From Saprospiraceae bacterium (GTDB lineage Bacteria > Bacteroidota > Bacteroidia > Chitinophagales > Saprospiraceae), in contig JALHQW010000056.1 of the NCBI GenBank assembly GCA_022841745.1, positions 1 through 51,580 of the forward strand: a DNA stretch of 51,580 nucleotides, in the 5' to 3' direction. The position numbers and the translations under genes are program-made. Each line of letters begins with the position of its first letter. The first letter of the stretch is position 1. This document shows, in pieces, positions 1 to 51,580 of this stretch. The notes under the pieces are model-generated. The model made no database searches, was not told where the DNA came from, and saw only the letters and a list, made by a program, of their open reading frames with translations.

Positions 1-132
1 AGGAACACCAAAAATTTCATCAGCATGATATTGTTCTTGTGCGGCAAGCTCGAATTTAAACCATTATATGCTAAATGAGGAATTCAGCTTACCCACACGA
101 AATCACGAAGAACCATTTTTCTTTTAGATGCT

Positions 133-471
133 TTGGGTGCATTATCTTCAAATCTATGGCTAACAATTTTGTATAAATATGATGGTTATTTTGGAATGCC
201 AAGAATAGTTATTCTAAATTTTATTTTGATAGCTATTTGCTTGTTTCTTTATTCAATTAGCATCATTTTAATCAAACCTTCAAACTGGAAAATATTTCTA
301 AAAATTTTAGCCGTTTCAAATATTTTGTATTGTTTGCTTACAATTTTCCAAATCTTTCAAAATAAAAGCAGCTTAACATTATTTGGTTACTTGTATTTTG
401 TTGTTGAAGTCATAGTGATTTTAATTTTATCTTACAGTGAACTTAAATACTGCTATAAACGAAGTAGTTGA
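133..471 (+). CDS. Hypothetical small membrane protein, possibly 5'-truncated
   Basis: This encodes 112 residues with three to four hydrophobic segments and a short basic tail, so it is probably an inner-membrane protein. The family is not firmly recognised. It resembles small conserved membrane proteins of about 125 residues that contain a motif like NWKIFLKILAVSNILYC. No ATG lies in frame between the upstream stop at 76-78 and the TTG at 133, so either TTG is the start or the 5' end has been lost. The gene is visibly more AT-rich than the rest of the window and sits next to a broken methyltransferase gene, which fits a degraded or acquired segment. Function unknown. Confidence 0.45.
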   Translation: MGALSSNLWLTILYKYDGYFGMPRIVILNFILIAICLFLYSISIILIKPSNWKIFLKILAVSNILYCLLTIFQIFQNKSSLTLFGYLYFVVEVIVILILSYSELKYCYKRSS

Positions 472-519
472 AAACAAATAAACTTAAAAATAAACATAAA
501 ACTTAAAATGGTATTTTAA

Positions 520-803
520 TTGAAAAATACAGTTCCTTGGGGAAGAAATTTAACCGAATATAAAGCCATGTTCTGTCTTAACTATGCAGACGGGTGTAAA
601 TCAAATTGTCGCACCTAGCAGCAAATTTGGGAGCGTCTTAGACCTTCCAGGTTTTAAAAACCTGGAAGGTCTAAGTACAACCTGCGACAATTTGATTTAC
701 ACCCATGCAGACTTGAATAAGCGAATTATTTGTTTTGGAGATGAACCAGCAAGCTTTGATGCAGAAATGACAAAGCTAAATAAGAAGATTGTTTCTATTA
801 CCT
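520..803 (+). pseudogene. Broken SAM-dependent methyltransferase N-terminal fragment
   Basis: Reading from TTG at 520 gives a peptide with VPWGRNLTEYKAMFCL. After an inserted palindromic element, a second frame from about 710 continues with DLNKRIICFGDEPASF and AEMTKLNKKIVSI. In a family of class I SAM-dependent methyltransferases these two stretches are contiguous (pattern PWGR..EY..MF...DL..RIL.CGDGPASFNAE). The insertion plus its 8-bp duplication adds 121 bp, which is not a multiple of three, so the frame is broken. The 3' part is also missing: homology stops near 800, where unrelated sequence begins. The family match is from memory and was not searched. Confidence 0.6.
592..704. mobile_element. 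113-bp nested palindromic element with 8-bp flanking duplication
   Basis: Outer perfect inverted repeats of 22 bp lie at 592-613 and 683-704. Inside them is a second near-perfect palindrome at 637-675, whose central 33 bp (640-672) match the size and shape of three palindromes inside ccoI. The element is flanked by direct copies of ATGCAGAC (584-591 and 705-712), as expected for a target-site duplication. It interrupts the methyltransferase reading frame exactly between those copies. There is no coding capacity, so any movement would need a transposase in trans. Confidence 0.8.
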
Positions 804-987
804 CCCCGGTGTGAATAGTGTAGTACTTCTCGCTGCCATTGCGCCTGTAGCCATCGAACCATGTGTTCCTCTTCACCGAGTAACACCCATCGCAGCCACT
901 GGCCACTTGAGGCCACTCGGGATGGAGCCTGTTGAGAAGGTAGGAGTGGCAAACGTCCTCGTTAATCAGCCCATCAAATGAGCGCAT
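799..987 (-). pseudogene. Possible IS1595/ISXO2-type transposase N-terminal fragment
   Basis: The minus strand reads MRSFDGLINEDVCHSYLLNR, then LHPEWP, a CDGC pair and KYYTIHTGEV. This resembles the N-terminal zinc-ribbon region of IS1595-type transposases (pattern EE.C..YL..L..P.G, cysteine pairs, then a TGT motif). The remainder of a transposase is absent and the reading frame runs into the methyltransferase fragment near 800. The assignment is tentative because the cysteine spacing is not canonical. If right, it explains the truncation of the neighbouring gene. Confidence 0.35.
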
Positions 988-1077
988 GCGCTGCCCACCC
1001 CTGCGTCAGGAAACCACTTTATTTGACGACACGGTTGCATGTTTGCATTTAACCGTGCTCCGTTTGCGGAATTCGCT

Positions 1078-1085
1078 TATTTTTG
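1078..1085 (+). promoter_or_regulatory. Candidate Bacteroidota -7 box upstream of THX
   Basis: TATTTTTG fits the TAnnTTTG -7 element of the Bacteroidota primary sigma factor and lies 50 bp before the THX start. No well-placed TTTG -33 box is visible at the usual spacing, so this is only a candidate. A short inverted repeat (CACGGTT/AACCGTG) lies upstream at 1030-1057. Confidence 0.3.
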
Positions 1086-1134
1086 CCGTCCTTTTGAATC
1101 AAACTAATTTCATCATCAATTAAATCTACCAAAC

Positions 1135-1260
1135 ATGGGAAGAGGAGATAAAAGAACGACCAAGGGCAAAATCTGGCGTGGTTCGCACGGCAAGACTCGC
1201 AACAAGAAGACGAACAGCGCAGCGCAGCCTAAGAAATTGGAAGTGAAGAAAAACGGTTGA
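1135..1260 (+). CDS. thx: 30S ribosomal protein THX
   Basis: This 41-residue, very basic protein begins MGRGDKRTTKGKIWRGSHGK, matching the THX family signature (MGRGDK.T..GKI..GS.G). THX binds near the head of the small ribosomal subunit and stabilises it. The length fits the family; the lysine- and asparagine-rich tail is longer than in Thermus. A TATTTTTG box lies 50 bp upstream. The gene appears monocistronic: an inverted repeat at 1261-1318 starts immediately after its stop codon. It is too short for most ORF filters. Confidence 0.9.
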   Translation: MGRGDKRTTKGKIWRGSHGKTRNKKTNSAAQPKKLEVKKNG

Positions 1261-1318
1261 TGGCAAAGGATTGGTTGTTGGCAGTCCGTTTTGCGGAGCA
1301 TCCAACAACCAATTGCCA
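1261..1318. repeat. Inverted repeat directly after the THX stop codon
   Basis: The arms are at 1261-1281 and 1302-1318 (core ATTGGTTGTTGG with CCAACAACCAAT, extended by TGGCA/TGCCA with a small bulge). No T tract follows, so it is more like the dispersed palindromes elsewhere in this window than a classical terminator, but it could stabilise the THX mRNA 3' end. Confidence 0.6.
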
Positions 1319-1338
1319 TCGCTGGCAAGCATTGGCAC

Positions 1339-1722
1339 ATGAAAATCAGGATGTCAGGCAATTCCATCCGGCTGCGCTTATCGCAGTCGGAAGTCGCAAA
1401 GTTCTTCGAGCACGGGGAGGTGAGTGAGGTGGTGCGCTTCGGTGCCGATGCTGCCCTGACTTACACCTTGAAACGGGGCGCAGCCACCGAAATCCAAGCC
1501 AATTTCCAGCAAAACGAAATCACGTTGCTTGTGCCCACCGACTTGGGCAACACTTGGGCCAACTCCGAGCAGGAGATTGGCCTTGAGCATATCTGCCGCT
1601 TCGCTACCGACGGCGATGGTGGCATGCTCCGCATCCTCATCGAAAAGGACTTCAAATGCCTCGCCAACCGGCCGGGCGAAGACGAGAGCGACAATTTCCC
1701 GAACCCCAATTTAAGCTGTTGA
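1339..1722 (+). CDS. DUF7009-type conserved hypothetical protein
   Basis: This encodes 127 residues beginning MKIRMSGNSIRLRLSQSEV, a pattern I associate with the DUF7009 family of Bacteroidota (small cytosolic proteins starting MKIR..GNSIR.RL...EV). An in-frame ATG at 1339 is preferred over upstream codons because it yields the family N-terminus, and the upstream part overlaps an inverted repeat. The C-terminal region has FKCLANRPGEDESDNFPNP, typical of the family end. Function unknown. The gene is convergent with the large PKD protein and separated from it by a hairpin terminator. Confidence 0.7.
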   Translation: MKIRMSGNSIRLRLSQSEVAKFFEHGEVSEVVRFGADAALTYTLKRGAATEIQANFQQNEITLLVPTDLGNTWANSEQEIGLEHICRFATDGDGGMLRILIEKDFKCLANRPGEDESDNFPNPNLSC

Positions 1723-1735
1723 TAATTGTGCGGCT

Positions 1736-1770
1736 AACGTCGGCGAGATGCTCAAAACCCCGCCGACGTT
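1736..1770. terminator. Bidirectional hairpin terminator
   Basis: AACGTCGGCG (1736-1745) pairs perfectly with CGCCGACGTT (1761-1770) and is followed by TTTTAAG. It sits between two convergent genes ending at 1722 (+) and 1783 (-). Confidence 0.7.
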
Positions 1771-1782
1771 TTAAGTAACTTA

Positions 1783-4700
1783 TTAAATACGCACTACCCT
1801 TATGGCCTTGCCCACCTGCCCATCCACCACCATGCTTACGAAATAAACGCCGCCGCTGGACAACTCGTTGCCGATTTCCAACTGACCATTATTGGCCTCA
1901 ATGCGAATATTTTTCACCACCTCACCTAGCACATTGGTGATGACAAGGTTGGCAGCCTCAAATGGTTTTTCCAGCTCATAACCAACCCAGCATTCCCCAC
2001 TGAATGGGTTCGGGGCGGCCACCAGTTTGCCGATTCTGTTCGTAATATCAGTCGTGCCGTTCGCCACCACGACCACGGTCTGCGTAAGCTCCTCCGAACC
2101 ACAAATATTGGTGACAGTCAGCGTGACTTCATAGCTCCCAGGGGAGGCATACCCGTAGCTAGGGTTTGCGATGTCAGCGAAGGTATTGCCATCGCCAAAA
2201 TCCCATACATGGGTTTCGGCGTCCGTAGAAGTGCTGCTGAAATTGACTACCAAATCATTGACCGTAAAATCAAATCCAACGCTGGGGACATCCAGCACGG
2301 TGACTAAGTTCTGGAATTGGTGGGCATCAGTGCCGCCGGGGCCAGTCACGGTCAGCTCCACGTTGTAAACGCCGGGACTACCGTAGGTCACGATTGGGTT
2401 TGGCTCGACAGAGGTGGAGGGATTTCCACCGGGGAACGCCCACGACCTTTCGGTGATTATTCCCGTTGACTGGTCAAAGAACTCAACCGTGACTGGGGCA
2501 CAGTCGCCGCTGGCCATGCCGCCAAAATCAGCGTTAGGGGCTGGAACGGCTATTTGAACATCGCTCATGAAAATGGTGGAACCGCAATCGTTGGTAGCCA
2601 CCAGCGTGACAGGCCATGTGCCGTTGCTCGAAAAACCATGGACTGGGTTGGCTTCAGTGCTGGTAGTGCCATCGCCAAAGCTCCATTGGAAACTGGTCGC
2701 ATTCGAAGATGAGTTGTTGGTAAAGGAGGCTGTCAGTCCATCTACAACCGTCGTAAAGCCGGCCATTGGTGCAGCGCCCAAGCTGATGGCCGAAACCATG
2801 GCCGCCTCACTCGTTCCCGCTGAATTGGTGACGGTCAACATCACATCGTAACTGCCCGCCGTATTGTAAACGACCACTGGATTTTGCTCCGTGCTGGTGG
2901 CTGGCGTACCACCGGGGAACGACCAAAGCCAAGCGGTCGGTTCGCCAGCAGACTGGTCGGTGAACTGCACCTGCAAGGGGGCGCAATCGCCCATGAAATC
3001 AAGGTCGAATGCCGCCGTTGGCGCAATGGCGCCGATGACGATTTCGGCGGTTTGGCTGACATTGCCGCAGCTATTCGTAGCATTTAAAACAACCTGATAA
3101 GTGCCAGGCCCAGGGAAGGTATGCGTAGGGTTTAAATCCGTGCTAGTTGCGCCGGAGCCATCGTTAAATGCCCATTCGTTGCTCAGTGCATTATTGGTAT
3201 TATTATTAAAAACGACGGTTGTTCCATTAACTGAATAATCGAAATTAATGGAGGGCACATTATTTACCGTAATTAAATCAGATTGACTGACATCATTGCT
3301 GCCCCATGCATTTTCAACAATAAGTGAGGCACTATAAATACCGGCATTATTATAGGTTACCACAGGGTTTTGCATGGCAGAAGTGGCTGGGTTACCGCCG
3401 GGGAACGACCACTCCCAACTGGTTATTTGCCCAACGGATATATCCGTATATGCCACCGCCAGCGGGGCACAGCCCGATGTTATATTCGCATTAAATTCGG
3501 CTATGGGCAAATAATCGGATATGGTGATTAAATTGGAAACAGTAGAGGTGCCACAAGCATTGTTTACTGTTAATCCCACGTTATAAATGCCGGGAGCTGA
3601 ATAGGTATGCGAAGGGTTTTGCGCTTGGCTGGTTTGCCCGTCGCCGAAGTTCCAGGCATAGGTGACACCACTGCCCGTTGAGCTGTTGGTAAACTGCACC
3701 GATGGGCCGTTGGGGCTTGCACTGAACCCAGCAATGGGGCTTCCACCGAGGCTGATAAGGCCGGGCATCATGGCCTCGCTGCTGCCCGCTGCATTGGTCA
3801 CTGTCAGCCCTACATTATAACTGCCTGCCGCCTGATAGGTCACCGTGGGATTCTGCTCCGTTGAAAAGGCAGGGTCACCACCGGGGAACGACCATTCCCA
3901 ACTGGTAGGAGCGTTCGTGCTTTGGTCGGTGAAGCTAACGGTGAGCGGCGCACAACCCGTCGTGACGTCCGCCCCGAACATTGCCGAAGGCACGAAAGGC
4001 CCAATCTGTACCACCTGTGTGAACACGTCGGTGCCACAATCGCCGTTCACGGTCAGCCTGACGATATAATTGCCCTGCTGCGCAAAGGTATGTGGCGGCG
4101 GATTGGCCTCCGTGCTGGTCTCCCCGTCGCCGAAGAGCCAGACAAGCGAGTTGTAATTGGTGGAGTTATTTACGAAGCTGACCGTCAGGCTGTCCACGCT
4201 GGTGGTGAAGCTGGCGTTTTGCAAAGGCGCAACGGTGACAAGGTCCGTGTTGAAAAGGTTGTAGGTGTTGCCGCCTTCGGTCGTCACCGTCAGGCTAACG
4301 CTATGGGTGCCGGAGCTGAACTGCACCGTGGGGTTTTGCTCGGTGCTGGTGGCGGGGTCGCCGCCCTCGAAGGTCCAGGCCCATGCTGCCCCTACGCCGG
4401 AGTTTTCACTGAAACTGACCGAAAGCGGCGCACAGCCCGTGGTGGGCGTTGTGTAGGTAAAAGCCGGGAAGGGGTTGATGGTCAGCGGCTCCAAGGCTAC
4501 GTTGAGGATGGTGAGCACACCGTTGGTGAGGGTGGCCTGCACGGTCTTGGGGAAATAACCCGTGGCGGTGACTGTCACATTGAAAACGCCGGGAATGGCC
4601 TGCCCCGTCTTGTAGTTGCCCTGTAGATCGGAAGTAGCCTGATTGGCCTGCGTGCTGGCGATGCTCACGCTGGCCCCCGACACGTTGGCCCCGGTGATGG

Positions 4701-5799
4701 CGTTCGTCACCTTGCCCTCCAACCAGCAGGCCCGCACATAGTTTATGTCATAGACCAACAGGCCATGCGTCATGTCAGAAGCGATGCAAATTCCAGAAGG
4801 AAAGTACGGATAGACGCCCCATACACCAGCGAAACCAGCCGTTTGCGAGACAAAAGAATCGAAATAGCCGACCTCAATCAAGTTCTCCGGCCTTGAGCCG
4901 TCAATGACGATAGTGCCTTCTGTGTAGTAGGCCGTCAGCACCCAGTCGTTCCAGACGTGGACGTTGTGTGCGATATTGCCGTTGGCAATACCGGGCAGGT
5001 GCCGGAAGCGGTCAAGTTCCACGATATTGTTCAAATCGGAGATGTCGTATGCAGTCACCGGGGCAAACTGCTTTTCGTCGGTGGTGAAAATCACGTCGCC
5101 CGCATCGTTCAGCCAAGTATTATGGTTAAAATTAAAGGGGGTCTGCTGGGTGGCCAGCAGTACGGGGTTTTGCTTGTCGCTGATGTCATAGACCTTGAAA
5201 TTGCCCGCATAAATATCGGAAGTGTAAAGGATGTTGTTGCGGGCATAGCTGTCGTGGCAATAGATGGGCGGCATCTTGCCAACATAGACGGGGTTGCCGT
5301 TGTCGGCGCTCACGTCAATGATGAGCGGGCCGCCACTGTTGATATTGGCCCCATTGAGGTAGAGATAGCCGAACTCGTCCACCGTGATGGAGTGGATCTT
5401 GTTCAGCACACCCACTCCGGGGATATTGGGCGCCCAGTTGGTGGAGGTCACGTTGTTCGGGTCGGTCATGTTGATGACCTGAAGGCCGCCGCCCGCCTCG
5501 GTCACCGAGTAGATGTAGTGGCCGTAGGACTTCAACTCCCGCCAAGAAGAGTTGGAGTTCATCTGGTCGGGCTTGAAGGCTATCTCGACCACGTTGTTGG
5601 GGTCGGTGAGCCTCACGATGGAAACGCCCGTGCGGGTGCCCACGGCGGCATACTCGGTGCCGTCCTCTGGGTCAATGTAGCCCCACAAGCTGCTCGTGCC
5701 CTGCGGATAGGCGATTTGGTCGGTAAGGCTCATGTTCATTTGGGCGCTGGCCAACAGGGATGCAATGGCCATCAGGACGGAAAGTACAGTTTTCTTCAT
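1783..5799 (-). CDS. Secreted choice-of-anchor B / LVIVD protein with ten PKD domains and T9SS sorting domain
   Basis: This 1338-residue secreted protein has a signal peptide (MKKTVLSVLMAIASLLASAQ). Residues about 20-355 form a propeller-like choice-of-anchor B/LVIVD region (YAAVGTRTGVSIVRLTDPNN, SDIYAGNFKVYDISD). A carboxypeptidase-regulatory-like fold follows (about 355-440), then ten PKD domains (about 445-1250) alternating between a GCAPL...W.W.FPGG..ATSTEQNP form and a shorter FGDG.TSTEANP form. The last 80 residues (AAPNPFSGECWVGYEL...GVYFVSMVVDG) are a type A T9SS C-terminal domain, so the protein should be exported by T9SS and kept at or released from the cell surface. The exact role is unknown; PKD arrays usually act as spacers or binding modules. 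Confidence 0.85.
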   Translation of the reverse strand: MKKTVLSVLMAIASLLASAQMNMSLTDQIAYPQGTSSLWGYIDPEDGTEYAAVGTRTGVSIVRLTDPNNVVEIAFKPDQMNSNSSWRELKSYGHYIYSVTEAGGGLQVINMTDPNNVTSTNWAPNIPGVGVLNKIHSITVDEFGYLYLNGANINSGGPLIIDVSADNGNPVYVGKMPPIYCHDSYARNNILYTSDIYAGNFKVYDISDKQNPVLLATQQTPFNFNHNTWLNDAGDVIFTTDEKQFAPVTAYDISDLNNIVELDRFRHLPGIANGNIAHNVHVWNDWVLTAYYTEGTIVIDGSRPENLIEVGYFDSFVSQTAGFAGVWGVYPYFPSGICIASDMTHGLLVYDINYVRACWLEGKVTNAITGANVSGASVSIASTQANQATSDLQGNYKTGQAIPGVFNVTVTATGYFPKTVQATLTNGVLTILNVALEPLTINPFPAFTYTTPTTGCAPLSVSFSENSGVGAAWAWTFEGGDPATSTEQNPTVQFSSGTHSVSLTVTTEGGNTYNLFNTDLVTVAPLQNASFTTSVDSLTVSFVNNSTNYNSLVWLFGDGETSTEANPPPHTFAQQGNYIVRLTVNGDCGTDVFTQVVQIGPFVPSAMFGADVTTGCAPLTVSFTDQSTNAPTSWEWSFPGGDPAFSTEQNPTVTYQAAGSYNVGLTVTNAAGSSEAMMPGLISLGGSPIAGFSASPNGPSVQFTNSSTGSGVTYAWNFGDGQTSQAQNPSHTYSAPGIYNVGLTVNNACGTSTVSNLITISDYLPIAEFNANITSGCAPLAVAYTDISVGQITSWEWSFPGGNPATSAMQNPVVTYNNAGIYSASLIVENAWGSNDVSQSDLITVNNVPSINFDYSVNGTTVVFNNNTNNALSNEWAFNDGSGATSTDLNPTHTFPGPGTYQVVLNATNSCGNVSQTAEIVIGAIAPTAAFDLDFMGDCAPLQVQFTDQSAGEPTAWLWSFPGGTPATSTEQNPVVVYNTAGSYDVMLTVTNSAGTSEAAMVSAISLGAAPMAGFTTVVDGLTASFTNNSSSNATSFQWSFGDGTTSTEANPVHGFSSNGTWPVTLVATNDCGSTIFMSDVQIAVPAPNADFGGMASGDCAPVTVEFFDQSTGIITERSWAFPGGNPSTSVEPNPIVTYGSPGVYNVELTVTGPGGTDAHQFQNLVTVLDVPSVGFDFTVNDLVVNFSSTSTDAETHVWDFGDGNTFADIANPSYGYASPGSYEVTLTVTNICGSEELTQTVVVVANGTTDITNRIGKLVAAPNPFSGECWVGYELEKPFEAANLVITNVLGEVVKNIRIEANNGQLEIGNELSSGGVYFVSMVVDGQVGKAIRVVRI

Positions 5800-6100
5800 G
5801 CGGAAAAATGGTTGGATGTTAGTGAGTGAAGTTCGGAGGTTTTGTCTTTTGAGGGGATAAATTTAGGGGAAAAATGGGAGAGTGCTGAAAAAATGGGGGT
5901 ATTTGGCAAGTTTAGGGACACCTCAGCGGATACCATAAGGCTTAAGTAGCTTGCCCCAAAACCATTCATACACCATTCAACCCTTTTCGTAGAAAAATGT
6001 TAGTGAAGGTCTTAGGGGCAAATACCTTTGCCTCCCATCTTTCGTTTGGAAAATGGCAAGCCAAAATGCCATTTTCCGAATTTCTATCAACACCGACTAT
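5800..6100. other. Divergent intergenic region
   Basis: About 300 bp separate the divergent PKD protein and TonB receptor genes, so both promoters should lie here. TACCTTTG at 6023-6030 fits the TAnnTTTG -7 box for the rightward gene, and a TAAATTTA sequence lies upstream of the leftward gene. No operator, RNA or repeat was recognised. Confidence 0.35.
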
Positions 6101-8452
6101 ATGTTCAGACATTTTTTACTGCTATCACTCGCTTTGCTCTTGGCGGGCCAAGCCTTCTCCCAACAGGCCAAAATTACCATCAGCGGCGTCGTGAAGGACG
6201 ACGACAACGGCGAGACGCTCATCGGGGCCACCATTTACGAAGTGAAAAGCGGCAATGGTGCCACCACCAACGAGTACGGCTTCTATTCGCTCACCATTCC
6301 CGCCAGCAAGGACTCGCTGGTGATTGAGTACAGCTATGTAGGATTCCAGTCGAGGACGTTCCGCATCCTGCCGAACAAGGATGTGACCCTCAACGTGCGC
6401 CTCGGTACGGGCATCGAGTTGCAGGAGGTGGTCGTAAAGGCCAATTCCTTTCAGGAAAGCATCCGCTCCACGGAGATGAGCGTGGAGGAAATCTCGACCA
6501 AGGAGGTGAAGATAATCCCCGCCCTGCTCGGCGAATCCGACATCTTGAAGGTCATCCAGTTAAAACCGGGCATCCCCTCTGGCTCGGAGGGCAGCACGGG
6601 CCTCTTCGTGCGGGGCGGTGCCGGCGACCAGAACCTCATCGTGTTGGACGAGGCACTGGTTTACAACGCCAACCACCTATTCGGCTTTTTCAGCACCTTC
6701 AACACCGATGCGGTGAAGGACCTGAAGCTCTACAAGGGCGGCTTCCCGGCACAGTATGGCGGGCGGCTCTCGTCAGTGATTGACGTGCGGATGAAGGAGG
6801 GCAACAACCAGCGGTTTGAAGGTGCCGGCGGCATCGGAGTCATCAGCAGTCGCCTTACGCTGGAAGGGCCGATACAGAAGGAAAAATCGTCGTTCATCGT
6901 GAGCGGGCGACGCACTTATGCCGATCTGATTACCCGGCAGTTCAACAAGGCCAATGAAGACAACCCCGATTACAACCCCATCCCCGACTATTATTTCTAC
7001 GACCTCAATACAAAGGTCAATTTCGACCTCGGCGAAAAAGACCGCCTTTATTTCAGCGGCTATTTCGGGCGTGACGTGTTTGGCTTCGAGGGTGATTTTT
7101 TCAACTTTAATTTCAATTGGGGCAACAAAACAGGAACGGCCCGCTGGAACCACGTTTTCTCCCCGAAACTGTTCCACAACCTGACCTTTACCTATTCCGA
7201 TTACGATTACAATATCGAAACGAAGGTCACGGGCTTCAGCTTCAAGGTCGGCTCCGACGTGCGGGACGCCAACCTGAAATCGGACTTCTACTACGGCCTC
7301 AACGACCAGCACATCCTCCGCTTCGGTGGCAATATCACCCACCACGACTTTGGGGTAGGCCGCCTAAAGGCAGGCACCGACGACGGCGAAATCAACTTCT
7401 CCGGCGGCAATGATTTCGATGCTTGGTCAATGGCCGGCTATTTCGGCGACGAGATGAGCTTCGGCACCCATTGGAAACTGAACGCTGGGGTGCGCCTTTC
7501 CGGTTTTTACAACGAAAAATTCTATGCAGGCATAGAACCAAGGGCAGCAGCGGTTTACAACGTGAACCAGGGCCTCTCCATCAAGGGCAGCTACGCCCGC
7601 ATGTACCAGTACCAGCACCTCGTGAGCACCAGCGGCATCTCGCTCCCGACCGACATCTGGTATCCCAGCACCGAGGTCATCAAGCCGCAGCGCAGCGACC
7701 AGGTGGCCATCGGCGTGGAGAAACTCTTGGGCAAGCAGTTCCTTATCACCAACGAATACTACGTGAAATGGCTCCGCAACCAAGTGGACTTCGTGGACGG
7801 GGCACAGCTCTTTGCCAACGACTTCCTGGAGCAGGAGTTCGCCATTGGGCGGGGCTACGGCTACGGCATGGAACTAGGCATCGAAAAACAGGAGGGCGAC
7901 CTGCGGGGCTGGATTGGCTACACGCTGGCCTTGGTGAAGCGGGGCAAGTTTGAGCCTGTGGACGAGACCAAGGTGTTTGCCGGAGGCGACGACTATTTCT
8001 TCCCCCGCTACGACCGCCGCCACGACTTCTCGCTGGTGCTGATGTACGACCTCGGCAAACGGTGGACGTTCGGCGGAACGGTGATTTACGGCAGCGGTGA
8101 CCGCACTTGGCTGCCCATTGGCCGCTTTGCTTTCCAAGATGTGCCCGGCGCTGATTTTCAGCCGATTACCCCGGTCTATGGCGAACGGAACGCCTTCCGC
8201 CTCCCGTACTTCTTCCGCTCTGACTTGAGCATCACCTACAAGATGTTCCCGAAATGGGGCGAGAGCGACCTGAACCTCAGTTTTTTCAACCTGACGAACC
8301 GCCGCAACGCTTTCTTCCTCTACATCGAACCGCAGTACGCCGAGGGGGTTGAACCGCTGGAAGACCCGCTGGCCATCCCAGAAGGACTTGCGGCGAAGCA
8401 GGTTTCGCTGTTTCCGATTATCGGGTCACTAACGTGGAATTTTAGGTTTTGA
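6101..8452 (+). CDS. TonB-dependent receptor with carboxypeptidase-like N-terminal domain
   Basis: This encodes a 783-residue outer-membrane receptor. The ATG at 6101 is chosen because a signal peptide follows directly (MFRHFLLLSLALLLAGQAFS). Residues about 22-105 are a carboxypeptidase-regulatory-like domain (ISGVVKDDDNGETLIGATIY). A plug domain follows (about 110-225; LFVRGGAGDQNLIVLDEALV and YKGGFPAQYGGRLSSVIDVR), then a beta-barrel ending in a hydrophobic/aromatic strand (IIGSLTWNFRF). It would import a ligand across the outer membrane using TonB energy. The DUF4249 lipoprotein gene follows 78 bp downstream, a common Bacteroidota pair, so the two probably form one operon and one outer-membrane complex. 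The substrate cannot be read from the sequence. Confidence 0.9.
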   Translation: MFRHFLLLSLALLLAGQAFSQQAKITISGVVKDDDNGETLIGATIYEVKSGNGATTNEYGFYSLTIPASKDSLVIEYSYVGFQSRTFRILPNKDVTLNVRLGTGIELQEVVVKANSFQESIRSTEMSVEEISTKEVKIIPALLGESDILKVIQLKPGIPSGSEGSTGLFVRGGAGDQNLIVLDEALVYNANHLFGFFSTFNTDAVKDLKLYKGGFPAQYGGRLSSVIDVRMKEGNNQRFEGAGGIGVISSRLTLEGPIQKEKSSFIVSGRRTYADLITRQFNKANEDNPDYNPIPDYYFYDLNTKVNFDLGEKDRLYFSGYFGRDVFGFEGDFFNFNFNWGNKTGTARWNHVFSPKLFHNLTFTYSDYDYNIETKVTGFSFKVGSDVRDANLKSDFYYGLNDQHILRFGGNITHHDFGVGRLKAGTDDGEINFSGGNDFDAWSMAGYFGDEMSFGTHWKLNAGVRLSGFYNEKFYAGIEPRAAAVYNVNQGLSIKGSYARMYQYQHLVSTSGISLPTDIWYPSTEVIKPQRSDQVAIGVEKLLGKQFLITNEYYVKWLRNQVDFVDGAQLFANDFLEQEFAIGRGYGYGMELGIEKQEGDLRGWIGYTLALVKRGKFEPVDETKVFAGGDDYFFPRYDRRHDFSLVLMYDLGKRWTFGGTVIYGSGDRTWLPIGRFAFQDVPGADFQPITPVYGERNAFRLPYFFRSDLSITYKMFPKWGESDLNLSFFNLTNRRNAFFLYIEPQYAEGVEPLEDPLAIPEGLAAKQVSLFPIIGSLTWNFRF

Positions 8453-8457
8453 CGTAA

Positions 8458-8476
8458 CACGGACTGCCAGTCCGTG
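8458..8476. repeat. Short hairpin between receptor and lipoprotein genes
   Basis: CACGGACT and AGTCCGTG pair perfectly around a GCC loop, 5 bp after the receptor stop codon. There is no T tract, so it is unlikely to terminate fully. It may tune mRNA ends between the two genes. Confidence 0.55.
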
Positions 8477-8530
8477 CTTCCAAACTTCCCAATGAACCAC
8501 TCCTTTTTTACACTTGACAATCAACCTTTT

Positions 8531-9427
8531 ATGAAATATTTCCTTCAAAAATCGAACATACATGGCCAGTTGCTTTGGCCGACTTTTTACTTCCTCCTTT
8601 TTGCCTTTTCCTTTTCTGCCTGCGGCAATTTGGAGAAAGAAATAGACCTCGACCTGCCGGAGTACCAGCCGCAGTATGTGGTGGAGTGCTACCTGGAGCC
8701 GGGCCAACCGTTCACGCTGTTGCTCACCCGCAGTTCAGCCTATTTCGACCCTTTCCCGACCGACCCGCTGGAGTACGTGGAGAACATCCTCGTGGACAGC
8801 GCCGAGGTGGTCATTACCCACAACGGCTCGGAGTACAAGCTGAACAACACGCCGTTCCTCAACCCATTTACCTTCAAGGTGGCCAACTACTACAATTCCC
8901 AGTTGGTGCCGACGGATTTCGACAATGATTTTTCCTTGAAAATCACCTTGCCGAACGGCCAGACCATCACCTCTTCCACCCGCCTGCTGCCTGTCGTACC
9001 CATCGACAGCATCGTAGTCGAGTTCAATGACGATGAGCAGGATACCCTCGCCCGCTGCCTGACCTATATCACCGACGACCCCAATACGAAGGATTTTTAC
9101 CGCCGCATGATTCACCACAATTCTTTGCTGGATTCAATTCCCGACCAGGATTTCACTGCCAACGACGACTTCGTGGACGACAAAGTCATCGTTTTCGGCA
9201 CCAGCTACGACTACAAGGAGGGCGATACGATTTACAACACCATGTACCATATTGACAGGGCCTATTACGATTTCTGGAACAGCACCTTCAACGCCATCAC
9301 CTCCAATGGCAACCCATTCGGCCAGCCGAGCAGCATCGTCTCCAATGTGGTGGGCAGTGACGGTAGGGCCATAGGTATTTTCACGGGGTTGAGTTATGAA
9401 AGGGTGATGACGGTGGTGGAGAAGTAG
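8531..9427 (+). CDS. DUF4249 lipoprotein, partner of the TonB-dependent receptor
   Basis: This 298-residue lipoprotein has a signal peptide ending in a lipobox (FAFSFSAC, Cys31). It then has the DUF4249 start pattern: EKEIDLDLPEYQPQYVVECY, LEPGQPFTLLLTRSSAYFDP, and DSAEVVITHNGSEYKL. DUF4249 proteins are almost always encoded next to TonB-dependent receptors in Bacteroidota and are thought to sit on the outer membrane near them. ATG 8531 is preferred because it places the charged n-region directly before the hydrophobic core; 8492 and 8474 are in-frame alternatives. A hairpin terminator follows at about 9499. Confidence 0.8.
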   Translation: MKYFLQKSNIHGQLLWPTFYFLLFAFSFSACGNLEKEIDLDLPEYQPQYVVECYLEPGQPFTLLLTRSSAYFDPFPTDPLEYVENILVDSAEVVITHNGSEYKLNNTPFLNPFTFKVANYYNSQLVPTDFDNDFSLKITLPNGQTITSSTRLLPVVPIDSIVVEFNDDEQDTLARCLTYITDDPNTKDFYRRMIHHNSLLDSIPDQDFTANDDFVDDKVIVFGTSYDYKEGDTIYNTMYHIDRAYYDFWNSTFNAITSNGNPFGQPSSIVSNVVGSDGRAIGIFTGLSYERVMTVVEK

Positions 9428-9498
9428 GGGAGAAGCCAGTTTCGAGAATCGCTAGTTTCCCAAATTAGGTTAAAAGTCACGCCCACCTATTTCTTTTT

Positions 9499-9530
9499 CC
9501 TGCCGCTTGTTATTCCGCTGCGGGTTTTTT
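9499..9530 (+). terminator. Rho-independent terminator after the receptor-lipoprotein pair
   Basis: CCTGCCGC pairs with GCTGCGGG (one mismatch, one wobble) around a loop and is followed directly by TTTTTTG. It lies about 70 bp after the lipoprotein stop. Confidence 0.55.
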
Positions 9531-9569
9531 GTTTTCATTTGCCAAACTTTGCCATTAACGGCTTTTACA

Positions 9570-12500
9570 ATGAAAACAAAATGCAGACTTCATTTGCTAA
9601 TCATTGCTCCGATAGCCGGAATAGCAATTTTTGGCTGCAACCCAAGCAGCCCTACCGATAAATTGAACGAAAGTGCAAGACGACCTAGCCAAGAATGGCA
9701 ACCTAAAAACTACGTCGCTCCCTTGCCGGCCAGCATGGACTTCGACATTTTCACAACGGAGAAGGGTCTGTGCAGCAATACCATTACCCATCTTTTTCAG
9801 GACAAAAAAGGTTTCCTGTGGATAGGCACGGACGCAGGAATTAATTGCTTCGACGGATACGCTTTTCGGAAATACCGGCATGACGAAAACGACCCGTATT
9901 CCTTGCCGGAAAACCACATCCACGAAATCGGGGAGGACAGCCAAGGCGACATCTGGGTGCTCACTTCAAAGGGACTTTGGCAACTTGACCCCCGTTCCGG
10001 CAAGTCTGCCATCTGGCACGACTCCCTAATTTTCAGCCAGCTTTCCTCCGCCAACAACAAAATTACCATTGACCGACAAGATCTTGCCTGGATTTCCTGC
10101 ACCGATTCACTTACCTATTTTGATATCACAAAGAAAAAATTTGTTCGACTACCTGAGTTTGGGGGCTCTGTGCATGAAAAAGAAGACGGTGATTTGGTTG
10201 CATTTGTATCCTACAACCATACAGGCGACACCTTGGAGCAGCGCAAAGTGCTGCTCATCAACGAAGCCAGTATTTCCTTTGAAACCGTGCATGACACTAC
10301 CTATTCAATAGTCTTTCCTCCAAATAGGGGTTTGAGGTACAACACTGCTACCTTTGATGGGGAAGGTAATTTCTGGGGAGGCAGGCAGGACGGGTATCTC
10401 CAAAAATTTGATTTCAAGACCCGCCATTGGTCTTTCCTTGCCATTCCACCTAGCATGGGGCCTTTTCATTTTGGCACCATCAGGTCTATTATCTTTTCTA
10501 AAAGCCACCGAAGCTTTTTGTTAGGCGGTTATGGTGGCCTGCACTGTTTCCTTACAGATTCAACTGCGCAACCTCGTGTTATCCGGTATCGGCATGAAGA
10601 AACCAACCCCAAGAGCCTTCCCGTCATTGTTGTGAGCAGTGTTCTTGAAGACCGGGCAGGCAATATTTGGGCAGGCACCTCTGGCGGCGGGCTTTGCCGT
10701 TATGCACCCTCCCTGCGCAAGTTCAAAGTATTTCAAAACAACCCCTGCAACACTGCCTCACTGCCAGACAAAAGAGTCGAGGCCGTACATTTCGACCAGC
10801 AGGGACGGCTGTGGGCTGGCACGGCAAAGGGCTTGTCCCTACTGCTCCACCCGCAAAAACAAACGTTAAAATCCTTCTACAACGACCCCAATAGCAACTC
10901 CACCCGCATGAACAACAATTGGATACGCTCCATTGCCGGAGACACGGCTACGGGTAGGCTCTTACTGGGATATTGGGGCGATCTTCCCAACATGTTCGAT
11001 TTAAAAACTGAACAATTTTTGCCACTCGAAATTGCCAATTTCGACAAAACAACTTGGAATAAAACCAGGCTGCCATTTACAACCACTGTCATAGCCGACA
11101 ACAAGGGCAGCGTATTTTTCGGCAACTGGGGCGGTTGGGTTTATCAATACGAGCTTTCTTCCAAAAAATTTACCTGTCATGGTTGGGAAGCAATGGAAGA
11201 CGCCAAAAAAATGGGAGTGGAAAGTGGCTTGCTCACGGTCGCTTATCCCGACAGAAGCGGGGTCGTTTGGTTTGGCACCGACGAAAACAAAGGTGGACTG
11301 GTCGCATTCGATTTGTCAAAAAACAAAGCGCCAACACCGTTCGTCTTGCCGGACAGAATTGAACAGATGCCTGACAGGAACGCCATTCGCTACTATTTGC
11401 CAGACCCCGAGGATTCCACAAAAATACCGACTGCCCTTATCAGGACCATTTTCGAGGACAGCAAAAAACGGCTTTGGATAGGTTCTGACACAGGCCTTCA
11501 CTGGCTCAAAGATCGCCAAGCAGGTGTTTTTCAAAACTATGGCTTGCGGGAAGGCTTGCCCGACCCATTCGTCCAAAGCATCATCGAGGACGACCAGGGC
11601 AAGCTATGGCTCGGCACCAACAACGGCCTCTGCTGCTTCGACCCTGAAACCGGAAAAGTTCTTGCCAGCTTTGACACGAATGATGGATTGCCAGATAATC
11701 AGTTCAGCCCCAGCGCTACCGCAAAAGGTAAATCCGGCGAGTTGGCTTTTGGCACGGCGGCAGGGCTTTGCCTATTCCACCCAGATAGTTTGGCGCACAA
11801 CGGAATCATACCGTCAGTCGAAATCACCAGTTTCGAGGTCAATGGTGTTCCGCACACACGCACGGACGAGTTGGTGGAGCTTGCAAGTTTTGAAAAAAAT
11901 GCCAACTTCGAGTTTGCAGCACTTGACTTCAGTAACCCCAGCCAGAACCGATTCCAGTATTTTTTGGAGGGCTATGACAGCACCTGGTGCGAGCCGACTG
12001 AAGCTCATAGCGTCAGCTATACCAATCTTTCGCCCGGGAAATACTCACTACGGGTTCGTGGCAGCAACAACGAGCAGGTGTGGAACACGAGTGGAACGGC
12101 GCTGTCATTTATCATTCGCAAACCCTGGTGGCAGACATGGTGGTTCATAGCAATGGCGGGCGGCGCAATTGCTTGGGGCCTCTACCAATTCATTCAACTA
12201 CGTGAAAAGAAACTGCGCAAGCGACAGGAACAGAATGAGCGACTCATAAAATACCTGCAAGTGCAAACCTTGCAGGCGCAAATCAACCCTCATTTCATCT
12301 TCAACGTGCTGGGGGCGATGCAAAACCAGATTCTCAGCGAAAACCCGCAGGAGGCGAATCGTCACTTGGTCAACCTTTCCAAGCTTATCCGCCGCTTTCT
12401 GGACAGTTCCATCAGCAGCGCCCCGCCCGGTAAGGGCTTGGCACAGCATGAAATCCCCCTAGAACAAGAAATGGAACTGCTTAAAATGTATATCGAGTTC

Positions 12501-12902
12501 GAGCAGTTGCAGCGGCAAGGAAGGTTTGGCTACGAAGTATTAGTGGATAATTCGCTGAATATTGCCAACCTCACTATTCCCCCCATGATTGTTCAACCTT
12601 ACGTCGAAAATGCCATCAAGCATGGCTTGCTCTATTTGGACGACAGCGAAGGGGTGGGCAGGTTGGTCATCACCCTCGCCAAAAACGAAGATGCCCTTTG
12701 TGTGACCATCGAGGACAATGGCGTGGGCAGGCAGCGGGCAGCGGAAATCCAGCGAGGGTCGCACCAAATCTATAAGTCGCACGGCACCCGGTTGGTCGAG
12801 GACCGTGTGTCCATCTTGAACGAAATGGGCTATCATATCACCATCGAAACCAACGACCGAGACGGTGGCGGCACCATCGTCGCCATTAAAATAAAGGATT
12901 GA
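9570..12902 (+). CDS. Two-component propeller sensor histidine kinase (LytS type)
   Basis: This 1110-residue membrane sensor kinase starts with a lipobox-like signal (GIAIFGC, Cys23). About 700 residues of Reg_prop beta-propeller blades follow (FLWIGTDAGINCFDGYAF, NIWAGTSGGGLCRYAP, KLWLGTNNGLCCFDPETG). A Y_Y_Y domain lies near residues 770-845, a transmembrane helix near 855-878, and a short coiled coil leads into a His_kinase domain (LQAQINPHFIFNVLGAMQ) with the phospho-acceptor His908. The ATPase domain has the N-box VENAIKHG near 1013 and EDNGVGR. The propeller would sense an extracytoplasmic ligand and phosphorylate the regulator encoded 79 bp downstream. ATG 9570 is chosen because the signal sequence starts there. 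The ligand is unknown. Confidence 0.9.
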   Translation: MKTKCRLHLLIIAPIAGIAIFGCNPSSPTDKLNESARRPSQEWQPKNYVAPLPASMDFDIFTTEKGLCSNTITHLFQDKKGFLWIGTDAGINCFDGYAFRKYRHDENDPYSLPENHIHEIGEDSQGDIWVLTSKGLWQLDPRSGKSAIWHDSLIFSQLSSANNKITIDRQDLAWISCTDSLTYFDITKKKFVRLPEFGGSVHEKEDGDLVAFVSYNHTGDTLEQRKVLLINEASISFETVHDTTYSIVFPPNRGLRYNTATFDGEGNFWGGRQDGYLQKFDFKTRHWSFLAIPPSMGPFHFGTIRSIIFSKSHRSFLLGGYGGLHCFLTDSTAQPRVIRYRHEETNPKSLPVIVVSSVLEDRAGNIWAGTSGGGLCRYAPSLRKFKVFQNNPCNTASLPDKRVEAVHFDQQGRLWAGTAKGLSLLLHPQKQTLKSFYNDPNSNSTRMNNNWIRSIAGDTATGRLLLGYWGDLPNMFDLKTEQFLPLEIANFDKTTWNKTRLPFTTTVIADNKGSVFFGNWGGWVYQYELSSKKFTCHGWEAMEDAKKMGVESGLLTVAYPDRSGVVWFGTDENKGGLVAFDLSKNKAPTPFVLPDRIEQMPDRNAIRYYLPDPEDSTKIPTALIRTIFEDSKKRLWIGSDTGLHWLKDRQAGVFQNYGLREGLPDPFVQSIIEDDQGKLWLGTNNGLCCFDPETGKVLASFDTNDGLPDNQFSPSATAKGKSGELAFGTAAGLCLFHPDSLAHNGIIPSVEITSFEVNGVPHTRTDELVELASFEKNANFEFAALDFSNPSQNRFQYFLEGYDSTWCEPTEAHSVSYTNLSPGKYSLRVRGSNNEQVWNTSGTALSFIIRKPWWQTWWFIAMAGGAIAWGLYQFIQLREKKLRKRQEQNERLIKYLQVQTLQAQINPHFIFNVLGAMQNQILSENPQEANRHLVNLSKLIRRFLDSSISSAPPGKGLAQHEIPLEQEMELLKMYIEFEQLQRQGRFGYEVLVDNSLNIANLTIPPMIVQPYVENAIKHGLLYLDDSEGVGRLVITLAKNEDALCVTIEDNGVGRQRAAEIQRGSHQIYKSHGTRLVEDRVSILNEMGYHITIETNDRDGGGTIVAIKIKD

Positions 12903-12929
12903 CTTGTAAAAGTTGATGCAGGTGGCAAT

Positions 12930-12966
12930 CAACCCTTATCAACCTGCATCAACCCTCATCAACCCT
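12930..12966. repeat. ATCAACCC-type ladder repeat
   Basis: ATCAACCC or CATCAACC units recur four times between the kinase and regulator genes. The reverse complement of the same phrase (GGGTTGATAAGGGTTGATG) occurs at about 24119-24137 upstream of ccoI, so this is a dispersed low-complexity family. Confidence 0.55.
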
Positions 12967-12981
12967 TCCAAAAGATTGACC

Positions 12982-13815
12982 ATGATAAAGACCATCATCG
13001 TAGAAGATACTTTCGACAATCGGGAGACACTAAAAAAAATACTGGCGGCTGAATGCCCAGAGCTACAGCTCATGGGCGAGGCGGAAAACGTGGACCAAGC
13101 CTACCAACTGATAAAATCCGTGCAGCCCGACTTGATTTTCCTCGACATACAACTCGACAAGGAAACCTCCTTTGACCTCCTTGCCCGCCTGCACGAGGAG
13201 GATGCCATTCTTTTTGAAATCATTTTTGTCACAGGTTTCGGCTCTTTTGAGAACGTGACGAGGGCCATTGAATTTTCGGCGCTTGATTTCATCAACAAGC
13301 CAATCGAAGCGGAAAGGCTTGTAAAGGCAGTAGAGAAAGCAGCAAAGCGACTGAACCAACGCCAGTACAACCAACAGATTGGCTTGTTGTTGGAGCACCT
13401 ACGCCGACCGAGCCACCCGGCCCGGCGTATTGCTTTTCACCTACTGAAGGGTATTGTGGAGTTTGTCGCTGTTGATGATATCGTCCGGTTGGAGGCTGAC
13501 GGTGTGGTGACGCACGTCCACTTAAAGGTCGGCGAAAAGCTGACCGCCATGAAAAACCTCGGCCACTACAGCCACCTACTCACTGCCGAGCACAATTTCT
13601 TCCAAATCAGCAGCGACACGGTGGTTAACCTAGAATTCGTGAAGCGCTACAATCACGCAGAACTGGCGCTCACCCTATTGGACGGTTCACGGGTGTATGC
13701 CTCCCGCCGGGGCGGGCAGGATTTCCGGCGCTACCTGTCCGAGAACAAGCACCCCAGCAGCATGGAGGAGGCGAAGGGACTTGCGGGTTTTTTGAAGGGG
13801 TTGTTTGGGAAATAG
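12982..13815 (+). CDS. LytTR-family response regulator
   Basis: This encodes 277 residues. An N-terminal receiver domain has the acidic pocket (VED, residues 7-9), the phospho-acceptor Asp55 in IFLDIQL, Thr84 in FVTGFG and Lys106 in NKPI. A LytTR DNA-binding domain follows at about 165-265 (VDDIVRLEADGVVTHVHL, FFQISSDTVVNLEFVKRY). LytTR regulators bind direct repeats in promoters. ATG 12982 is chosen because MIKTIIVEDT is the canonical start; upstream codons run through a repeat. Its partner is the propeller kinase just upstream, and a strong terminator follows. Targets may include the adjacent surface-protein genes, by position only. Confidence 0.92.
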   Translation: MIKTIIVEDTFDNRETLKKILAAECPELQLMGEAENVDQAYQLIKSVQPDLIFLDIQLDKETSFDLLARLHEEDAILFEIIFVTGFGSFENVTRAIEFSALDFINKPIEAERLVKAVEKAAKRLNQRQYNQQIGLLLEHLRRPSHPARRIAFHLLKGIVEFVAVDDIVRLEADGVVTHVHLKVGEKLTAMKNLGHYSHLLTAEHNFFQISSDTVVNLEFVKRYNHAELALTLLDGSRVYASRRGGQDFRRYLSENKHPSSMEEAKGLAGFLKGLFGK

Positions 13816-13841
13816 CATAAATCAAAATCATTTTCTTCCCA

Positions 13842-13871
13842 AGCCCTCTGCCGCACCAGCGGCAGAGGGCT
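13842..13871 (+). terminator. Rho-independent terminator of the two-component operon
   Basis: A perfect 13-bp stem (AGCCCTCTGCCGC, 13842-13854, with 13859-13871) has a 4-base loop and is followed by TTTCTTTTTC. Confidence 0.9.
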
Positions 13872-14024
13872 TTTCTTTTTCGACCGTTTGTTCGGAAAAC
13901 GTGCCGATTGTTATTTGATGAGAAAGTGTCCAGTTACATGGCAGTTACATTCGCAGGAGACAAAGTATTTAACTCCAAAAAACCAAATTTTCATTTCCGT
14001 TTCACACCTAAAAACATCATCAAG

Positions 14025-17000
14025 ATGAAGAACCTTTTAGCTTTTCTTTTATGCTGTGTTGCATTGCTCGGGTATGGGCAAGAAATGCAGGGGCTTAATA
14101 TGCAAAACCTCCCTAGTGACGTTCAAGTTTTTATTAGTTCAAATAATGACGTTTCATTGCAACAAGGGATGCTCGCTTATTATCCTTATGAGGCGAATAC
14201 AAATGACTTGAGCGGTAATAATGCCCATGCAACTTTCAATGGCAGTGCCGAATATTTAATGGGAGTAAGAGGTAATGCCGTGAGGCTTGAAGGCAACGGG
14301 AGTTTAGGTCTGAATGGCGATTATGTCGCTTTGCCCAATCTGAACCTGCCAAACCAAAATGCCATAACTTTAAATACCTGGGTGAATGAAGAAGCCATGA
14401 CTTATGCGGATGGCGAGTATTACATCTTTTTTGGCCACGATACTAATGGTCCCTTGGGTATCGGCCATTTCAATGTAGGGAGTCCTATCGAACAATTTGC
14501 TTTTCGCACCGGTAACACCGCTGGCAGTTCGATACAAATCAATGGAGCCAGCCCCCATCAGAATAAATGGGCAATGTTTACCTTGAGTTATAAAGCTGGC
14601 ACAATGAAGGCATATATCAATGGCCAATTGGTCGGAACTCAAACTTCAGCAGTACTGAACATAGATGGAACTAATGCTGCACAAGGTGCTCATTGGTGGA
14701 ATTCGAACAGCACAAGATTGACTGGCAGAATTGATGAGACTCGTATATACAACCGCCTTTTACAGCCCAGTGAAATAGCGAGACTTTATGGCGTTAATGC
14801 GATAGACACTATTTGTTCGGGTCAGTTATTTACACTCACCGCCCATTCCAGTTTGGCCTCAACTTATCTTTGGAGCAACGGAGCGACGGCTTCATCTATC
14901 ACGCCTACACCTTTAACTACAACCACTTATACCGTCACAGTCACTGCTGCCAATGGCTCCACTTCTACCGCCAGCAGAACAATATTCGTTAAACCAAATC
15001 CACCAGTTATAATCTCGGGAGCAACCACCATTTGTGCTGGCTACAGCACAACGCTGACCACAAGTGGAGGAAACTATTCGTGGAACACTGGCGCAACAAC
15101 TGCATCCATAACCGTCTCACCCGCTACGACCTCGACATATAACGTGACAGTGACCCATGCCAATGGCTGCGCATCTACTGCCTCTGCAACTGTCCAAATC
15201 ATGCCTACCGGAATTGACTGCGGGCTTGTGGCACACTATAAATTTGACAACAACCTGAATGACAGTAGTGGTAACAGCAACAATGGAACTGCCCCCAATG
15301 GAATTACTTACACCGACGACCATTTTGGCGTTTGCAAATCGGCTGCAAGCTTCAACGGAACGAACACTTATGTCTCGGCATCTTCCTCCACCTCGTTGAA
15401 CTCGCCTCAAACCAATATCACCCTATCTGGATGGGCAAAGTCTCAATCAAGTACAAACGGATTGTATAGCATTATTAGTAAAGGTATCCTTGGACAAGAT
15501 AAGATTCAGTATAGGCTTGGAATAACTTCAGATAAGCAGATGTATTTTTCCTATCCCACAGGCAATGGGCAGAATTTCTTGGATGTACTACAGGCTATAC
15601 CCAATGTTATTATACAAAATTGGAATTATTATTCGGTAACTTGGGATGGGAGTTTTGTTAAGTTTTATCTAAATGGAAATCAAATAGGTAGTAACCAACC
15701 TCTTTCCACTACTCTTCAAATAATACCCAATTCGAACCTCGAAATAGGAAGGGATGCATCTGGGCTAGGAAATGAGCATGTGGATGGATTCATAGATGAG
15801 GTGAGAATTTACAACCGTGCCTTGTCCTCTGCCGAGATTCAACAATTATACAATGCTCCCGGTGGCGCACCTTTTAGCACATCCATTTCCGGCACAAACA
15901 CCATCTGTGCTGGGGCCAGCACAACCCTGACCACTAGCGGCGGGACTTATTCATGGAGCAATGGCGCAACTACCGCCACCATCAACGTCTCCCCAAACTC
16001 GACAACTACCTATACAGTCACCGTCACCAACGCCAGCGGTTGCACGGCAACCGCCAGCAGAACTGTGACCGTGAACCCAAGCCCGACGGCCAATATTTCC
16101 GGCACAAACACCATCTGTGCCGGGGCCAGCACAACCCTGACCACTAGCGGCGGGACTTATTCATGGAGCAATGGCGCAACCACCGCCACCATCAACGTCT
16201 CCCCAGCCTCGACAACTACCTATACAGTCACCGTCACTAACGCCAGCGGCTGCACAGCAACTGCTAGTAGAACCGTGACCGTGAACTCGAACCCGACGGC
16301 AAGCATCTCTGGTCCAAGCTCCATCTGTTCAGGCACGAACCTCATGCTGACAGCGACTGGTGGCGGAAATTATGCTTGGAGCAATGCACAAACCACTGCC
16401 AGCGCCTCCATTTCCGCTGCCGGAACCTATACCGTCACCGTCACCAATGCTGCTGGCTGCACGGCGACGGCCTCTGAAACCGTCACGGCTGAACCTGCTA
16501 CTACCACTGATTTTACTTATTCCATATCTGGAAATTCGACTGTGGCTTTTACCAATGCTTCCACCAACGCCACCTCCTATTCATGGGACTTTGGTGACAA
16601 CCAGACCTCCACAGCCGCAAACCCTTCACATAGCTACACTAATGCTGGCGTTTACGAAGTATGCCTGACAGCAACAGGCATTTGCGGTAGCACCATTGCC
16701 TGCCAAACCGTTACATTGGCTCCACCCGGTTGGAATCCAGAACCCTGCAACACGGGCATTGTACACACTGTCGGCATTTTGAGCGATGCCATTACCAGCA
16801 TCGAAGGGCAGGCGCTTGAACCGGGCGATTTGGTCGGCTTTTTCCACACGGATGCCAGCGGGGCAAACATCTGCAACAATTTCGGTACTTGGCAGGGTAA
16901 TGCCTTGGTATTTGAGCTTTGCGGCGATAACCCGGCTACATCAAACGTCAAGGAGGGGTATGCTTCGGGCGAGAACTTTTTGGTGAGGGTTTGGAAAAAC

Positions 17001-19592
17001 AATGCGGAGCATGATGTCATCGCCTGTTTTGTGCCAGAAGACACCTACGGAACAAACAACCCCAACGCAACGGGCAGTTTTGCACCGTTTGGGTTGAGCT
17101 ATGTTGATTGTTTGAAAACCCCACCTGCGCCTGGCACCGATTTAGGTTGCGGTTCGCCTATACCTATTGCTTGCGGCGAAACAAAGACTGGCAACAATTC
17201 CGACGGAATTTCATCATCCATATCCTACAATTGCTTTTACAACCTCGTGGATGGTCCGGAAATAGTCTATGAGTTTATCAATCCTATGGAGCAAAATGTG
17301 TTGATTACGCTGACAGGGCTACAAGAAGACCTTGAAGTTTTACTGCTCGATGCCTGCGATCGTAACAATTGCATCCGTTATAGTGACCGCACTGGCACCA
17401 TCCCCGAAGCGCTGCTGGCAAACAGCCTTCCGGCAGGAACCTACTATATAATCGTTGAAGGATACCTCGGCGCTGATAGCCCTTATTCTTTGAGCATTAC
17501 TTGCGGGCCTGCTGGCACGAATAATGGAACCCTGAACTGTACTAGTGCTATTACAGTACAATGCGGGCAAACGGTCACTGGAAATACCAACACGGGTACC
17601 GACCAAATCGTGCAGTATGGTTGTAGCAATACCTATAACTCTGGCAAGGAGAAAATATACTCGCTTACAATGACTGAGAATAAGATTCTGCGTGCCACAA
17701 TGTCCGGCCTTACCGCAGATTTGAACTTGATAGCGTTGGACCCTTGCAATCCTTCCGCTTGCATTGAAGCCAGCGAACAATCTGGCACAGAGAATGAAGC
17801 CGTCCAGTTCTATGCCTTGGCTGGTAAGACCTACTATTTTGTTGTGGATGGCTATTTTGATGCAGAAGGCGCTTATTCTTTGGCTTTCTCCTGTTTCGAC
17901 CCTTGTACCAATTGCCCCAACGATTATGATTTGAACGGTCCGGGCGGAGGCACCGGAGGTGGAGGAACACCATGTGAACTCGCCCAAGTATTGGAATGTG
18001 GTGTTCCGGTTTCCGGCAATAACAGTAGTGGCAATGCCTTTGCCGATTGGTATAGCTGCCCGAACAGTTACACCATTGGAAAGGAAGTAATTTACAAGTT
18101 TACCATTAATGAGGCTCAGGATGTTACCGTAATCTTGTCGGGATTGTCCGCCAACCTTGATCTGTACCTATTGGACGATTGCAGTGTGTTCAACTGCCAC
18201 GCCGCAAGTCACAAGATAGGCACCTCCGACGAAGGGCTAGTAGTGCAAGCGTTGCCAGTTGGTACTTATTATGTTGTAGTGGACGGCTACAACAACGCCA
18301 TCAGTGGTTATACCCTTCTGGTAAACTGCACCAATACGACGCTCACTTGCCAAAAGATTGACCTCGTGGCAGGCACCAACTTTATCAGCAGCAATATCCT
18401 ACCGATTGACCCTGCGATAGATGCCATGTTTGCCCCATCTGCACAGTCCAAGATTATTTCCATTGAAAGCCAAACCAACTTGAGCTACTCGCCTTTTGCA
18501 CAGACCGACCCAGCTGTGTTTGGTGACTGGGATTTTCGCAAGGCCTACCGGATCAAGGCCCTCGAACCCGTTAGCATTGAGGTTTGTGGTGAAAAAGCCG
18601 ACCCGGACACGCCCATTCCTTTCGTGGCACTGACGCCGCAAGGCCAGACGGCCAACAATTGGTCAGCCTACCTGAAAGATGACCCGGCATTGGTGGGTGA
18701 TAAGTTCACGCCCGTACTTACGCCCAAGATTTCCCGGGTCTTTGAAATGCCTACCAATTCACAGGGGACGCTTACTCCACATGGATGGGTGGTTACGTTG
18801 CAAGCTGGCACCAATTTTCAGCTAGCAAAGGGCAGGGGCTACATCCTCAACGCTACGGAGGACGGCGAATATTCCTTTGGGCTTTGGGGCGATGATTCAA
18901 GTGATCGGAGCGGAGCGTCAGGTATATCACCGATAGTTGAAAACGGATGCGACTATTTCCAAACACCGTTTTACAATTCGATGAGATCGGCTACGGTCAT
19001 CCTTCCAAAAGGAGTTTTGGAGCAAGAACTCGGTCTTGGCGACGAAATCGGCATTTTCCGGCAGGATGGTTCGCTGTTCGGTTCGGGCAGGTACAATGGC
19101 CATGCCCTTTCATTGGTGGTCAGCGGCGACGAGGTGGCCACACCTGATTTTTCGGAAGGTTTTTCCGAAGGCGAAGCGATGGTTTTCCGTCTTTGGAAAT
19201 CTGCCGAAGGGAAGGTCTTTGACCTGAAAGCGACCTTCCAATCCGGTAAGGGCGATTTTGAAAACGAAGCCGTGTATTTCGTGGACGGGCTAGAAGTCCT
19301 CGAAGTATCGGAGGTGCAAACGCCGAAAATGATACTGGAATGGGCGGTTTACCCCAACCCTGCACGAGAAACGATTTGGTTCGACCTGCTTTTACCACAA
19401 GCCTCCACCGTGCATCTGGAACTGTTTTCAGCAGATGGCAGACAACTGCGCAGCATTGCTGACCAAGAAGTACCCGCCGGGCGAACGGTTTTCCATACGG
19501 AAACCGACAAACTTGCTCCCGGCTGCTATTTGGCCAAAATGACCACTGAGCAAGGTGTTTCTTTCAAAAAAATCATCATTTCAAAAAATTAA
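14025..19592 (+). CDS. Giant T9SS surface protein with LamG, Ig-like, PKD and PPC-like domains
   Basis: This encodes 1855 residues with a signal peptide (MKNLLAFLLCCVALLGYGQ; ATG 14025). In order: LamG/concanavalin-like domain (about 45-265), Ig-like repeats, second LamG (about 397-612; FDNNLNDSSGNSNNGT), more Ig-like repeats (ICAGASTTLTTSGGTYSWSN), PKD (about 826-899; SWDFGDNQTSTAANPSHSY), a GD-type domain (about 903-1030; EPGDLVGFFHTDASG), three PPC-like domains (about 1040-1435; LPAGTYYIIVEGY), a second GD-type domain (about 1640-1760; LGLGDEIGIFRQDGSLFG) and a type A T9SS domain (WAVYPNPARETIWFD...APGCYLAKM). This is an adhesin-like exported protein that could bind glycans or proteins. 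Two Ig repeats are nearly identical at DNA level (15885-16304). Confidence 0.88.
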   Translation: MKNLLAFLLCCVALLGYGQEMQGLNMQNLPSDVQVFISSNNDVSLQQGMLAYYPYEANTNDLSGNNAHATFNGSAEYLMGVRGNAVRLEGNGSLGLNGDYVALPNLNLPNQNAITLNTWVNEEAMTYADGEYYIFFGHDTNGPLGIGHFNVGSPIEQFAFRTGNTAGSSIQINGASPHQNKWAMFTLSYKAGTMKAYINGQLVGTQTSAVLNIDGTNAAQGAHWWNSNSTRLTGRIDETRIYNRLLQPSEIARLYGVNAIDTICSGQLFTLTAHSSLASTYLWSNGATASSITPTPLTTTTYTVTVTAANGSTSTASRTIFVKPNPPVIISGATTICAGYSTTLTTSGGNYSWNTGATTASITVSPATTSTYNVTVTHANGCASTASATVQIMPTGIDCGLVAHYKFDNNLNDSSGNSNNGTAPNGITYTDDHFGVCKSAASFNGTNTYVSASSSTSLNSPQTNITLSGWAKSQSSTNGLYSIISKGILGQDKIQYRLGITSDKQMYFSYPTGNGQNFLDVLQAIPNVIIQNWNYYSVTWDGSFVKFYLNGNQIGSNQPLSTTLQIIPNSNLEIGRDASGLGNEHVDGFIDEVRIYNRALSSAEIQQLYNAPGGAPFSTSISGTNTICAGASTTLTTSGGTYSWSNGATTATINVSPNSTTTYTVTVTNASGCTATASRTVTVNPSPTANISGTNTICAGASTTLTTSGGTYSWSNGATTATINVSPASTTTYTVTVTNASGCTATASRTVTVNSNPTASISGPSSICSGTNLMLTATGGGNYAWSNAQTTASASISAAGTYTVTVTNAAGCTATASETVTAEPATTTDFTYSISGNSTVAFTNASTNATSYSWDFGDNQTSTAANPSHSYTNAGVYEVCLTATGICGSTIACQTVTLAPPGWNPEPCNTGIVHTVGILSDAITSIEGQALEPGDLVGFFHTDASGANICNNFGTWQGNALVFELCGDNPATSNVKEGYASGENFLVRVWKNNAEHDVIACFVPEDTYGTNNPNATGSFAPFGLSYVDCLKTPPAPGTDLGCGSPIPIACGETKTGNNSDGISSSISYNCFYNLVDGPEIVYEFINPMEQNVLITLTGLQEDLEVLLLDACDRNNCIRYSDRTGTIPEALLANSLPAGTYYIIVEGYLGADSPYSLSITCGPAGTNNGTLNCTSAITVQCGQTVTGNTNTGTDQIVQYGCSNTYNSGKEKIYSLTMTENKILRATMSGLTADLNLIALDPCNPSACIEASEQSGTENEAVQFYALAGKTYYFVVDGYFDAEGAYSLAFSCFDPCTNCPNDYDLNGPGGGTGGGGTPCELAQVLECGVPVSGNNSSGNAFADWYSCPNSYTIGKEVIYKFTINEAQDVTVILSGLSANLDLYLLDDCSVFNCHAASHKIGTSDEGLVVQALPVGTYYVVVDGYNNAISGYTLLVNCTNTTLTCQKIDLVAGTNFISSNILPIDPAIDAMFAPSAQSKIISIESQTNLSYSPFAQTDPAVFGDWDFRKAYRIKALEPVSIEVCGEKADPDTPIPFVALTPQGQTANNWSAYLKDDPALVGDKFTPVLTPKISRVFEMPTNSQGTLTPHGWVVTLQAGTNFQLAKGRGYILNATEDGEYSFGLWGDDSSDRSGASGISPIVENGCDYFQTPFYNSMRSATVILPKGVLEQELGLGDEIGIFRQDGSLFGSGRYNGHALSLVVSGDEVATPDFSEGFSEGEAMVFRLWKSAEGKVFDLKATFQSGKGDFENEAVYFVDGLEVLEVSEVQTPKMILEWAVYPNPARETIWFDLLLPQASTVHLELFSADGRQLRSIADQEVPAGRTVFHTETDKLAPGCYLAKMTTEQGVSFKKIIISKN
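15885..16304 (+). repeat. Two near-identical 210-bp tandem units (Ig-like repeat)
   Basis: The unit at 15885-16094 repeats at 16095-16304 with only scattered substitutions, encoding 70 residues each (residues about 621-760 of the giant surface protein). The high DNA identity indicates a recent duplication or ongoing gene conversion, so copy number may vary between strains. Confidence 0.85.
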
Positions 19593-19618
19593 AGCCAATG
19601 AACGCAAACCGTGAAAGT

Positions 19619-19645
19619 GGCGGGGTGACTTCAAGCCACCCCGCC
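19619..19645 (+). terminator. GC-rich hairpin between two T9SS genes
   Basis: GGCGGGGTG (19619-19627) pairs perfectly with CACCCCGCC (19637-19645). It lies 27 bp after the giant protein stop. No strong T run follows, so it may be an attenuating or mRNA-stabilising hairpin rather than a full terminator. Confidence 0.55.
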
Positions 19646-19684
19646 GCCCGGTATGTTCAGGTTTTTCAAAATAGCCAATTCATC

Positions 19685-20833
19685 ATGCGATATATTTATT
19701 TCACACTCTTGCTTTGTGGCCTCTTTTTCAACAAATCAGCCGCACAACCGAGTTTTTGTGGGGCGGGGTACAGCACTTTTTTCAGTGCCAATGTATTTTT
19801 CGGCAACGACCTCAACCCCACACTGGACGGTCAAATACTCCCATTTGGAAGCCATATCATTGCCGTTTTTCAAGAAAGTGGTGAGTGGAAATGTGCCGGG
19901 TTTGTACAATGGAACGGCAACAATACCTCGATGGTGGTCAATGGATACGACGGCGAAATGCCGGGATATGAGCCAAACCAAGATTACAAGTTTATTGTCC
20001 AACTGCCCAATGGTTGCTTGATTGACAGTATAACGACAACTTATGATGTTTCTGGGATTTATGACAATCCAGGTTTTTTCCTTGATGGCGGGTTGAGCAA
20101 GGTGGCATCATTCCATGCCGTTAGCCGGGATTGGCTATCATTGGACGCCACCAACGGGTTATGTGCCGCCAACACCGCAAGCATTGCTGCTGTGGCTACG
20201 GGCATTGGCGCCCCATTCACCTTTGCTTGGAGCAACGGGGAAACTACAGGTGCAATCTCGAACTTACAAAATGGAACCTACGCTGTAACTACAACAGATG
20301 CCTTTGGCTGTACGGCCACGAAGGCCGCTTCGGTTTCCAGTGTGATAGCCATGGAAATCCAACTTGTTACAGAGCAGCAAATGGGTATGACAACTTGCCA
20401 ATCCCAATCTTCAGTAAGCGAGGGTACTTCACCTTTCAGCTATTCTTGGAGTAATGGGCAAACCAGTAACATCACTTCCAATTTGCCATCGGGCAATTTT
20501 GGCCTGACGGTAACTGATGCCAACGGCTGCACTGCACAAGCGGATGGAATTTGCATGTTGAGTGCCGTTTTCGGAATCGAAGACCTGGAAACATTTTTTA
20601 TTTCGCCGAACCCGGCGCAAGATGTTGCGGTGGTGAACATCCAGTTAAAAGAATCTCAGATGGTGTCGTTGGTGGTTCGAAATTCACTTGGGCAAACACT
20701 AAAATCAGTTTCGCTGGAAGGCAATTCTTTCCATATCTTGCTTGATGTAGAGCAATATGCCAGTGGCTTGTATTACGTGGAAATATTTATAGAAGGGAAA
20801 AAAGTAACCAACCGGTTGGTAGTTAACAGGTAG
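19685..20833 (+). CDS. T9SS-exported protein with SprB-like repeats
   Basis: This encodes 382 residues with a signal peptide (MRYIYFTLLLCGLFFNKSAAQ). ATG 19685 is preferred; the longer frame runs through a hairpin. Residues about 40-130 carry a GD-type domain (FGSHIIAVFQESGEWKCAGF) related to two domains in the upstream giant protein. Two SprB-like repeats follow (FAWSNGETTGAISNLQNGTY, YSWSNGQTSNITSNLPSG), then a type A T9SS domain (FFISPNPAQDVAVVNIQL...ASGLYYVEIFIEGKK). It is a surface or secreted protein, probably co-expressed with the upstream gene. It ends 5 bp before the convergent safE gene. Confidence 0.82.
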   Translation: MRYIYFTLLLCGLFFNKSAAQPSFCGAGYSTFFSANVFFGNDLNPTLDGQILPFGSHIIAVFQESGEWKCAGFVQWNGNNTSMVVNGYDGEMPGYEPNQDYKFIVQLPNGCLIDSITTTYDVSGIYDNPGFFLDGGLSKVASFHAVSRDWLSLDATNGLCAANTASIAAVATGIGAPFTFAWSNGETTGAISNLQNGTYAVTTTDAFGCTATKAASVSSVIAMEIQLVTEQQMGMTTCQSQSSVSEGTSPFSYSWSNGQTSNITSNLPSGNFGLTVTDANGCTAQADGICMLSAVFGIEDLETFFISPNPAQDVAVVNIQLKESQMVSLVVRNSLGQTLKSVSLEGNSFHILLDVEQYASGLYYVEIFIEGKKVTNRLVVNR

Positions 20834-20838
20834 GTTCC

Positions 20839-21537
20839 TCAATGGCACATCGGCAAATCCCCCATCTTCGCCCAAAAGAAAAAGTCGCCGGGCACGTGGA
20901 TGTTCAGCCCACGAAAGATGAACAGCACTGCAAAAAAGACGAGGAAGAACGGGTAAGCCTTGCGCAGCGCCGTGCGGAACCGGATGCCCGCAAAATTGCC
21001 TGCCAAGCCCGTAGCCAGCATCAGCGGTAAAGTGCCCAGGCCGAACAGCGCCATATACGCCATGCCTGACCCGATGCCGCCCGTGCTAAGGGCACCCACC
21101 ACGGCCATGTAAACGAGGCCACAAGGCAGTAGGCCATTTAGCAAGCCAATAAAAAAGGAAGTGTTCACGCCACTGCTTTTTAGCAGGCGGCCAAGGTTGG
21201 ATTTCAGTCGGAAAACAAGCTGGTTCAATCCCGGCAGCCGCAGCAGGTTGGTCTCCACATTGATGGAAAACAGGGCGATAACCAGCAGCAGTACGCCCAA
21301 GCCAATGGATATATATTGCTGAAAACCAGCGAGATATAGGCCTCGGCCTACCAAGCCAATTACCCCTCCAATCAAGCTATAGGTCAGCGTCCGGCCCAGG
21401 TTGTAGAGCAGGGCATTGCCGAGCATGGCCGACCTTCCGCCGCCTGGGTTTGGAAGCGCACAGGCTATCGGGCCGCACATGCCGACGCAGTGCAGGCTGC
21501 CGAAAAGTCCGATGGTGAAGGCGGTCCAGAGGTACAA
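20839..21537 (-). CDS. Sulfite exporter TauE/SafE-family (UreH-like) membrane protein of the cbb3 cluster
   Basis: This 232-residue polytopic inner-membrane protein carries the family signature GLFGSLHCVGMCGPIACA and a second inverted half with GLLNGLLPCGLVYMAV. Proteins of this UreH-like/SafE type regularly follow ccoI in Bacteroidota and are assumed to help metal (copper) or redox handling for cbb3 oxidase. The His and Cys residues in LHCVGMCG are plausible metal ligands. It is probably translated from the same message as ccoI, whose stop lies only 15 bp upstream of this start. The transported substrate is inferred from context only. Confidence 0.8.
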   Translation of the reverse strand: MYLWTAFTIGLFGSLHCVGMCGPIACALPNPGGGRSAMLGNALLYNLGRTLTYSLIGGVIGLVGRGLYLAGFQQYISIGLGVLLLVIALFSINVETNLLRLPGLNQLVFRLKSNLGRLLKSSGVNTSFFIGLLNGLLPCGLVYMAVVGALSTGGIGSGMAYMALFGLGTLPLMLATGLAGNFAGIRFRTALRKAYPFFLVFFAVLFIFRGLNIHVPGDFFFWAKMGDLPMCH

Positions 21538-21541
21538 GGCT

Positions 21542-21574
21542 CGATTTACGATTTACGATTTTGGATTTACGATT
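21542..21574. repeat. ATTTACGATTT ladder repeat at the ccoI 3' end
   Basis: Three near copies of GATTTACGATT run across the safE-ccoI junction and into the ccoI C-terminus. The last copy encodes the end of CcoI, so the repeat has probably replaced or extended the original C-terminal codons and stop. Confidence 0.55.
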
Positions 21575-24093
21575 GGGGCGTCGTCCAGCTTCATCTTTCC
21601 CATGATGGTGGTGCTGGCGAGGCCGAAGCCTACAATCGTCAAGCTGCTCAAGGGCATCAGAATGGCGGCCACCACGGGCGACAACTCACCACGCACGGCG
21701 AACCACAGGCCCACCACATTGTATAGGGCGGCCAGCAGCCATGCAGCATAGACGAGGTGGATGCCTCTCTTCGCAAATTCGAGGTATTGGGGCAATTCGC
21801 CGAATTGTTTGGCATCCAACACGGCGTCGCAGGCTGGGGTGAAATTGTTCACGTCCTCAGCCACTACGATGCCCACATCGGCTTGGCGGAGCGCCCCGGC
21901 ATCGTTCAGGCCGTCGCCGAGCATGAGCACAGTCTCGCCTTCCGACTGCTTTGACTTTATGAAATTGAGCTTGTCGTGAGGGCTTTGGTTGAAGTGGACT
22001 GCCAACTGCCAACTGCCAACTGCCAACTGCTGACTTGGGGCGAAGCGGGGTGCTAGGTACTCCCTTTCACGCTCGTTATCGCCAGACAGCAGGAAGGCCT
22101 TTGTCCAGTTTTTGAAATAATCCACCACAGGCCATGCGGCGCTTCGGTATCGGTTGCGAAGCACCCAGCCGCCTCGTGTTTGGCCGTTTATTTCGATGAA
22201 AACGGTGGCGTCGTTGGACAAGCCTTCCGAAAGTTTTAAACTTTCGGAAGGCTGTCCAACGAAAGCGGCAGAACCGATTCGTAGGTGTTTGCCAGCGATT
22301 TCACCTTCAATGCCCTTTCCCGTACGTTCTTGAAAATCAATGACTTCTGTTGGATTTAGATTTCCGAAATCTTGAAGATTTCGGAAATCTGCCCATGCCA
22401 CCAACTGCCGGCTAATCGGGTGGTTGGAGCGGCTGGCCAGTGTTCTTATCCATCCTTTTTCCTCATTACTTAAAGTCGAACCTTCATATTGCAAATCACT
22501 TCCCCCCGCCTCAGTCAGCGTCCCCGTTTTATCAAAAACAACTGCCGTCACGTTGCGGAGCGCCTCCACCACATTGGTGTTTTTCAGGTAAAGCCCCTTG
22601 CGGGCGAGGATGCGCACCACGTTGCCGAGTGTGAACGGAATGTTCAGCGCAGCGGCGCACGGGCAGGCCACGATGAGCACCGCCGTGAAGGCATTGAAGG
22701 CGATACGGGCATCTTTTGGTAGCCAGTAAACCAGCGTCAGGAACGAAATAACAAGGATGATGATGGTGAAATAGCGGCTCACGGAATTGGCCAAGCGGCT
22801 GGTGCCCATGAGTTTTTCGTTGTGGAAAGCATCCTCGTTCCAAAGGCGGGTGAGGTAGCTTTGGCTGGGCTTTTTGGTGAGCAGCAGCTCAATGGCATCG
22901 CCGAGGTGGCGGGCACCGGCATAGATTTTTGCGCCAGCCTGGTGCTCGGTCGGTTCGGCCTCGCCTGTTACGAAGCTGTAGTCGAGCTTCGCAGTGCCCT
23001 GCTTCAGGATGGCGTCAGCTGGCACGATTTCGCCGTTACGCACGAGGATGCGGTCGCCAGGTTCGAGTTTATTGACAGCAACGCTTTCTTGTTCTGGCTC
23101 AGACTTTCCAAGTCTTTGAGACTTGGAAAGTCTCGTCGCCGCAACGGGAAAATACGACTTATAATCCCTGTCAAACGAAATGCGGTGATAGCTAATCTGC
23201 TGGAACCATTTTCCCACCAAAAGGAAAAAGACGAGGCCGGCGAGGCTGTCCATATAGCCCGCCCCACTGTCGGTGGCAATTTCAAAGAGGCTGCGGAAGT
23301 AGAGCACCACGATACCGAGCGCCAGCGGCACATCAATGCTGAGTTGCCGGGTGCGCAGCGTGGCCCAAGCGGAGGAGATATAGTCACGACCGCTGTAAAA
23401 TGCAACGGGCGTGGCCAGTAGCACATTGAGCCAACCGAACCATTTGCGAAACGCAATCTCGGATTCCTCCAGCCCCAAGTATTCTGGAAAACTGAGCAAC
23501 ATGATATTGCCAAAGGCAAACCCCGCCACGCCAAGTTGGTAGATGAGCCGACGGCTGACGGGCTTGCGGGCCGTACCCTCCAGTGTGCCGAGGTTCAGGT
23601 CGGGCGGGTAGCCGATGCTGTCGAGCAGCTCAGCGACCTTGCGGAGCGAAGTGGCGGCATGGTCGAAAGTTACGGTGGCCTCCCGCTTGAGGAAGTTAAC
23701 CTTGGTGGCCACGATGGCAGGGGAAATGCGGTGCAGGTTTTCGAGCAGCCAGATGCAGGAGGCGCAGTGGATTTGCGGCAGGTGCAGGGTCAGCTTCGTG
23801 ATTTTATCGTTGCTGAACTCCACGACCTTGGCGGCGGCCTCGGAGTCGTCGAGCCAAGCGTACTGCGCCTGCTTCTTGCCCTTCAGGCTGAGGCCCGCAT
23901 TTCTATCAATATTGTAAAACTGTGTGAGGTCGCTGGCGTGGAGGATTTCATAGACGGTCTTGCAGCCTTCGCAGCAGAAGCTTTGCTCGGCAAAAAGGAT
24001 GCGCTCCTCTCGGCACTCGTCGCCGCAGTGGGCGCAGGAGGTCTTGGCCACAGTAGCTGACCTGAGTTCTTCAATGTTGGCGGAGATGGTCAT
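21553..24093 (-). CDS. ccoI: Copper-translocating P1B-type ATPase CcoI/FixI with in-frame repeat insertions
   Basis: This 846-residue inner-membrane ATPase supplies copper for cbb3 oxidase assembly. An N-terminal cysteine cluster (Cys20, 23, 27, 40, 41, 44) precedes an HMA domain with CASC (110-113). Then come the phosphatase motif TGEAEP, the membrane copper site CPC (477-479), the phosphorylation motif DKTGT (Asp521), the HP motif (SNHPIS) and the hinge GDGLNDA (726-732). Four repeat-derived peptides sit in frame in cytosolic loops: RLSKSQRLGKS (about 321-331), DFRNLQDFGNL (about 569-579), GQPSESLKLSEGLSN (about 612-627) and QQLAVGSWQLAV (about 688-699). All catalytic motifs are intact, so it is probably functional. 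A CRP/FNR-like palindrome lies about 95 bp upstream of the start. Confidence 0.92.
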   Translation of the reverse strand: MTISANIEELRSATVAKTSCAHCGDECREERILFAEQSFCCEGCKTVYEILHASDLTQFYNIDRNAGLSLKGKKQAQYAWLDDSEAAAKVVEFSNDKITKLTLHLPQIHCASCIWLLENLHRISPAIVATKVNFLKREATVTFDHAATSLRKVAELLDSIGYPPDLNLGTLEGTARKPVSRRLIYQLGVAGFAFGNIMLLSFPEYLGLEESEIAFRKWFGWLNVLLATPVAFYSGRDYISSAWATLRTRQLSIDVPLALGIVVLYFRSLFEIATDSGAGYMDSLAGLVFFLLVGKWFQQISYHRISFDRDYKSYFPVAATRLSKSQRLGKSEPEQESVAVNKLEPGDRILVRNGEIVPADAILKQGTAKLDYSFVTGEAEPTEHQAGAKIYAGARHLGDAIELLLTKKPSQSYLTRLWNEDAFHNEKLMGTSRLANSVSRYFTIIILVISFLTLVYWLPKDARIAFNAFTAVLIVACPCAAALNIPFTLGNVVRILARKGLYLKNTNVVEALRNVTAVVFDKTGTLTEAGGSDLQYEGSTLSNEEKGWIRTLASRSNHPISRQLVAWADFRNLQDFGNLNPTEVIDFQERTGKGIEGEIAGKHLRIGSAAFVGQPSESLKLSEGLSNDATVFIEINGQTRGGWVLRNRYRSAAWPVVDYFKNWTKAFLLSGDNEREREYLAPRFAPSQQLAVGSWQLAVHFNQSPHDKLNFIKSKQSEGETVLMLGDGLNDAGALRQADVGIVVAEDVNNFTPACDAVLDAKQFGELPQYLEFAKRGIHLVYAAWLLAALYNVVGLWFAVRGELSPVVAAILMPLSSLTIVGFGLASTTIMGKMKLDDAPIVNPKS
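21998..22030. repeat. In-frame 7-bp ladder repeat in ccoI
   Basis: The unit ACTGCCA is repeated four and a half times. Three units equal 21 bp, so the reading frame stays open and yields the periodic peptide QLAVGSW. The same phrase appears in ccoG (25531-25650) and in intergenic copies near 32.9 and 37.0 kb. Confidence 0.85.
22213..22260. repeat. In-frame palindrome in ccoI with 33-bp core at 22221-22253
   Basis: The core is 16-bp perfect arms around a single T (AGCCTTCCGAAAGTTT and its complement), 33 bp long. A further GTTGGACA/GTCCAAC pair extends the stem with one bulged base. It encodes GQPSESLKLSEGLSN in CcoI without breaking the frame. Confidence 0.85.
22358..22390. repeat. In-frame 33-bp palindrome in ccoI
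   Basis: Perfect 15-bp arms (AGATTTCCGAAATCT and AGATTTCGGAAATCT) surround a TGA loop, 33 bp in all. It is read in frame on the minus strand as DFRNLQDFGNL. Confidence 0.85.
23101..23133. repeat. In-frame 33-bp palindrome in ccoI
   Basis: Perfect 15-bp arms (AGACTTTCCAAGTCT and AGACTTGGAAAGTCT) surround a TTG loop. It is read on the minus strand as RLSKSQRLGKS, with the codon phase starting on the first base of the palindrome. Confidence 0.85.
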
Positions 24094-24188
24094 CTTAGCT
24101 TTGTTGATAGAGGTTTATTGGGTTGATAAGGGTTGATGTAGAGCGGTAATTTGACCAAGCAAATGTCAAGCGTTTAGGCACGTTCAAG

Positions 24189-24204
24189 GGTGATAAAAAT
24201 CACC
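24189..24204. promoter_or_regulatory. CRP/FNR-type palindrome upstream of ccoI
   Basis: GGTGATAAAAATCACC is a perfect 16-bp palindrome (GGTGAT-AAAA-ATCACC) about 95 bp upstream of the ccoI start, with the TGAT-N4-ATCA core of CRP/FNR-family sites. A looser TTGAC-N9-GTCAA pair lies at 24151-24169. Similar sites lie upstream of ccoS and two stress genes. Confidence 0.5.
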
Positions 24205-24252
24205 GTCTCGGATGAGGAATATTATCGGCCATGGCTGTTTTCCAAAAATGAT

Positions 24253-24288
24253 AATGCCTTGGCATCTGCGAGTTGATGCCAAGGCATT
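24253..24288. terminator. Terminator between ccoH and ccoI
   Basis: A perfect 14-bp stem (AATGCCTTGGCATC with GATGCCAAGGCATT) lies 83 bp downstream of the ccoH stop on the minus strand and is followed there by ATCATTTTTGG. ccoI therefore probably has its own promoter. Confidence 0.7.
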
Positions 24289-24371
24289 GCCGTTTTTCTA
24301 GGTTGTCACGGATTATTTAGGCGGCTTCGTAGCGTTGCCAATGATGTGGTGCGTCCGCTCCACGGAAAAGG

Positions 24372-24806
24372 CTACAGGATGACCACCTGCTCCTTGTAAA
24401 ACTCCTTACCACTCCCCTGCCAGTCAACCTTCACCGTCCAGCGGCCAGGTTTCAGCTTGTCGGCGGGGACGGTCTGCAGGCCATTGGAGTCGGCGGAAAC
24501 CTGTACCGTGAAGTCCTTGGACTTGTCGTCGGCACGGTAGAACAGTATTTCGCCGCTGGGCTGCGCCACCTCCTTTGGGAAAAGGAACTGTACCTGGCTG
24601 CCCACCTTGCCGATGGTCAGGTCGGTGGCGAGCGCCTTGGCGTTGGCCATTTTATCGTACTGCTGCTGGTAAGTCAGGTCTTTAGCATAGTAGTCGTCCG
24701 TCACGAGCGAGTTGTCGTAGGTCCTCGATTTGATGACAAAGCCGACCATCGTGGCAGCGAAGATGATGTAGAAAATGGCAATGGATGTGCCCCAGTTGAG
24801 TTTCAT
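24372..24806 (-). CDS. ccoH: FixH/CcoH-family cbb3 oxidase assembly protein
   Basis: This 144-residue protein has one N-terminal membrane anchor (WGTSIAIFYIIFAATMVGFV), then TYDNSLVTDDYYAKDLTYQQ, a typical FixH signature, and a periplasmic beta domain ending in GRWTVKVDWQGSGKEFYKEQ. FixH proteins help assemble and stabilise cbb3 oxidase. It follows ccoG, separated by an inverted ladder repeat, and is followed by a terminator. The length matches Bacteroidota homologues. Confidence 0.85.
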   Translation of the reverse strand: MKLNWGTSIAIFYIIFAATMVGFVIKSRTYDNSLVTDDYYAKDLTYQQQYDKMANAKALATDLTIGKVGSQVQFLFPKEVAQPSGEILFYRADDKSKDFTVQVSADSNGLQTVPADKLKPGRWTVKVDWQGSGKEFYKEQVVIL

Positions 24807-24810
24807 TTTT

Positions 24811-24901
24811 AGAAGGATTGAAGGATTGAAGGATTGGAGGATTGAAGGCTGTCAGGGCAGAAAAACCCATTCAATCCTTCAATCCTTCTCGCCTTCAATC
24901 C
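24811..24901. repeat. Inverted GGATTGAA ladder repeat between ccoH and ccoG
   Basis: GAAGGATTGAAGGATT-type units (24811-24848) are mirrored by TTCAATCCTTCAATCCTT units (24869-24901), forming a long hairpin that runs up to the ccoG stop codon. Its layout matches the GTGATTA ladder between ccoQ and ccoNO. Confidence 0.75.
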
Positions 24902-26449
24902 TTATTTCACCGGCCCGAGGAAGTTCGTCGTGGCTTCATCCATTTTCTTCCCGTTTGACCAGACTTCGAATTCAATTTTTGTTTTACGGCTTTCAAGCTG
25001 CTCAGTGGGCATTTCCACGAAGAAGATGCCTTTTAGCATCCCTTGTTTCGGGGCCACCTTACCAGCTTCACCAACGAACTTGATTTTGCCGCCGGGGTTC
25101 TTGATTTTGAACTCAATGCCAGTGATGTCCTGCGCTGTCTTATTGATGACCTCGAAATTGTAAAGGTTATTGTAGCCGCCATCAATCTTCTGGTAGAGCT
25201 GGCCTGTCGTCCGTAAGATAACCGTCTCCACCTCGGAACGGGTTGCGAACAAGAAGGCCTGCAGGGCAATCAGTGCCACCAGCACACCCGTGTAGGCCCA
25301 GACCCTTGTGGTGAAAATCTTCCGCTTGTAGCTGGGGTCTTTGCTCGCTTGGATGCCCGTTTCGCTGTCGTAGCGGATGAGGCTCTTGGGGCGGTTCACC
25401 TTCTCCATGATGCTGTCGCAAGCGTCAATGCAGGCCGTGCAGTTCACGCACTCCAACTGTGTGCCGTTGCGGATGTCAATGCCCGTCGGGCAGACCTGAA
25501 CGCAGAGCTTGCAGTCCACGCAGTCGCCTTTTGCAGTTGGCAGTTCGACAGTTGGCAGTTTCCAGTCTGGGTCTGCTAAATTGGCACTGACTGCCGGACT
25601 ATTGGACTGTCGAACTGACTGCCCACTGCCCACTGCCGAACTGCCAACTGTATTTTTACTAACCTTCCCCCTCGGTTCGCCCCGCACGTAATCGTAATGC
25701 ACCACGATACTATCCGGTACGAGCATTACCCCTTGCAAGCGGCCGTAAGGACAGACCACCAGACAGACCTGCTCCCGCATATAGGTGAACACGAAGAAGA
25801 AAACGCCAGAGAAAATCAGCATCGCAATGAACCCACCCGTGTGCAGGCTGATGGGTTCGGTGATGATTTTTTTGACTTCGTCAACGCCGATGATGTAAGA
25901 CAGGAAGGTGTTGGCAATCACCACGGCAATGCCATAGAAAATGGCGTACTTCAAGGCCCTTTTCCAGATTTTCTCGCCCGTCCAAGGCGCAGCGGCGAGC
26001 TTTCGCTGTTGGCTGGCATCGCCATCAATCCAGTACTCGATTTTGCGGAAGACCATCTCCATGAAAATGGTCTGCGGGCAGACCCAACCGCAAAAGATAC
26101 GTCCGAACACCACCGTGAACAGCACGATGAAGACCATCAGCGTCACCATTGCCAAGGCAAAAAGGTGCAGGTCTTGCGGGGTAAACACGATGCTGAACAG
26201 GATGAACTTGCGCTCCAAGATGTTGAACAGCAACAGCGGCTCCCCATTCACCTTGATGAACGGCATACCGAACAGCACGGCCAGCAAGGCAAAAGTGACC
26301 CAAGTGCGGGCATTGTAGTACCAGCCACTCGGTTTCTTCGGGTAAATCCAGACCCGCTTGCCACTTTTGTCCACGGTGGCGATGCTGTCCCTGTACTCCT
26401 CAGTGTCCCGATCGCTATCGGGGTGGTATAGTTCGTCTATAATGTTCAT
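24902..26449 (-). CDS. ccoG: cbb3 oxidase accessory protein CcoG/FixG (ferredoxin-type) with repeat-derived insertion
   Basis: This 515-residue inner-membrane iron-sulfur protein has membrane helices in the first 250 residues, the conserved GRIFCGWVCPQTIFMEMVF motif, and two 4Fe-4S clusters (CVDCKLCVQVCPTGIDIRNG and CVNCTACIDACD). An Ig-like FixG C-terminal domain follows. CcoG reduces Cu(II) and participates in copper delivery to cbb3. Between the conserved YDYVRGEPRGK and GDCVDCKLC, where homologues have a short linker, about 40 residues are encoded by a ladder repeat (25531-25650). The N-terminal HPDSDRDT is encoded by a CCCGATAGCGATCGGG palindrome. Confidence 0.92.
   Translation of the reverse strand: MNIIDELYHPDSDRDTEEYRDSIATVDKSGKRVWIYPKKPSGWYYNARTWVTFALLAVLFGMPFIKVNGEPLLLFNILERKFILFSIVFTPQDLHLFALAMVTLMVFIVLFTVVFGRIFCGWVCPQTIFMEMVFRKIEYWIDGDASQQRKLAAAPWTGEKIWKRALKYAIFYGIAVVIANTFLSYIIGVDEVKKIITEPISLHTGGFIAMLIFSGVFFFVFTYMREQVCLVVCPYGRLQGVMLVPDSIVVHYDYVRGEPRGKVSKNTVGSSAVGSGQSVRQSNSPAVSANLADPDWKLPTVELPTAKGDCVDCKLCVQVCPTGIDIRNGTQLECVNCTACIDACDSIMEKVNRPKSLIRYDSETGIQASKDPSYKRKIFTTRVWAYTGVLVALIALQAFLFATRSEVETVILRTTGQLYQKIDGGYNNLYNFEVINKTAQDITGIEFKIKNPGGKIKFVGEAGKVAPKQGMLKGIFFVEMPTEQLESRKTKIEFEVWSNGKKMDEATTNFLGPVK
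25531..25650. repeat. In-frame CAGTTGGCAGT ladder repeat in ccoG
   Basis: The segment mixes CAGTTGGCAGT, CAGTTCGACAG and ACTGCCCACTGCC phrases in both orientations, giving an imperfect inverted repeat. It is open on the coding strand and encodes a Ser/Val/Pro-rich linker (residues about 267-306). The same phrases occur in intergenic copies at 32857-33068 and 37015-37080. Confidence 0.8.
26407..26422. repeat. CCCGATCGCTATCGGG near-palindrome in the ccoG 5' end
   Basis: This 16-bp near-palindrome differs at one position from CCCGATAGCTATCGGG at 27636 and 37047. It is read in frame as part of HPDSDRDT near the CcoG N-terminus. Confidence 0.65.
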
Positions 26450-26619
26450 TATCGAATGATTTCTTTATTCATAAAAACGACGCTGCCATACCGCTTCATC
26501 CTTTTGAAACTCCGTGGCATGTGCAGCGTCGCTTTGCGAAGTTTCTTTTGCATCAAAATTCAAAAGAAACCTTCTTCACAACTGTGGCCAAAGTCACATA
26601 AGCCTATGGCCGAGCAGCC

Positions 26620-27606
26620 TTATTTACCAACAGCCGGAGCAGCGGCAGCCGTGCTGTCGGCAGGTGCTGGTGACGCGCTGTCGGTAGCTGGTGCGGCAGT
26701 ACCGCCAGCCTTGGAGGCATCGTATTTATCGCCCTGCGGCGCCTTGCCGTTCGGCGGGTTGGTGCCTTGCAGCGTCAGGATGTAGCTGGCCACTCGTTGC
26801 ATATCGCTGGCACGTAGCTGGTCAGCCCAAGAAATCATGCCCTTTTCAGGTACCCCATTCTTGATGGTCTTGAACACATCGGCAATGCCGCCGCCGTGCA
26901 GCCAATATTCGTCCGTCATGTTCGGGCCGATGCCGCCCTCGCCGAGCTTGCCGTGGCAGGAGACGCAGCTTGCTTCATAGATAGACTTGCCAAGCGCCAG
27001 TTCCTGCTCGTCGGTCACAGCGGTCACGTTGGTTTCATCAATGGCTTCAGCTTGCGTGGCAACATAGGCATTCACCTCTGCCTTGGCAGTTTCCATTTCC
27101 GTATCATATTCTTCTTTTGAAGAAGGCCCGATGTCGCTCATGTGGAAGGCGAAGAGGTAAATGACCGAGAAGATGATCGTGCCATAGAACAGGCCCAACC
27201 ACCAAGGCGGCATCTTGTTGTCGAGTTCCCGGATGCCATCGTAATCGTGACCCAGGTCAATGTCGGCCTCTTGGGTCACGGGCACGGCGTTGGTCATGGA
27301 CTTCATCAGGCGGTCCCACCAGCTTTGTTCAGGCTGTCGGTAGGCTTCCACGACCTCTTCGATGCCCTTTTCACGGAGCATCTGGATTTCCTGCATTTTC
27401 ACCACCGAAGAAAATAGCCGGGTGATGGCGATAAGCGCCCCAATGACGACCACGCCCGCCACTATCAGCGTGAGGTTGCCAAAGGTATTGGCCCAAAAGT
27501 CTTGGTTGGCAGGGACGACGGAAGTGGTTGCGGCCTGTGCCCAAATTGCCAACGGGAGTAAGGTTGTTGCGGCCAGCAAGATTGGCCGTAGGCAGATATT
27601 TTTCAT
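26620..27606 (-). CDS. ccoP: cbb3 oxidase cytochrome c subunit CcoP (single heme)
   Basis: This 328-residue protein has a signal-anchor N-terminus, a membrane helix at about 45-65, the cbb3 N-terminal domain (DNKMPPWWLGLFYGTIIFSV) with a second helix, and one cytochrome c domain with CVSCH (214-218) and probable axial Met257 (PEKGMISW). Proteobacterial CcoP has two CxxCH motifs; only one is present here, as in many Bacteroidota. It transfers electrons to CcoO. The C-terminal 50 residues are a low-complexity Ala/Pro/Gly tail. The ccoQ gene lies 105 bp upstream and ccoG follows. Confidence 0.9.
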   Translation of the reverse strand: MKNICLRPILLAATTLLPLAIWAQAATTSVVPANQDFWANTFGNLTLIVAGVVVIGALIAITRLFSSVVKMQEIQMLREKGIEEVVEAYRQPEQSWWDRLMKSMTNAVPVTQEADIDLGHDYDGIRELDNKMPPWWLGLFYGTIIFSVIYLFAFHMSDIGPSSKEEYDTEMETAKAEVNAYVATQAEAIDETNVTAVTDEQELALGKSIYEASCVSCHGKLGEGGIGPNMTDEYWLHGGGIADVFKTIKNGVPEKGMISWADQLRASDMQRVASYILTLQGTNPPNGKAPQGDKYDASKAGGTAAPATDSASPAPADSTAAAAPAVGK

Positions 27607-27635
27607 AAAACGTTGGTTTTAAATTGTAGCCACCT

Positions 27636-27651
27636 CCCGATAGCTATCGGG
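27636..27651. repeat. CCCGATAGCTATCGGG palindrome upstream of ccoP
   Basis: A perfect 16-bp palindrome 30 bp upstream of the ccoP start. Identical 16-mers occur at 37047-37062 and a near copy in ccoG, so it is a dispersed element rather than a gene-specific operator. Confidence 0.8.
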
Positions 27652-27711
27652 ATGTTTGGCTGGCTTTTTTGAATTGATGGGCAGGCCAAACAAGTTTGGC
27701 GGCCACAATGA

Positions 27712-27873
27712 TCACTCGTCATCCAGCGGCAGTCGGGAAACCTTGTCCACGTAGTCTTTTTTCCTCGTGAGCACCCAAGCCGAGCCTGCGACGAAAATGA
27801 AGAAGAACAGCACCAGCGCCGTCGTGGCCATCCAGTTGATGTCTCCTGCTCCTTGAAGTATGTATTTGAACAT
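27712..27873 (-). CDS. ccoQ: cbb3 oxidase subunit CcoQ-like small membrane protein
   Basis: This 53-residue protein begins MFKYILQGAGDINWMATTAL, followed by a single membrane helix and the basic stretch LTRKKDYVDKVSRLPLDDE. Position, size and a helix followed by charged residues all match CcoQ/FixQ-type subunits, which stabilise the oxidase core. It lies between ccoNO and ccoP on the minus strand. It is too short for a 60-residue ORF cutoff. Confidence 0.8.
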   Translation of the reverse strand: MFKYILQGAGDINWMATTALVLFFFIFVAGSAWVLTRKKDYVDKVSRLPLDDE

Positions 27874-27876
27874 TGT

Positions 27877-27954
27877 TGGTGATTAGTGATTGGTGATTAG
27901 TGATTGGTGATTAGTAAAGGGGTTGTCCAATCACTAATCACCAATCACTGATTA
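27877..27954. repeat. Inverted GTGATTAGTGATTG ladder between ccoNO and ccoQ
   Basis: Units of GGTGATTAGTGATT (27877-27915) are mirrored by ATCACTAATCACCAATCACT (27929-27948), giving a long hairpin in the intergenic space and abutting the ccoNO stop codon. It may shape mRNA processing and subunit ratio. Confidence 0.75.
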
Positions 27955-30102
27955 CTATTTCTCGGCCTGCGCCTCTAGCGTGATGTCCACGCCCAGCCTT
28001 TGCAGGTAGGCAATCATGGCCACGATTTCCTTTTTCTCGACGCCAGGTTGGTCAACGCCTTCTTCTTTTAGGCGCTTCGCAATGGCGGATGCCTGCTTGG
28101 CGAGGTCTTCGTTGGCGATTTCCTCGTAGCCAGCGTCGTAGGGCGTGCCGAGTTTGCGCAGCGCACTGATTTTGGCGGCGGTGGTTGAGACATCGAGGTC
28201 ATCTTCGGCCATCCACGGATAAGCAGGCATGATGGAGCCAGGCGAGGTGCTCGTCGGGTCATTCATGTGGTGGTAATGCCAAGAGTCCGATTTCTTGTTC
28301 TTGCCAGTGCCTTCACGAGCCAGGTCTGGCCCGGTGCGCTTGCTACCCCAGAGGAACGGGCGGTCATAGACGTACTCGCCGCTCTTGGAGTACTCGCCGT
28401 ATCGCTCGGTCTCGAAGCGGAATGGGCGAATCATCTGCGAGTGGCAGCCGACGCAGCCTTCCCGCACGTAGAGGTCACGGCCTTGGAGTTCGAGCGGGGT
28501 GTATGGCTTCACACTGGCGATTTTCGGAACGTTGTCGTCAATCCACCACATAGGGAACAACTCGACCATACCGCCTATGAGCACGAGCACGAGGCTTCCC
28601 ACGAGCATCTGCATAGGGCGACGCTCAATCCAACTGTGCCAGTGTTTTTTCACGCCCGTTTCAACATGGTGTTGTGCCAATGCGGGCGCTTCGGCGTATT
28701 CGTTGTCCACGCATTTTGCACTGCCAGTTGTTTTCAACAAATTGTAAACACCCAATATCACTCCTGTGAGGTAAATTGTACCACCTAATACACGTAGGGC
28801 GTACATCGGGATAATCTGCGTCACCGTTTCGAGGAAGTTCGGATAGACGAGGAAGCCGTCGGGCGTAAAGTCACGCCACATCAGGAACTGCGTCACGCCG
28901 CCCCAGTAAAGCGGGATTGCGTAGAAAATGATGCCCAACGTCGCCAACCAGAAGTGGACGTTGGCGAGGTTGGTGGAGTGGAGCTTGGTGTTGAAAATCC
29001 GTGGGATGAGCCAATAGAGCACACCGAAGGTGAGCATGCCGTTCCAGCCAAGGGCGCCAACGTGTACGTGTGCAATCGTCCAATCGGTGTAGTGCGTTAC
29101 GGCGTTAAAGGACTTGATGGACATCATCGGGCCTTCAAACGTGGACATACCGTAGGCGGTCACGGCCACCACCATGAATTTCAGGATGGGGTCTTGGCGA
29201 ACCCGGTCCCAAGCGCCACGCAGCGTGAGCAGGCCGTTTATCATACCACCCCAAGAAGGGGCAATGAGCATCAGCGAGAATACCATGCCCAGCGACTGCG
29301 CCCAGTCGGGCAGCGAGGTGTAGAGCAAGTGGTGCGGGCCAGCCCAGATGTAGATGAATATAAGTGCCCAGAAGTGTACGATGGACAGCCTATAGCTGTA
29401 CACGGGGCGGTTGGCGGCCTTCGGCATGAAGTAGTACATCAGGCCGAGGTAGGGCGTGGTGAGGAAGAATGCCACGGCGTTGTGACCATACCACCATTGT
29501 ACCAGTGCCTCCTGCACGCCAGCGAAGATGCCGTAGCTGTGCAAGCCGCTGGTGGGCAGCTCCAGGTTGCGCACGATGTGCAGTACGGCTACGGTAATCC
29601 ACGTGGCGATGTAGAACCACACGGCCACGTAAAGGTGCTCTTCCCGCCGCTTGAGGATGGTGCCGAACATGTTGATGCCGAAAATGACCCACACCAAGGT
29701 GATGGCGATGTCAATCGGCCAAACCAGTTCGGCGTACTCGCCGCTGGTAGTGAAGCCAAACGGCAAGGTCAGTGCTGCGCTCACGATGATGAGCTGCCAG
29801 CCCCAGAAGTGCAGGTTACTTAGCAGGTCGCTGAACATCCGGGCCTTCATTAGGCGCTGGAGAGAGTAGTAAACGCCCATGAAAATACCGTTGCCCACGA
29901 AGGCGAAGATGACGGCATTGGTGTGCAATGGTCGAAGGCGGCTGAATGTCAGGAAGGGGGTGTCGAAGTTGAGGCTGGGGAAAACCAGCTGCAACGCAAT
30001 GATTAGCCCGACCAACATGCCCACGATGCCCCAGAGCATGGTGGCATAGGCGAATTTTTTGACAATCTTATTGTCGTAATGAAACTGTTCTACTTGTGTC
30101 AT
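27955..30102 (-). CDS. ccoNO: Fused cbb3 oxidase catalytic subunit CcoN and cytochrome c subunit CcoO
   Basis: This 715-residue fusion has the CcoN part at about 1-470. Heme and copper ligands include His60 (RLRPLHTNAV), His207 (WWYGHNAVAF), His257/His258 (AGPHHLLYT) and His345/His347 (WTIAHVHVGALG). A linker leads to CcoO (about 495-715) with a membrane anchor (MLVGSLVLVLIGGMVELFPM), the heme c motif CVGCH (550-554), and a probable Met ligand (SIMPAYPWM). It reduces O2 to water at low oxygen and pumps protons. The CcoN-CcoO fusion is common in Bacteroidota. The start overlaps the ccoS stop (ATGA). Confidence 0.95.
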   Translation of the reverse strand: MTQVEQFHYDNKIVKKFAYATMLWGIVGMLVGLIIALQLVFPSLNFDTPFLTFSRLRPLHTNAVIFAFVGNGIFMGVYYSLQRLMKARMFSDLLSNLHFWGWQLIIVSAALTLPFGFTTSGEYAELVWPIDIAITLVWVIFGINMFGTILKRREEHLYVAVWFYIATWITVAVLHIVRNLELPTSGLHSYGIFAGVQEALVQWWYGHNAVAFFLTTPYLGLMYYFMPKAANRPVYSYRLSIVHFWALIFIYIWAGPHHLLYTSLPDWAQSLGMVFSLMLIAPSWGGMINGLLTLRGAWDRVRQDPILKFMVVAVTAYGMSTFEGPMMSIKSFNAVTHYTDWTIAHVHVGALGWNGMLTFGVLYWLIPRIFNTKLHSTNLANVHFWLATLGIIFYAIPLYWGGVTQFLMWRDFTPDGFLVYPNFLETVTQIIPMYALRVLGGTIYLTGVILGVYNLLKTTGSAKCVDNEYAEAPALAQHHVETGVKKHWHSWIERRPMQMLVGSLVLVLIGGMVELFPMWWIDDNVPKIASVKPYTPLELQGRDLYVREGCVGCHSQMIRPFRFETERYGEYSKSGEYVYDRPFLWGSKRTGPDLAREGTGKNKKSDSWHYHHMNDPTSTSPGSIMPAYPWMAEDDLDVSTTAAKISALRKLGTPYDAGYEEIANEDLAKQASAIAKRLKEEGVDQPGVEKKEIVAMIAYLQRLGVDITLEAQAEK

Positions 30103-30353
30103 AATTGATTCGTCGTTGTCAATGAATGTATAGCTCCTTGCTCGGAGTCTTTTATGGTTGGTTGATTATCAGCGATTTGCGTGGAACTGGAGTCCGAAAG
30201 TGGCATATTGGCCATCTTGTCATCGAGGAGGATTCGCACCGAGGGGGTGTACTCGTCCTCGTATTGCCCTGTGCGCACCGCCCAAAAGAAGGCTGCCAGA
30301 AAACCTAGCGCAAGCAGCAGGCTGGCGGCGATGAGAAAGAAGATGATTTTCAT
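30099..30353 (-). CDS. ccoS: cbb3-type oxidase assembly protein CcoS
   Basis: This 84-residue protein begins MKIIFFLIAASLLLALGFLA, a single helix, followed by AFFWAVRTGQYEDEYTPSVR, the CcoS signature (F.W...GQ..D...P..R.L.DD). CcoS is needed for cofactor insertion into cbb3. ATG 30353 is chosen because it starts the helix and signature; the longer frame is not conserved. Its stop overlaps the ccoNO start by 4 bp, so the two are translationally coupled. A TGAC-N4-GTCA palindrome lies about 109 bp upstream. Confidence 0.9.
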   Translation of the reverse strand: MKIIFFLIAASLLLALGFLAAFFWAVRTGQYEDEYTPSVRILLDDKMANMPLSDSSSTQIADNQPTIKDSEQGAIHSLTTTNQL

Positions 30354-30461
30354 GTGAGAAGTTACTAGATGCTGGATACTGCACCAGCTTGGTATTCTGA
30401 AATCGAGTGCAAGGTAGAGGGGCATAAAAAGCTGCCAAGTGAGGTTTATCAGTGGGCATAG

Positions 30462-30473
30462 TGACTTTTGTCA
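30462..30473. promoter_or_regulatory. CRP/FNR-type palindrome upstream of the cbb3 operon
   Basis: TGACTTTTGTCA is a perfect TGAC-N4-GTCA palindrome about 109 bp upstream of ccoS. cbb3 operons are classical FNR-type targets. The half-site differs from TGAT/ATCA by one base. Confidence 0.45.
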
Positions 30474-30548
30474 TAGGCGGGCGGGGGTGCAGGGCCACAT
30501 CTTTGCCCCGATTAAACAGGGTTTTTTGGTCACATAGGTTAGTTTTCG

Positions 30549-30595
30549 AAAACCCGTCCCTTCAATGAGTTGAAGCGGCGGGTTTCCTTTTTTCG
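30549..30595 (+). terminator. Hairpin with T tract in the divergent intergenic region
   Basis: AAACCCG...TTCAA pairs with TTGAA...CGGGTTT and is followed by CCTTTTTTC. It sits between the divergent cbb3 operon and the 30785 gene, where no rightward transcript is expected to end. It may end an antisense or small RNA, or be a relic. Confidence 0.5.
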
Positions 30596-30597
30596 GT

Positions 30598-30690
30598 AGT
30601 AACGGCCTTTAGGCTGACCTGTCGCAGCCCTTCAGGGCGGCGGCGTAAAAGCCTTCGACAAAACGGCCTAAAGCCCATTGTTACCGTTAG
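30598..30690. repeat. CTTTAGGC inverted repeat
   Basis: GTAACGGCCTTTAGGC is mirrored by GCCTAAAGCCCATTGTTACC about 50 bp away. It lies in the 430-bp divergent space together with the hairpin at 30549 and the two CRP/FNR-type sites. No gene was seen here. Confidence 0.5.
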
Positions 30691-30712
30691 TCCAAAAATC
30701 AGCCTTTTATAG

Positions 30713-30724
30713 TGATGTAGGTCA
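30713..30724. promoter_or_regulatory. Weak CRP/FNR-type site upstream of the 30785 gene
   Basis: TGATGTAGGTCA has one TGAT and one GTCA half-site with N4 spacing, ending 60 bp before the start codon. It is imperfect but lies at a position suitable for an activator. Confidence 0.35.
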
Positions 30725-30784
30725 ATGTAGTTACCGCATGTAAATGGTAGCTTTGCTATAGTTTTTTAAAAAAATCACCAGTCC

Positions 30785-31138
30785 ATGAGAATCGCCAACA
30801 ATCGCCCATTGAAGGAACTCCAGGCTGAGTTCCACTCGGATTTCCCCTACTTGAACCTTTATTTTTATAAAAATGGGGCACCGCAGCCTATCAACGAGCT
30901 ATTCGAGCCAGCGGTGAGGGTTGGTGATGTGCGGGACGACGGCCTCGAAGGCGAGGTGGTCTTGAACGGCAACCTCTCCGCCAAGGCCATTGAACAGACC
31001 ATCTCAGAAATTTTCGGCCTAAATATAAAGGTGGGTTTCAGCAAGGGGTTCAGCAACCGGTACATCCAAAGCAACAAACCCCTGACCGAACTCAACTACC
31101 GCTCCATGCACCTGACGGAGGAGGTGCTGATTGTTTGA
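30785..31138 (+). CDS. Conserved hypothetical protein upstream of the universal stress protein
   Basis: This 117-residue soluble protein begins MRIANNRPLKELQAEFHSDF and ends in a pattern of alternating strands and helices (SAKAIEQTISEIFGLNIKVG, KPLTELNYRSMHLTEEVLIV). It resembles a conserved Bacteroidota family of unknown function but I cannot name a Pfam. No signal peptide or membrane segment is present. It probably shares a transcript with the universal stress gene 134 bp downstream and has a CRP/FNR-like site 60 bp upstream. The context suggests a role in redox or starvation stress. Confidence 0.75.
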   Translation: MRIANNRPLKELQAEFHSDFPYLNLYFYKNGAPQPINELFEPAVRVGDVRDDGLEGEVVLNGNLSAKAIEQTISEIFGLNIKVGFSKGFSNRYIQSNKPLTELNYRSMHLTEEVLIV

Positions 31139-31185
31139 GCGCTTCATTGTTCCATTGCTTCACGGTTTCATGGTTACCCTCACAA

Positions 31186-31272
31186 CGGTGCCATGTACCA
31201 TCAAAACCATGAAGCCATGAATCAATGAATCAGTGAAACAGTGAGGCCATGAATCAATGAAACAGTGAAGCC
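31186..31272. repeat. Tandem repeat upstream of the universal stress gene
   Basis: Units close to CATGAATCAATGAAACAGTG and related phrases recur several times up to the start codon, with an extra partial copy at 31150-31180. They carry many ATG codons in several frames but no open product. They could affect translation initiation of the downstream gene. Confidence 0.7.
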
Positions 31273-32082
31273 ATGAAAAAAATACTCTTCCCCACCGACT
31301 TTTCCCCTTCCGCCACTAATGCGTTTAATTATGCGGTAGAATTGGCCAAGGCCATGGAGGCCCAGGTTGATGTGGTCAACGTTTATAACCTCCCCGTCAT
31401 TGACGCCACCAACCTGCCCGCAGGCTATGTGGAGCAGATGCTGGAGGAAAAAAACGCCCTCGTCAAGCGCAAATTGGAGGCCTTCGTTGCGGAGCATAAA
31501 GATGCACCCATCGGCGAGGTTCTGCCGATTTATGGCGTGTTCATCCCAGAGGAGATACGGGACGTAGTGCGCTCAGGCCATTACGATATGGTGGTGATGG
31601 GCACCCGTGGCGAGCACAATGTCATGGAAAAGGCGCTTGGCAGCATTACCACCTTCACGATGATGAACGCAGGGTGCCCCGTGCTGGCCGTGCCAGAGGG
31701 CGCAGCTTGGCAGGATATTGACTACATCGCCTTCGCCACGGACTTCCTACCTCACGAGCAACAGGCCGTAACTCACCTTATGGAGTTTGCCCAGAAAGTG
31801 GAGGCAGAAGTCTATTTCGTGCACGTAGAAACCAAGCCAAGCCTCGGCTCCATGCAGGATTACGTCACCCTTTCCAACTACCCCTATAAGTTCACCGACT
31901 TTGCCATCGTGAACAGCCCAACCGTTCAAGAAGGCATTGACAGTTTCATCAAGGAAAAGCACATAGACCTACTGGCGCTTTACATCCCCAAGCGGCGGTT
32001 GTGGGAGCGGCTGTTCCATAGCAGCTTCACCAAGAAAATGGCTTTCCATGGGAAGACGCCGTTGTTGGTTTTTCATGAGTGA
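31273..32082 (+). CDS. Universal stress protein with two UspA domains
   Basis: This 269-residue cytosolic protein is a tandem of two UspA folds. The first (1-140) begins MKKILFPTDFSPSATNAFNY and has the ATP-binding motif GTRGEHNVMEKALGSIT, then CPVLAVP. The second (150-269) begins IDYIAFATDFLPHEQQAV, lacks the glycine-rich motif and ends TPLLVFHE. The first domain probably binds ATP; the second looks like a non-binding partner. The start is clear because MKKILFPTDFS is the family start. It sits in a block with CBS proteins and Hsp20 genes, pointing to a low-oxygen or energy-stress response. Confidence 0.9.
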   Translation: MKKILFPTDFSPSATNAFNYAVELAKAMEAQVDVVNVYNLPVIDATNLPAGYVEQMLEEKNALVKRKLEAFVAEHKDAPIGEVLPIYGVFIPEEIRDVVRSGHYDMVVMGTRGEHNVMEKALGSITTFTMMNAGCPVLAVPEGAAWQDIDYIAFATDFLPHEQQAVTHLMEFAQKVEAEVYFVHVETKPSLGSMQDYVTLSNYPYKFTDFAIVNSPTVQEGIDSFIKEKHIDLLALYIPKRRLWERLFHSSFTKKMAFHGKTPLLVFHE

Positions 32083-32102
32083 TTGAGAAACCCAGTGCTA
32101 AT

Positions 32103-32146
32103 AAAAAGCGGCACAGCCAGTGAGTTTGCTGGCCGTGCCGCTTTTT
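32103..32146. terminator. Bidirectional terminator
   Basis: An 18-base arm on each side (AAAAAGCGGCACAGCCAG with CTGGCCGTGCCGCTTTTT, one mismatch) separates the convergent universal stress and VIT1-type genes, giving T tracts on both strands. Confidence 0.85.
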
Positions 32147-32169
32147 ATTTTGAGCATAGGGAACTATGC

Positions 32170-32850
32170 TTAAAACATCTTTTCCAACACCGCCCCTGCC
32201 CAATATGCCAGCATCGCCGCACCAACGCCCAAGCCAAAGGTTTCCATTGCACCCCGCCAAAGCGGCTGCTCACCCACGTAACTCTTCAGCAAGCCAACGA
32301 ACAAGAACGCCGCTCCAGTCATGATGCTGGACAGCAGGAACAAATCAGATTCAAGGGCCACGAAATAATCGGCGAGGTATGCCACCATGGGCACCAGCCC
32401 CACAGCAACAAAAGAAAGGAAAGTTACAATGGCTTTCGATATTGGTGAGCGGCTGCCAGGAGTCAGACCGAGTTCATCCTTCATCATGGTGTCCACCCAT
32501 ACATCCCGGTCAGAGGTGATGGCCTTCACTACCCGCTCCAAGGAGCGCCCTTTCAATCCCTTTTTTAGGAAAATCTGACGGATTTCTTCCTTGCCCTCAT
32601 CTGGATTGAAGTCCACTTCGAGGTATTCGAGCCGTCGGTATTTTTCGTAGGTGTGCTTTTCGGAATGGTGGGAAAGGTAGCTGCCGACGCTCATGGAAAA
32701 ACCATCGGCAATAAGGTTAGCGAAGCCAAGGATGATGACCACCGAGCTATCCAACGAAGCTCCAGCAGCCCCAGCCACCACTGCAAAAGTGGTCACGATG
32801 CCGTCCATGCCGCCATAAACGAATTCGGGGAGGTAGTCTTGGCTCTTCAT
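32170..32850 (-). CDS. VIT1/CCC1-family metal transporter
   Basis: This 226-residue polytopic membrane protein begins [20 protein letters not shown], then [20 protein letters not shown] and [19 protein letters not shown], the CCC1/VIT1 signature. A charged helical hairpin ([20 protein letters not shown] and following) forms the metal-binding cytosolic domain. Three more membrane helices follow. The family exports or sequesters Fe2+ or Mn2+ from the cytosol. Its place among stress genes fits iron detoxification under redox change. The start is abutted by the large inverted repeat at 32857. Confidence 0.88.
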
Positions 32851-32856
32851 AATATT

Positions 32857-33068
32857 AGTTGGCAGTTCGACAGTTGGCAGTGGGCAGTCAGTTTGCAGTT
32901 GAATAGTCAGGGGCGTGGTAGCTGTTCATGGCTGCCACTGGCAATTAGTTGGCAATGAGCAGGTCTTGTCCCGAACCCCGAACCCTTGGGATGGCAAACA
33001 ATTCACAGTTGGATAGTCAGGCCGTAGTAGCAGCCCCTGACTGCCCACTGCCCACTGTCGAACTGCTA
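32857..33068. repeat. Large inverted repeat of the CAGTTGGCAGT family
   Basis: The left arm (from 32857: AGTTGGCAGTTCGACAG, TTGGCAGTGGGCAGTCAG) is mirrored by the right arm ending at 33068 (CCCACTGTCGAACTGCTAACT). The central part has TAGTCAGG and GGCAATTAGTTGGCAATG phrases. The right arm supplies the last codon and stop of the CBS protein gene ending at 33066. It shares phrases with in-frame repeats in ccoG and ccoI. Confidence 0.8.
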
Positions 33069-33512
33069 ACTCAAAAGAACTGGTTCCATAAAGGCAAAAT
33101 TCAGGAGGTCGAAAGTGGTGATGATGCCGACGAGCCGCTTTTCCCTGTCCACGACGGGGATGGCATGAAAGAGGTTCTCCCGGAAATAACCGGCGGCTAC
33201 ATCCACGGTGTCATCAGGATTGAGGCTTGCCACTTGCTTGGTCATTACTTCCGAGGCGAGCAATGAGCGCAGGATGGCCTTGTTGTATTCTTCGCTTTTG
33301 GCAGTCTTGAACATGGTAAAGCCATGCAATATCTTCAGGTAGTCCGCCTTCGAGATGATGCCTTCCACATGGCCCTCTTGGTCAATGACGGGCACGTGGT
33401 GGATATTATGCGACCTGAATATTTCATCAACCCGCTGCATCGTGTCGTCGGGATGGACGAAGAACACATTGCGGGTCATGATATTGGCGATGGTGGTGGT
33501 TCTGTCAAACAT
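33066..33512 (-). CDS. CBS-domain protein
   Basis: This 148-residue cytosolic protein is a Bateman pair of two CBS motifs: IMTRNVFFVHPDDTMQRVDE with HHVPVIDQEGHVEGIISKAD, and EVMTKQVASLNPDDTVDVAA with HAIPVVDREKRLVGIITTFD. Such modules bind adenine nucleotides and report energy state. It has no attached enzyme domain and probably acts as a regulator. Its last residues (VLLS) and stop codon come from the adjacent repeat arm. A second, similar CBS protein is encoded 65 bp upstream on the same strand, so the two are probable paralogues in one operon. Confidence 0.88.
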   Translation of the reverse strand: MFDRTTTIANIMTRNVFFVHPDDTMQRVDEIFRSHNIHHVPVIDQEGHVEGIISKADYLKILHGFTMFKTAKSEEYNKAILRSLLASEVMTKQVASLNPDDTVDVAAGYFRENLFHAIPVVDREKRLVGIITTFDLLNFAFMEPVLLS

Positions 33513-33576
33513 GATCGGTGCTTTTTATCGGTTAACGATTAACGACTTAACGGTTGACGAACTTGAGGTGTTCACG

Positions 33577-34038
33577 CTACCGCTCTTCGAATTCTTCTAT
33601 CCCTATTTCTTCACCCAATGGCGAAGCAAAACAGTGTGCCAGCAGGTCGTGTGAAGTGACGATGCCTACCAACTGCCCATCCTCGACGATGGGCAGCGCA
33701 TGGAACTTGTTGGCGAGGAAGATGTCGGCCGCAAGCCCAATGGTATCATCGGGGCCGAGCTGGAGCGGGTACTTCGTCATGATGTCCTCGGCGGTGAGAT
33801 GCTGGAAATGGGCCTTGGTATTGACCAATTTGACTGACTCGATAGACAGCACGTATGCTACCTTGTAAAAGTCTTCCCTGCTGATGATGCCGACAAGCTC
33901 GCCATGGGAGCCTGTGACGGGCAGGTGGTGGAAGCTGTGCTTCGCAAACATTTCACGCAAGCTGTTCAGGCTGGAATCTTGCTGCACAGTGACCGGGTTG
34001 GTGGTCATTATCTCCTGTACGGTGATATTCGGGTTCAT
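33577..34038 (-). CDS. CBS-domain protein
   Basis: This 153-residue protein begins MNPNITVQEIMTTNPVTVQQ and has HHLPVTGSHGELVGIISRED, DIMTKYPLQLGPDDTIGLAA and HALPIVEDGQLVGIVTSHDL, a paired CBS module that should bind AMP or ATP. ATG 34038 is chosen because the CBS fold starts there; the extra upstream 66 residues are translated repeat DNA. It lies upstream of the other CBS gene and downstream of an Hsp20 gene with its own terminator, so the CBS pair probably has a separate promoter near 34050-34180. Confidence 0.88.
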   Translation of the reverse strand: MNPNITVQEIMTTNPVTVQQDSSLNSLREMFAKHSFHHLPVTGSHGELVGIISREDFYKVAYVLSIESVKLVNTKAHFQHLTAEDIMTKYPLQLGPDDTIGLAADIFLANKFHALPIVEDGQLVGIVTSHDLLAHCFASPLGEEIGIEEFEER

Positions 34039-34120
34039 ACACGTAGGTTTTAATTGATTCAATAATATGGTGTGTTGACAATGGTTGATGGGGTTAGGTT
34101 CCCTTCCCAAAGGGATAAAT

Positions 34121-34135
34121 CGGGAATGACAAAGG
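34121..34135. repeat. CGGGAATGACAAAGG dispersed repeat copy
   Basis: This 15-mer also occurs inside pabB at 43163-43177, where it is in frame. Here it is followed by TTTTCGGG repeats (34136-34155), and similar AAAACCCGAAAAC phrases recur near 46785. Confidence 0.6.
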
Positions 34136-34184
34136 TTTTCGGGTTTTCGGGTTTTTGGGCAAATCGCAAAAGCATCATTTCGTG

Positions 34185-34222
34185 AAAAAAAAACCGGAAG
34201 CCACCTTGCGGCCGGCCTCCGG
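34185..34222 (-). terminator. Rho-independent terminator of the first hsp20
   Basis: On the minus strand, CCGGAGGCC pairs with GGCTTCCGG (one internal mismatch) and is followed by nine T residues. It lies about 40 bp after the Hsp20 stop at 34264. Confidence 0.85.
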
Positions 34223-34263
34223 GATACACCTCTCACATTGAAGAATGAGCTTTTAAGCCGGAG

Positions 34264-34719
34264 TCAAGAAACCTTGACCAATTTAGCCGGTTCTTCTTTC
34301 TCAACTTTTATCTTAGGTATGTTCAATTTCAAAATGCCGTCTGCGTAGGTTGCCTTGATATTGTCAGTTTTGACGTTTTCGGGCAGCCAAAAGGAACGGG
34401 TGAAAGCCTGATAGCTGAACTCCTTGCGGGTATAGCTCTCTTCTTTCTGCTCCTTCTCTGCTTTGGTCTCGGCACTGATGACCAAGCAGCCTTCTTTTAC
34501 CTCAACCTTGAAGTCTTCTTTCTTCATGCCTGGTGCGGCCACTTCAAGGCCGAAGGAATCCTTTGTTTCGACGACGTTGACAGAGGGCACCGTCATTTCG
34601 TGCGTAGGTAACCATCTTTTGTCAAAGAAGTCGTCGTCTTTGAAGAAGTTTGCTGCCCACCTTGGCATGTCGAGGGCAGGAAACAACTCGTTCCGGTTTC
34701 TCCAATTAACAAGTGACAT
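34264..34719 (-). CDS. Small heat-shock protein (Hsp20/alpha-crystallin)
   Basis: This 151-residue protein begins MSLVNWRNRNELFPALDMPR. An alpha-crystallin domain at about 45-140 contains SFGLEVAAPGMKKEDFKVEV and ATYADGILKLNIPKIK, with the IXI-like motif IPKI near the end. Hsp20 proteins hold unfolded clients without ATP. ATG 34719 has a strong AGGAGG ribosome-binding site (CCTCCT on the plus strand at 34727-34732). A second Hsp20 gene lies 235 bp upstream on the same strand, with quite different sequence, so they are divergent paralogues. Confidence 0.93.
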   Translation of the reverse strand: MSLVNWRNRNELFPALDMPRWAANFFKDDDFFDKRWLPTHEMTVPSVNVVETKDSFGLEVAAPGMKKEDFKVEVKEGCLVISAETKAEKEQKEESYTRKEFSYQAFTRSFWLPENVKTDNIKATYADGILKLNIPKIKVEKEEPAKLVKVS

Positions 34720-34954
34720 AACAAACCTCCTTTTATAATTAAAGGGCTTGGAACAGTGCAATGCTACCAACGCTCGGGCCAATTGGTTTCTGGGTTATAT
34801 TCTCATGGGTTTCTCAAAGTGCGACACCCAATCGTTTGGCCTTCTTGCGCTGACCCAAACCCGATTTCATAATCTCTTCTGATTACAATGGCAAAGGTAA
34901 ATGGGAGGATTCCCTGTAGAAATGACATCTGTCACCCTTCCACCCTGTTGTTTA

Positions 34955-35443
34955 TCAATCAACATCAATTTTATGCGCCCGTTTGTACTCCTTCCCTTTG
35001 CCGTCAAGGAAGCTGATGCGCAGCACGCCATTCTCACATTTGGCCTCCATCTCGTCGGCGGATACTTCCTTGGAGAGCTTGAAATTGCGCTCAAAAGCAT
35101 CCATGGCATACTCCTCAACGACATATTCCACGCCCGTCCCCTCCACATGCTGCGGCTTGTGGCCCTTCACGGTCAGCAAGTCGCCCTTGATACTTACCTC
35201 AAGGTCTTCCTTGACAAAACCGGGCACCAGCAACTCAAGTACCAGTTTTTCCTCGTGCTTTGCAACGTTGGCAGGCGGTGTGTCGTGCCTTGGAAAGTCA
35301 AACGAACTATGCCCCATGAAATGGTTGGGGTCAATCAATGGCCTGTAGCCCTCGCCCATCCAATCGAATGCGCTGTTCCGAATACTTGGTCTCCTGTTCA
35401 TTAGTGAAAGGTTTTGTGCCCTTGGCGGCTGTTGGCCGTCCAT
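34955..35443 (-). CDS. Small heat-shock protein (Hsp20/alpha-crystallin)
   Basis: This protein of up to 162 residues has the alpha-crystallin domain at about 60-155 (KLVLELLVPGFVKEDLEVSI, GVLRISFLDGKGKEYKRAHK). The C-terminal IXI is weak (HKIDVD). Two starts are possible: ATG 35443 (MDGQQPPRAQ) or ATG 35401 (MNRRPSIRNS); no clear ribosome-binding site decides between them. An AATGAT-TTTT-ATCATT palindrome lies about 100 bp upstream of the longer start, the same offset as other CRP/FNR-like sites here. This supports induction under low oxygen or redox stress as well as heat, but that is inferred. Confidence 0.9.
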   Translation of the reverse strand: MDGQQPPRAQNLSLMNRRPSIRNSAFDWMGEGYRPLIDPNHFMGHSSFDFPRHDTPPANVAKHEEKLVLELLVPGFVKEDLEVSIKGDLLTVKGHKPQHVEGTGVEYVVEEYAMDAFERNFKLSKEVSADEMEAKCENGVLRISFLDGKGKEYKRAHKIDVD

Positions 35444-35542
35444 TTTTCCGGACAGCTACCAGCTTGGCCAAAAGGCGTTTTTGATGACACTAAATTCACC
35501 TCCTTCAATGTACCAAGCGCTGTTTTCCGTCAGTCGGCATGA

Positions 35543-35558
35543 ATGATTTTTATCATTA
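35543..35558. promoter_or_regulatory. CRP/FNR-type palindrome upstream of the second hsp20
   Basis: AATGATTTTTATCATT is a perfect palindrome with the TGAT-N4-ATCA core, centred about 107 bp upstream of ATG 35443. Confidence 0.5.
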
Positions 35559-35620
35559 AAAACGATAGCCCCGTTGGGTTTCCCTGCACTTTGAAGCAGC
35601 TACATCAATGCACCCCAGCT

Positions 35621-36037
35621 TCAGTTGTCTTCGAAAAAACGCTTTACAAAAGCTGCCTTCTCGTTCTTCGTCATTCTATCAGTGGTAAGCACGGCCCGAA
35701 GGCCCGGCTTGAAGCTATGTGGATGTTCCTTAATGAAACTTGACAGGTGGTTTTTAGCCTCGCCTGGGCCGAATAGGATGACATCGTCGGCGTCGCCCAT
35801 TTTTTCAAGAACTTCCTCGAAGTACTTCCGCTCCTCGTTTCGGTGGCGATTGACAAGCGTCTTTTCGGAGACCCCTGCCACAGTGCCGCCCTGCCGACCG
35901 CCCCCGTGGGCACCGCCCTTGGCACTGCCCAGTTGACGTCCACTCTCAAATTTGCGGAAACCGACCATCTCGCCATCCACCAGTTCGAAGAAATTGGCTT
36001 CTTTGGAGTCAAGCCAAATACCAGTTTGCTTTTTCAT
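35621..36037 (-). CDS. eRF1-like (baeRF-type) stress-associated protein
   Basis: This 138-residue protein begins MKKQTGIWLDSKEANFFELV, followed by a Gly-rich loop (GGAHGGGRQGGTVAG) and RHRNEERKYFEEVLEKMGDA, then DVILFGPGEAKNHLSSFI. This layout matches small proteins related to the archaeo-eukaryotic release-factor fold (baeRF/host-attachment-like), which act on stalled ribosomes or in stress. No catalytic residue is certain. ATG 36037 is chosen because MKKQTGIWLD is the family start; the upstream part is unconserved. A perfect TTGAT-N4-ATCAA box lies 77 bp upstream. The exact family is less certain than the fold. Confidence 0.65.
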   Translation of the reverse strand: MKKQTGIWLDSKEANFFELVDGEMVGFRKFESGRQLGSAKGGAHGGGRQGGTVAGVSEKTLVNRHRNEERKYFEEVLEKMGDADDVILFGPGEAKNHLSSFIKEHPHSFKPGLRAVLTTDRMTKNEKAAFVKRFFEDN

Positions 36038-36113
36038 GACTATGCGGTTTTGATGAACAGCAAAGCTACCTTCCAAGTGATCGGTTGGCAATGAGCACGG
36101 TAGCCATGGCGGA

Positions 36114-36127
36114 TTGATTTTCATCAA
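36114..36127. promoter_or_regulatory. FNR-type box upstream of the eRF1-like gene
   Basis: TTGATTTTCATCAA matches the FNR/Anr consensus TTGAT-N4-ATCAA perfectly, 77 bp upstream of the eRF1-like start. Confidence 0.6.
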
Positions 36128-36309
36128 AGCGCATGGCATTGGGGTTGGTTGTGGTCAATGTCATGGAAAACAGGGAATATTGCACCCCAATTCGGGCGGG
36201 GGCCAAGCGCAAAGGCATTTTAAACTAATTTTAACCTCCTGCTCGTGTTGCAAAGCGACTAAAACGCCGTCTGATACGTTTAGAGAACTGAATCAAAAAA
36301 AGAAGAACC

Positions 36310-37008
36310 ATGCGAAATTACCTGATGATATTGCTGTTGGCCCTCGTTGGAACAACGGTAGCTTTTGCCCAGAAATCCAAGCCTGCCCCCGTCAAGGCAC
36401 AGCAAGAGACCTCCGACCCAGCGGCCAAGGCCGTGCTGGAGAAGATGCGCAAGAAATACGAGGCATATAGCACCTTGGAGGCCGAGTTCACACTCGAAAT
36501 CGAAGTGCCGCAACAGCCAAAACAGACCCAAAAAGGCAACTTGGTGCAGCAGGGCGATAAGTACCGACTGAAGTTCAACGACCGCACAATGGTCTCCGAC
36601 GGGAAATCGGTTTGGCTACACATCCCCAAGAACAAAGAGGTGCAAATCAACGACGTAGAGGACGACGAGGGCGAGGGCGGCATCTCCTCACCACAAGACC
36701 TGCTCAAGGCCTATGCCTGGAAGGACTATGTCTATGCCATCACCAACGAGTACAGTGAAGGCGGCAAACTGCTCCAGCAAATCGAGTTCAAGCCGACGAC
36801 CAAAGGCTCCGACTATTCCAAGGTGCGCCTGACGCTCGATAAAAAGACGCTTGAAATCGTCAGCATCAAATCCTTCGGCAAGGACGGCTCCCGCTACAAC
36901 CTCACTGTGAACAAGCTCACGCCGAACAAGACTGTGCCAGCCAGCACCTTCACTTTCGCCAAGAGTGAGTGCCCGGGTTGCAAGTTCGAAGACCTTAGGG
37001 TTGACTGA
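36310..37008 (+). CDS. lolA: LolA-family outer-membrane lipoprotein carrier protein
   Basis: This 232-residue periplasmic protein has a signal peptide (MRNYLMILLLALVGTTVAFA). The mature region begins with an Ala/Pro/Lys linker, then KAVLEKMRKKYEAYSTLEAE and FTLEIEVPQQPKQTQKGNLV, followed by SDGKSVWLHIPKNKEVQIND, the LolA open-barrel pattern. The C-terminal GSRYNLTVNKLTPNKTVPAS fits family members in Bacteroidota. LolA carries lipoproteins from the inner to the outer membrane. Several lipoproteins in this window could be clients. It ends before an inverted repeat and a bidirectional terminator. Confidence 0.88.
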   Translation: MRNYLMILLLALVGTTVAFAQKSKPAPVKAQQETSDPAAKAVLEKMRKKYEAYSTLEAEFTLEIEVPQQPKQTQKGNLVQQGDKYRLKFNDRTMVSDGKSVWLHIPKNKEVQINDVEDDEGEGGISSPQDLLKAYAWKDYVYAITNEYSEGGKLLQQIEFKPTTKGSDYSKVRLTLDKKTLEIVSIKSFGKDGSRYNLTVNKLTPNKTVPASTFTFAKSECPGCKFEDLRVD

Positions 37009-37014
37009 TGGAGA

Positions 37015-37080
37015 GTTGGCCCCAAAGGGGTGAACAGTTCGACATTCCCGATAGCTATCGGGAGTGGGCAGTCAGGTTCT
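37015..37080. repeat. CAGTTCGACA repeat copy interrupted by a 16-bp palindrome
   Basis: ACAGTTCGACA and AGTGGGCAGTCAGG, which are contiguous in the copy at 32857-33068 (apart from a shared base), are here separated by TTCCCGATAGCTATCGGG (37045-37062). This is direct evidence that the CCCGATAGCTATCGGG element inserts into other repeats. Confidence 0.75.
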
Positions 37081-37111
37081 GCTAAAACCGGACAAGTATT
37101 TGTTATCAAAT

Positions 37112-37155
37112 AAAAATGCGCACGGGTGGTTTTTGACCTCCGTGCGCATTTTTTT
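37112..37155. terminator. Bidirectional terminator
   Basis: AATGCGCACGG (37115-37125) pairs perfectly with CCGTGCGCATT (37140-37150), with A and T runs on the two sides. It lies between the convergent lolA and 37167 genes. Confidence 0.85.
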
Positions 37156-37166
37156 TATTCAATGCC

Positions 37167-37637
37167 TCAGTGGGATTTAAGCACCAAGGAATTATAAGTG
37201 TGGATTGACTTTTTAAAATGCTTTCGTGATTTTTTCTCGAATATTATTGCGAATACTGTGCCCGTGACCATTCCACCGAAGAACACGCCCTGCCAGCGTT
37301 TTTGCTTGACAGTCGGGTTGTCATCTGCATTGACAGTCATCAGCAGTAATCCATCCAAGGCCACAAAACCTGCTATATCGGCAAACAGGCCGTTTCGCCT
37401 GGCCTTCTTGAGCCCTGAAAGCGCATCGGGGTATGCCTTAAAATAGGGGATGAGGTTTTTACCTCGCCTTCCTATCTCGGCTGGGCCAGCTTCGCCCAAG
37501 CTATAGGCATAGCGGTAGTTGCCCATGCTGCTCAGCATGGTTCTCGGCTTCCAGAACTGGTGGATAGCGATGGTGTCTTGGCCATAGGCATAAACTTGCA
37601 AGACAAATGCAATAAATATTAATAATTGATGCTTCAT
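37167..37637 (-). CDS. Hypothetical exported protein
   Basis: This 156-residue protein has a signal peptide (MKHQLLIFIAFVLQVYAYGQ) and a later hydrophobic segment (WQGVFFGGMVTGTVFAIIF), so it may be exported and membrane associated. The middle is basic (GRRGKNLIPYFKAYPDALSG, LKKARRNGLFADIAGFVALD). I do not recognise a family. It lies 27 bp downstream of the lipoprotein gene at 37664, so it is probably in the same operon. Confidence 0.6.
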   Translation of the reverse strand: MKHQLLIFIAFVLQVYAYGQDTIAIHQFWKPRTMLSSMGNYRYAYSLGEAGPAEIGRRGKNLIPYFKAYPDALSGLKKARRNGLFADIAGFVALDGLLLMTVNADDNPTVKQKRWQGVFFGGMVTGTVFAIIFEKKSRKHFKKSIHTYNSLVLKSH

Positions 37638-37663
37638 AATGGATATTTTTAAAACTATTCGTA

Positions 37664-38446
37664 CTATTCCTCGCTAGGTATGCTAAAGTTTAATTTGTAG
37701 ATACCATCTTCCAATCTACCGAAATAGTCGTTGCCGTGGGCACCATCATAGTAAAGGTCGCAAGATATTTCAAAGGTCACTTCGTACATGATGTACTCAC
37801 CCTGTTCTTCCACTTCCAATTCAGAAATTCTAAATACCGTATTCTCCTGTTTTCCATTCGACGGCGACAAATTCGCAGCGATATATGGACAAACGCTCTG
37901 GTTTTTATAAAAATCATAACCAGGCAGCATGACGCATCCCCAACCAATTAAAAGATAGAACCCATCCTCTTTTCCTTCAGCCCATGACTTCCTCAGTTTC
38001 AAATCGCCTTTCTTTAGAAATTTATCTAAATAATGCTTCTGCGAATAGGTAATAGTGTCAAAAATATAAGGCGTATAAAGAAATACGTAAGGCTTGAATT
38101 CTTCGAAGATACCATGCCAATTGTCCAATATTGGTGGATAAAGGTAAAACGAATAAAAGGAGGCGTGTGATTTCGTTACGCCAAGTTCAATAGTAGGGTT
38201 GGAGGCAAGTGTAATGGTCTCGGTTGCCGTTCCGATATATGACCAATAGCCATCCACACCATCTGAAACACAAAAATCCACGCCGTTCATCTTGCCACTG
38301 AAATAACTGATGCCCTTTGGTTCCGTGCAGGAAAACACCATGTTCTCCTTCACGTATTTAAGCGTTTCGTCGTACATATCATCATCTTCTTTTTTGCAAC
38401 TTCCGCTGAATAGCAGCAAAAAAGAGAAAAAAATTAGATTCCTCAT
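37664..38446 (-). CDS. Hypothetical lipoprotein
   Basis: This 260-residue lipoprotein has the signal MRNLIFFSFLLLFSGSC with lipobox Cys17 followed by KKEDDD, a charged tether. The mature part is rich in aromatic residues and beta-prone (SYFSGKMNGVDFCVSDGVDG, YYDGAHGNDYFGRLEDGIYK). No family was recognised; the SGKMNGV.F......Y start recalls uncharacterised Bacteroidota surface lipoproteins. ATG 38446 is chosen because it starts the signal peptide. It lies 72 bp after another lipoprotein gene on the same strand, with a hairpin in between. Confidence 0.7.
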   Translation of the reverse strand: MRNLIFFSFLLLFSGSCKKEDDDMYDETLKYVKENMVFSCTEPKGISYFSGKMNGVDFCVSDGVDGYWSYIGTATETITLASNPTIELGVTKSHASFYSFYLYPPILDNWHGIFEEFKPYVFLYTPYIFDTITYSQKHYLDKFLKKGDLKLRKSWAEGKEDGFYLLIGWGCVMLPGYDFYKNQSVCPYIAANLSPSNGKQENTVFRISELEVEEQGEYIMYEVTFEISCDLYYDGAHGNDYFGRLEDGIYKLNFSIPSEE

Positions 38447-38461
38447 GGATGCAAAGGTTGT

Positions 38462-38503
38462 TGCAGTGGTACAAGGGTATGTAACCGCCATTGTACCACT
38501 GCA
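38462..38503. repeat. Hairpin between two lipoprotein genes
   Basis: TGCAGTGGTACAA (38462-38474) pairs perfectly with TTGTACCACTGCA (38491-38503). There is no T run on the coding strand, so it is more like an mRNA-stabilising or dispersed palindrome. Confidence 0.65.
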
Positions 38504-38518
38504 TGATTTTAAAAACAA

Positions 38519-39865
38519 TTACGGAATATATTCACTTGATTTGACCGTTAAAGTAAACTGTCTTGTTTGTCCGTTGGGACACGGGTTGGTAACCGTTGCC
38601 CTGACTTCTCCTGTCTCCATTTCCTCGTCCCATTGTATGGTAATGGCCTGGTTGTTGGAAGAAAGGATAGTCCCATTGGTGACCGACCAGGTTGTAGTGT
38701 AGTTTGGGTTCAAGGCAAAACCCACAAACATATACATCTCCGGGCCTTCAGAAGGCTGGACATGGGTAGAACCTGACAGGGTCATTCCCGATACACTTCT
38801 TGCAAGCTGGATTATGTCTCTCGTAATTATCCTAGTAGCGGTAGCGCCATTCGAGCAAGTAGCTACGATTGTCATGCCAACAGGTGGGCTCACTGCCGTC
38901 TGTGTGATAGTTACTCTCGGGGCTGCTGCAGGCGTCGTTGCAGTGGGAGGGGTGCCGCCAGTATTGGTCCAAGCCAAGGTGGTTATATCAGCTCCGAAAC
39001 CAGTAGCGGTAACAAGGGCCGAAGTGCAACTTGCGAAGCTGAGGGAAACGCCTGTGGGGGCATCGCAGTCAAGTTCTTCACAGCAATCAGCGTTATCAGA
39101 ATTATTTAACACGCCATCATAGAACAAGATTACACCAGCAGCAATTAATCCAGCCACTGGACTTTCTGAAATTAAGGCAATTCCTATACCAGTGATTAGA
39201 GCCCCAACCAAAATTTCTGTTTCAAAGATGCAACCCATTGTAGCCCAAAAGCCACAACCCCTCAACTGCACCTGATCATTCGCAAAATAAGTTTCGCCAG
39301 AATTACCCCATATTTCTGAGAAATAAAGGAGAATTTGTCTCGCATACACATGGGTAGCCAAGAGGAATTCTTTTTCAAGGCAGGTTAGGCTGGCAACTTG
39401 ACTCACGTCATTTTCCCAGTTAGCAATCTCTTGTATCGTTAAGTTCAACGGCACATGCGCATCAAACAAAGCCATCAAATCATTGTGAAAATCCAAGAAC
39501 TCGGTTTTGAAGGACAATGAAATATCGCCTTGTGCAACATAATAAGCCAGTCTAGGCTCCATTGCCAAGTGCCCCGTTTCAGCCTCTGTTTCTGCAAGCA
39601 GAACTTCAAAATCGTGTCTAACATCCTGTGGCAATAAGCTGAGTGGGTCTGTAGCAGATTGGTGTTTGATATAGTTATAGAATACTTCGCCGTAGTCCCG
39701 GTAGTCGTTAACATGGAAGTAGCACTCGATTCCACCCAACTGGAGTGGAGGCGGTGAAAGCGGCATTTCGACAGGAATCGCATCGTTTTTGCAACCATTT
39801 GAGATTGCCAGAACCATGAGCGCAAGCAGCAGGTTGCGCTTGGCTCGGAATGCGCATTTTTTCAT
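38519..39865 (-). CDS. Hypothetical lipoprotein with hydrophobic Gly-rich segment and Ig/PKD-like C-terminus
   Basis: This 448-residue protein has signal lipobox Cys25 (VLAISNGC). Residues about 45-200 are helical and unlike any family I know. Residues about 217-251 form a long hydrophobic Gly/Ala-rich stretch (ILVGALITGIGIALISESPV, AGLIAAGVILF), unusual inside a lipoprotein and reminiscent of pore-forming or bacteriocin-like helical hairpins. A cysteine cluster follows (CCEELDC), then two Ig/PKD-like domains (ALVTATGFGADITTLAWTNT, NYTTTWSVTNGTILSSNN). It is the first gene of a probable three-gene lipoprotein operon. The role is unknown. Confidence 0.65.
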   Translation of the reverse strand: MKKCAFRAKRNLLLALMVLAISNGCKNDAIPVEMPLSPPPLQLGGIECYFHVNDYRDYGEVFYNYIKHQSATDPLSLLPQDVRHDFEVLLAETEAETGHLAMEPRLAYYVAQGDISLSFKTEFLDFHNDLMALFDAHVPLNLTIQEIANWENDVSQVASLTCLEKEFLLATHVYARQILLYFSEIWGNSGETYFANDQVQLRGCGFWATMGCIFETEILVGALITGIGIALISESPVAGLIAAGVILFYDGVLNNSDNADCCEELDCDAPTGVSLSFASCTSALVTATGFGADITTLAWTNTGGTPPTATTPAAAPRVTITQTAVSPPVGMTIVATCSNGATATRIITRDIIQLARSVSGMTLSGSTHVQPSEGPEMYMFVGFALNPNYTTTWSVTNGTILSSNNQAITIQWDEEMETGEVRATVTNPCPNGQTRQFTLTVKSSEYIP

Positions 39866-40076
39866 AATTTTACACGTTTTTAAAATGAGTAATTTTAGAA
39901 ATGGGGCTATTGCCGAATGGGTTCAAACAAAACGGCTTTAGTCCCTTTTTCCAACTATTGAAAGCATTCGATAGCCAAACACCGATAGAAGCGCCAAGCG
40001 TTGGCACTTCAAGCAATGTGTTAATATCCTCAATCAAAGTCTCGTATGCCCTAACCTTCTACAAGAAAAAACTTTG

Positions 40077-40120
40077 CGGATGGCCGGCGGATGGCCGGCG
40101 GATGGCCGGCGGATGGCCGG
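40077..40120. repeat. Four tandem copies of an 11-bp unit
   Basis: CGGATGGCCGG is repeated four times exactly in the intergenic space between the divergent 38519 lipoprotein and 40311 amidohydrolase genes. The 11-bp unit is close to one helical turn, so copy number could shift spacing by whole turns. The rest of the 39866-40310 gap is AT-rich and holds no gene I can support. Confidence 0.85.
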
Positions 40121-40186
40121 CGGGCATGTCCAAAAAAACACAAAGCAAATATAGGATTAGTTTTCGCAAACGCAAACAAATCTACC

Positions 40187-40217
40187 TTGTTTTTTATTGC
40201 TAAATCCCTAATTTTAG
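40187..40217 (+). promoter_or_regulatory. Candidate promoter of the amidohydrolase gene
   Basis: TTG at 40187-40189 and TAATTTTAG at 40209-40217 are 19 bp apart, close to the Bacteroidota -33/-7 arrangement (TTTG, TAnnTTTG). It lies about 95 bp before the start and includes a small hairpin (GCTAAA/TTTAGC). Confidence 0.35.
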
Positions 40218-40310
40218 CACAGAATATTCATTTTTTCCCAAACCATTCAATCAACAAGTAAGGCAATGCCACCGCTTTTCTTTTTGGGAAAACATTGCTG
40301 CTTGATTGCT

Positions 40311-41540
40311 ATGCCTGTATTTTGCAAAAAAATAAACTTCAACTTGAAAGACAGAATAAAACAAATCGCCGCCAAGTACCACCCCGACATCGTGACCATA
40401 CGCCGCCACCTGCACAGCCACCCAGAGCTTTCGTTCCAGGAGGTGGAGACCGGAAAGTACATCGCCCAAAAGCTCGCAGAGTACGGCATCCGGCACGAAC
40501 ACGGCTGGGGCGAGAACGGGGTGGTGGCCTATATCGAAGGCAAAAACGCGGCGAGCAAAACCATTGCCCTCCGGGCCGATATTGATGCACTGCCCATCAC
40601 GGAGGCTAACAACGTGTCGTATAAGTCTCAAAATAAAGGGGTAATGCACGCCTGTGGGCATGATGTGCATTCGGCGTCGCTACTGGGCGTGGCCCGCATC
40701 CTCCACGAATTGCGGAGCGAGTTGACAGGCACGGTGAAGCTGATTTTCCAGCCAGCCGAGGAGCGGCTGCCCGGCGGCGCCTCCATCCTTATTGCCGAGG
40801 GCGTCTTGGAAAACCCTGCGCCAGTGCATATCATCGGGCAGCACGTATTGCCTGCATTGGAAACGGGCAAGGTCGGCTTCCGGCCCGGCATGTTCATGGC
40901 CAGCGCCGACGAACTCTACGTGACCGTGTGGGGCAAGGGTGGCCATGGAGCCGCGCCGCACGATGCCGTTGACCCCGTGCTCATTACTTCCCATATCGTT
41001 GTTGCGCTGCAACAAATCGTGAGCCGTAACTGCAACCCCATCGTGCCGTCGGTCGTCACTTTTGGCAAAATCAACTCGACGGGCGGCTCCACCAACATCA
41101 TCCCCAACGAGGTGAAAATGGAGGGCACCTTCCGCACCATGGACGAGGACTGGCGGGCCAAGGCGCATATTTTGATGAAAAAAATGGCCGAATCCATTGC
41201 CGAGGGCATGGGTGGTAGTTGCGATTTCCACATCATGAAGGGCTATCCGTTCCTGAAGAACGACGAGGTGCTCACCCTGCGCAGCCGCCAACACGCCGTG
41301 GAATACCTGGGCGAGGAAAACGTCGTTGACCTGCCCATGCGCATGACCGCCGAGGACTTCGCCTATTATTCTCAAGTAATACCTGCTTGTTTTTACCGAC
41401 TTGGCACCGGCAATGCTGCCCGTGGCATCACCTCACCCATTCACACCGATACTTTCGACGTGGACGAGGACAGCCTGCTGGTGGGCATGGGGCTGATGAG
41501 TTGGCTGGCAGTGAAGGAGTTGGGAGGTATGGAGGTATGA
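40311..41540 (+). CDS. M20 family metallopeptidase / amidohydrolase
   Basis: This protein of about 409 residues begins RHLHSHPELSFQEVETGKYI near residue 32. The metal site includes HACGHDVH (Cys115, His117), QPAEERLPGG (Glu150/Glu151) and HTDTFDVDE near the end. A dimerisation domain lies in the middle (GKGGHGAAPHDAVDPVLITS). M20D enzymes hydrolyse N-acyl amino acids or peptides in the cytosol. ATG 40311 is used; a TTG a few codons later (NLKDRIKQ) is an alternative, because homologues usually begin close to that point. The 3' end runs into a GGAGGTATG repeat that encodes the last residues (GGMEV). Confidence 0.92.
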   Translation: MPVFCKKINFNLKDRIKQIAAKYHPDIVTIRRHLHSHPELSFQEVETGKYIAQKLAEYGIRHEHGWGENGVVAYIEGKNAASKTIALRADIDALPITEANNVSYKSQNKGVMHACGHDVHSASLLGVARILHELRSELTGTVKLIFQPAEERLPGGASILIAEGVLENPAPVHIIGQHVLPALETGKVGFRPGMFMASADELYVTVWGKGGHGAAPHDAVDPVLITSHIVVALQQIVSRNCNPIVPSVVTFGKINSTGGSTNIIPNEVKMEGTFRTMDEDWRAKAHILMKKMAESIAEGMGGSCDFHIMKGYPFLKNDEVLTLRSRQHAVEYLGEENVVDLPMRMTAEDFAYYSQVIPACFYRLGTGNAARGITSPIHTDTFDVDEDSLLVGMGLMSWLAVKELGGMEV

Positions 41541-41589
41541 GGTATGGAGGTATGTTGGTGTCAGGCTGCTTATACTTATATGGCTCAGT

Positions 41590-41642
41590 AAAACACAAAA
41601 CCCTTGCCGCCAGCAATCCTGCTGGCGACAAGGGTGTGTTTC
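41590..41642. terminator. Hairpin terminator after the amidohydrolase
   Basis: AAACAC...ACCCTTGCCGCCAGCA pairs with TGCTGGCGACAAGGGTGTGTTT, with a short loop (ATCC) and minor mismatches. It lies about 50 bp after the amidohydrolase stop, behind a GGAGGTATG ladder (41523-41555). Confidence 0.6.
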
Positions 41643-41649
41643 CGCATTC

Positions 41650-41890
41650 GTGGAAAGTTTTGAAGTAGAAACTGCCAAGCAGTAGTTGCGAGGCAAAGGG
41701 TTTCCGAGACCAAGTACAGACCCAATTTGGGTGAACCAATGACGATGAAAGCCCGAAGGAAGTAGGTAAATCGTGGGATGCCTGCGCCATTTTCAGAGGT
41801 TTTTGGGATGCCTTGAAAAATGGCGGTAGTAAGTTCTTCATGTGAGCGGTGAAAGCCGCAGGGATAAACAGGGTTTACAGTAGAGTCCGG
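41650..41890. other. Unassigned intergenic stretch with structured-RNA-like features
   Basis: No convincing protein gene is present. There is an inverted pair (CGCCATTTTCA with TTGAAAAATGGCG), a direct GGGATGCC repeat, a small GCGGTGAAAGCCGC hairpin and a short ACAGTAGAGTCCGGATG phrase that recalls the 3' end of FMN riboswitches but without the 5' half. It could be a relic of an RNA element or intron, or chance. Confidence 0.3.
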
Positions 41891-41896
41891 ATGCTG

Positions 41897-42016
41897 TCAG
41901 GCATGCAAATTCTCCAGTCCTTTGTTCCCCAGCCGCTTCTCTGCCAGCCAGTTTGTGAGGGTAATGACACCGCCACCAAGTAGGAACGCACCGAGCGCAA
42001 ATTGAAAGATAATCAT
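41897..42016 (-). CDS. Possible small single-span membrane protein
   Basis: This 39-residue ORF begins MIIFQFALGAFLLGGGVITL and ends TNWLAEKRLGNKGLENLHA: one hydrophobic helix with a charged tail, a normal layout for a small membrane protein. Composition matches neighbouring genes. It is below usual ORF cutoffs and no homology is recalled. The gap from 42017 to 42332 upstream is AT-rich with one short inverted repeat (GATGCAG/CTGCATC, 42119-42137) and otherwise nothing recognised. Confidence 0.45.
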   Translation of the reverse strand: MIIFQFALGAFLLGGGVITLTNWLAEKRLGNKGLENLHA

Positions 42017-42332
42017 AGCCTAAAACCGTTTTTGAGATGAGAAATAGTATCTAAAAGCTGGGAAGGCCGAAAAGGGAAGAACTTATGAAAGGAAAGAACA
42101 ACCCCATGCAACCCTCCCGATGCAGATAGCCTGCATCAGCGGATTCTTACATTCAGTGTACAAATGTTGCATGGGACAATTTGAGTATCAGTAAATTTCG
42201 AATTTGGATGGGCGCAATCTTCAAGTATCAAAAAAATCAACTTGTGTAAAACGCTGTAATTGCACCGAATAAACTACGAATACCAATAAATCAATTACCT
42301 TGCCAAAAGACTAATATAAAGAAAGAAAAATA

Positions 42333-43646
42333 TTACGATAACACTTTGAACATCCCTTGGGCCTTGAGCAGGCTCTCTTCGTACTCGCTTTCCGGCTCAG
42401 AATCGAAGACGATGGCCCCGCCCGCCTGAAAGCTCAAATAGCGGTCGGCGGCATTGTAGAGGATGCTTCTGATGACCACATTGAAGTCAAAATCGCCCTG
42501 TGGGGTGAAATAGCCCACCGCCCCGGAGTACAGTCCCCGCTTCGTCTGTTCGTACTGCTCTATCAGTTCCATGCTACGTAGCTTAGGCGCTCCGGTCATG
42601 GAGCCCATCGGGAAGGCCCGACGGATGGCATCCACCGAGTGTACGCCCGGCAGCAGTTCGCCGCTCACCGTCGAAATCATCTGGAACACCTGTTCGAACT
42701 GGTAAATGCCGTACAACTCGTCCACCCGCACACTGCCTGCCCGACAAGAGCGGGCGAGGTCGTTGCGCACGAGGTCCACAATCATCACGTTCTCGGAGCG
42801 GTCTTTCGGGCTGAGGTAGAGTTGCTGGCGCAAAGCGGCATCCTCAACGGTGGTCAGGCCACGGCGGCGGGTGCCCTTGATGGGTTGGGAAATGAGCCTG
42901 TTCCCTGTCTTCTTCAAAAACCGTTCAGGGCTGGCGCAAAGCAGGTAGTGGTCGGCAAGGCGGTAGTAAGCCGAAAAAGGCGCTTTGCCGAAGGAATTTA
43001 GTTTTTGAAAAACGGCCGGAGCTTCAATTTGGCAGTCCTCCGCAAAAAATTCCTGGCAGAAGTTCATTTCGTAAATATCCCCCCGGCGGATGTGCTGGCG
43101 GATGGCTTGGATGGTTTCGAGGTAATCGGCACGAGGGATTTGATTGCGGATTAGGTCCCCTACGGGAATGACAAAGGGATTGCGGATTAAATCAACCCGT
43201 TCTGTAGGTTGTGAGTTGTTGATTTTTTTGAACAGTATCTTAGGCAATTCACCAAGGCTGTGGATGGTAACACATTGCGGAGCGATCGCTATCACCACTT
43301 CTGGTTGGAAAAAATGAAGGGCAGGGAAGCCGATGCCATCATGGTTTTTGGAGGAAAGGCGTGGTTCCACATCGTTTTTCAGGTCGTAGGTGAGATAGCC
43401 AAAGAGCCAGTCCTGATGTTCGTCCACGAATTTTTTCAAGGCATCAAAGGCACCGGGTTCGGTTTTTTGCAGCAATTGCGAAGCAACACCAACGGCCAAG
43501 AGGCAATCGTGCTCACTGCCAACGACGCCCTGATAGCCGTTGCTGTCCAAGTAGCAAACTACCTCAAACTGGCTCGCCCAGCGGTAGGCCCGTTGCTTGA
43601 AATCATGGCCGAGTGGCAGGGGAAATGTTTCGGAAAGCCTCGTCAT
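42333..43646 (-). CDS. pabB: Aminodeoxychorismate synthase component I (PabB family) with repeat-derived insertion
   Basis: This 437-residue chorismate-utilising enzyme of the folate pathway has the PIKGTRRRG signature, containing the catalytic Lys typical of PabB, plus SENVMIVDLVRNDLAR, MGSMTGAPKLRSMELIEQYE and SGAVGYFTPQGDFDFNVVIR. It would make 4-amino-4-deoxychorismate with an amidotransferase subunit encoded elsewhere. Residues about 151-170 (VDLIRNPFVIPVGDLIRNQI) contain a duplicated DLIRN pair encoded by a dispersed repeat; homologues would not be expected to have it. The insertion lies before the catalytic core, so activity may be kept. The nitroreductase gene lies just upstream. Confidence 0.88.
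   Translation of the reverse strand: MTRLSETFPLPLGHDFKQRAYRWASQFEVVCYLDSNGYQGVVGSEHDCLLAVGVASQLLQKTEPGAFDALKKFVDEHQDWLFGYLTYDLKNDVEPRLSSKNHDGIGFPALHFFQPEVVIAIAPQCVTIHSLGELPKILFKKINNSQPTERVDLIRNPFVIPVGDLIRNQIPRADYLETIQAIRQHIRRGDIYEMNFCQEFFAEDCQIEAPAVFQKLNSFGKAPFSAYYRLADHYLLCASPERFLKKTGNRLISQPIKGTRRRGLTTVEDAALRQQLYLSPKDRSENVMIVDLVRNDLARSCRAGSVRVDELYGIYQFEQVFQMISTVSGELLPGVHSVDAIRRAFPMGSMTGAPKLRSMELIEQYEQTKRGLYSGAVGYFTPQGDFDFNVVIRSILYNAADRYLSFQAGGAIVFDSEPESEYEESLLKAQGMFKVLS
43139..43195. repeat. In-frame dispersed repeat in pabB
   Basis: GATTGCGGATTA occurs twice, flanking CGGGAATGACAAAGG, a 15-mer also present at 34121-34135. The unit is open in the pabB frame. Confidence 0.65.
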
Positions 43647-43706
43647 TTTAAGAAGTTTCGAGTTTCGAGTTTCGAGAGCGGCTCGTAGCTCGAATCTGGT
43701 AGCTCA

Positions 43707-44288
43707 TTACTCAGAAACCCAAGTCGTTTTCTCTGAAACAGGTGAGCGCTTGCCGGGTAGTTCCGGCAGGTCGTGGTAGCCCATGTAAAACAGGCCGAGG
43801 CAACGCTCCCCCTCGCCCAAGCCCAGGAATTCATCGCCCACGAGGGCGGCCTTTGGGGTGCTCCAATAGCTGCCAATCCCGTGGGCGGTGCAGGTGAGCC
43901 ACATGTTCTGTACGGCGCAGGCCACGGCGGCCAGTTCCTCCCACTCCGGCACGCTGCCCGTTGCGTCACGCTGCATGCAGATGGCGATGACGCAGGCCGA
44001 GCGCAAAGGGTTCTCTTTCGTTTTTTTATATTTCACTTCTGAAAACTCCGCTGGCGGCGTGTTGTTACTATAAAAATCGCTGAGGTAATCGCCAAGGCGT
44101 TGAAGCGAAGCGCCAGTGAATACCTTGAAGCGCCAAGGCTCCGTGAGGCGGTGGGTGGGTGCCCAATTGGCATTTTCCAGCATTTCTTCGATGATGTACC
44201 GGGGTATCGGCTTGTCGTTGTAGGTTTTCGGGAAAATTGACCGCCTTTTGCGAATCAGTTCAGAAACGAGTTCGGGAGTTATGGGCAT
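43707..44288 (-). CDS. Nitroreductase-family FMN oxidoreductase
   Basis: This 193-residue protein begins MPITPELVSELIRKRRSIFP, followed by NANWAPTHRLTEPWRFKVFT, the FMN-binding nitroreductase pattern (R.S.R.F, N..WAPT). The middle has EELAAVACAVQNMWLTCTAH and GIGSYWSTP, also family-typical. It is a cytosolic NAD(P)H-dependent reductase of uncertain substrate. ATG 44288 is chosen because it starts the conserved N-terminus; the longer frame runs through a 67-bp palindrome. The 60-bp gap to pabB holds a GTTTCGAG ladder. Confidence 0.88.
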   Translation of the reverse strand: MPITPELVSELIRKRRSIFPKTYNDKPIPRYIIEEMLENANWAPTHRLTEPWRFKVFTGASLQRLGDYLSDFYSNNTPPAEFSEVKYKKTKENPLRSACVIAICMQRDATGSVPEWEELAAVACAVQNMWLTCTAHGIGSYWSTPKAALVGDEFLGLGEGERCLGLFYMGYHDLPELPGKRSPVSEKTTWVSE

Positions 44289-44318
44289 TTTTAGTAACTT
44301 TGAAGAAAAAACCGGCAG

Positions 44319-44385
44319 CTGTGGTTGGCGGTTGCGACGCTGGCAGGGTTCGGAACCCTGCCAGCGTCGCAACCGCCAACCACAG
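44319..44385. repeat. 67-bp near-perfect palindrome
   Basis: Perfect 33-bp arms (44319-44351 and 44353-44385) surround a single G. It sits in the promoter space between the divergent nitroreductase and 44408 genes. Its centre is GGGTTCGGAACCC, similar to the centre of the right-end palindrome (GTTCCGGAAC). Such a structure would extrude as a cruciform or form a very stable RNA hairpin. Confidence 0.9.
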
Positions 44386-44407
44386 GCGACCGCAAAGATA
44401 GCTTGCT

Positions 44408-44764
44408 ATGATTTCAAAATTCAGGATGAAGATTGACTTGCTGGGACAGGCGGTGTTGATCATGGCCATCATACTCTTGGCCTGCTTCGCAACGGGCATG
44501 CGCAGCACGAACACCATGCTCGTGGTGCTGGGCATCTGGCAAATGGCGAGTGCCATACACCTTGTTTATGTGTATAGCCACATCAAACGGCTGAACTACG
44601 TGAAGACCGCTATCGTGCTGGCTGTCAGCTTGCCACTGTGGTTGCGGTTCGTCGGCGAACTGGCCTACCTGCCGGTGGCTGGCGTGGTCATCTGGTACTT
44701 CTGGCAGACCATCTCCGACACCATCAAAGTCTATAACCGACCTCGCTCGTTTTGGGATTTGTGA
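44408..44764 (+). CDS. Hypothetical polytopic membrane protein
   Basis: This protein of up to 118 residues has about four hydrophobic segments (DLLGQAVLIMAIILLACFAT, YVKTAIVLAVSLPLWLRFVG). No family was recognised. Two starts are possible: ATG 44408 or ATG 44426 (MKIDLLGQ). It is transcribed away from the nitroreductase and faces the convergent 44788 gene. The short product and lack of motifs limit any function call. Confidence 0.6.
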   Translation: MISKFRMKIDLLGQAVLIMAIILLACFATGMRSTNTMLVVLGIWQMASAIHLVYVYSHIKRLNYVKTAIVLAVSLPLWLRFVGELAYLPVAGVVIWYFWQTISDTIKVYNRPRSFWDL

Positions 44765-44787
44765 TGGCGCCCTGCACCTGATTTTAT

Positions 44788-45267
44788 TTACCACTCATCC
44801 CTTTTCGATAAAGCAATCAGCACAAGCCCCATGATGGCAAGATACAATACCCCTACTATAGCAAAAAACCACAGCACCAACCTCGACCGTGCCTTGTTTT
44901 CGCCCCCTATCAAATAACCTACAATGGCCAAGGCCAGCGCCAGCCCAAGCAGGCTCAAAACAATGGAGATTAGCAATGCCGTAGGTATATACAACTGTCC
45001 AAAAAAAGAAAGTAAAAAGGCAAAAAAAAGCGCCCATACAGATGACTTGCCTATGCCTCCCCTTTGGACGAAATTGCCATGCTTTTTTACTGTTTTAGGC
45101 AAGAATGGTTTAACGAGCCCATGCTTCTTCATGATCGGCAAGGCTGTTTGCTTGCTACCTAATTGGTTATGGGCATGAACCATGGTCATGTGCTTTGTCG
45201 CTCCATCAATCGAAAGAGGGCATAGTAGGCTAATCAGCAGGGCATAAAAAAGTAGATAGGTTCGCAT
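44788..45267 (-). CDS. Hypothetical membrane protein with signal sequence
   Basis: This protein of about 159 residues has a signal peptide (MRTYLLFYALLISLLCPLSI), a basic middle region (KHGLVKPFLPKTVKKHGNFV) and three hydrophobic helices near the end (WALFFAFLLSFFGQLYIPTA, LLGLALALAIVGYLIGG, AIVGVLYLAIMGLVLIAL). The layout resembles the 50743 gene: exported N-terminus, basic patch, then a TM hairpin. ATG 45267 is chosen; the upstream part is a tandem GCTGCACGGC repeat. Function unknown. Confidence 0.65.
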   Translation of the reverse strand: MRTYLLFYALLISLLCPLSIDGATKHMTMVHAHNQLGSKQTALPIMKKHGLVKPFLPKTVKKHGNFVQRGGIGKSSVWALFFAFLLSFFGQLYIPTALLISIVLSLLGLALALAIVGYLIGGENKARSRLVLWFFAIVGVLYLAIMGLVLIALSKRDEW

Positions 45268-45437
45268 GTTCAAATCAGATTGTACGGAGGTATTTTTGCT
45301 TAAAAATGCTGCACGGCTAAGAAACGCTGCACGGCCTATGTTCCCCAATGAATTGCAATCTCTCAATATCAACCAGCTTAACTGCTAAGTAGGGGGAGTT
45401 AGGGGAAATGAAACTTTCCCTCAATCCCGCAATTCCT

Positions 45438-45482
45438 GGTTGTTCTTGTCGAAAAATTGGAAATTTCATCCAAAAAGCAACC
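45438..45482. repeat. AT-rich hairpin family, copy 1
   Basis: On the minus strand: GGTTGCTTTTTGG, then AAATTTCCAATTT, then AACAACC, forming an imperfect hairpin. Related copies lie at 49221-49270 and 51360-51400. It is 60 bp upstream of the rhomboid gene. Confidence 0.6.
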
Positions 45483-45541
45483 CTGCTAAGCAGTTATCAA
45501 ACATCTACCTATTTTGTGCGCATTAAAAAAACAACCTCCAC

Positions 45542-46222
45542 ATGATTTTCCCTATCGGCGATGACCAAGTAAAAAGGGGTTGCTTCCCCTACCTCAGCTA
45601 TGGTTTTATCGCACTCAACGTGGCCGCCTTCGTTTATAAGATGAGCCTGAACCCCGAACAGCAGGACGCCCTAGATCTGTATTTTGGTTCCATCCCCTCC
45701 GAAATTACCCGTGGGCAAGACCTGTTCACCCTTGCCACCAGCATGTTCATGCATGGTGATTGGTGGCACCTCATCGGGAATATGCTCTTCCTCTGGGTCT
45801 TTGCCGACAATATCGAAGCAACCGTGGGGCATGTCCGCTTCTTGCTTTTCTATGCCATTGGTGGGCTGGCCGCCGTGGCCGGGCATATCTATTTCAATTG
45901 GAACAGCGATTTGCCAATGGTCGGGGCGAGCGGGGCCATATCGGCGGTGATGGGGGCCTACCTTGTCATGTTCCCCTCTTCCCGTATCAAAATGTTGTTC
46001 CTTATTTTCACCTTTCGAATAACCGCTTGGGTATTTTTGATCCTTTGGATTGTACAGCAATGGATGTATGGCACTTCCTCCCTTGCCAGTGAAACAGGAG
46101 TTGGCGGTGGCGTAGCCTGGTGGGCGCATATCGGCGGCTTCGCCTTTGGCTTTTTGGCAGGTTTTTATTTTCGGACAAGCGGACACTTGGAGGGCATCGA
46201 ACTGGAGACTGACCATGCATAA
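45542..46222 (+). CDS. Rhomboid-family intramembrane serine protease
   Basis: This 226-residue polytopic protein has HGDWWHLIGNMLFLWVFADN (His76, Asn80), the catalytic GASGAIS (Ser130) and AHIGGFAFG (His196), the rhomboid dyad. Six membrane helices are visible. Rhomboids cut substrates within or near the membrane; the substrate is unknown. The start MIFPIGDDQV is the usual one for this Bacteroidota subgroup. An AT-rich hairpin lies 60 bp upstream. Confidence 0.92.
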   Translation: MIFPIGDDQVKRGCFPYLSYGFIALNVAAFVYKMSLNPEQQDALDLYFGSIPSEITRGQDLFTLATSMFMHGDWWHLIGNMLFLWVFADNIEATVGHVRFLLFYAIGGLAAVAGHIYFNWNSDLPMVGASGAISAVMGAYLVMFPSSRIKMLFLIFTFRITAWVFLILWIVQQWMYGTSSLASETGVGGGVAWWAHIGGFAFGFLAGFYFRTSGHLEGIELETDHA

Positions 46223-46309
46223 GCCAAAGACTGAACACATTCTGGCAGAATCCGTACTTTCATCCCGTCAATTTGAATTTCCATCTATTTTTAAAAACAG
46301 AAATGAGCA

Positions 46310-46648
46310 ATGGGTAGAAAATTGCAGCCCAAAGAGCTGGACAGCATCATCGGTGTTTTGCCAAAAAAGGAACAAATCGTCCTGAAAGCGCAAGACCTCA
46401 GCCCTGAGTGGCTGGAAGAAAAAATCACCTATTTCAAAAAGTTGATACAGCGTGACCTTTGGTTCGGTGGAGTTTGGTTCGTGGCCTATACGGCGGCGTT
46501 GTTTTTGACCAAGTTCAGCCAAATTACCGTCTATATATTTTTGATTGGAATGTCCTATTTCATCTACACCATTTTCAAAACGGGTTCTTTTGGCCTCAAC
46601 AAAAACCGGGTGAAGGTGTATGAAGAACTGTTGAAAGCTATCAAGTAA
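46310..46648 (+). CDS. Hypothetical membrane protein
   Basis: This 112-residue protein begins MGRKLQPKELDSIIGVLPKK and has two membrane helices at about 50-90 (FGGVWFVAYTAALFLTKF, TVYIFLIGMSYFIYTIF) and a charged tail. No family was recognised. It lies 87 bp after the rhomboid gene on the same strand and may share its transcript. The following gap (46649-46825) has AAAACCCGAAAAC-type repeats. Confidence 0.65.
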   Translation: MGRKLQPKELDSIIGVLPKKEQIVLKAQDLSPEWLEEKITYFKKLIQRDLWFGGVWFVAYTAALFLTKFSQITVYIFLIGMSYFIYTIFKTGSFGLNKNRVKVYEELLKAIK

Positions 46649-46825
46649 CAATGGTTCATGAAGTTTTCAGGTTCTATAGTTTTCAGGATTCGAAGCAAAA
46701 TCCAATCATAAATCTTTTTCTTAAGCGGTTGAAAAAGCAACCAATCATTTCAAAAATGGCTATTGTGCCACAACCATAGAACCCAAAACCCGAAAACTTT
46801 ACGAACCTTTGAAGTAATTATTGTG

Positions 46826-47212
46826 ATGAAAAATCCTTTTGAAAAATACGCCAGCCGGTTCTCCGAATTCGGCCTACTCGAAAAAATCCGCCTTTATGCC
46901 AAGCAGGCAGGCTTAAAGGCAGTCTATAGCGTACTGCTACTCTTTTACGCCTACCGCCGCAAGGAGACGCCTATTTGGGCAAGGCGCATCATTATCGGCG
47001 TGCTGGGCTATTTTATTGCTCCCTTGGATGCCCTGCCCGACCTCACCCCCATCATTGGCTACACCGACGACCTCGGCATGCTCAGCTTTGGCCTTGTGAC
47101 CATTGCCGCCTATGTGAACGACGAAGTGCGCATCAACGCCCGCAAAAAGCTGCGTGACTGGTTTGGCGAGTTCAACGTGGAGGACCTGCAAGCGGTTGAC
47201 AAGCAGTTATGA
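46826..47212 (+). CDS. YkvA-family (DUF1232) protein
   Basis: This 128-residue protein begins MKNPFEKYASRFSEFGLLEK and has the DUF1232 core RRIIIGVLGYFIAPLDALPD with LTPIIGYTDDLGMLSFGLVT, the YkvA signature (Y...P.DLIPD). The role is unknown; members are membrane associated. ATG 46826 is chosen because it starts the family-like N-terminus. Its stop overlaps the next start (ATGA, 47209-47212), indicating translational coupling. Confidence 0.85.
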   Translation: MKNPFEKYASRFSEFGLLEKIRLYAKQAGLKAVYSVLLLFYAYRRKETPIWARRIIIGVLGYFIAPLDALPDLTPIIGYTDDLGMLSFGLVTIAAYVNDEVRINARKKLRDWFGEFNVEDLQAVDKQL

Positions 47213-47658
47213 GCCTCAAGCAACGCCTCTTCGAACATTGCCAACACTATGTGCAGCAGCGGCTGGAAACCGTTGGCCAAGCATTGGATGCCGCCCGCCA
47301 AGCCGCCAACGAGGAAGGCAAAAGCAGCGTGGGCGACAAGTACGAAACGGGGCGTGCCATGATGCAGTTGGAACAGGAAAAACTTGCCGCCCAATTGGCT
47401 GAGGCACAGCAGCTTCAAACCGTTTTAGACCGCATCCCCTTGGAAAAAGCATCCCCCTCCATTGCCGAAGGCAGCTTGGCCATCACCAACCAAGGTAATT
47501 ATTTCATCGCCATCAGTGCGGGAAAGGTGGAACTGGACGGCAAGCTGTACTATCTCGTTTCGTTGGCCTCGCCCATTGGCGGGTCGCTTTCTGGCCACTC
47601 GGCTGGGGCGACAGTTCCCTTTCGAGGAGGGCAGGTTTCCATTCTTGAAGTCACCTGA
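47209..47658 (+). CDS. GreA/GreB C-terminal-domain-like protein
   Basis: This 149-residue protein has an N-terminal coiled coil (YETGRAMMQLEQEKLAAQLA) with GKSSVGDKYETGRAM, and a C-terminal beta domain (GSLAITNQGNYFIAISAGKV, SLASPIGGSLSGHSAGATVP) resembling the GreA/GreB C-terminal fold. Related proteins in Bacteroidota are often auto-named 3-oxoacyl-ACP synthase, which this sequence does not support. It lacks the full GreA N-terminal hairpin, so cleavage-factor activity is unproven. The start overlaps the YkvA gene. Confidence 0.7.
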   Translation: MSLKQRLFEHCQHYVQQRLETVGQALDAARQAANEEGKSSVGDKYETGRAMMQLEQEKLAAQLAEAQQLQTVLDRIPLEKASPSIAEGSLAITNQGNYFIAISAGKVELDGKLYYLVSLASPIGGSLSGHSAGATVPFRGGQVSILEVT

Positions 47659-47878
47659 GTTGATTTTCTACCCGATTTCCCATTTTTCTTCCCAATCCTA
47701 TCCTTTTGAGCGCTCCCAAGTAGGCGTCCTTGCACTTTCCGGCCAATCCATTTGGTCATCCAAAATTCAACAAGTAGCTTTCCGCTCGGAATTGCAAAAC
47801 GAAAACGATTTGGCGGCAGCCTAATTTTAAATCAAATCAATAGGCGCTCCGCAAAATCAACAACCAACTATTTATCAA

Positions 47879-49144
47879 ATGCCATCATCAACAAAGTCCA
47901 ACCTTGTGCCCATCATCATCTTGGGCGTCCTTTTTTTTGTCTTCGGCTTCGTCACCTGGCTGAACGGTACGCTCATACCCTACCTCAAAATCGCCTGTGA
48001 GTTGAACAACTTCCAATCTTTGCTGGTAGCCTTTGCGTTCTACATTGCCTACTTTGTCACGGCACTGCCGTCGTCGTGGGTATTGGGCAAAACTGGGTTC
48101 AAGAAAGGAATCATGCTCGGCCTGTTGGTCATGGCCGTAGGCGCCTTGATGTTTATCCCTGCTGCTCAATCCAGGACCTATGCGATGTTCTTGACCGGGC
48201 TTTTCATCATCGGCACGGGCCTGTCCATCATGCAGACCGCTGTCAACCCTTACATCACCATTATCGGCCCAATCGAGAGCGCAGCACGGCGAATCAGTAT
48301 CATGGGCATCTGCAACAAGCTGGCTGGCGTGATTGCACCTGTCATCCTCGGTGCGGTGGTGCTGTCCGATGCCGACACCCTTACCCAAGAACTCCTCACC
48401 TTGGACGCTGCCCAGAAAGCCGTCCGCTTGGACGAACTGGCGCTGCGGGTGGTCATGCCCTACACACTGATGGCAGTCGTGCTGGTGGGCCTTGCGCTGA
48501 TGGTTCGCTTTTCCCCCCTCCCCGAAATCGAGCAGGAGCAGGATGAAGACCCTTCCCACGCCATTGCTGACAACGAAAAAACCAGCGTTTTCCAACATCC
48601 CAATCTGGTGCTGGGGGTAATTACGCTCTTCTTTTATGTGGGATTGGAAGTTGTGTCAGGTGATACGATACCAACCTATGGGCAGTCGCAGGGCATCCCA
48701 CTTTCAGAGGCCAAGAACTTCACGGCCTACACCTTGACCGCTATGGTCATTGGCTATATCATTGGCATCATTACCATACCTCGTTTCATCACCCAGGCCA
48801 AGGCACTCACCTATTCGGCCATTGTCGGCATCGTGTTCAGCCTATTGGTGGTCTTCACGAGCGGTTATACCTCTGTGCTTTTCATTGCTTTACTCGGTTT
48901 GTCAAACGCCTTGGTATGGCCCGCTATTTGGCCGCTTGCCATACATGGCTTGGGAAAACACACGAAAACAGGCTCCGCCATGCTCATCATGGCCATTGCC
49001 GGGGGGGCGCTCATGCCCCTGCTCTATGGCGCCTTGGCCGATATCGAGAGCATCGGCCCCAAGCACGCTTACTGGATACTGATCCCCAGCTACTTGATCA
49101 TCCTGTACTATGCTTTGAAGGGTCATAAAAAGACGGCTTGGTGA
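47879..49144 (+). CDS. Sugar MFS transporter (FucP-like)
   Basis: This 421-residue protein with about 12 membrane helices begins with LGVLFFVFGFVTWLNGTLIP and has YFVTALPSSWVLGKTGFKKG and QTAVNPYITIIG, the FucP/GluP pattern of proton-sugar symporters. The loop between helices 6 and 7 is acidic (PLPEIEQEQDEDPSHAI). It would import a hexose or fucose-like sugar; the exact substrate is not predictable. The 220-bp gap upstream holds no recognised gene. A strong terminator follows. Confidence 0.9.
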   Translation: MPSSTKSNLVPIIILGVLFFVFGFVTWLNGTLIPYLKIACELNNFQSLLVAFAFYIAYFVTALPSSWVLGKTGFKKGIMLGLLVMAVGALMFIPAAQSRTYAMFLTGLFIIGTGLSIMQTAVNPYITIIGPIESAARRISIMGICNKLAGVIAPVILGAVVLSDADTLTQELLTLDAAQKAVRLDELALRVVMPYTLMAVVLVGLALMVRFSPLPEIEQEQDEDPSHAIADNEKTSVFQHPNLVLGVITLFFYVGLEVVSGDTIPTYGQSQGIPLSEAKNFTAYTLTAMVIGYIIGIITIPRFITQAKALTYSAIVGIVFSLLVVFTSGYTSVLFIALLGLSNALVWPAIWPLAIHGLGKHTKTGSAMLIMAIAGGALMPLLYGALADIESIGPKHAYWILIPSYLIILYYALKGHKKTAW

Positions 49145-49173
49145 TAGCATTTGTAACTAACTAGGTGGTTATG

Positions 49174-49212
49174 GGAGGAGAGAGAAAAAAAAGCATTTTT
49201 TCTCTCTCCTCC
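49174..49212 (+). terminator. Rho-independent terminator of the MFS gene
   Basis: A perfect 17-bp stem (GGAGGAGAGAGAAAAAA, 49174-49190, with 49196-49212) has a 5-base loop. The hairpin itself supplies A and T runs. Confidence 0.85.
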
Positions 49213-49220
49213 TACGTTTT

Positions 49221-49270
49221 GGGGTATTTTTTTGGTAAAAATTTTCAATTTTTACCAAAAAAGCATCCCC
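49221..49270. repeat. AT-rich hairpin family, copy 2
   Basis: The perfect core TTTTTGGTAAAAATT/AATTTTTACCAAAAA around TTC is extended by GGGG/CCCC. It matches the copies at 45438 and 51360 and lies 20 bp before the kinase-RapZ start, so it could also affect that gene's translation. Confidence 0.7.
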
Positions 49271-49289
49271 TAATAGTTGCCGCAATTTT

Positions 49290-50738
49290 ATGTCCAACAC
49301 TCAAATCGAAACAGCCCTTTCCGACCTCTTCGAGCAATGGAGCGGCCAGCAGCCCGACCTTGTGCTGCCATTGGCGCCAAGCGGTTCGCCACGTATTTAT
49401 TATCGCTTGTCGGGTAATGGAAAAACGGCCATCGGCACCTACAACCTTGATAGAAAAGAGAACCAAGCGTTCATCACCTTCTCCAAGCATTTCCACGCCA
49501 AAGGGCTGCCAGTCCCTGCCATCTATGCCGAAGACCTCGACCATAGCGTCTATTTGCAGGAAGACTTGGGCGCTACCACACTGTATAGCTACCTGCTGCA
49601 AGCGGGCGAGCAGTTCCCCGACTACCTTGTTCAGTTGTATAAAAAAGTGGTGGAAAAACTGGCGCTGTTGCAAATCCGGGGAGGCGAGGGGCTGGACTAC
49701 TCGACCTGCTACCCACGCCCAGCCTTTGACAAGCAGAGTATGCTCTGGGATTTCAACACGTTCAAATACTACTTCCTGAAATTGGCGAAAATCCCTTTCG
49801 ACGAGCAGGCGCTGGAGGACGATGCCCACCGCTTTGCCGAGTGGCTGCTCACCACGGATTGCTCGCATTTCATGTTCCGTGATTTTCAGGCGAGGAACAT
49901 CATGGTGCGGGGTGGCGAGCCGTATTTTATTGATTACCAAGGCGGTAGGCAAGGTGCGTTGCAGTATGACCTCGCTTCGTTGCTCTTTCAGGCCAAGGCC
50001 AATGTGCCGGAAGCCGTTCGAAAGGAACTGCTCGACCACTACTTGGATACCGTCTCCACCATTCAACCCGTTGACTGGGCGCAGTTCCTCGAATACTTCC
50101 ACGGCTATGTGCTCATTCGCAGCATCCAAACCTTTGGAACGTATGGATTCCGGGGACTATTCGAGCGAAAAGAGCATTTCATCAAGAGCATCCCCTTTGC
50201 CATCCGCAACGTGGAGTGGATTCTGGAGAACGCCCATTTTCCTATTGAACTGCCAGAACTGACCAAGGCATTGCAGGCAGTCGTTGCATCGAAAAAATTC
50301 GAGCCGTTCGACCGCACGAAGGGCGTTTCCAGCCTGCTCACCGTCACCATCAACAGTTTCAGCTATAAGCGGGGCGTACCCACCGACCCCAGCGGCCACG
50401 GCGGCGGCTTCGTGTTCGACTGCCGCTCCATTCACAATCCCGGCCTTTACGAGCCATATAAAAAACTAACAGGAAGGGACGAAGCCGTCATCAATTTCCT
50501 ACAACTGCACTCCAACATGGAGGAGTTCCTGAACCAGCTATACCTGCTCGTTGACCCGGCGATTGAGAACTATATCGAGCGGAGCTTCACCAACTTAACT
50601 GTCAACTTCGGCTGTACGGGCGGGCAGCACCGTTCGGTCTATGCCGCCGACCAGTTGGCGAAGCATATCACCGAGAAGTACGGCGTGAAAGTGACCGTGA
50701 CCCACACGGAGCAGGAGCTAAAAGGCTGGAAAAATTGA
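49290..50738 (+). CDS. Aminoglycoside-phosphotransferase/AmgK-like kinase fused to RapZ C-terminal domain
   Basis: This encodes 482 residues. The N-terminal part (about 1-335) is an APH-fold kinase: RIYYRL near 35, LQEDLGATTLYS, the catalytic loop MFRDFQARNIM (Asp198, Asn203) and the metal site FIDYQGGR (Asp215). Similar kinases (AmgK) phosphorylate amino sugars such as N-acetylmuramate. The C-terminal part (about 345-482) is a RapZ C-terminal domain: LTVTINSFSYKRGVP, FVFDCRSIHNPG and NFGCTGGQHRSVYAADQLAK. In E. coli this domain senses glucosamine-6-phosphate; here the P-loop half of RapZ is absent and replaced by the kinase. The fusion suggests coupling of cell-wall sugar phosphorylation and sensing. 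It is known in Bacteroidota genomes. Confidence 0.85.
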   Translation: MSNTQIETALSDLFEQWSGQQPDLVLPLAPSGSPRIYYRLSGNGKTAIGTYNLDRKENQAFITFSKHFHAKGLPVPAIYAEDLDHSVYLQEDLGATTLYSYLLQAGEQFPDYLVQLYKKVVEKLALLQIRGGEGLDYSTCYPRPAFDKQSMLWDFNTFKYYFLKLAKIPFDEQALEDDAHRFAEWLLTTDCSHFMFRDFQARNIMVRGGEPYFIDYQGGRQGALQYDLASLLFQAKANVPEAVRKELLDHYLDTVSTIQPVDWAQFLEYFHGYVLIRSIQTFGTYGFRGLFERKEHFIKSIPFAIRNVEWILENAHFPIELPELTKALQAVVASKKFEPFDRTKGVSSLLTVTINSFSYKRGVPTDPSGHGGGFVFDCRSIHNPGLYEPYKKLTGRDEAVINFLQLHSNMEEFLNQLYLLVDPAIENYIERSFTNLTVNFGCTGGQHRSVYAADQLAKHITEKYGVKVTVTHTEQELKGWKN

Positions 50739-50742
50739 GGTA

Positions 50743-51186
50743 TTAAAATCGTTGCCTTTGGGAACCCCTGTCTTCTGACACCCTAACGCCGATGCGGCTC
50801 AGCACCAGCCACAGCAGCAGGCCCACAAAGGCGATGATGATGCCGATGACCAAGAACAGGATGCCAACATAGGGTGTCACGATACCCAAAACGATAAATA
50901 GCCCTCCCACCAGCATCACTATAAAACCTATGAAGCCAAGGCTGATACGTTGCACCCATTTCCATGCGCTCCGCAATTTGTTGGTCTGCTTCGCCCACCA
51001 TGTTTTGAGGCGCCCAGTTCGTTTTTCTTTTTTATGAAATTTGGCAGGTGCTGACCCCGATGCAACTTGGGCGGTTGGAATGGCCTGAGCGGTATTTACT
51101 GCGCTCGAAGCGGCGAAAACTAGGCTGTTCGGATGGGCAACGAGGAACAAAACCGTGAGAAAGGTTAATAGCAGTTGGGCTTTCAT
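50743..51186 (-). CDS. Hypothetical membrane protein with signal sequence
   Basis: This 147-residue protein has a signal peptide (MKAQLLLTFLTVLFLVAHPN...SLVFAASS), a basic middle (KKEKRTGRLKTWWAKQTNKL) and two hydrophobic helices (LGFIGFIVMLVGGLFIVLG, GILFLVIGIIIAFVGLLLWL) with a basic tail. The layout resembles the 44788 gene. The gene is convergent with the kinase-RapZ gene (4 bp apart). Function unknown. Confidence 0.65.
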   Translation of the reverse strand: MKAQLLLTFLTVLFLVAHPNSLVFAASSAVNTAQAIPTAQVASGSAPAKFHKKEKRTGRLKTWWAKQTNKLRSAWKWVQRISLGFIGFIVMLVGGLFIVLGIVTPYVGILFLVIGIIIAFVGLLLWLVLSRIGVRVSEDRGSQRQRF

Positions 51187-51270
51187 CGAAAAACGGGTTT
51201 TACTTAAAAGGTTTGTTTGTTAGCGTCTTTATGATGCCCTAAAACACACTTCGCCCCTATTTCACCCCAT

Positions 51271-51312
51271 AAAAAAGGGCTACTCCAACCACACAAGGTC
51301 AGAATAGCCCCT
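51271..51312 (-). terminator. Minus-strand hairpin with T tract
   Basis: On the minus strand GGGCTA pairs with TAGCCC and is followed by six T residues. No minus-strand gene precedes it inside the window, so it ends a transcript that begins further right, or a small RNA. Confidence 0.5.
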
Positions 51313-51359
51313 TCAAGTCCTAATTTTTCAATTCTTCTTTCTTTGTAACTGTTCAAGAG

Positions 51360-51400
51360 GGTGCTTTTTAGGAAAATTTCCAATTTCACCCAAAAGCACC
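51360..51400. repeat. AT-rich hairpin family, copy 3
   Basis: GGTGCTTTT pairs with AAAAGCACC around GGAAAATTTCCAATTT, the same core as the copies at 45438 and 49221. Confidence 0.65.
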
Positions 51401-51495
51401 ATCTTCTAAATTAACGTGAGGTTTGGATTAAAATCTTCATAAATAATTGATAATCAGGCTTTATTGAAACAATAGCAGGAGAAACGGATGTAGCA

Positions 51496-51577
51496 GTCTC
51501 CTTGCGAGAGGGCGGGTTATCAAACCCGCCAGTTCCGGAACCAGCGGGTTTGATAACCCGCCCTCTCGCAAGGAGAC
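51496..51577. repeat. 82-bp palindrome at the right end
   Basis: Perfect 34-bp arms (51496-51529 and 51544-51577) surround a 14-base loop that itself contains GTTCCGGAAC. Each arm also contains its own GCGGGTT/AACCCGC hairpin, so the DNA can fold as a cruciform with secondary stems. The rest of 51187-51580 holds no supported gene: a minus-strand terminator, the AT-rich hairpin and AT-rich sequence. Confidence 0.9.
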
Positions 51578-51580
51578 AGC

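Follow-up and report, generated by a model that had tools for sequence, protein, structure and literature searches.

In-frame 33-bp palindromes in a ccoI-like gene and their association with a clade of REP-associated tyrosine transposases

The palindromes of the window and their host gene

The window, i.e., the whole stretch of 51,580 nucleotides analyzed here, encodes a heavy-metal P1B-ATPase that was assigned using CopA structures and protein families; the gene name ccoI was given by the first-pass annotation. Three perfect palindromes lie within this gene and two longer ones elsewhere in the window:

21,553 to 24,093, reverse strand: ccoI-like heavy-metal P1B-ATPase gene, the palindrome host, 846 amino acids, open throughout
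22,221 to 22,253, no strand: ccoI site 1, perfect 33-bp palindrome, arm 16, loop 1, codon phase 1, adding PSESLKLSEGL
22,358 to 22,390, no strand: ccoI site 2, perfect 33-bp palindrome, arm 16, loop 1, codon phase 2, adding DFRNLQDFGNL
23,101 to 23,133, no strand: ccoI site 3, perfect 33-bp palindrome, arm 15, loop 3, codon phase 0, adding RLSKSQRLGKS
637 to 675, no strand: perfect 39-bp palindrome with a 33-bp core (640 to 672), nested in the inverted-repeat element 592 to 704
44,319 to 44,385, no strand: perfect 67-bp palindrome, its 33-bp core (44,336 to 44,368) belonging to the GCTGGCAGGGTT family, plus 17 bp of locus-specific complementary flank

As the first-pass annotation had described, the three ccoI palindromes are perfect and open in the frame of the gene, add 11 residues each and use three different codon phases. 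An insert of 33 bp preserves the frame by its length alone, so that only stop codons matter, whatever the codon phase. At site 1 a single unpaired base lies outside the palindrome and complementarity then resumes. A fourth palindrome of exactly 33 bp had been claimed at 640-672, and here the earlier count needs correction, as this segment forms the middle of a longer perfect palindrome, of 39 bp, that is also found at C9, C19 and C123. The palindrome at 44,319-44,385 is related, yet its first base is G, which places it outside the structural rule given below. In a comparison with Rfam the window gave no match at gathering score.

The ccoI inserts were compared with 29 orthologues, not all of them complete, from other genomes. 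Site 1 is decayed in G006, longer and locus-extended in G011 and absent in the other 27. The 33-mer of site 2 is identical in G008, decayed in G006 and absent in G011, and in G001, G004 and G012 the loop carries GTTGGCA- or GGGAATT-type repeats instead. At site 3 the loop of G011 holds a 33-bp palindrome from a different family (AGATTTGAC...). The 11-residue blocks are not conserved in distant CcoI proteins of this set, which was the comparison proposed in the first-pass annotation. In-frame copies were also found in pheT and in an IcmF-like gene, and these inserts are missing from the orthologous loops of six genus members. The corresponding loops in relatives are empty, or contain another palindrome family or heptad arrays.

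Structural rule, abundance and distribution

The palindromes form a class described by the rule A-N13-T/NNN/A-N13-T, a perfect hairpin in which each 15-nt half is itself a 6-3-6 mini-hairpin. In 28 representatives A1, T15, A19 and T33 are invariant, giving a 15+3+15 double-hairpin layout. The outer stem is paired in 99.8% of cells with 132 double-change cells compared to 33.8 in shuffled sets, and the inner stems are paired in 89.9% with 61 double-change cells compared to 19.8 (0/500 shuffles as high), figures that are biased in favor of the inner stem as the representatives were hand-picked and most already had one. Copies inside genes of REP-associated Y1/HUH tyrosine transposases (RAYT, TnpAREP), a set assembled without inner-stem filter, retain at least five of six inner pairs in 24/27 cases. 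DNA folding of two 33-mers resulted in one large hairpin each (-14.2 and -14.8 kcal/mol), whereas the folding of a 15-nt half is weak (-2.1 and -2.9 kcal/mol); given the kept inner stems, this weak folding was counted against the RAYT model discussed below. Conserved length and structure, an interspersed family and in-frame copies were correctly recognized in the first-pass annotation, but the TTCC...GGAA core that it took as the constant marks related families (AGACYTTCC, ATTTCCGAA, CTTTCCGAA) and not the class, the constant of which is the double hairpin. The representatives are poor in stop codons, with 4.57 of 6 frames open compared to 3.32 for shuffled arms and 3.96 for a structure-preserving shuffle (P 0.0006), which is weak evidence since most of them stem from RAYT loci, many in-frame, where openness is required.

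A genome sample of 1.25 Mb, composed of the window and 60 stretches of 20 kb, contains 52 rule-conforming sites compared to 0 in the shuffled control. It harbors 80 perfect palindromes with arms of at least 13 and loops of at most 3, of which 19 measure 33 bp and 10 measure 35 bp; a single Markov-3 shuffle covering the same length contained none, so that the real genome lies far above shuffled sequence, as the first-pass annotation had wished to see checked. Palindromic pattern matches numbered 31 in G000, 5 in G011, 1 in G008 and 0 in G006, and in G006 the reversed control pattern had 2 matches, above the pattern itself (1). Judged by record titles, the class is present in five phyla, with identical sequences in records of Runella limosa DSM 17973, Dyadobacter psychrotolerans and Methylobacter tundripaludum SV96. 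Elements start with AGAC in 141/234 copies, many of which were retrieved with an AGAC pattern. One common 33-mer had no match in phage and plasmid collections (blastn, one variant only, low-complexity filter on).

A RAYT clade accompanies the palindromes

The search for a RAYT suggested in the first-pass annotation was productive: a clade was identified whose loci contain this kind of palindrome next to the RAYT gene and often within it. In a tree of 67 RAYT/Y1 proteins one clade of 42 takes 36 of the 38 palindrome-bearing rows (support 100/99), i.e., a palindrome is present at the locus for 36/42 clade members compared to 2/25 others. The exceptions are six clade rows without palindrome and two RAYTs outside the clade with one (L076, L121); L121, L135 and L207 are loci that were retrieved for holding such a palindrome. 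A draw over the window's own phylum revealed palindromes at 25/29 clade loci, and a further set, in which several loci overlap one gene, at 21/30, while 50 loci with other Y1/PF01797 genes in ten named genomes had none nearby. The spreading mechanism, called unknown in the first-pass annotation, thereby has a specific candidate.

The clade is weakly recognized or missed by the Pfam model and surfaced only because of one in-frame copy inside a RAYT gene. For four RAYTs scanned the sole NCBIfam match was REP_Tyr_transpos (NF047646) with 45-51 bits at a cut-off of 80; with Pfam Y1_Tnp, L313 scored 23.6 (cut-off 23) and L314 had no match. HUH and Y motifs are present in the clade RAYTs. A PDB search with one of them returned no relevant relative at E<=1, and an AlphaFold model of the L135 RAYT (three sequences) was unusable (pLDDT 38) and left out. 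Counting only copies 9-89 residues after HUH, and with L363, L385 and L386 dropped as they have no readable frame, 26/40 RAYT frames contain an internal palindrome, and 26/27 such copies are in one codon phase. By eye, four further copies lie after the Y motif of the G000 C2 RAYT, outside this count.

Palindrome families match their RAYTs in some genomes, and the matching is incomplete. Copies of AGACCTGACAGG are dispersed in G090 and G066, and copies of AACCCTCCAAGGG in G278 and G239, and in each of these genomes the respective family lies in or by the RAYT; among 23 genomes, 17 have no AGACCTGACAGG and 18 no AACCCTCCAAGGG copy. Family copies were also seen without a matching RAYT in G001 (3), G364 (1) and G157 (1). 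In each of G157, G278, G364 and G254, one tested family has a single copy, which lies inside the RAYT, and the G278 RAYT has one family inside and another adjoining. In G011, the arms of the palindrome adjoining a RAYT (L324) are those of the ccoI site-1 copy.

Proposed mechanism and alternative explanations

We consider it probable, at roughly 80%, that this RAYT clade has spread the palindromes, which would be non-autonomous, REP-like mobile units belonging to a single structural class. Judged from sequence, i.e., from the structural rule, the repeat families, co-location and family matching, and presence or absence among close relatives, the clade is most likely the mover. The unit of 33 nt would consist of two 15-nt halves separated by 3 nt, each half able to fold into an A-T-closed mini-hairpin with a 6-bp stem and a 3-nt loop, and would as a whole also form one 15/16-bp hairpin. 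The RAYT would recognize the folded single strand, on the lagging-strand template or other exposed ssDNA, cut the unit at its ends and paste it into a second single strand, showing little preference for sequence but avoiding a G directly outside. Such pasting into a single strand would leave no long target-site duplication. As a length of 33 is divisible by three and stop codons are few in many families, an insertion adds 11 residues, which may be survivable in a tolerant loop, and the survival of copies in loops probably reflects selection.

The flanks of 234 copies (468 flanks) were analyzed; here, as in the count of arm extensions, copies with common 8-bp flanks were dropped. The clear signal in the search for a target motif is avoidance of G at position -1 (43/468). 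A GTRG foot is present at 0/468 flanks (3.7 expected) and CGTC at 2/468 (1.8 expected). Perfect inverted repeats in dispersed copies, and the position of 640-672 inside the MITE-like 592-704 element, would also suit MITEs of very small size, bounded by terminal inverted repeats and mobilized by a DDE transposase, as would 3-bp flank matches in 9 copies where 3.7 are expected, an excess that was counted against the RAYT model. However, 2-bp matches (17/234, 14.6 expected) and 4-bp matches (2, 0.9 expected) point away from MITEs, no copy has a target duplication of at least 5 bp, and with the link to the RAYT clade a MITE origin is very unlikely.

Somewhat less improbable, though still unlikely, is an origin in place, in which template switching or fold-back synthesis during replication turned imperfect inverted repeats into perfect and sometimes longer ones, without transposition. 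It would account for the arms of ccoI site 1, which changed together between G000 and G011, for the palindrome at 44,319-44,385, and for arms extended by 9-19 bp of complementary locus-specific flank in 5/204 copies, three of them in one family. These extended arms are unexplained by plain cut-and-paste and were counted against the RAYT model; complementary flanks are not a general feature, as 162/204 copies have none. In-place perfecting may act on existing copies but alone cannot disperse them: one and the same 33-mer is found at loci, and in phyla, that are unrelated to each other (35/80 matched sites identical), the length of 33 nt recurs and the link with one RAYT clade is tight. The hairpins could instead be kept for a host function such as mRNA stability, attenuation or protein binding, dispersed by selection and served by a domesticated RAYT, a view for which the in-frame copies in 26/40 RAYT frames and the E. 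coli REPs having such roles, according to the part of the source available (PMC6006769), can be cited. Its probability is as small as that of MITEs, because inserts vary among close relatives, the same loops carry other families or heptad arrays, and distinct copies are rarer within frames of at least 150 codons (33/80) than random positions (2302/3000), as for a tolerated insert. An assembly or library artefact is hardly credible; the draft genome G000 is in 178 contigs, but ccoI sites 1 and 2 are common to separately assembled genomes and the same sequences appear in the named-strain records.

With the RAYT clade as mover, an odd set of palindromes becomes a testable system, made up of a clade of enzymes, an exact rule for the 33-nt substrate and families partly matching their enzymes. 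The palindromes, typically 33 letters long, would have spread through the genome and into mid-gene positions while leaving the genes functional. They would be a naturally occurring example of mobile DNA adding short peptides to conserved proteins (P-type ATPase, PheT, IcmF-like mutase) with the frame intact. They also provide substrates with which to ask how a RAYT would select its cleavage site when the usual guide motif is lacking.

Comparison with known systems

In the part of the study by Quentin et al. (2018, PMC6006769) available, TnpAREP subclass 2.4 is described as having Bacteroidetes among its hosts, an NH[IFV]H motif and a long HuH-Y distance; its genes have REPs of their own family on the flanks, and REP copies also occur within tnpAREP, generally between HuH and Y and with the frame kept. 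All these features are shared by the present clade. In contrast, GT[AG]G marks the foot of subclass 2.4 REPs, or both of their ends (a "double foot"), while the present 33-nt double mini-hairpins have it at none of 468 flanks, and W/Q residues well conserved in subclass 2.4 were not seen in the present clade in columns that we matched ourselves. Subclass 2.6 of the same source is mostly found in Bacteroidetes, has structures without GT[AG]G, an unconserved guide region and a median HuH-Y distance of 82 amino acids, and resembles the present system in each of these respects. However, its structures are described as weaker, compared to strong near-perfect hairpins here, and the portion available does not mention in-gene insertions, which the present clade has.

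Intragenic GTAG/CGTC REPs are reported, in the part of the article available, as short palindromes in open frames of many genes, some hit twice (Di Nocera et al., 2013, PMC3733652). The present palindromes likewise lie inside open frames, with more than one in some genes, but lack these tags (CGTC at chance level). The parallel with in-frame palindromic elements of Rickettsia drawn in the first-pass annotation holds as a comparison by description, as both lie in-frame in genes and add residues. We know of no RAYT as mover of the Rickettsia elements. In the available part of PMC3733652, RPE-4 and RPE-6 are treated as identical to the CGTC repeats of that study, and RPE-1 is described as longer than the present palindromes.

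REPs lying in-frame within genes, tnpAREP included, are thus already published (2013, PMC3733652; 2018, PMC6006769, both seen as partial texts), while no published description of a 33-nt GTRG-less rule was found in the literature searched, available in part, and a literature search by sequence words gave, among the matches listed, none on bacterial repeats. That the palindromes represent a distinct HUH-transposase substrate, i.e., a 33-nt double mini-hairpin read by shape instead of a GTRG foot, a stop-poor, codon-compatible mobile element with a length divisible by three that adds loop peptides across several phyla, with a RAYT keeping its own substrate in-frame in its gene, is a tentative proposal that we hold to be possible rather than probable. 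As in REP/RAYT systems, a short hairpin repeat occurs in many dispersed copies (52 sites, control 0) and a Y1/HUH transposase gene is accompanied by the same kind of repeat (36/42 clade rows); the GT[AG]G foot of canonical REPs and, at 5 bp or more, the target-site duplication of DDE-moved MITEs are both absent. The palindromes are REP-like and RAYT-linked, but constitute an atypical, frame-neutral variant.

Palindromes of ccoI and of the window

The source genome (G000) comprises 8.43 Mb in 178 contigs, with the window as contig 56. The first-pass annotation had described three 33-bp palindromes within an open ccoI frame in different codon phases; all three are perfect and the frame stays open through them in three phases. 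A fourth palindrome was said to have exactly the same length, which holds for its core only, as the whole is a 39-bp palindrome.

ccoI, 21553-24093, minus strand, with palindromes at 22221-22253 (site 1), 22358-22390 (site 2) and 23101-23133 (site 3)
592-704, element with long inverted-repeat ends enclosing the 39-bp palindrome (33-bp core at 640-672)
44319-44385, 67-bp perfect palindrome made of a 33-bp family core and a 17 bp locus-specific extension

The 39-bp palindrome recurs with similar flanks on three further contigs (C9, C19, C123).

Among 29 aligned CcoI orthologues from other genomes, some partial, the blocks were not conserved: two carry site 1, in a longer and a decayed form respectively; two carry site 2, as an identical and a decayed copy; and no orthologue has the G000 site-3 block. 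The site-2 33-mer is identical in G000 and the related genome G008, decayed in G006 and absent in G011, a distribution which may reflect inheritance followed by loss or two separate insertions. At site 3, G011 carries a 33-mer of yet another family.

Extra complementary, locus-specific flanks of 9-19 bp were found in 5 of 204 copies (window 44319-44385 and loci L274, L324, L040 and L381); possibly the arms were extended through fold-back synthesis at the hairpin. Other palindromes were observed as well. Adjacent pairs of unlike A/T-rich palindromes (GGAGAGAGAAAAAA... and TTTTTGG..AAAAATTTTC...) recur as a pair, perfect palindromes with unrelated arms share a central CGAATTCG (TCGAATTCGA in some) and are perhaps terminators or a library artefact, and a further group has the core GGGGTTATCAAACCCC.

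Paired A/T-rich palindromes: window 49172-49262; L012 4485-4576; L018 19353-19446; L268 7847-7943
Central-CGAATTCG palindromes: L269 8753; L283 8494; L294 10737 and 10970; L298 17911
Palindromes of 50-90 bp with GGGGTTATCAAACCCC core, outer ends differing in two: L011 2036-2115; L019 4244-4333; L024 6946-6995

A structural class defined by a rule

A 1.25 Mb sample of G000 (the window and 60 stretches of 20 kb; the window and two stretches were picked for known matches inside) contained 80 perfect palindromes with arms of at least 13 and loops of at most 3, 19 of them 33 bp and 10 of them 35 bp long, vs. none in a Markov-3 shuffle. The palindromes of the examined loci group into 25 families, 14 of which include 33- or 35-bp members. 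Both 15-nt halves can fold as 6-3-6 mini-hairpins with at least 5/6 pairs (G-T allowed) in eight of these 14; shuffles averaged 0.64 families and reached at most 4 in 2000 trials. In 28 hand-picked representatives the columns A1, T15, A19 and T33 are invariant, and covariation of outer and inner stems lies far above shuffles and slid registers. The resulting rule, A-N13-T/NNN/A-N13-T, matched the 1.25-Mb sample at 52 sites, with no match in a single Markov-2 control; this would extrapolate to roughly 300-350 sites per genome. For free DNA, the predicted fold of the large hairpin is by far the stabler one (-14.2 and -14.8 kcal/mol vs. -2.1 and -2.9 for one 15-nt half), so that fold stability does not account for the constancy of the inner stems.

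Copies inside genes and reuse of loops

Of 80 distinct inner-stem copies, 33 lie inside open frames of 150 codons or more, compared with 2302 of 3000 random positions; the count needs at least 25 codons on either side, some frames may be non-genic and tandem arrays are counted repeatedly. The host gene is clear for ccoI, pheT and a fused mutase resembling IcmF, which combines B12-binding, MeaB and mutase domains; judged by reading of the sequences, a photolyase, a HypF-like protein, an aminotransferase with several tandem copies and type I restriction subunits would be further hosts. The G000 inserts in pheT and the mutase are missing from all six genus members compared. In the pheT loop, five of the six have CTCATCC-like repeats and G001 has none; in the mutase loop, a 33-mer from a different family occurs in G001 and AAATCCG-type repeats in G012, and the remaining four members have neither. 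Because the pheT, mutase and ccoI site-3 loops hold differing inserts between relatives, particular loops are seen to be repeatedly filled by unrelated inserts, which is read as selection-based tolerance.

Arrays of heptads, (ACTGCCA)n and (CGATTTA)n, lie at window 21998-22030 and 21542-21574; the former sits, in frame, within a ccoI loop that in relatives holds other short repeats. TAACTGA repeats were reported from Beggiatoaceae (PMC4679880). Palindromes and heptad arrays take each other's place within the same loops.

Turnover and taxonomic reach

The pattern AGNNNTTCC-N15-GGAANNNCT has 33 matches in G000, 31 of them palindromic or nearly so as judged by eye, five in G011 (85% complete), two in G008 (one palindromic) and one, not palindromic, in G006 (80% complete), where a control pattern gave two. 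In named genomes of bacteria and archaea, the pattern AGACYTTCCARGT-N7-ACYTGGAARGTCT matched at least 116 stretches. By record title, the 80 listed belong to Bacteroidota, Gammaproteobacteria (Methylobacter, Venteria, Halobeggiatoa, Thiotrichales and others), Calditrichota, Chloroflexi and Chlorobiota, with one identical 33-mer making up 35 of the 80 listed sites (both strands counted). Some phylum names may stem from mis-binned contigs; named strains are also among the matches.

A RAYT clade as candidate mover

Palindromes were found near none of the PF01797 genes at 50 loci of ten named genomes, and near one (L076) of the nine PF01797 loci in G000. The search for a REP-associated transposase (RAYT) proposed in the first-pass annotation was fruitful: a RAYT-like gene at C53:25323-26039 holds an in-frame copy and has more copies on both sides. 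Of 13 chosen genomes, 12 have relatives of this gene, as do 71 of 395 from the window's phylum (E<=1e-15), and 33-bp palindromes are recurrent beside and within these genes. Rule-conforming palindromes were present at 21 of 30 RAYT loci of the 13-genome set (several overlap one gene) and at 25 of 29 from a phylum-wide draw. Among 43 loci examined, 40 had a readable frame, and 26 of these carry a palindrome 9-89 residues past HUH; 26 of 27 internal copies share one codon phase (e.g., peptide DLPGFKNLEGL). Internal copies are likewise present in the RAYTs of L135 and L207, two loci fetched for holding a palindrome; the L207 copy encodes RLAKFLKLGKS, which corresponds to a different phase.

In a tree of 67 RAYT/Y1 proteins, whose deeper joins are unsafe owing to long branches outside the clade, 42 form one clade (100/99). 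Palindromes are borne by 36 of its 42 loci and by 2 of 25 outside. The loci vary in length, and L135 and L207 among the 36, like L121 among the two outside, bear a palindrome because of how they were fetched. Judged by column matching, the clade seems to be without the W[QE] motif, which is tied to GTAG recognition (PMC6006769); a simple pattern for it matched 1 of 42 clade rows (L327, by eye elsewhere in the protein) vs. 12 of 25 others. Its absence would fit the missing GTRG foot of the 33-mers. RAYTs of this clade are probably the enzymes moving the 33-mers (probability about 0.8); the weak folding of the mini-hairpins, the small excess of 3-bp flank matches and the gaps in family matching lower the confidence somewhat.

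L074 and L075 (C92) hold nearly identical genes for a different type of RAYT, with GGTTCAAGTC hairpins at these loci, and at L069 (C41) an IS200-like Y1 transposase gene lies between long tandem-repeat arrays (CVPTGRGYWVLARLLLP in translation).

Two 33-mer families were followed through 23 genomes. The AGACCTGACAGG family has 14 copies in G090, 11 in G066, three in G001, one each in G157, G278 and G364 and none in the other 17; it lies in or by a RAYT in G090, G066, G157 and G278, the sole copy being inside the RAYT in G157 and G278. The AACCCTCCAAGGG family has 15 copies in G278, seven in G239, one each in G364, G254 and G157 and none in the other 18; it lies in or by a RAYT in G278, G239, G364 and G254, with the sole copy inside the RAYT in G364 and G254. 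Dispersed copies thus accompany a matching RAYT in G090, G066, G278 and G239. The matching is incomplete, and no matching RAYT was seen for family copies in G001, G364 and G157.

Among 234 copies with independent flanks, none shared a flank of at least 5 bp, and 3-bp matches were somewhat high (nine vs. 3.7 expected). None of 468 flanks ended in GTRG, and G directly outside the element was avoided (43 of 468). These features agree better with HUH single-strand transfer than with a DDE transposase. Other RAYTs cleave at CT, once at CA, with GTAG helping the choice (PMC8266576); most 33-mer elements end in CT, by analogy a natural candidate place for cleavage.

Comparison with known systems

REPs within open frames, Rickettsia included, have been described (PMC3733652), and tnpAREP subclass 2.4, hosted by Cyanobacteria, Bacteroidetes and other phyla, has in-frame REP copies within its gene, generally between HuH and Y (PMC6006769). 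The principle of in-frame REPs in genes and in tnpAREP is therefore already known. The GTRG-less 33-nt double-hairpin rule was not found in the literature searched, and the supplements of PMC6006769 could contain it. As in subclass 2.4, many of the clade RAYTs hold in-frame repeat copies inside the transposase gene itself.
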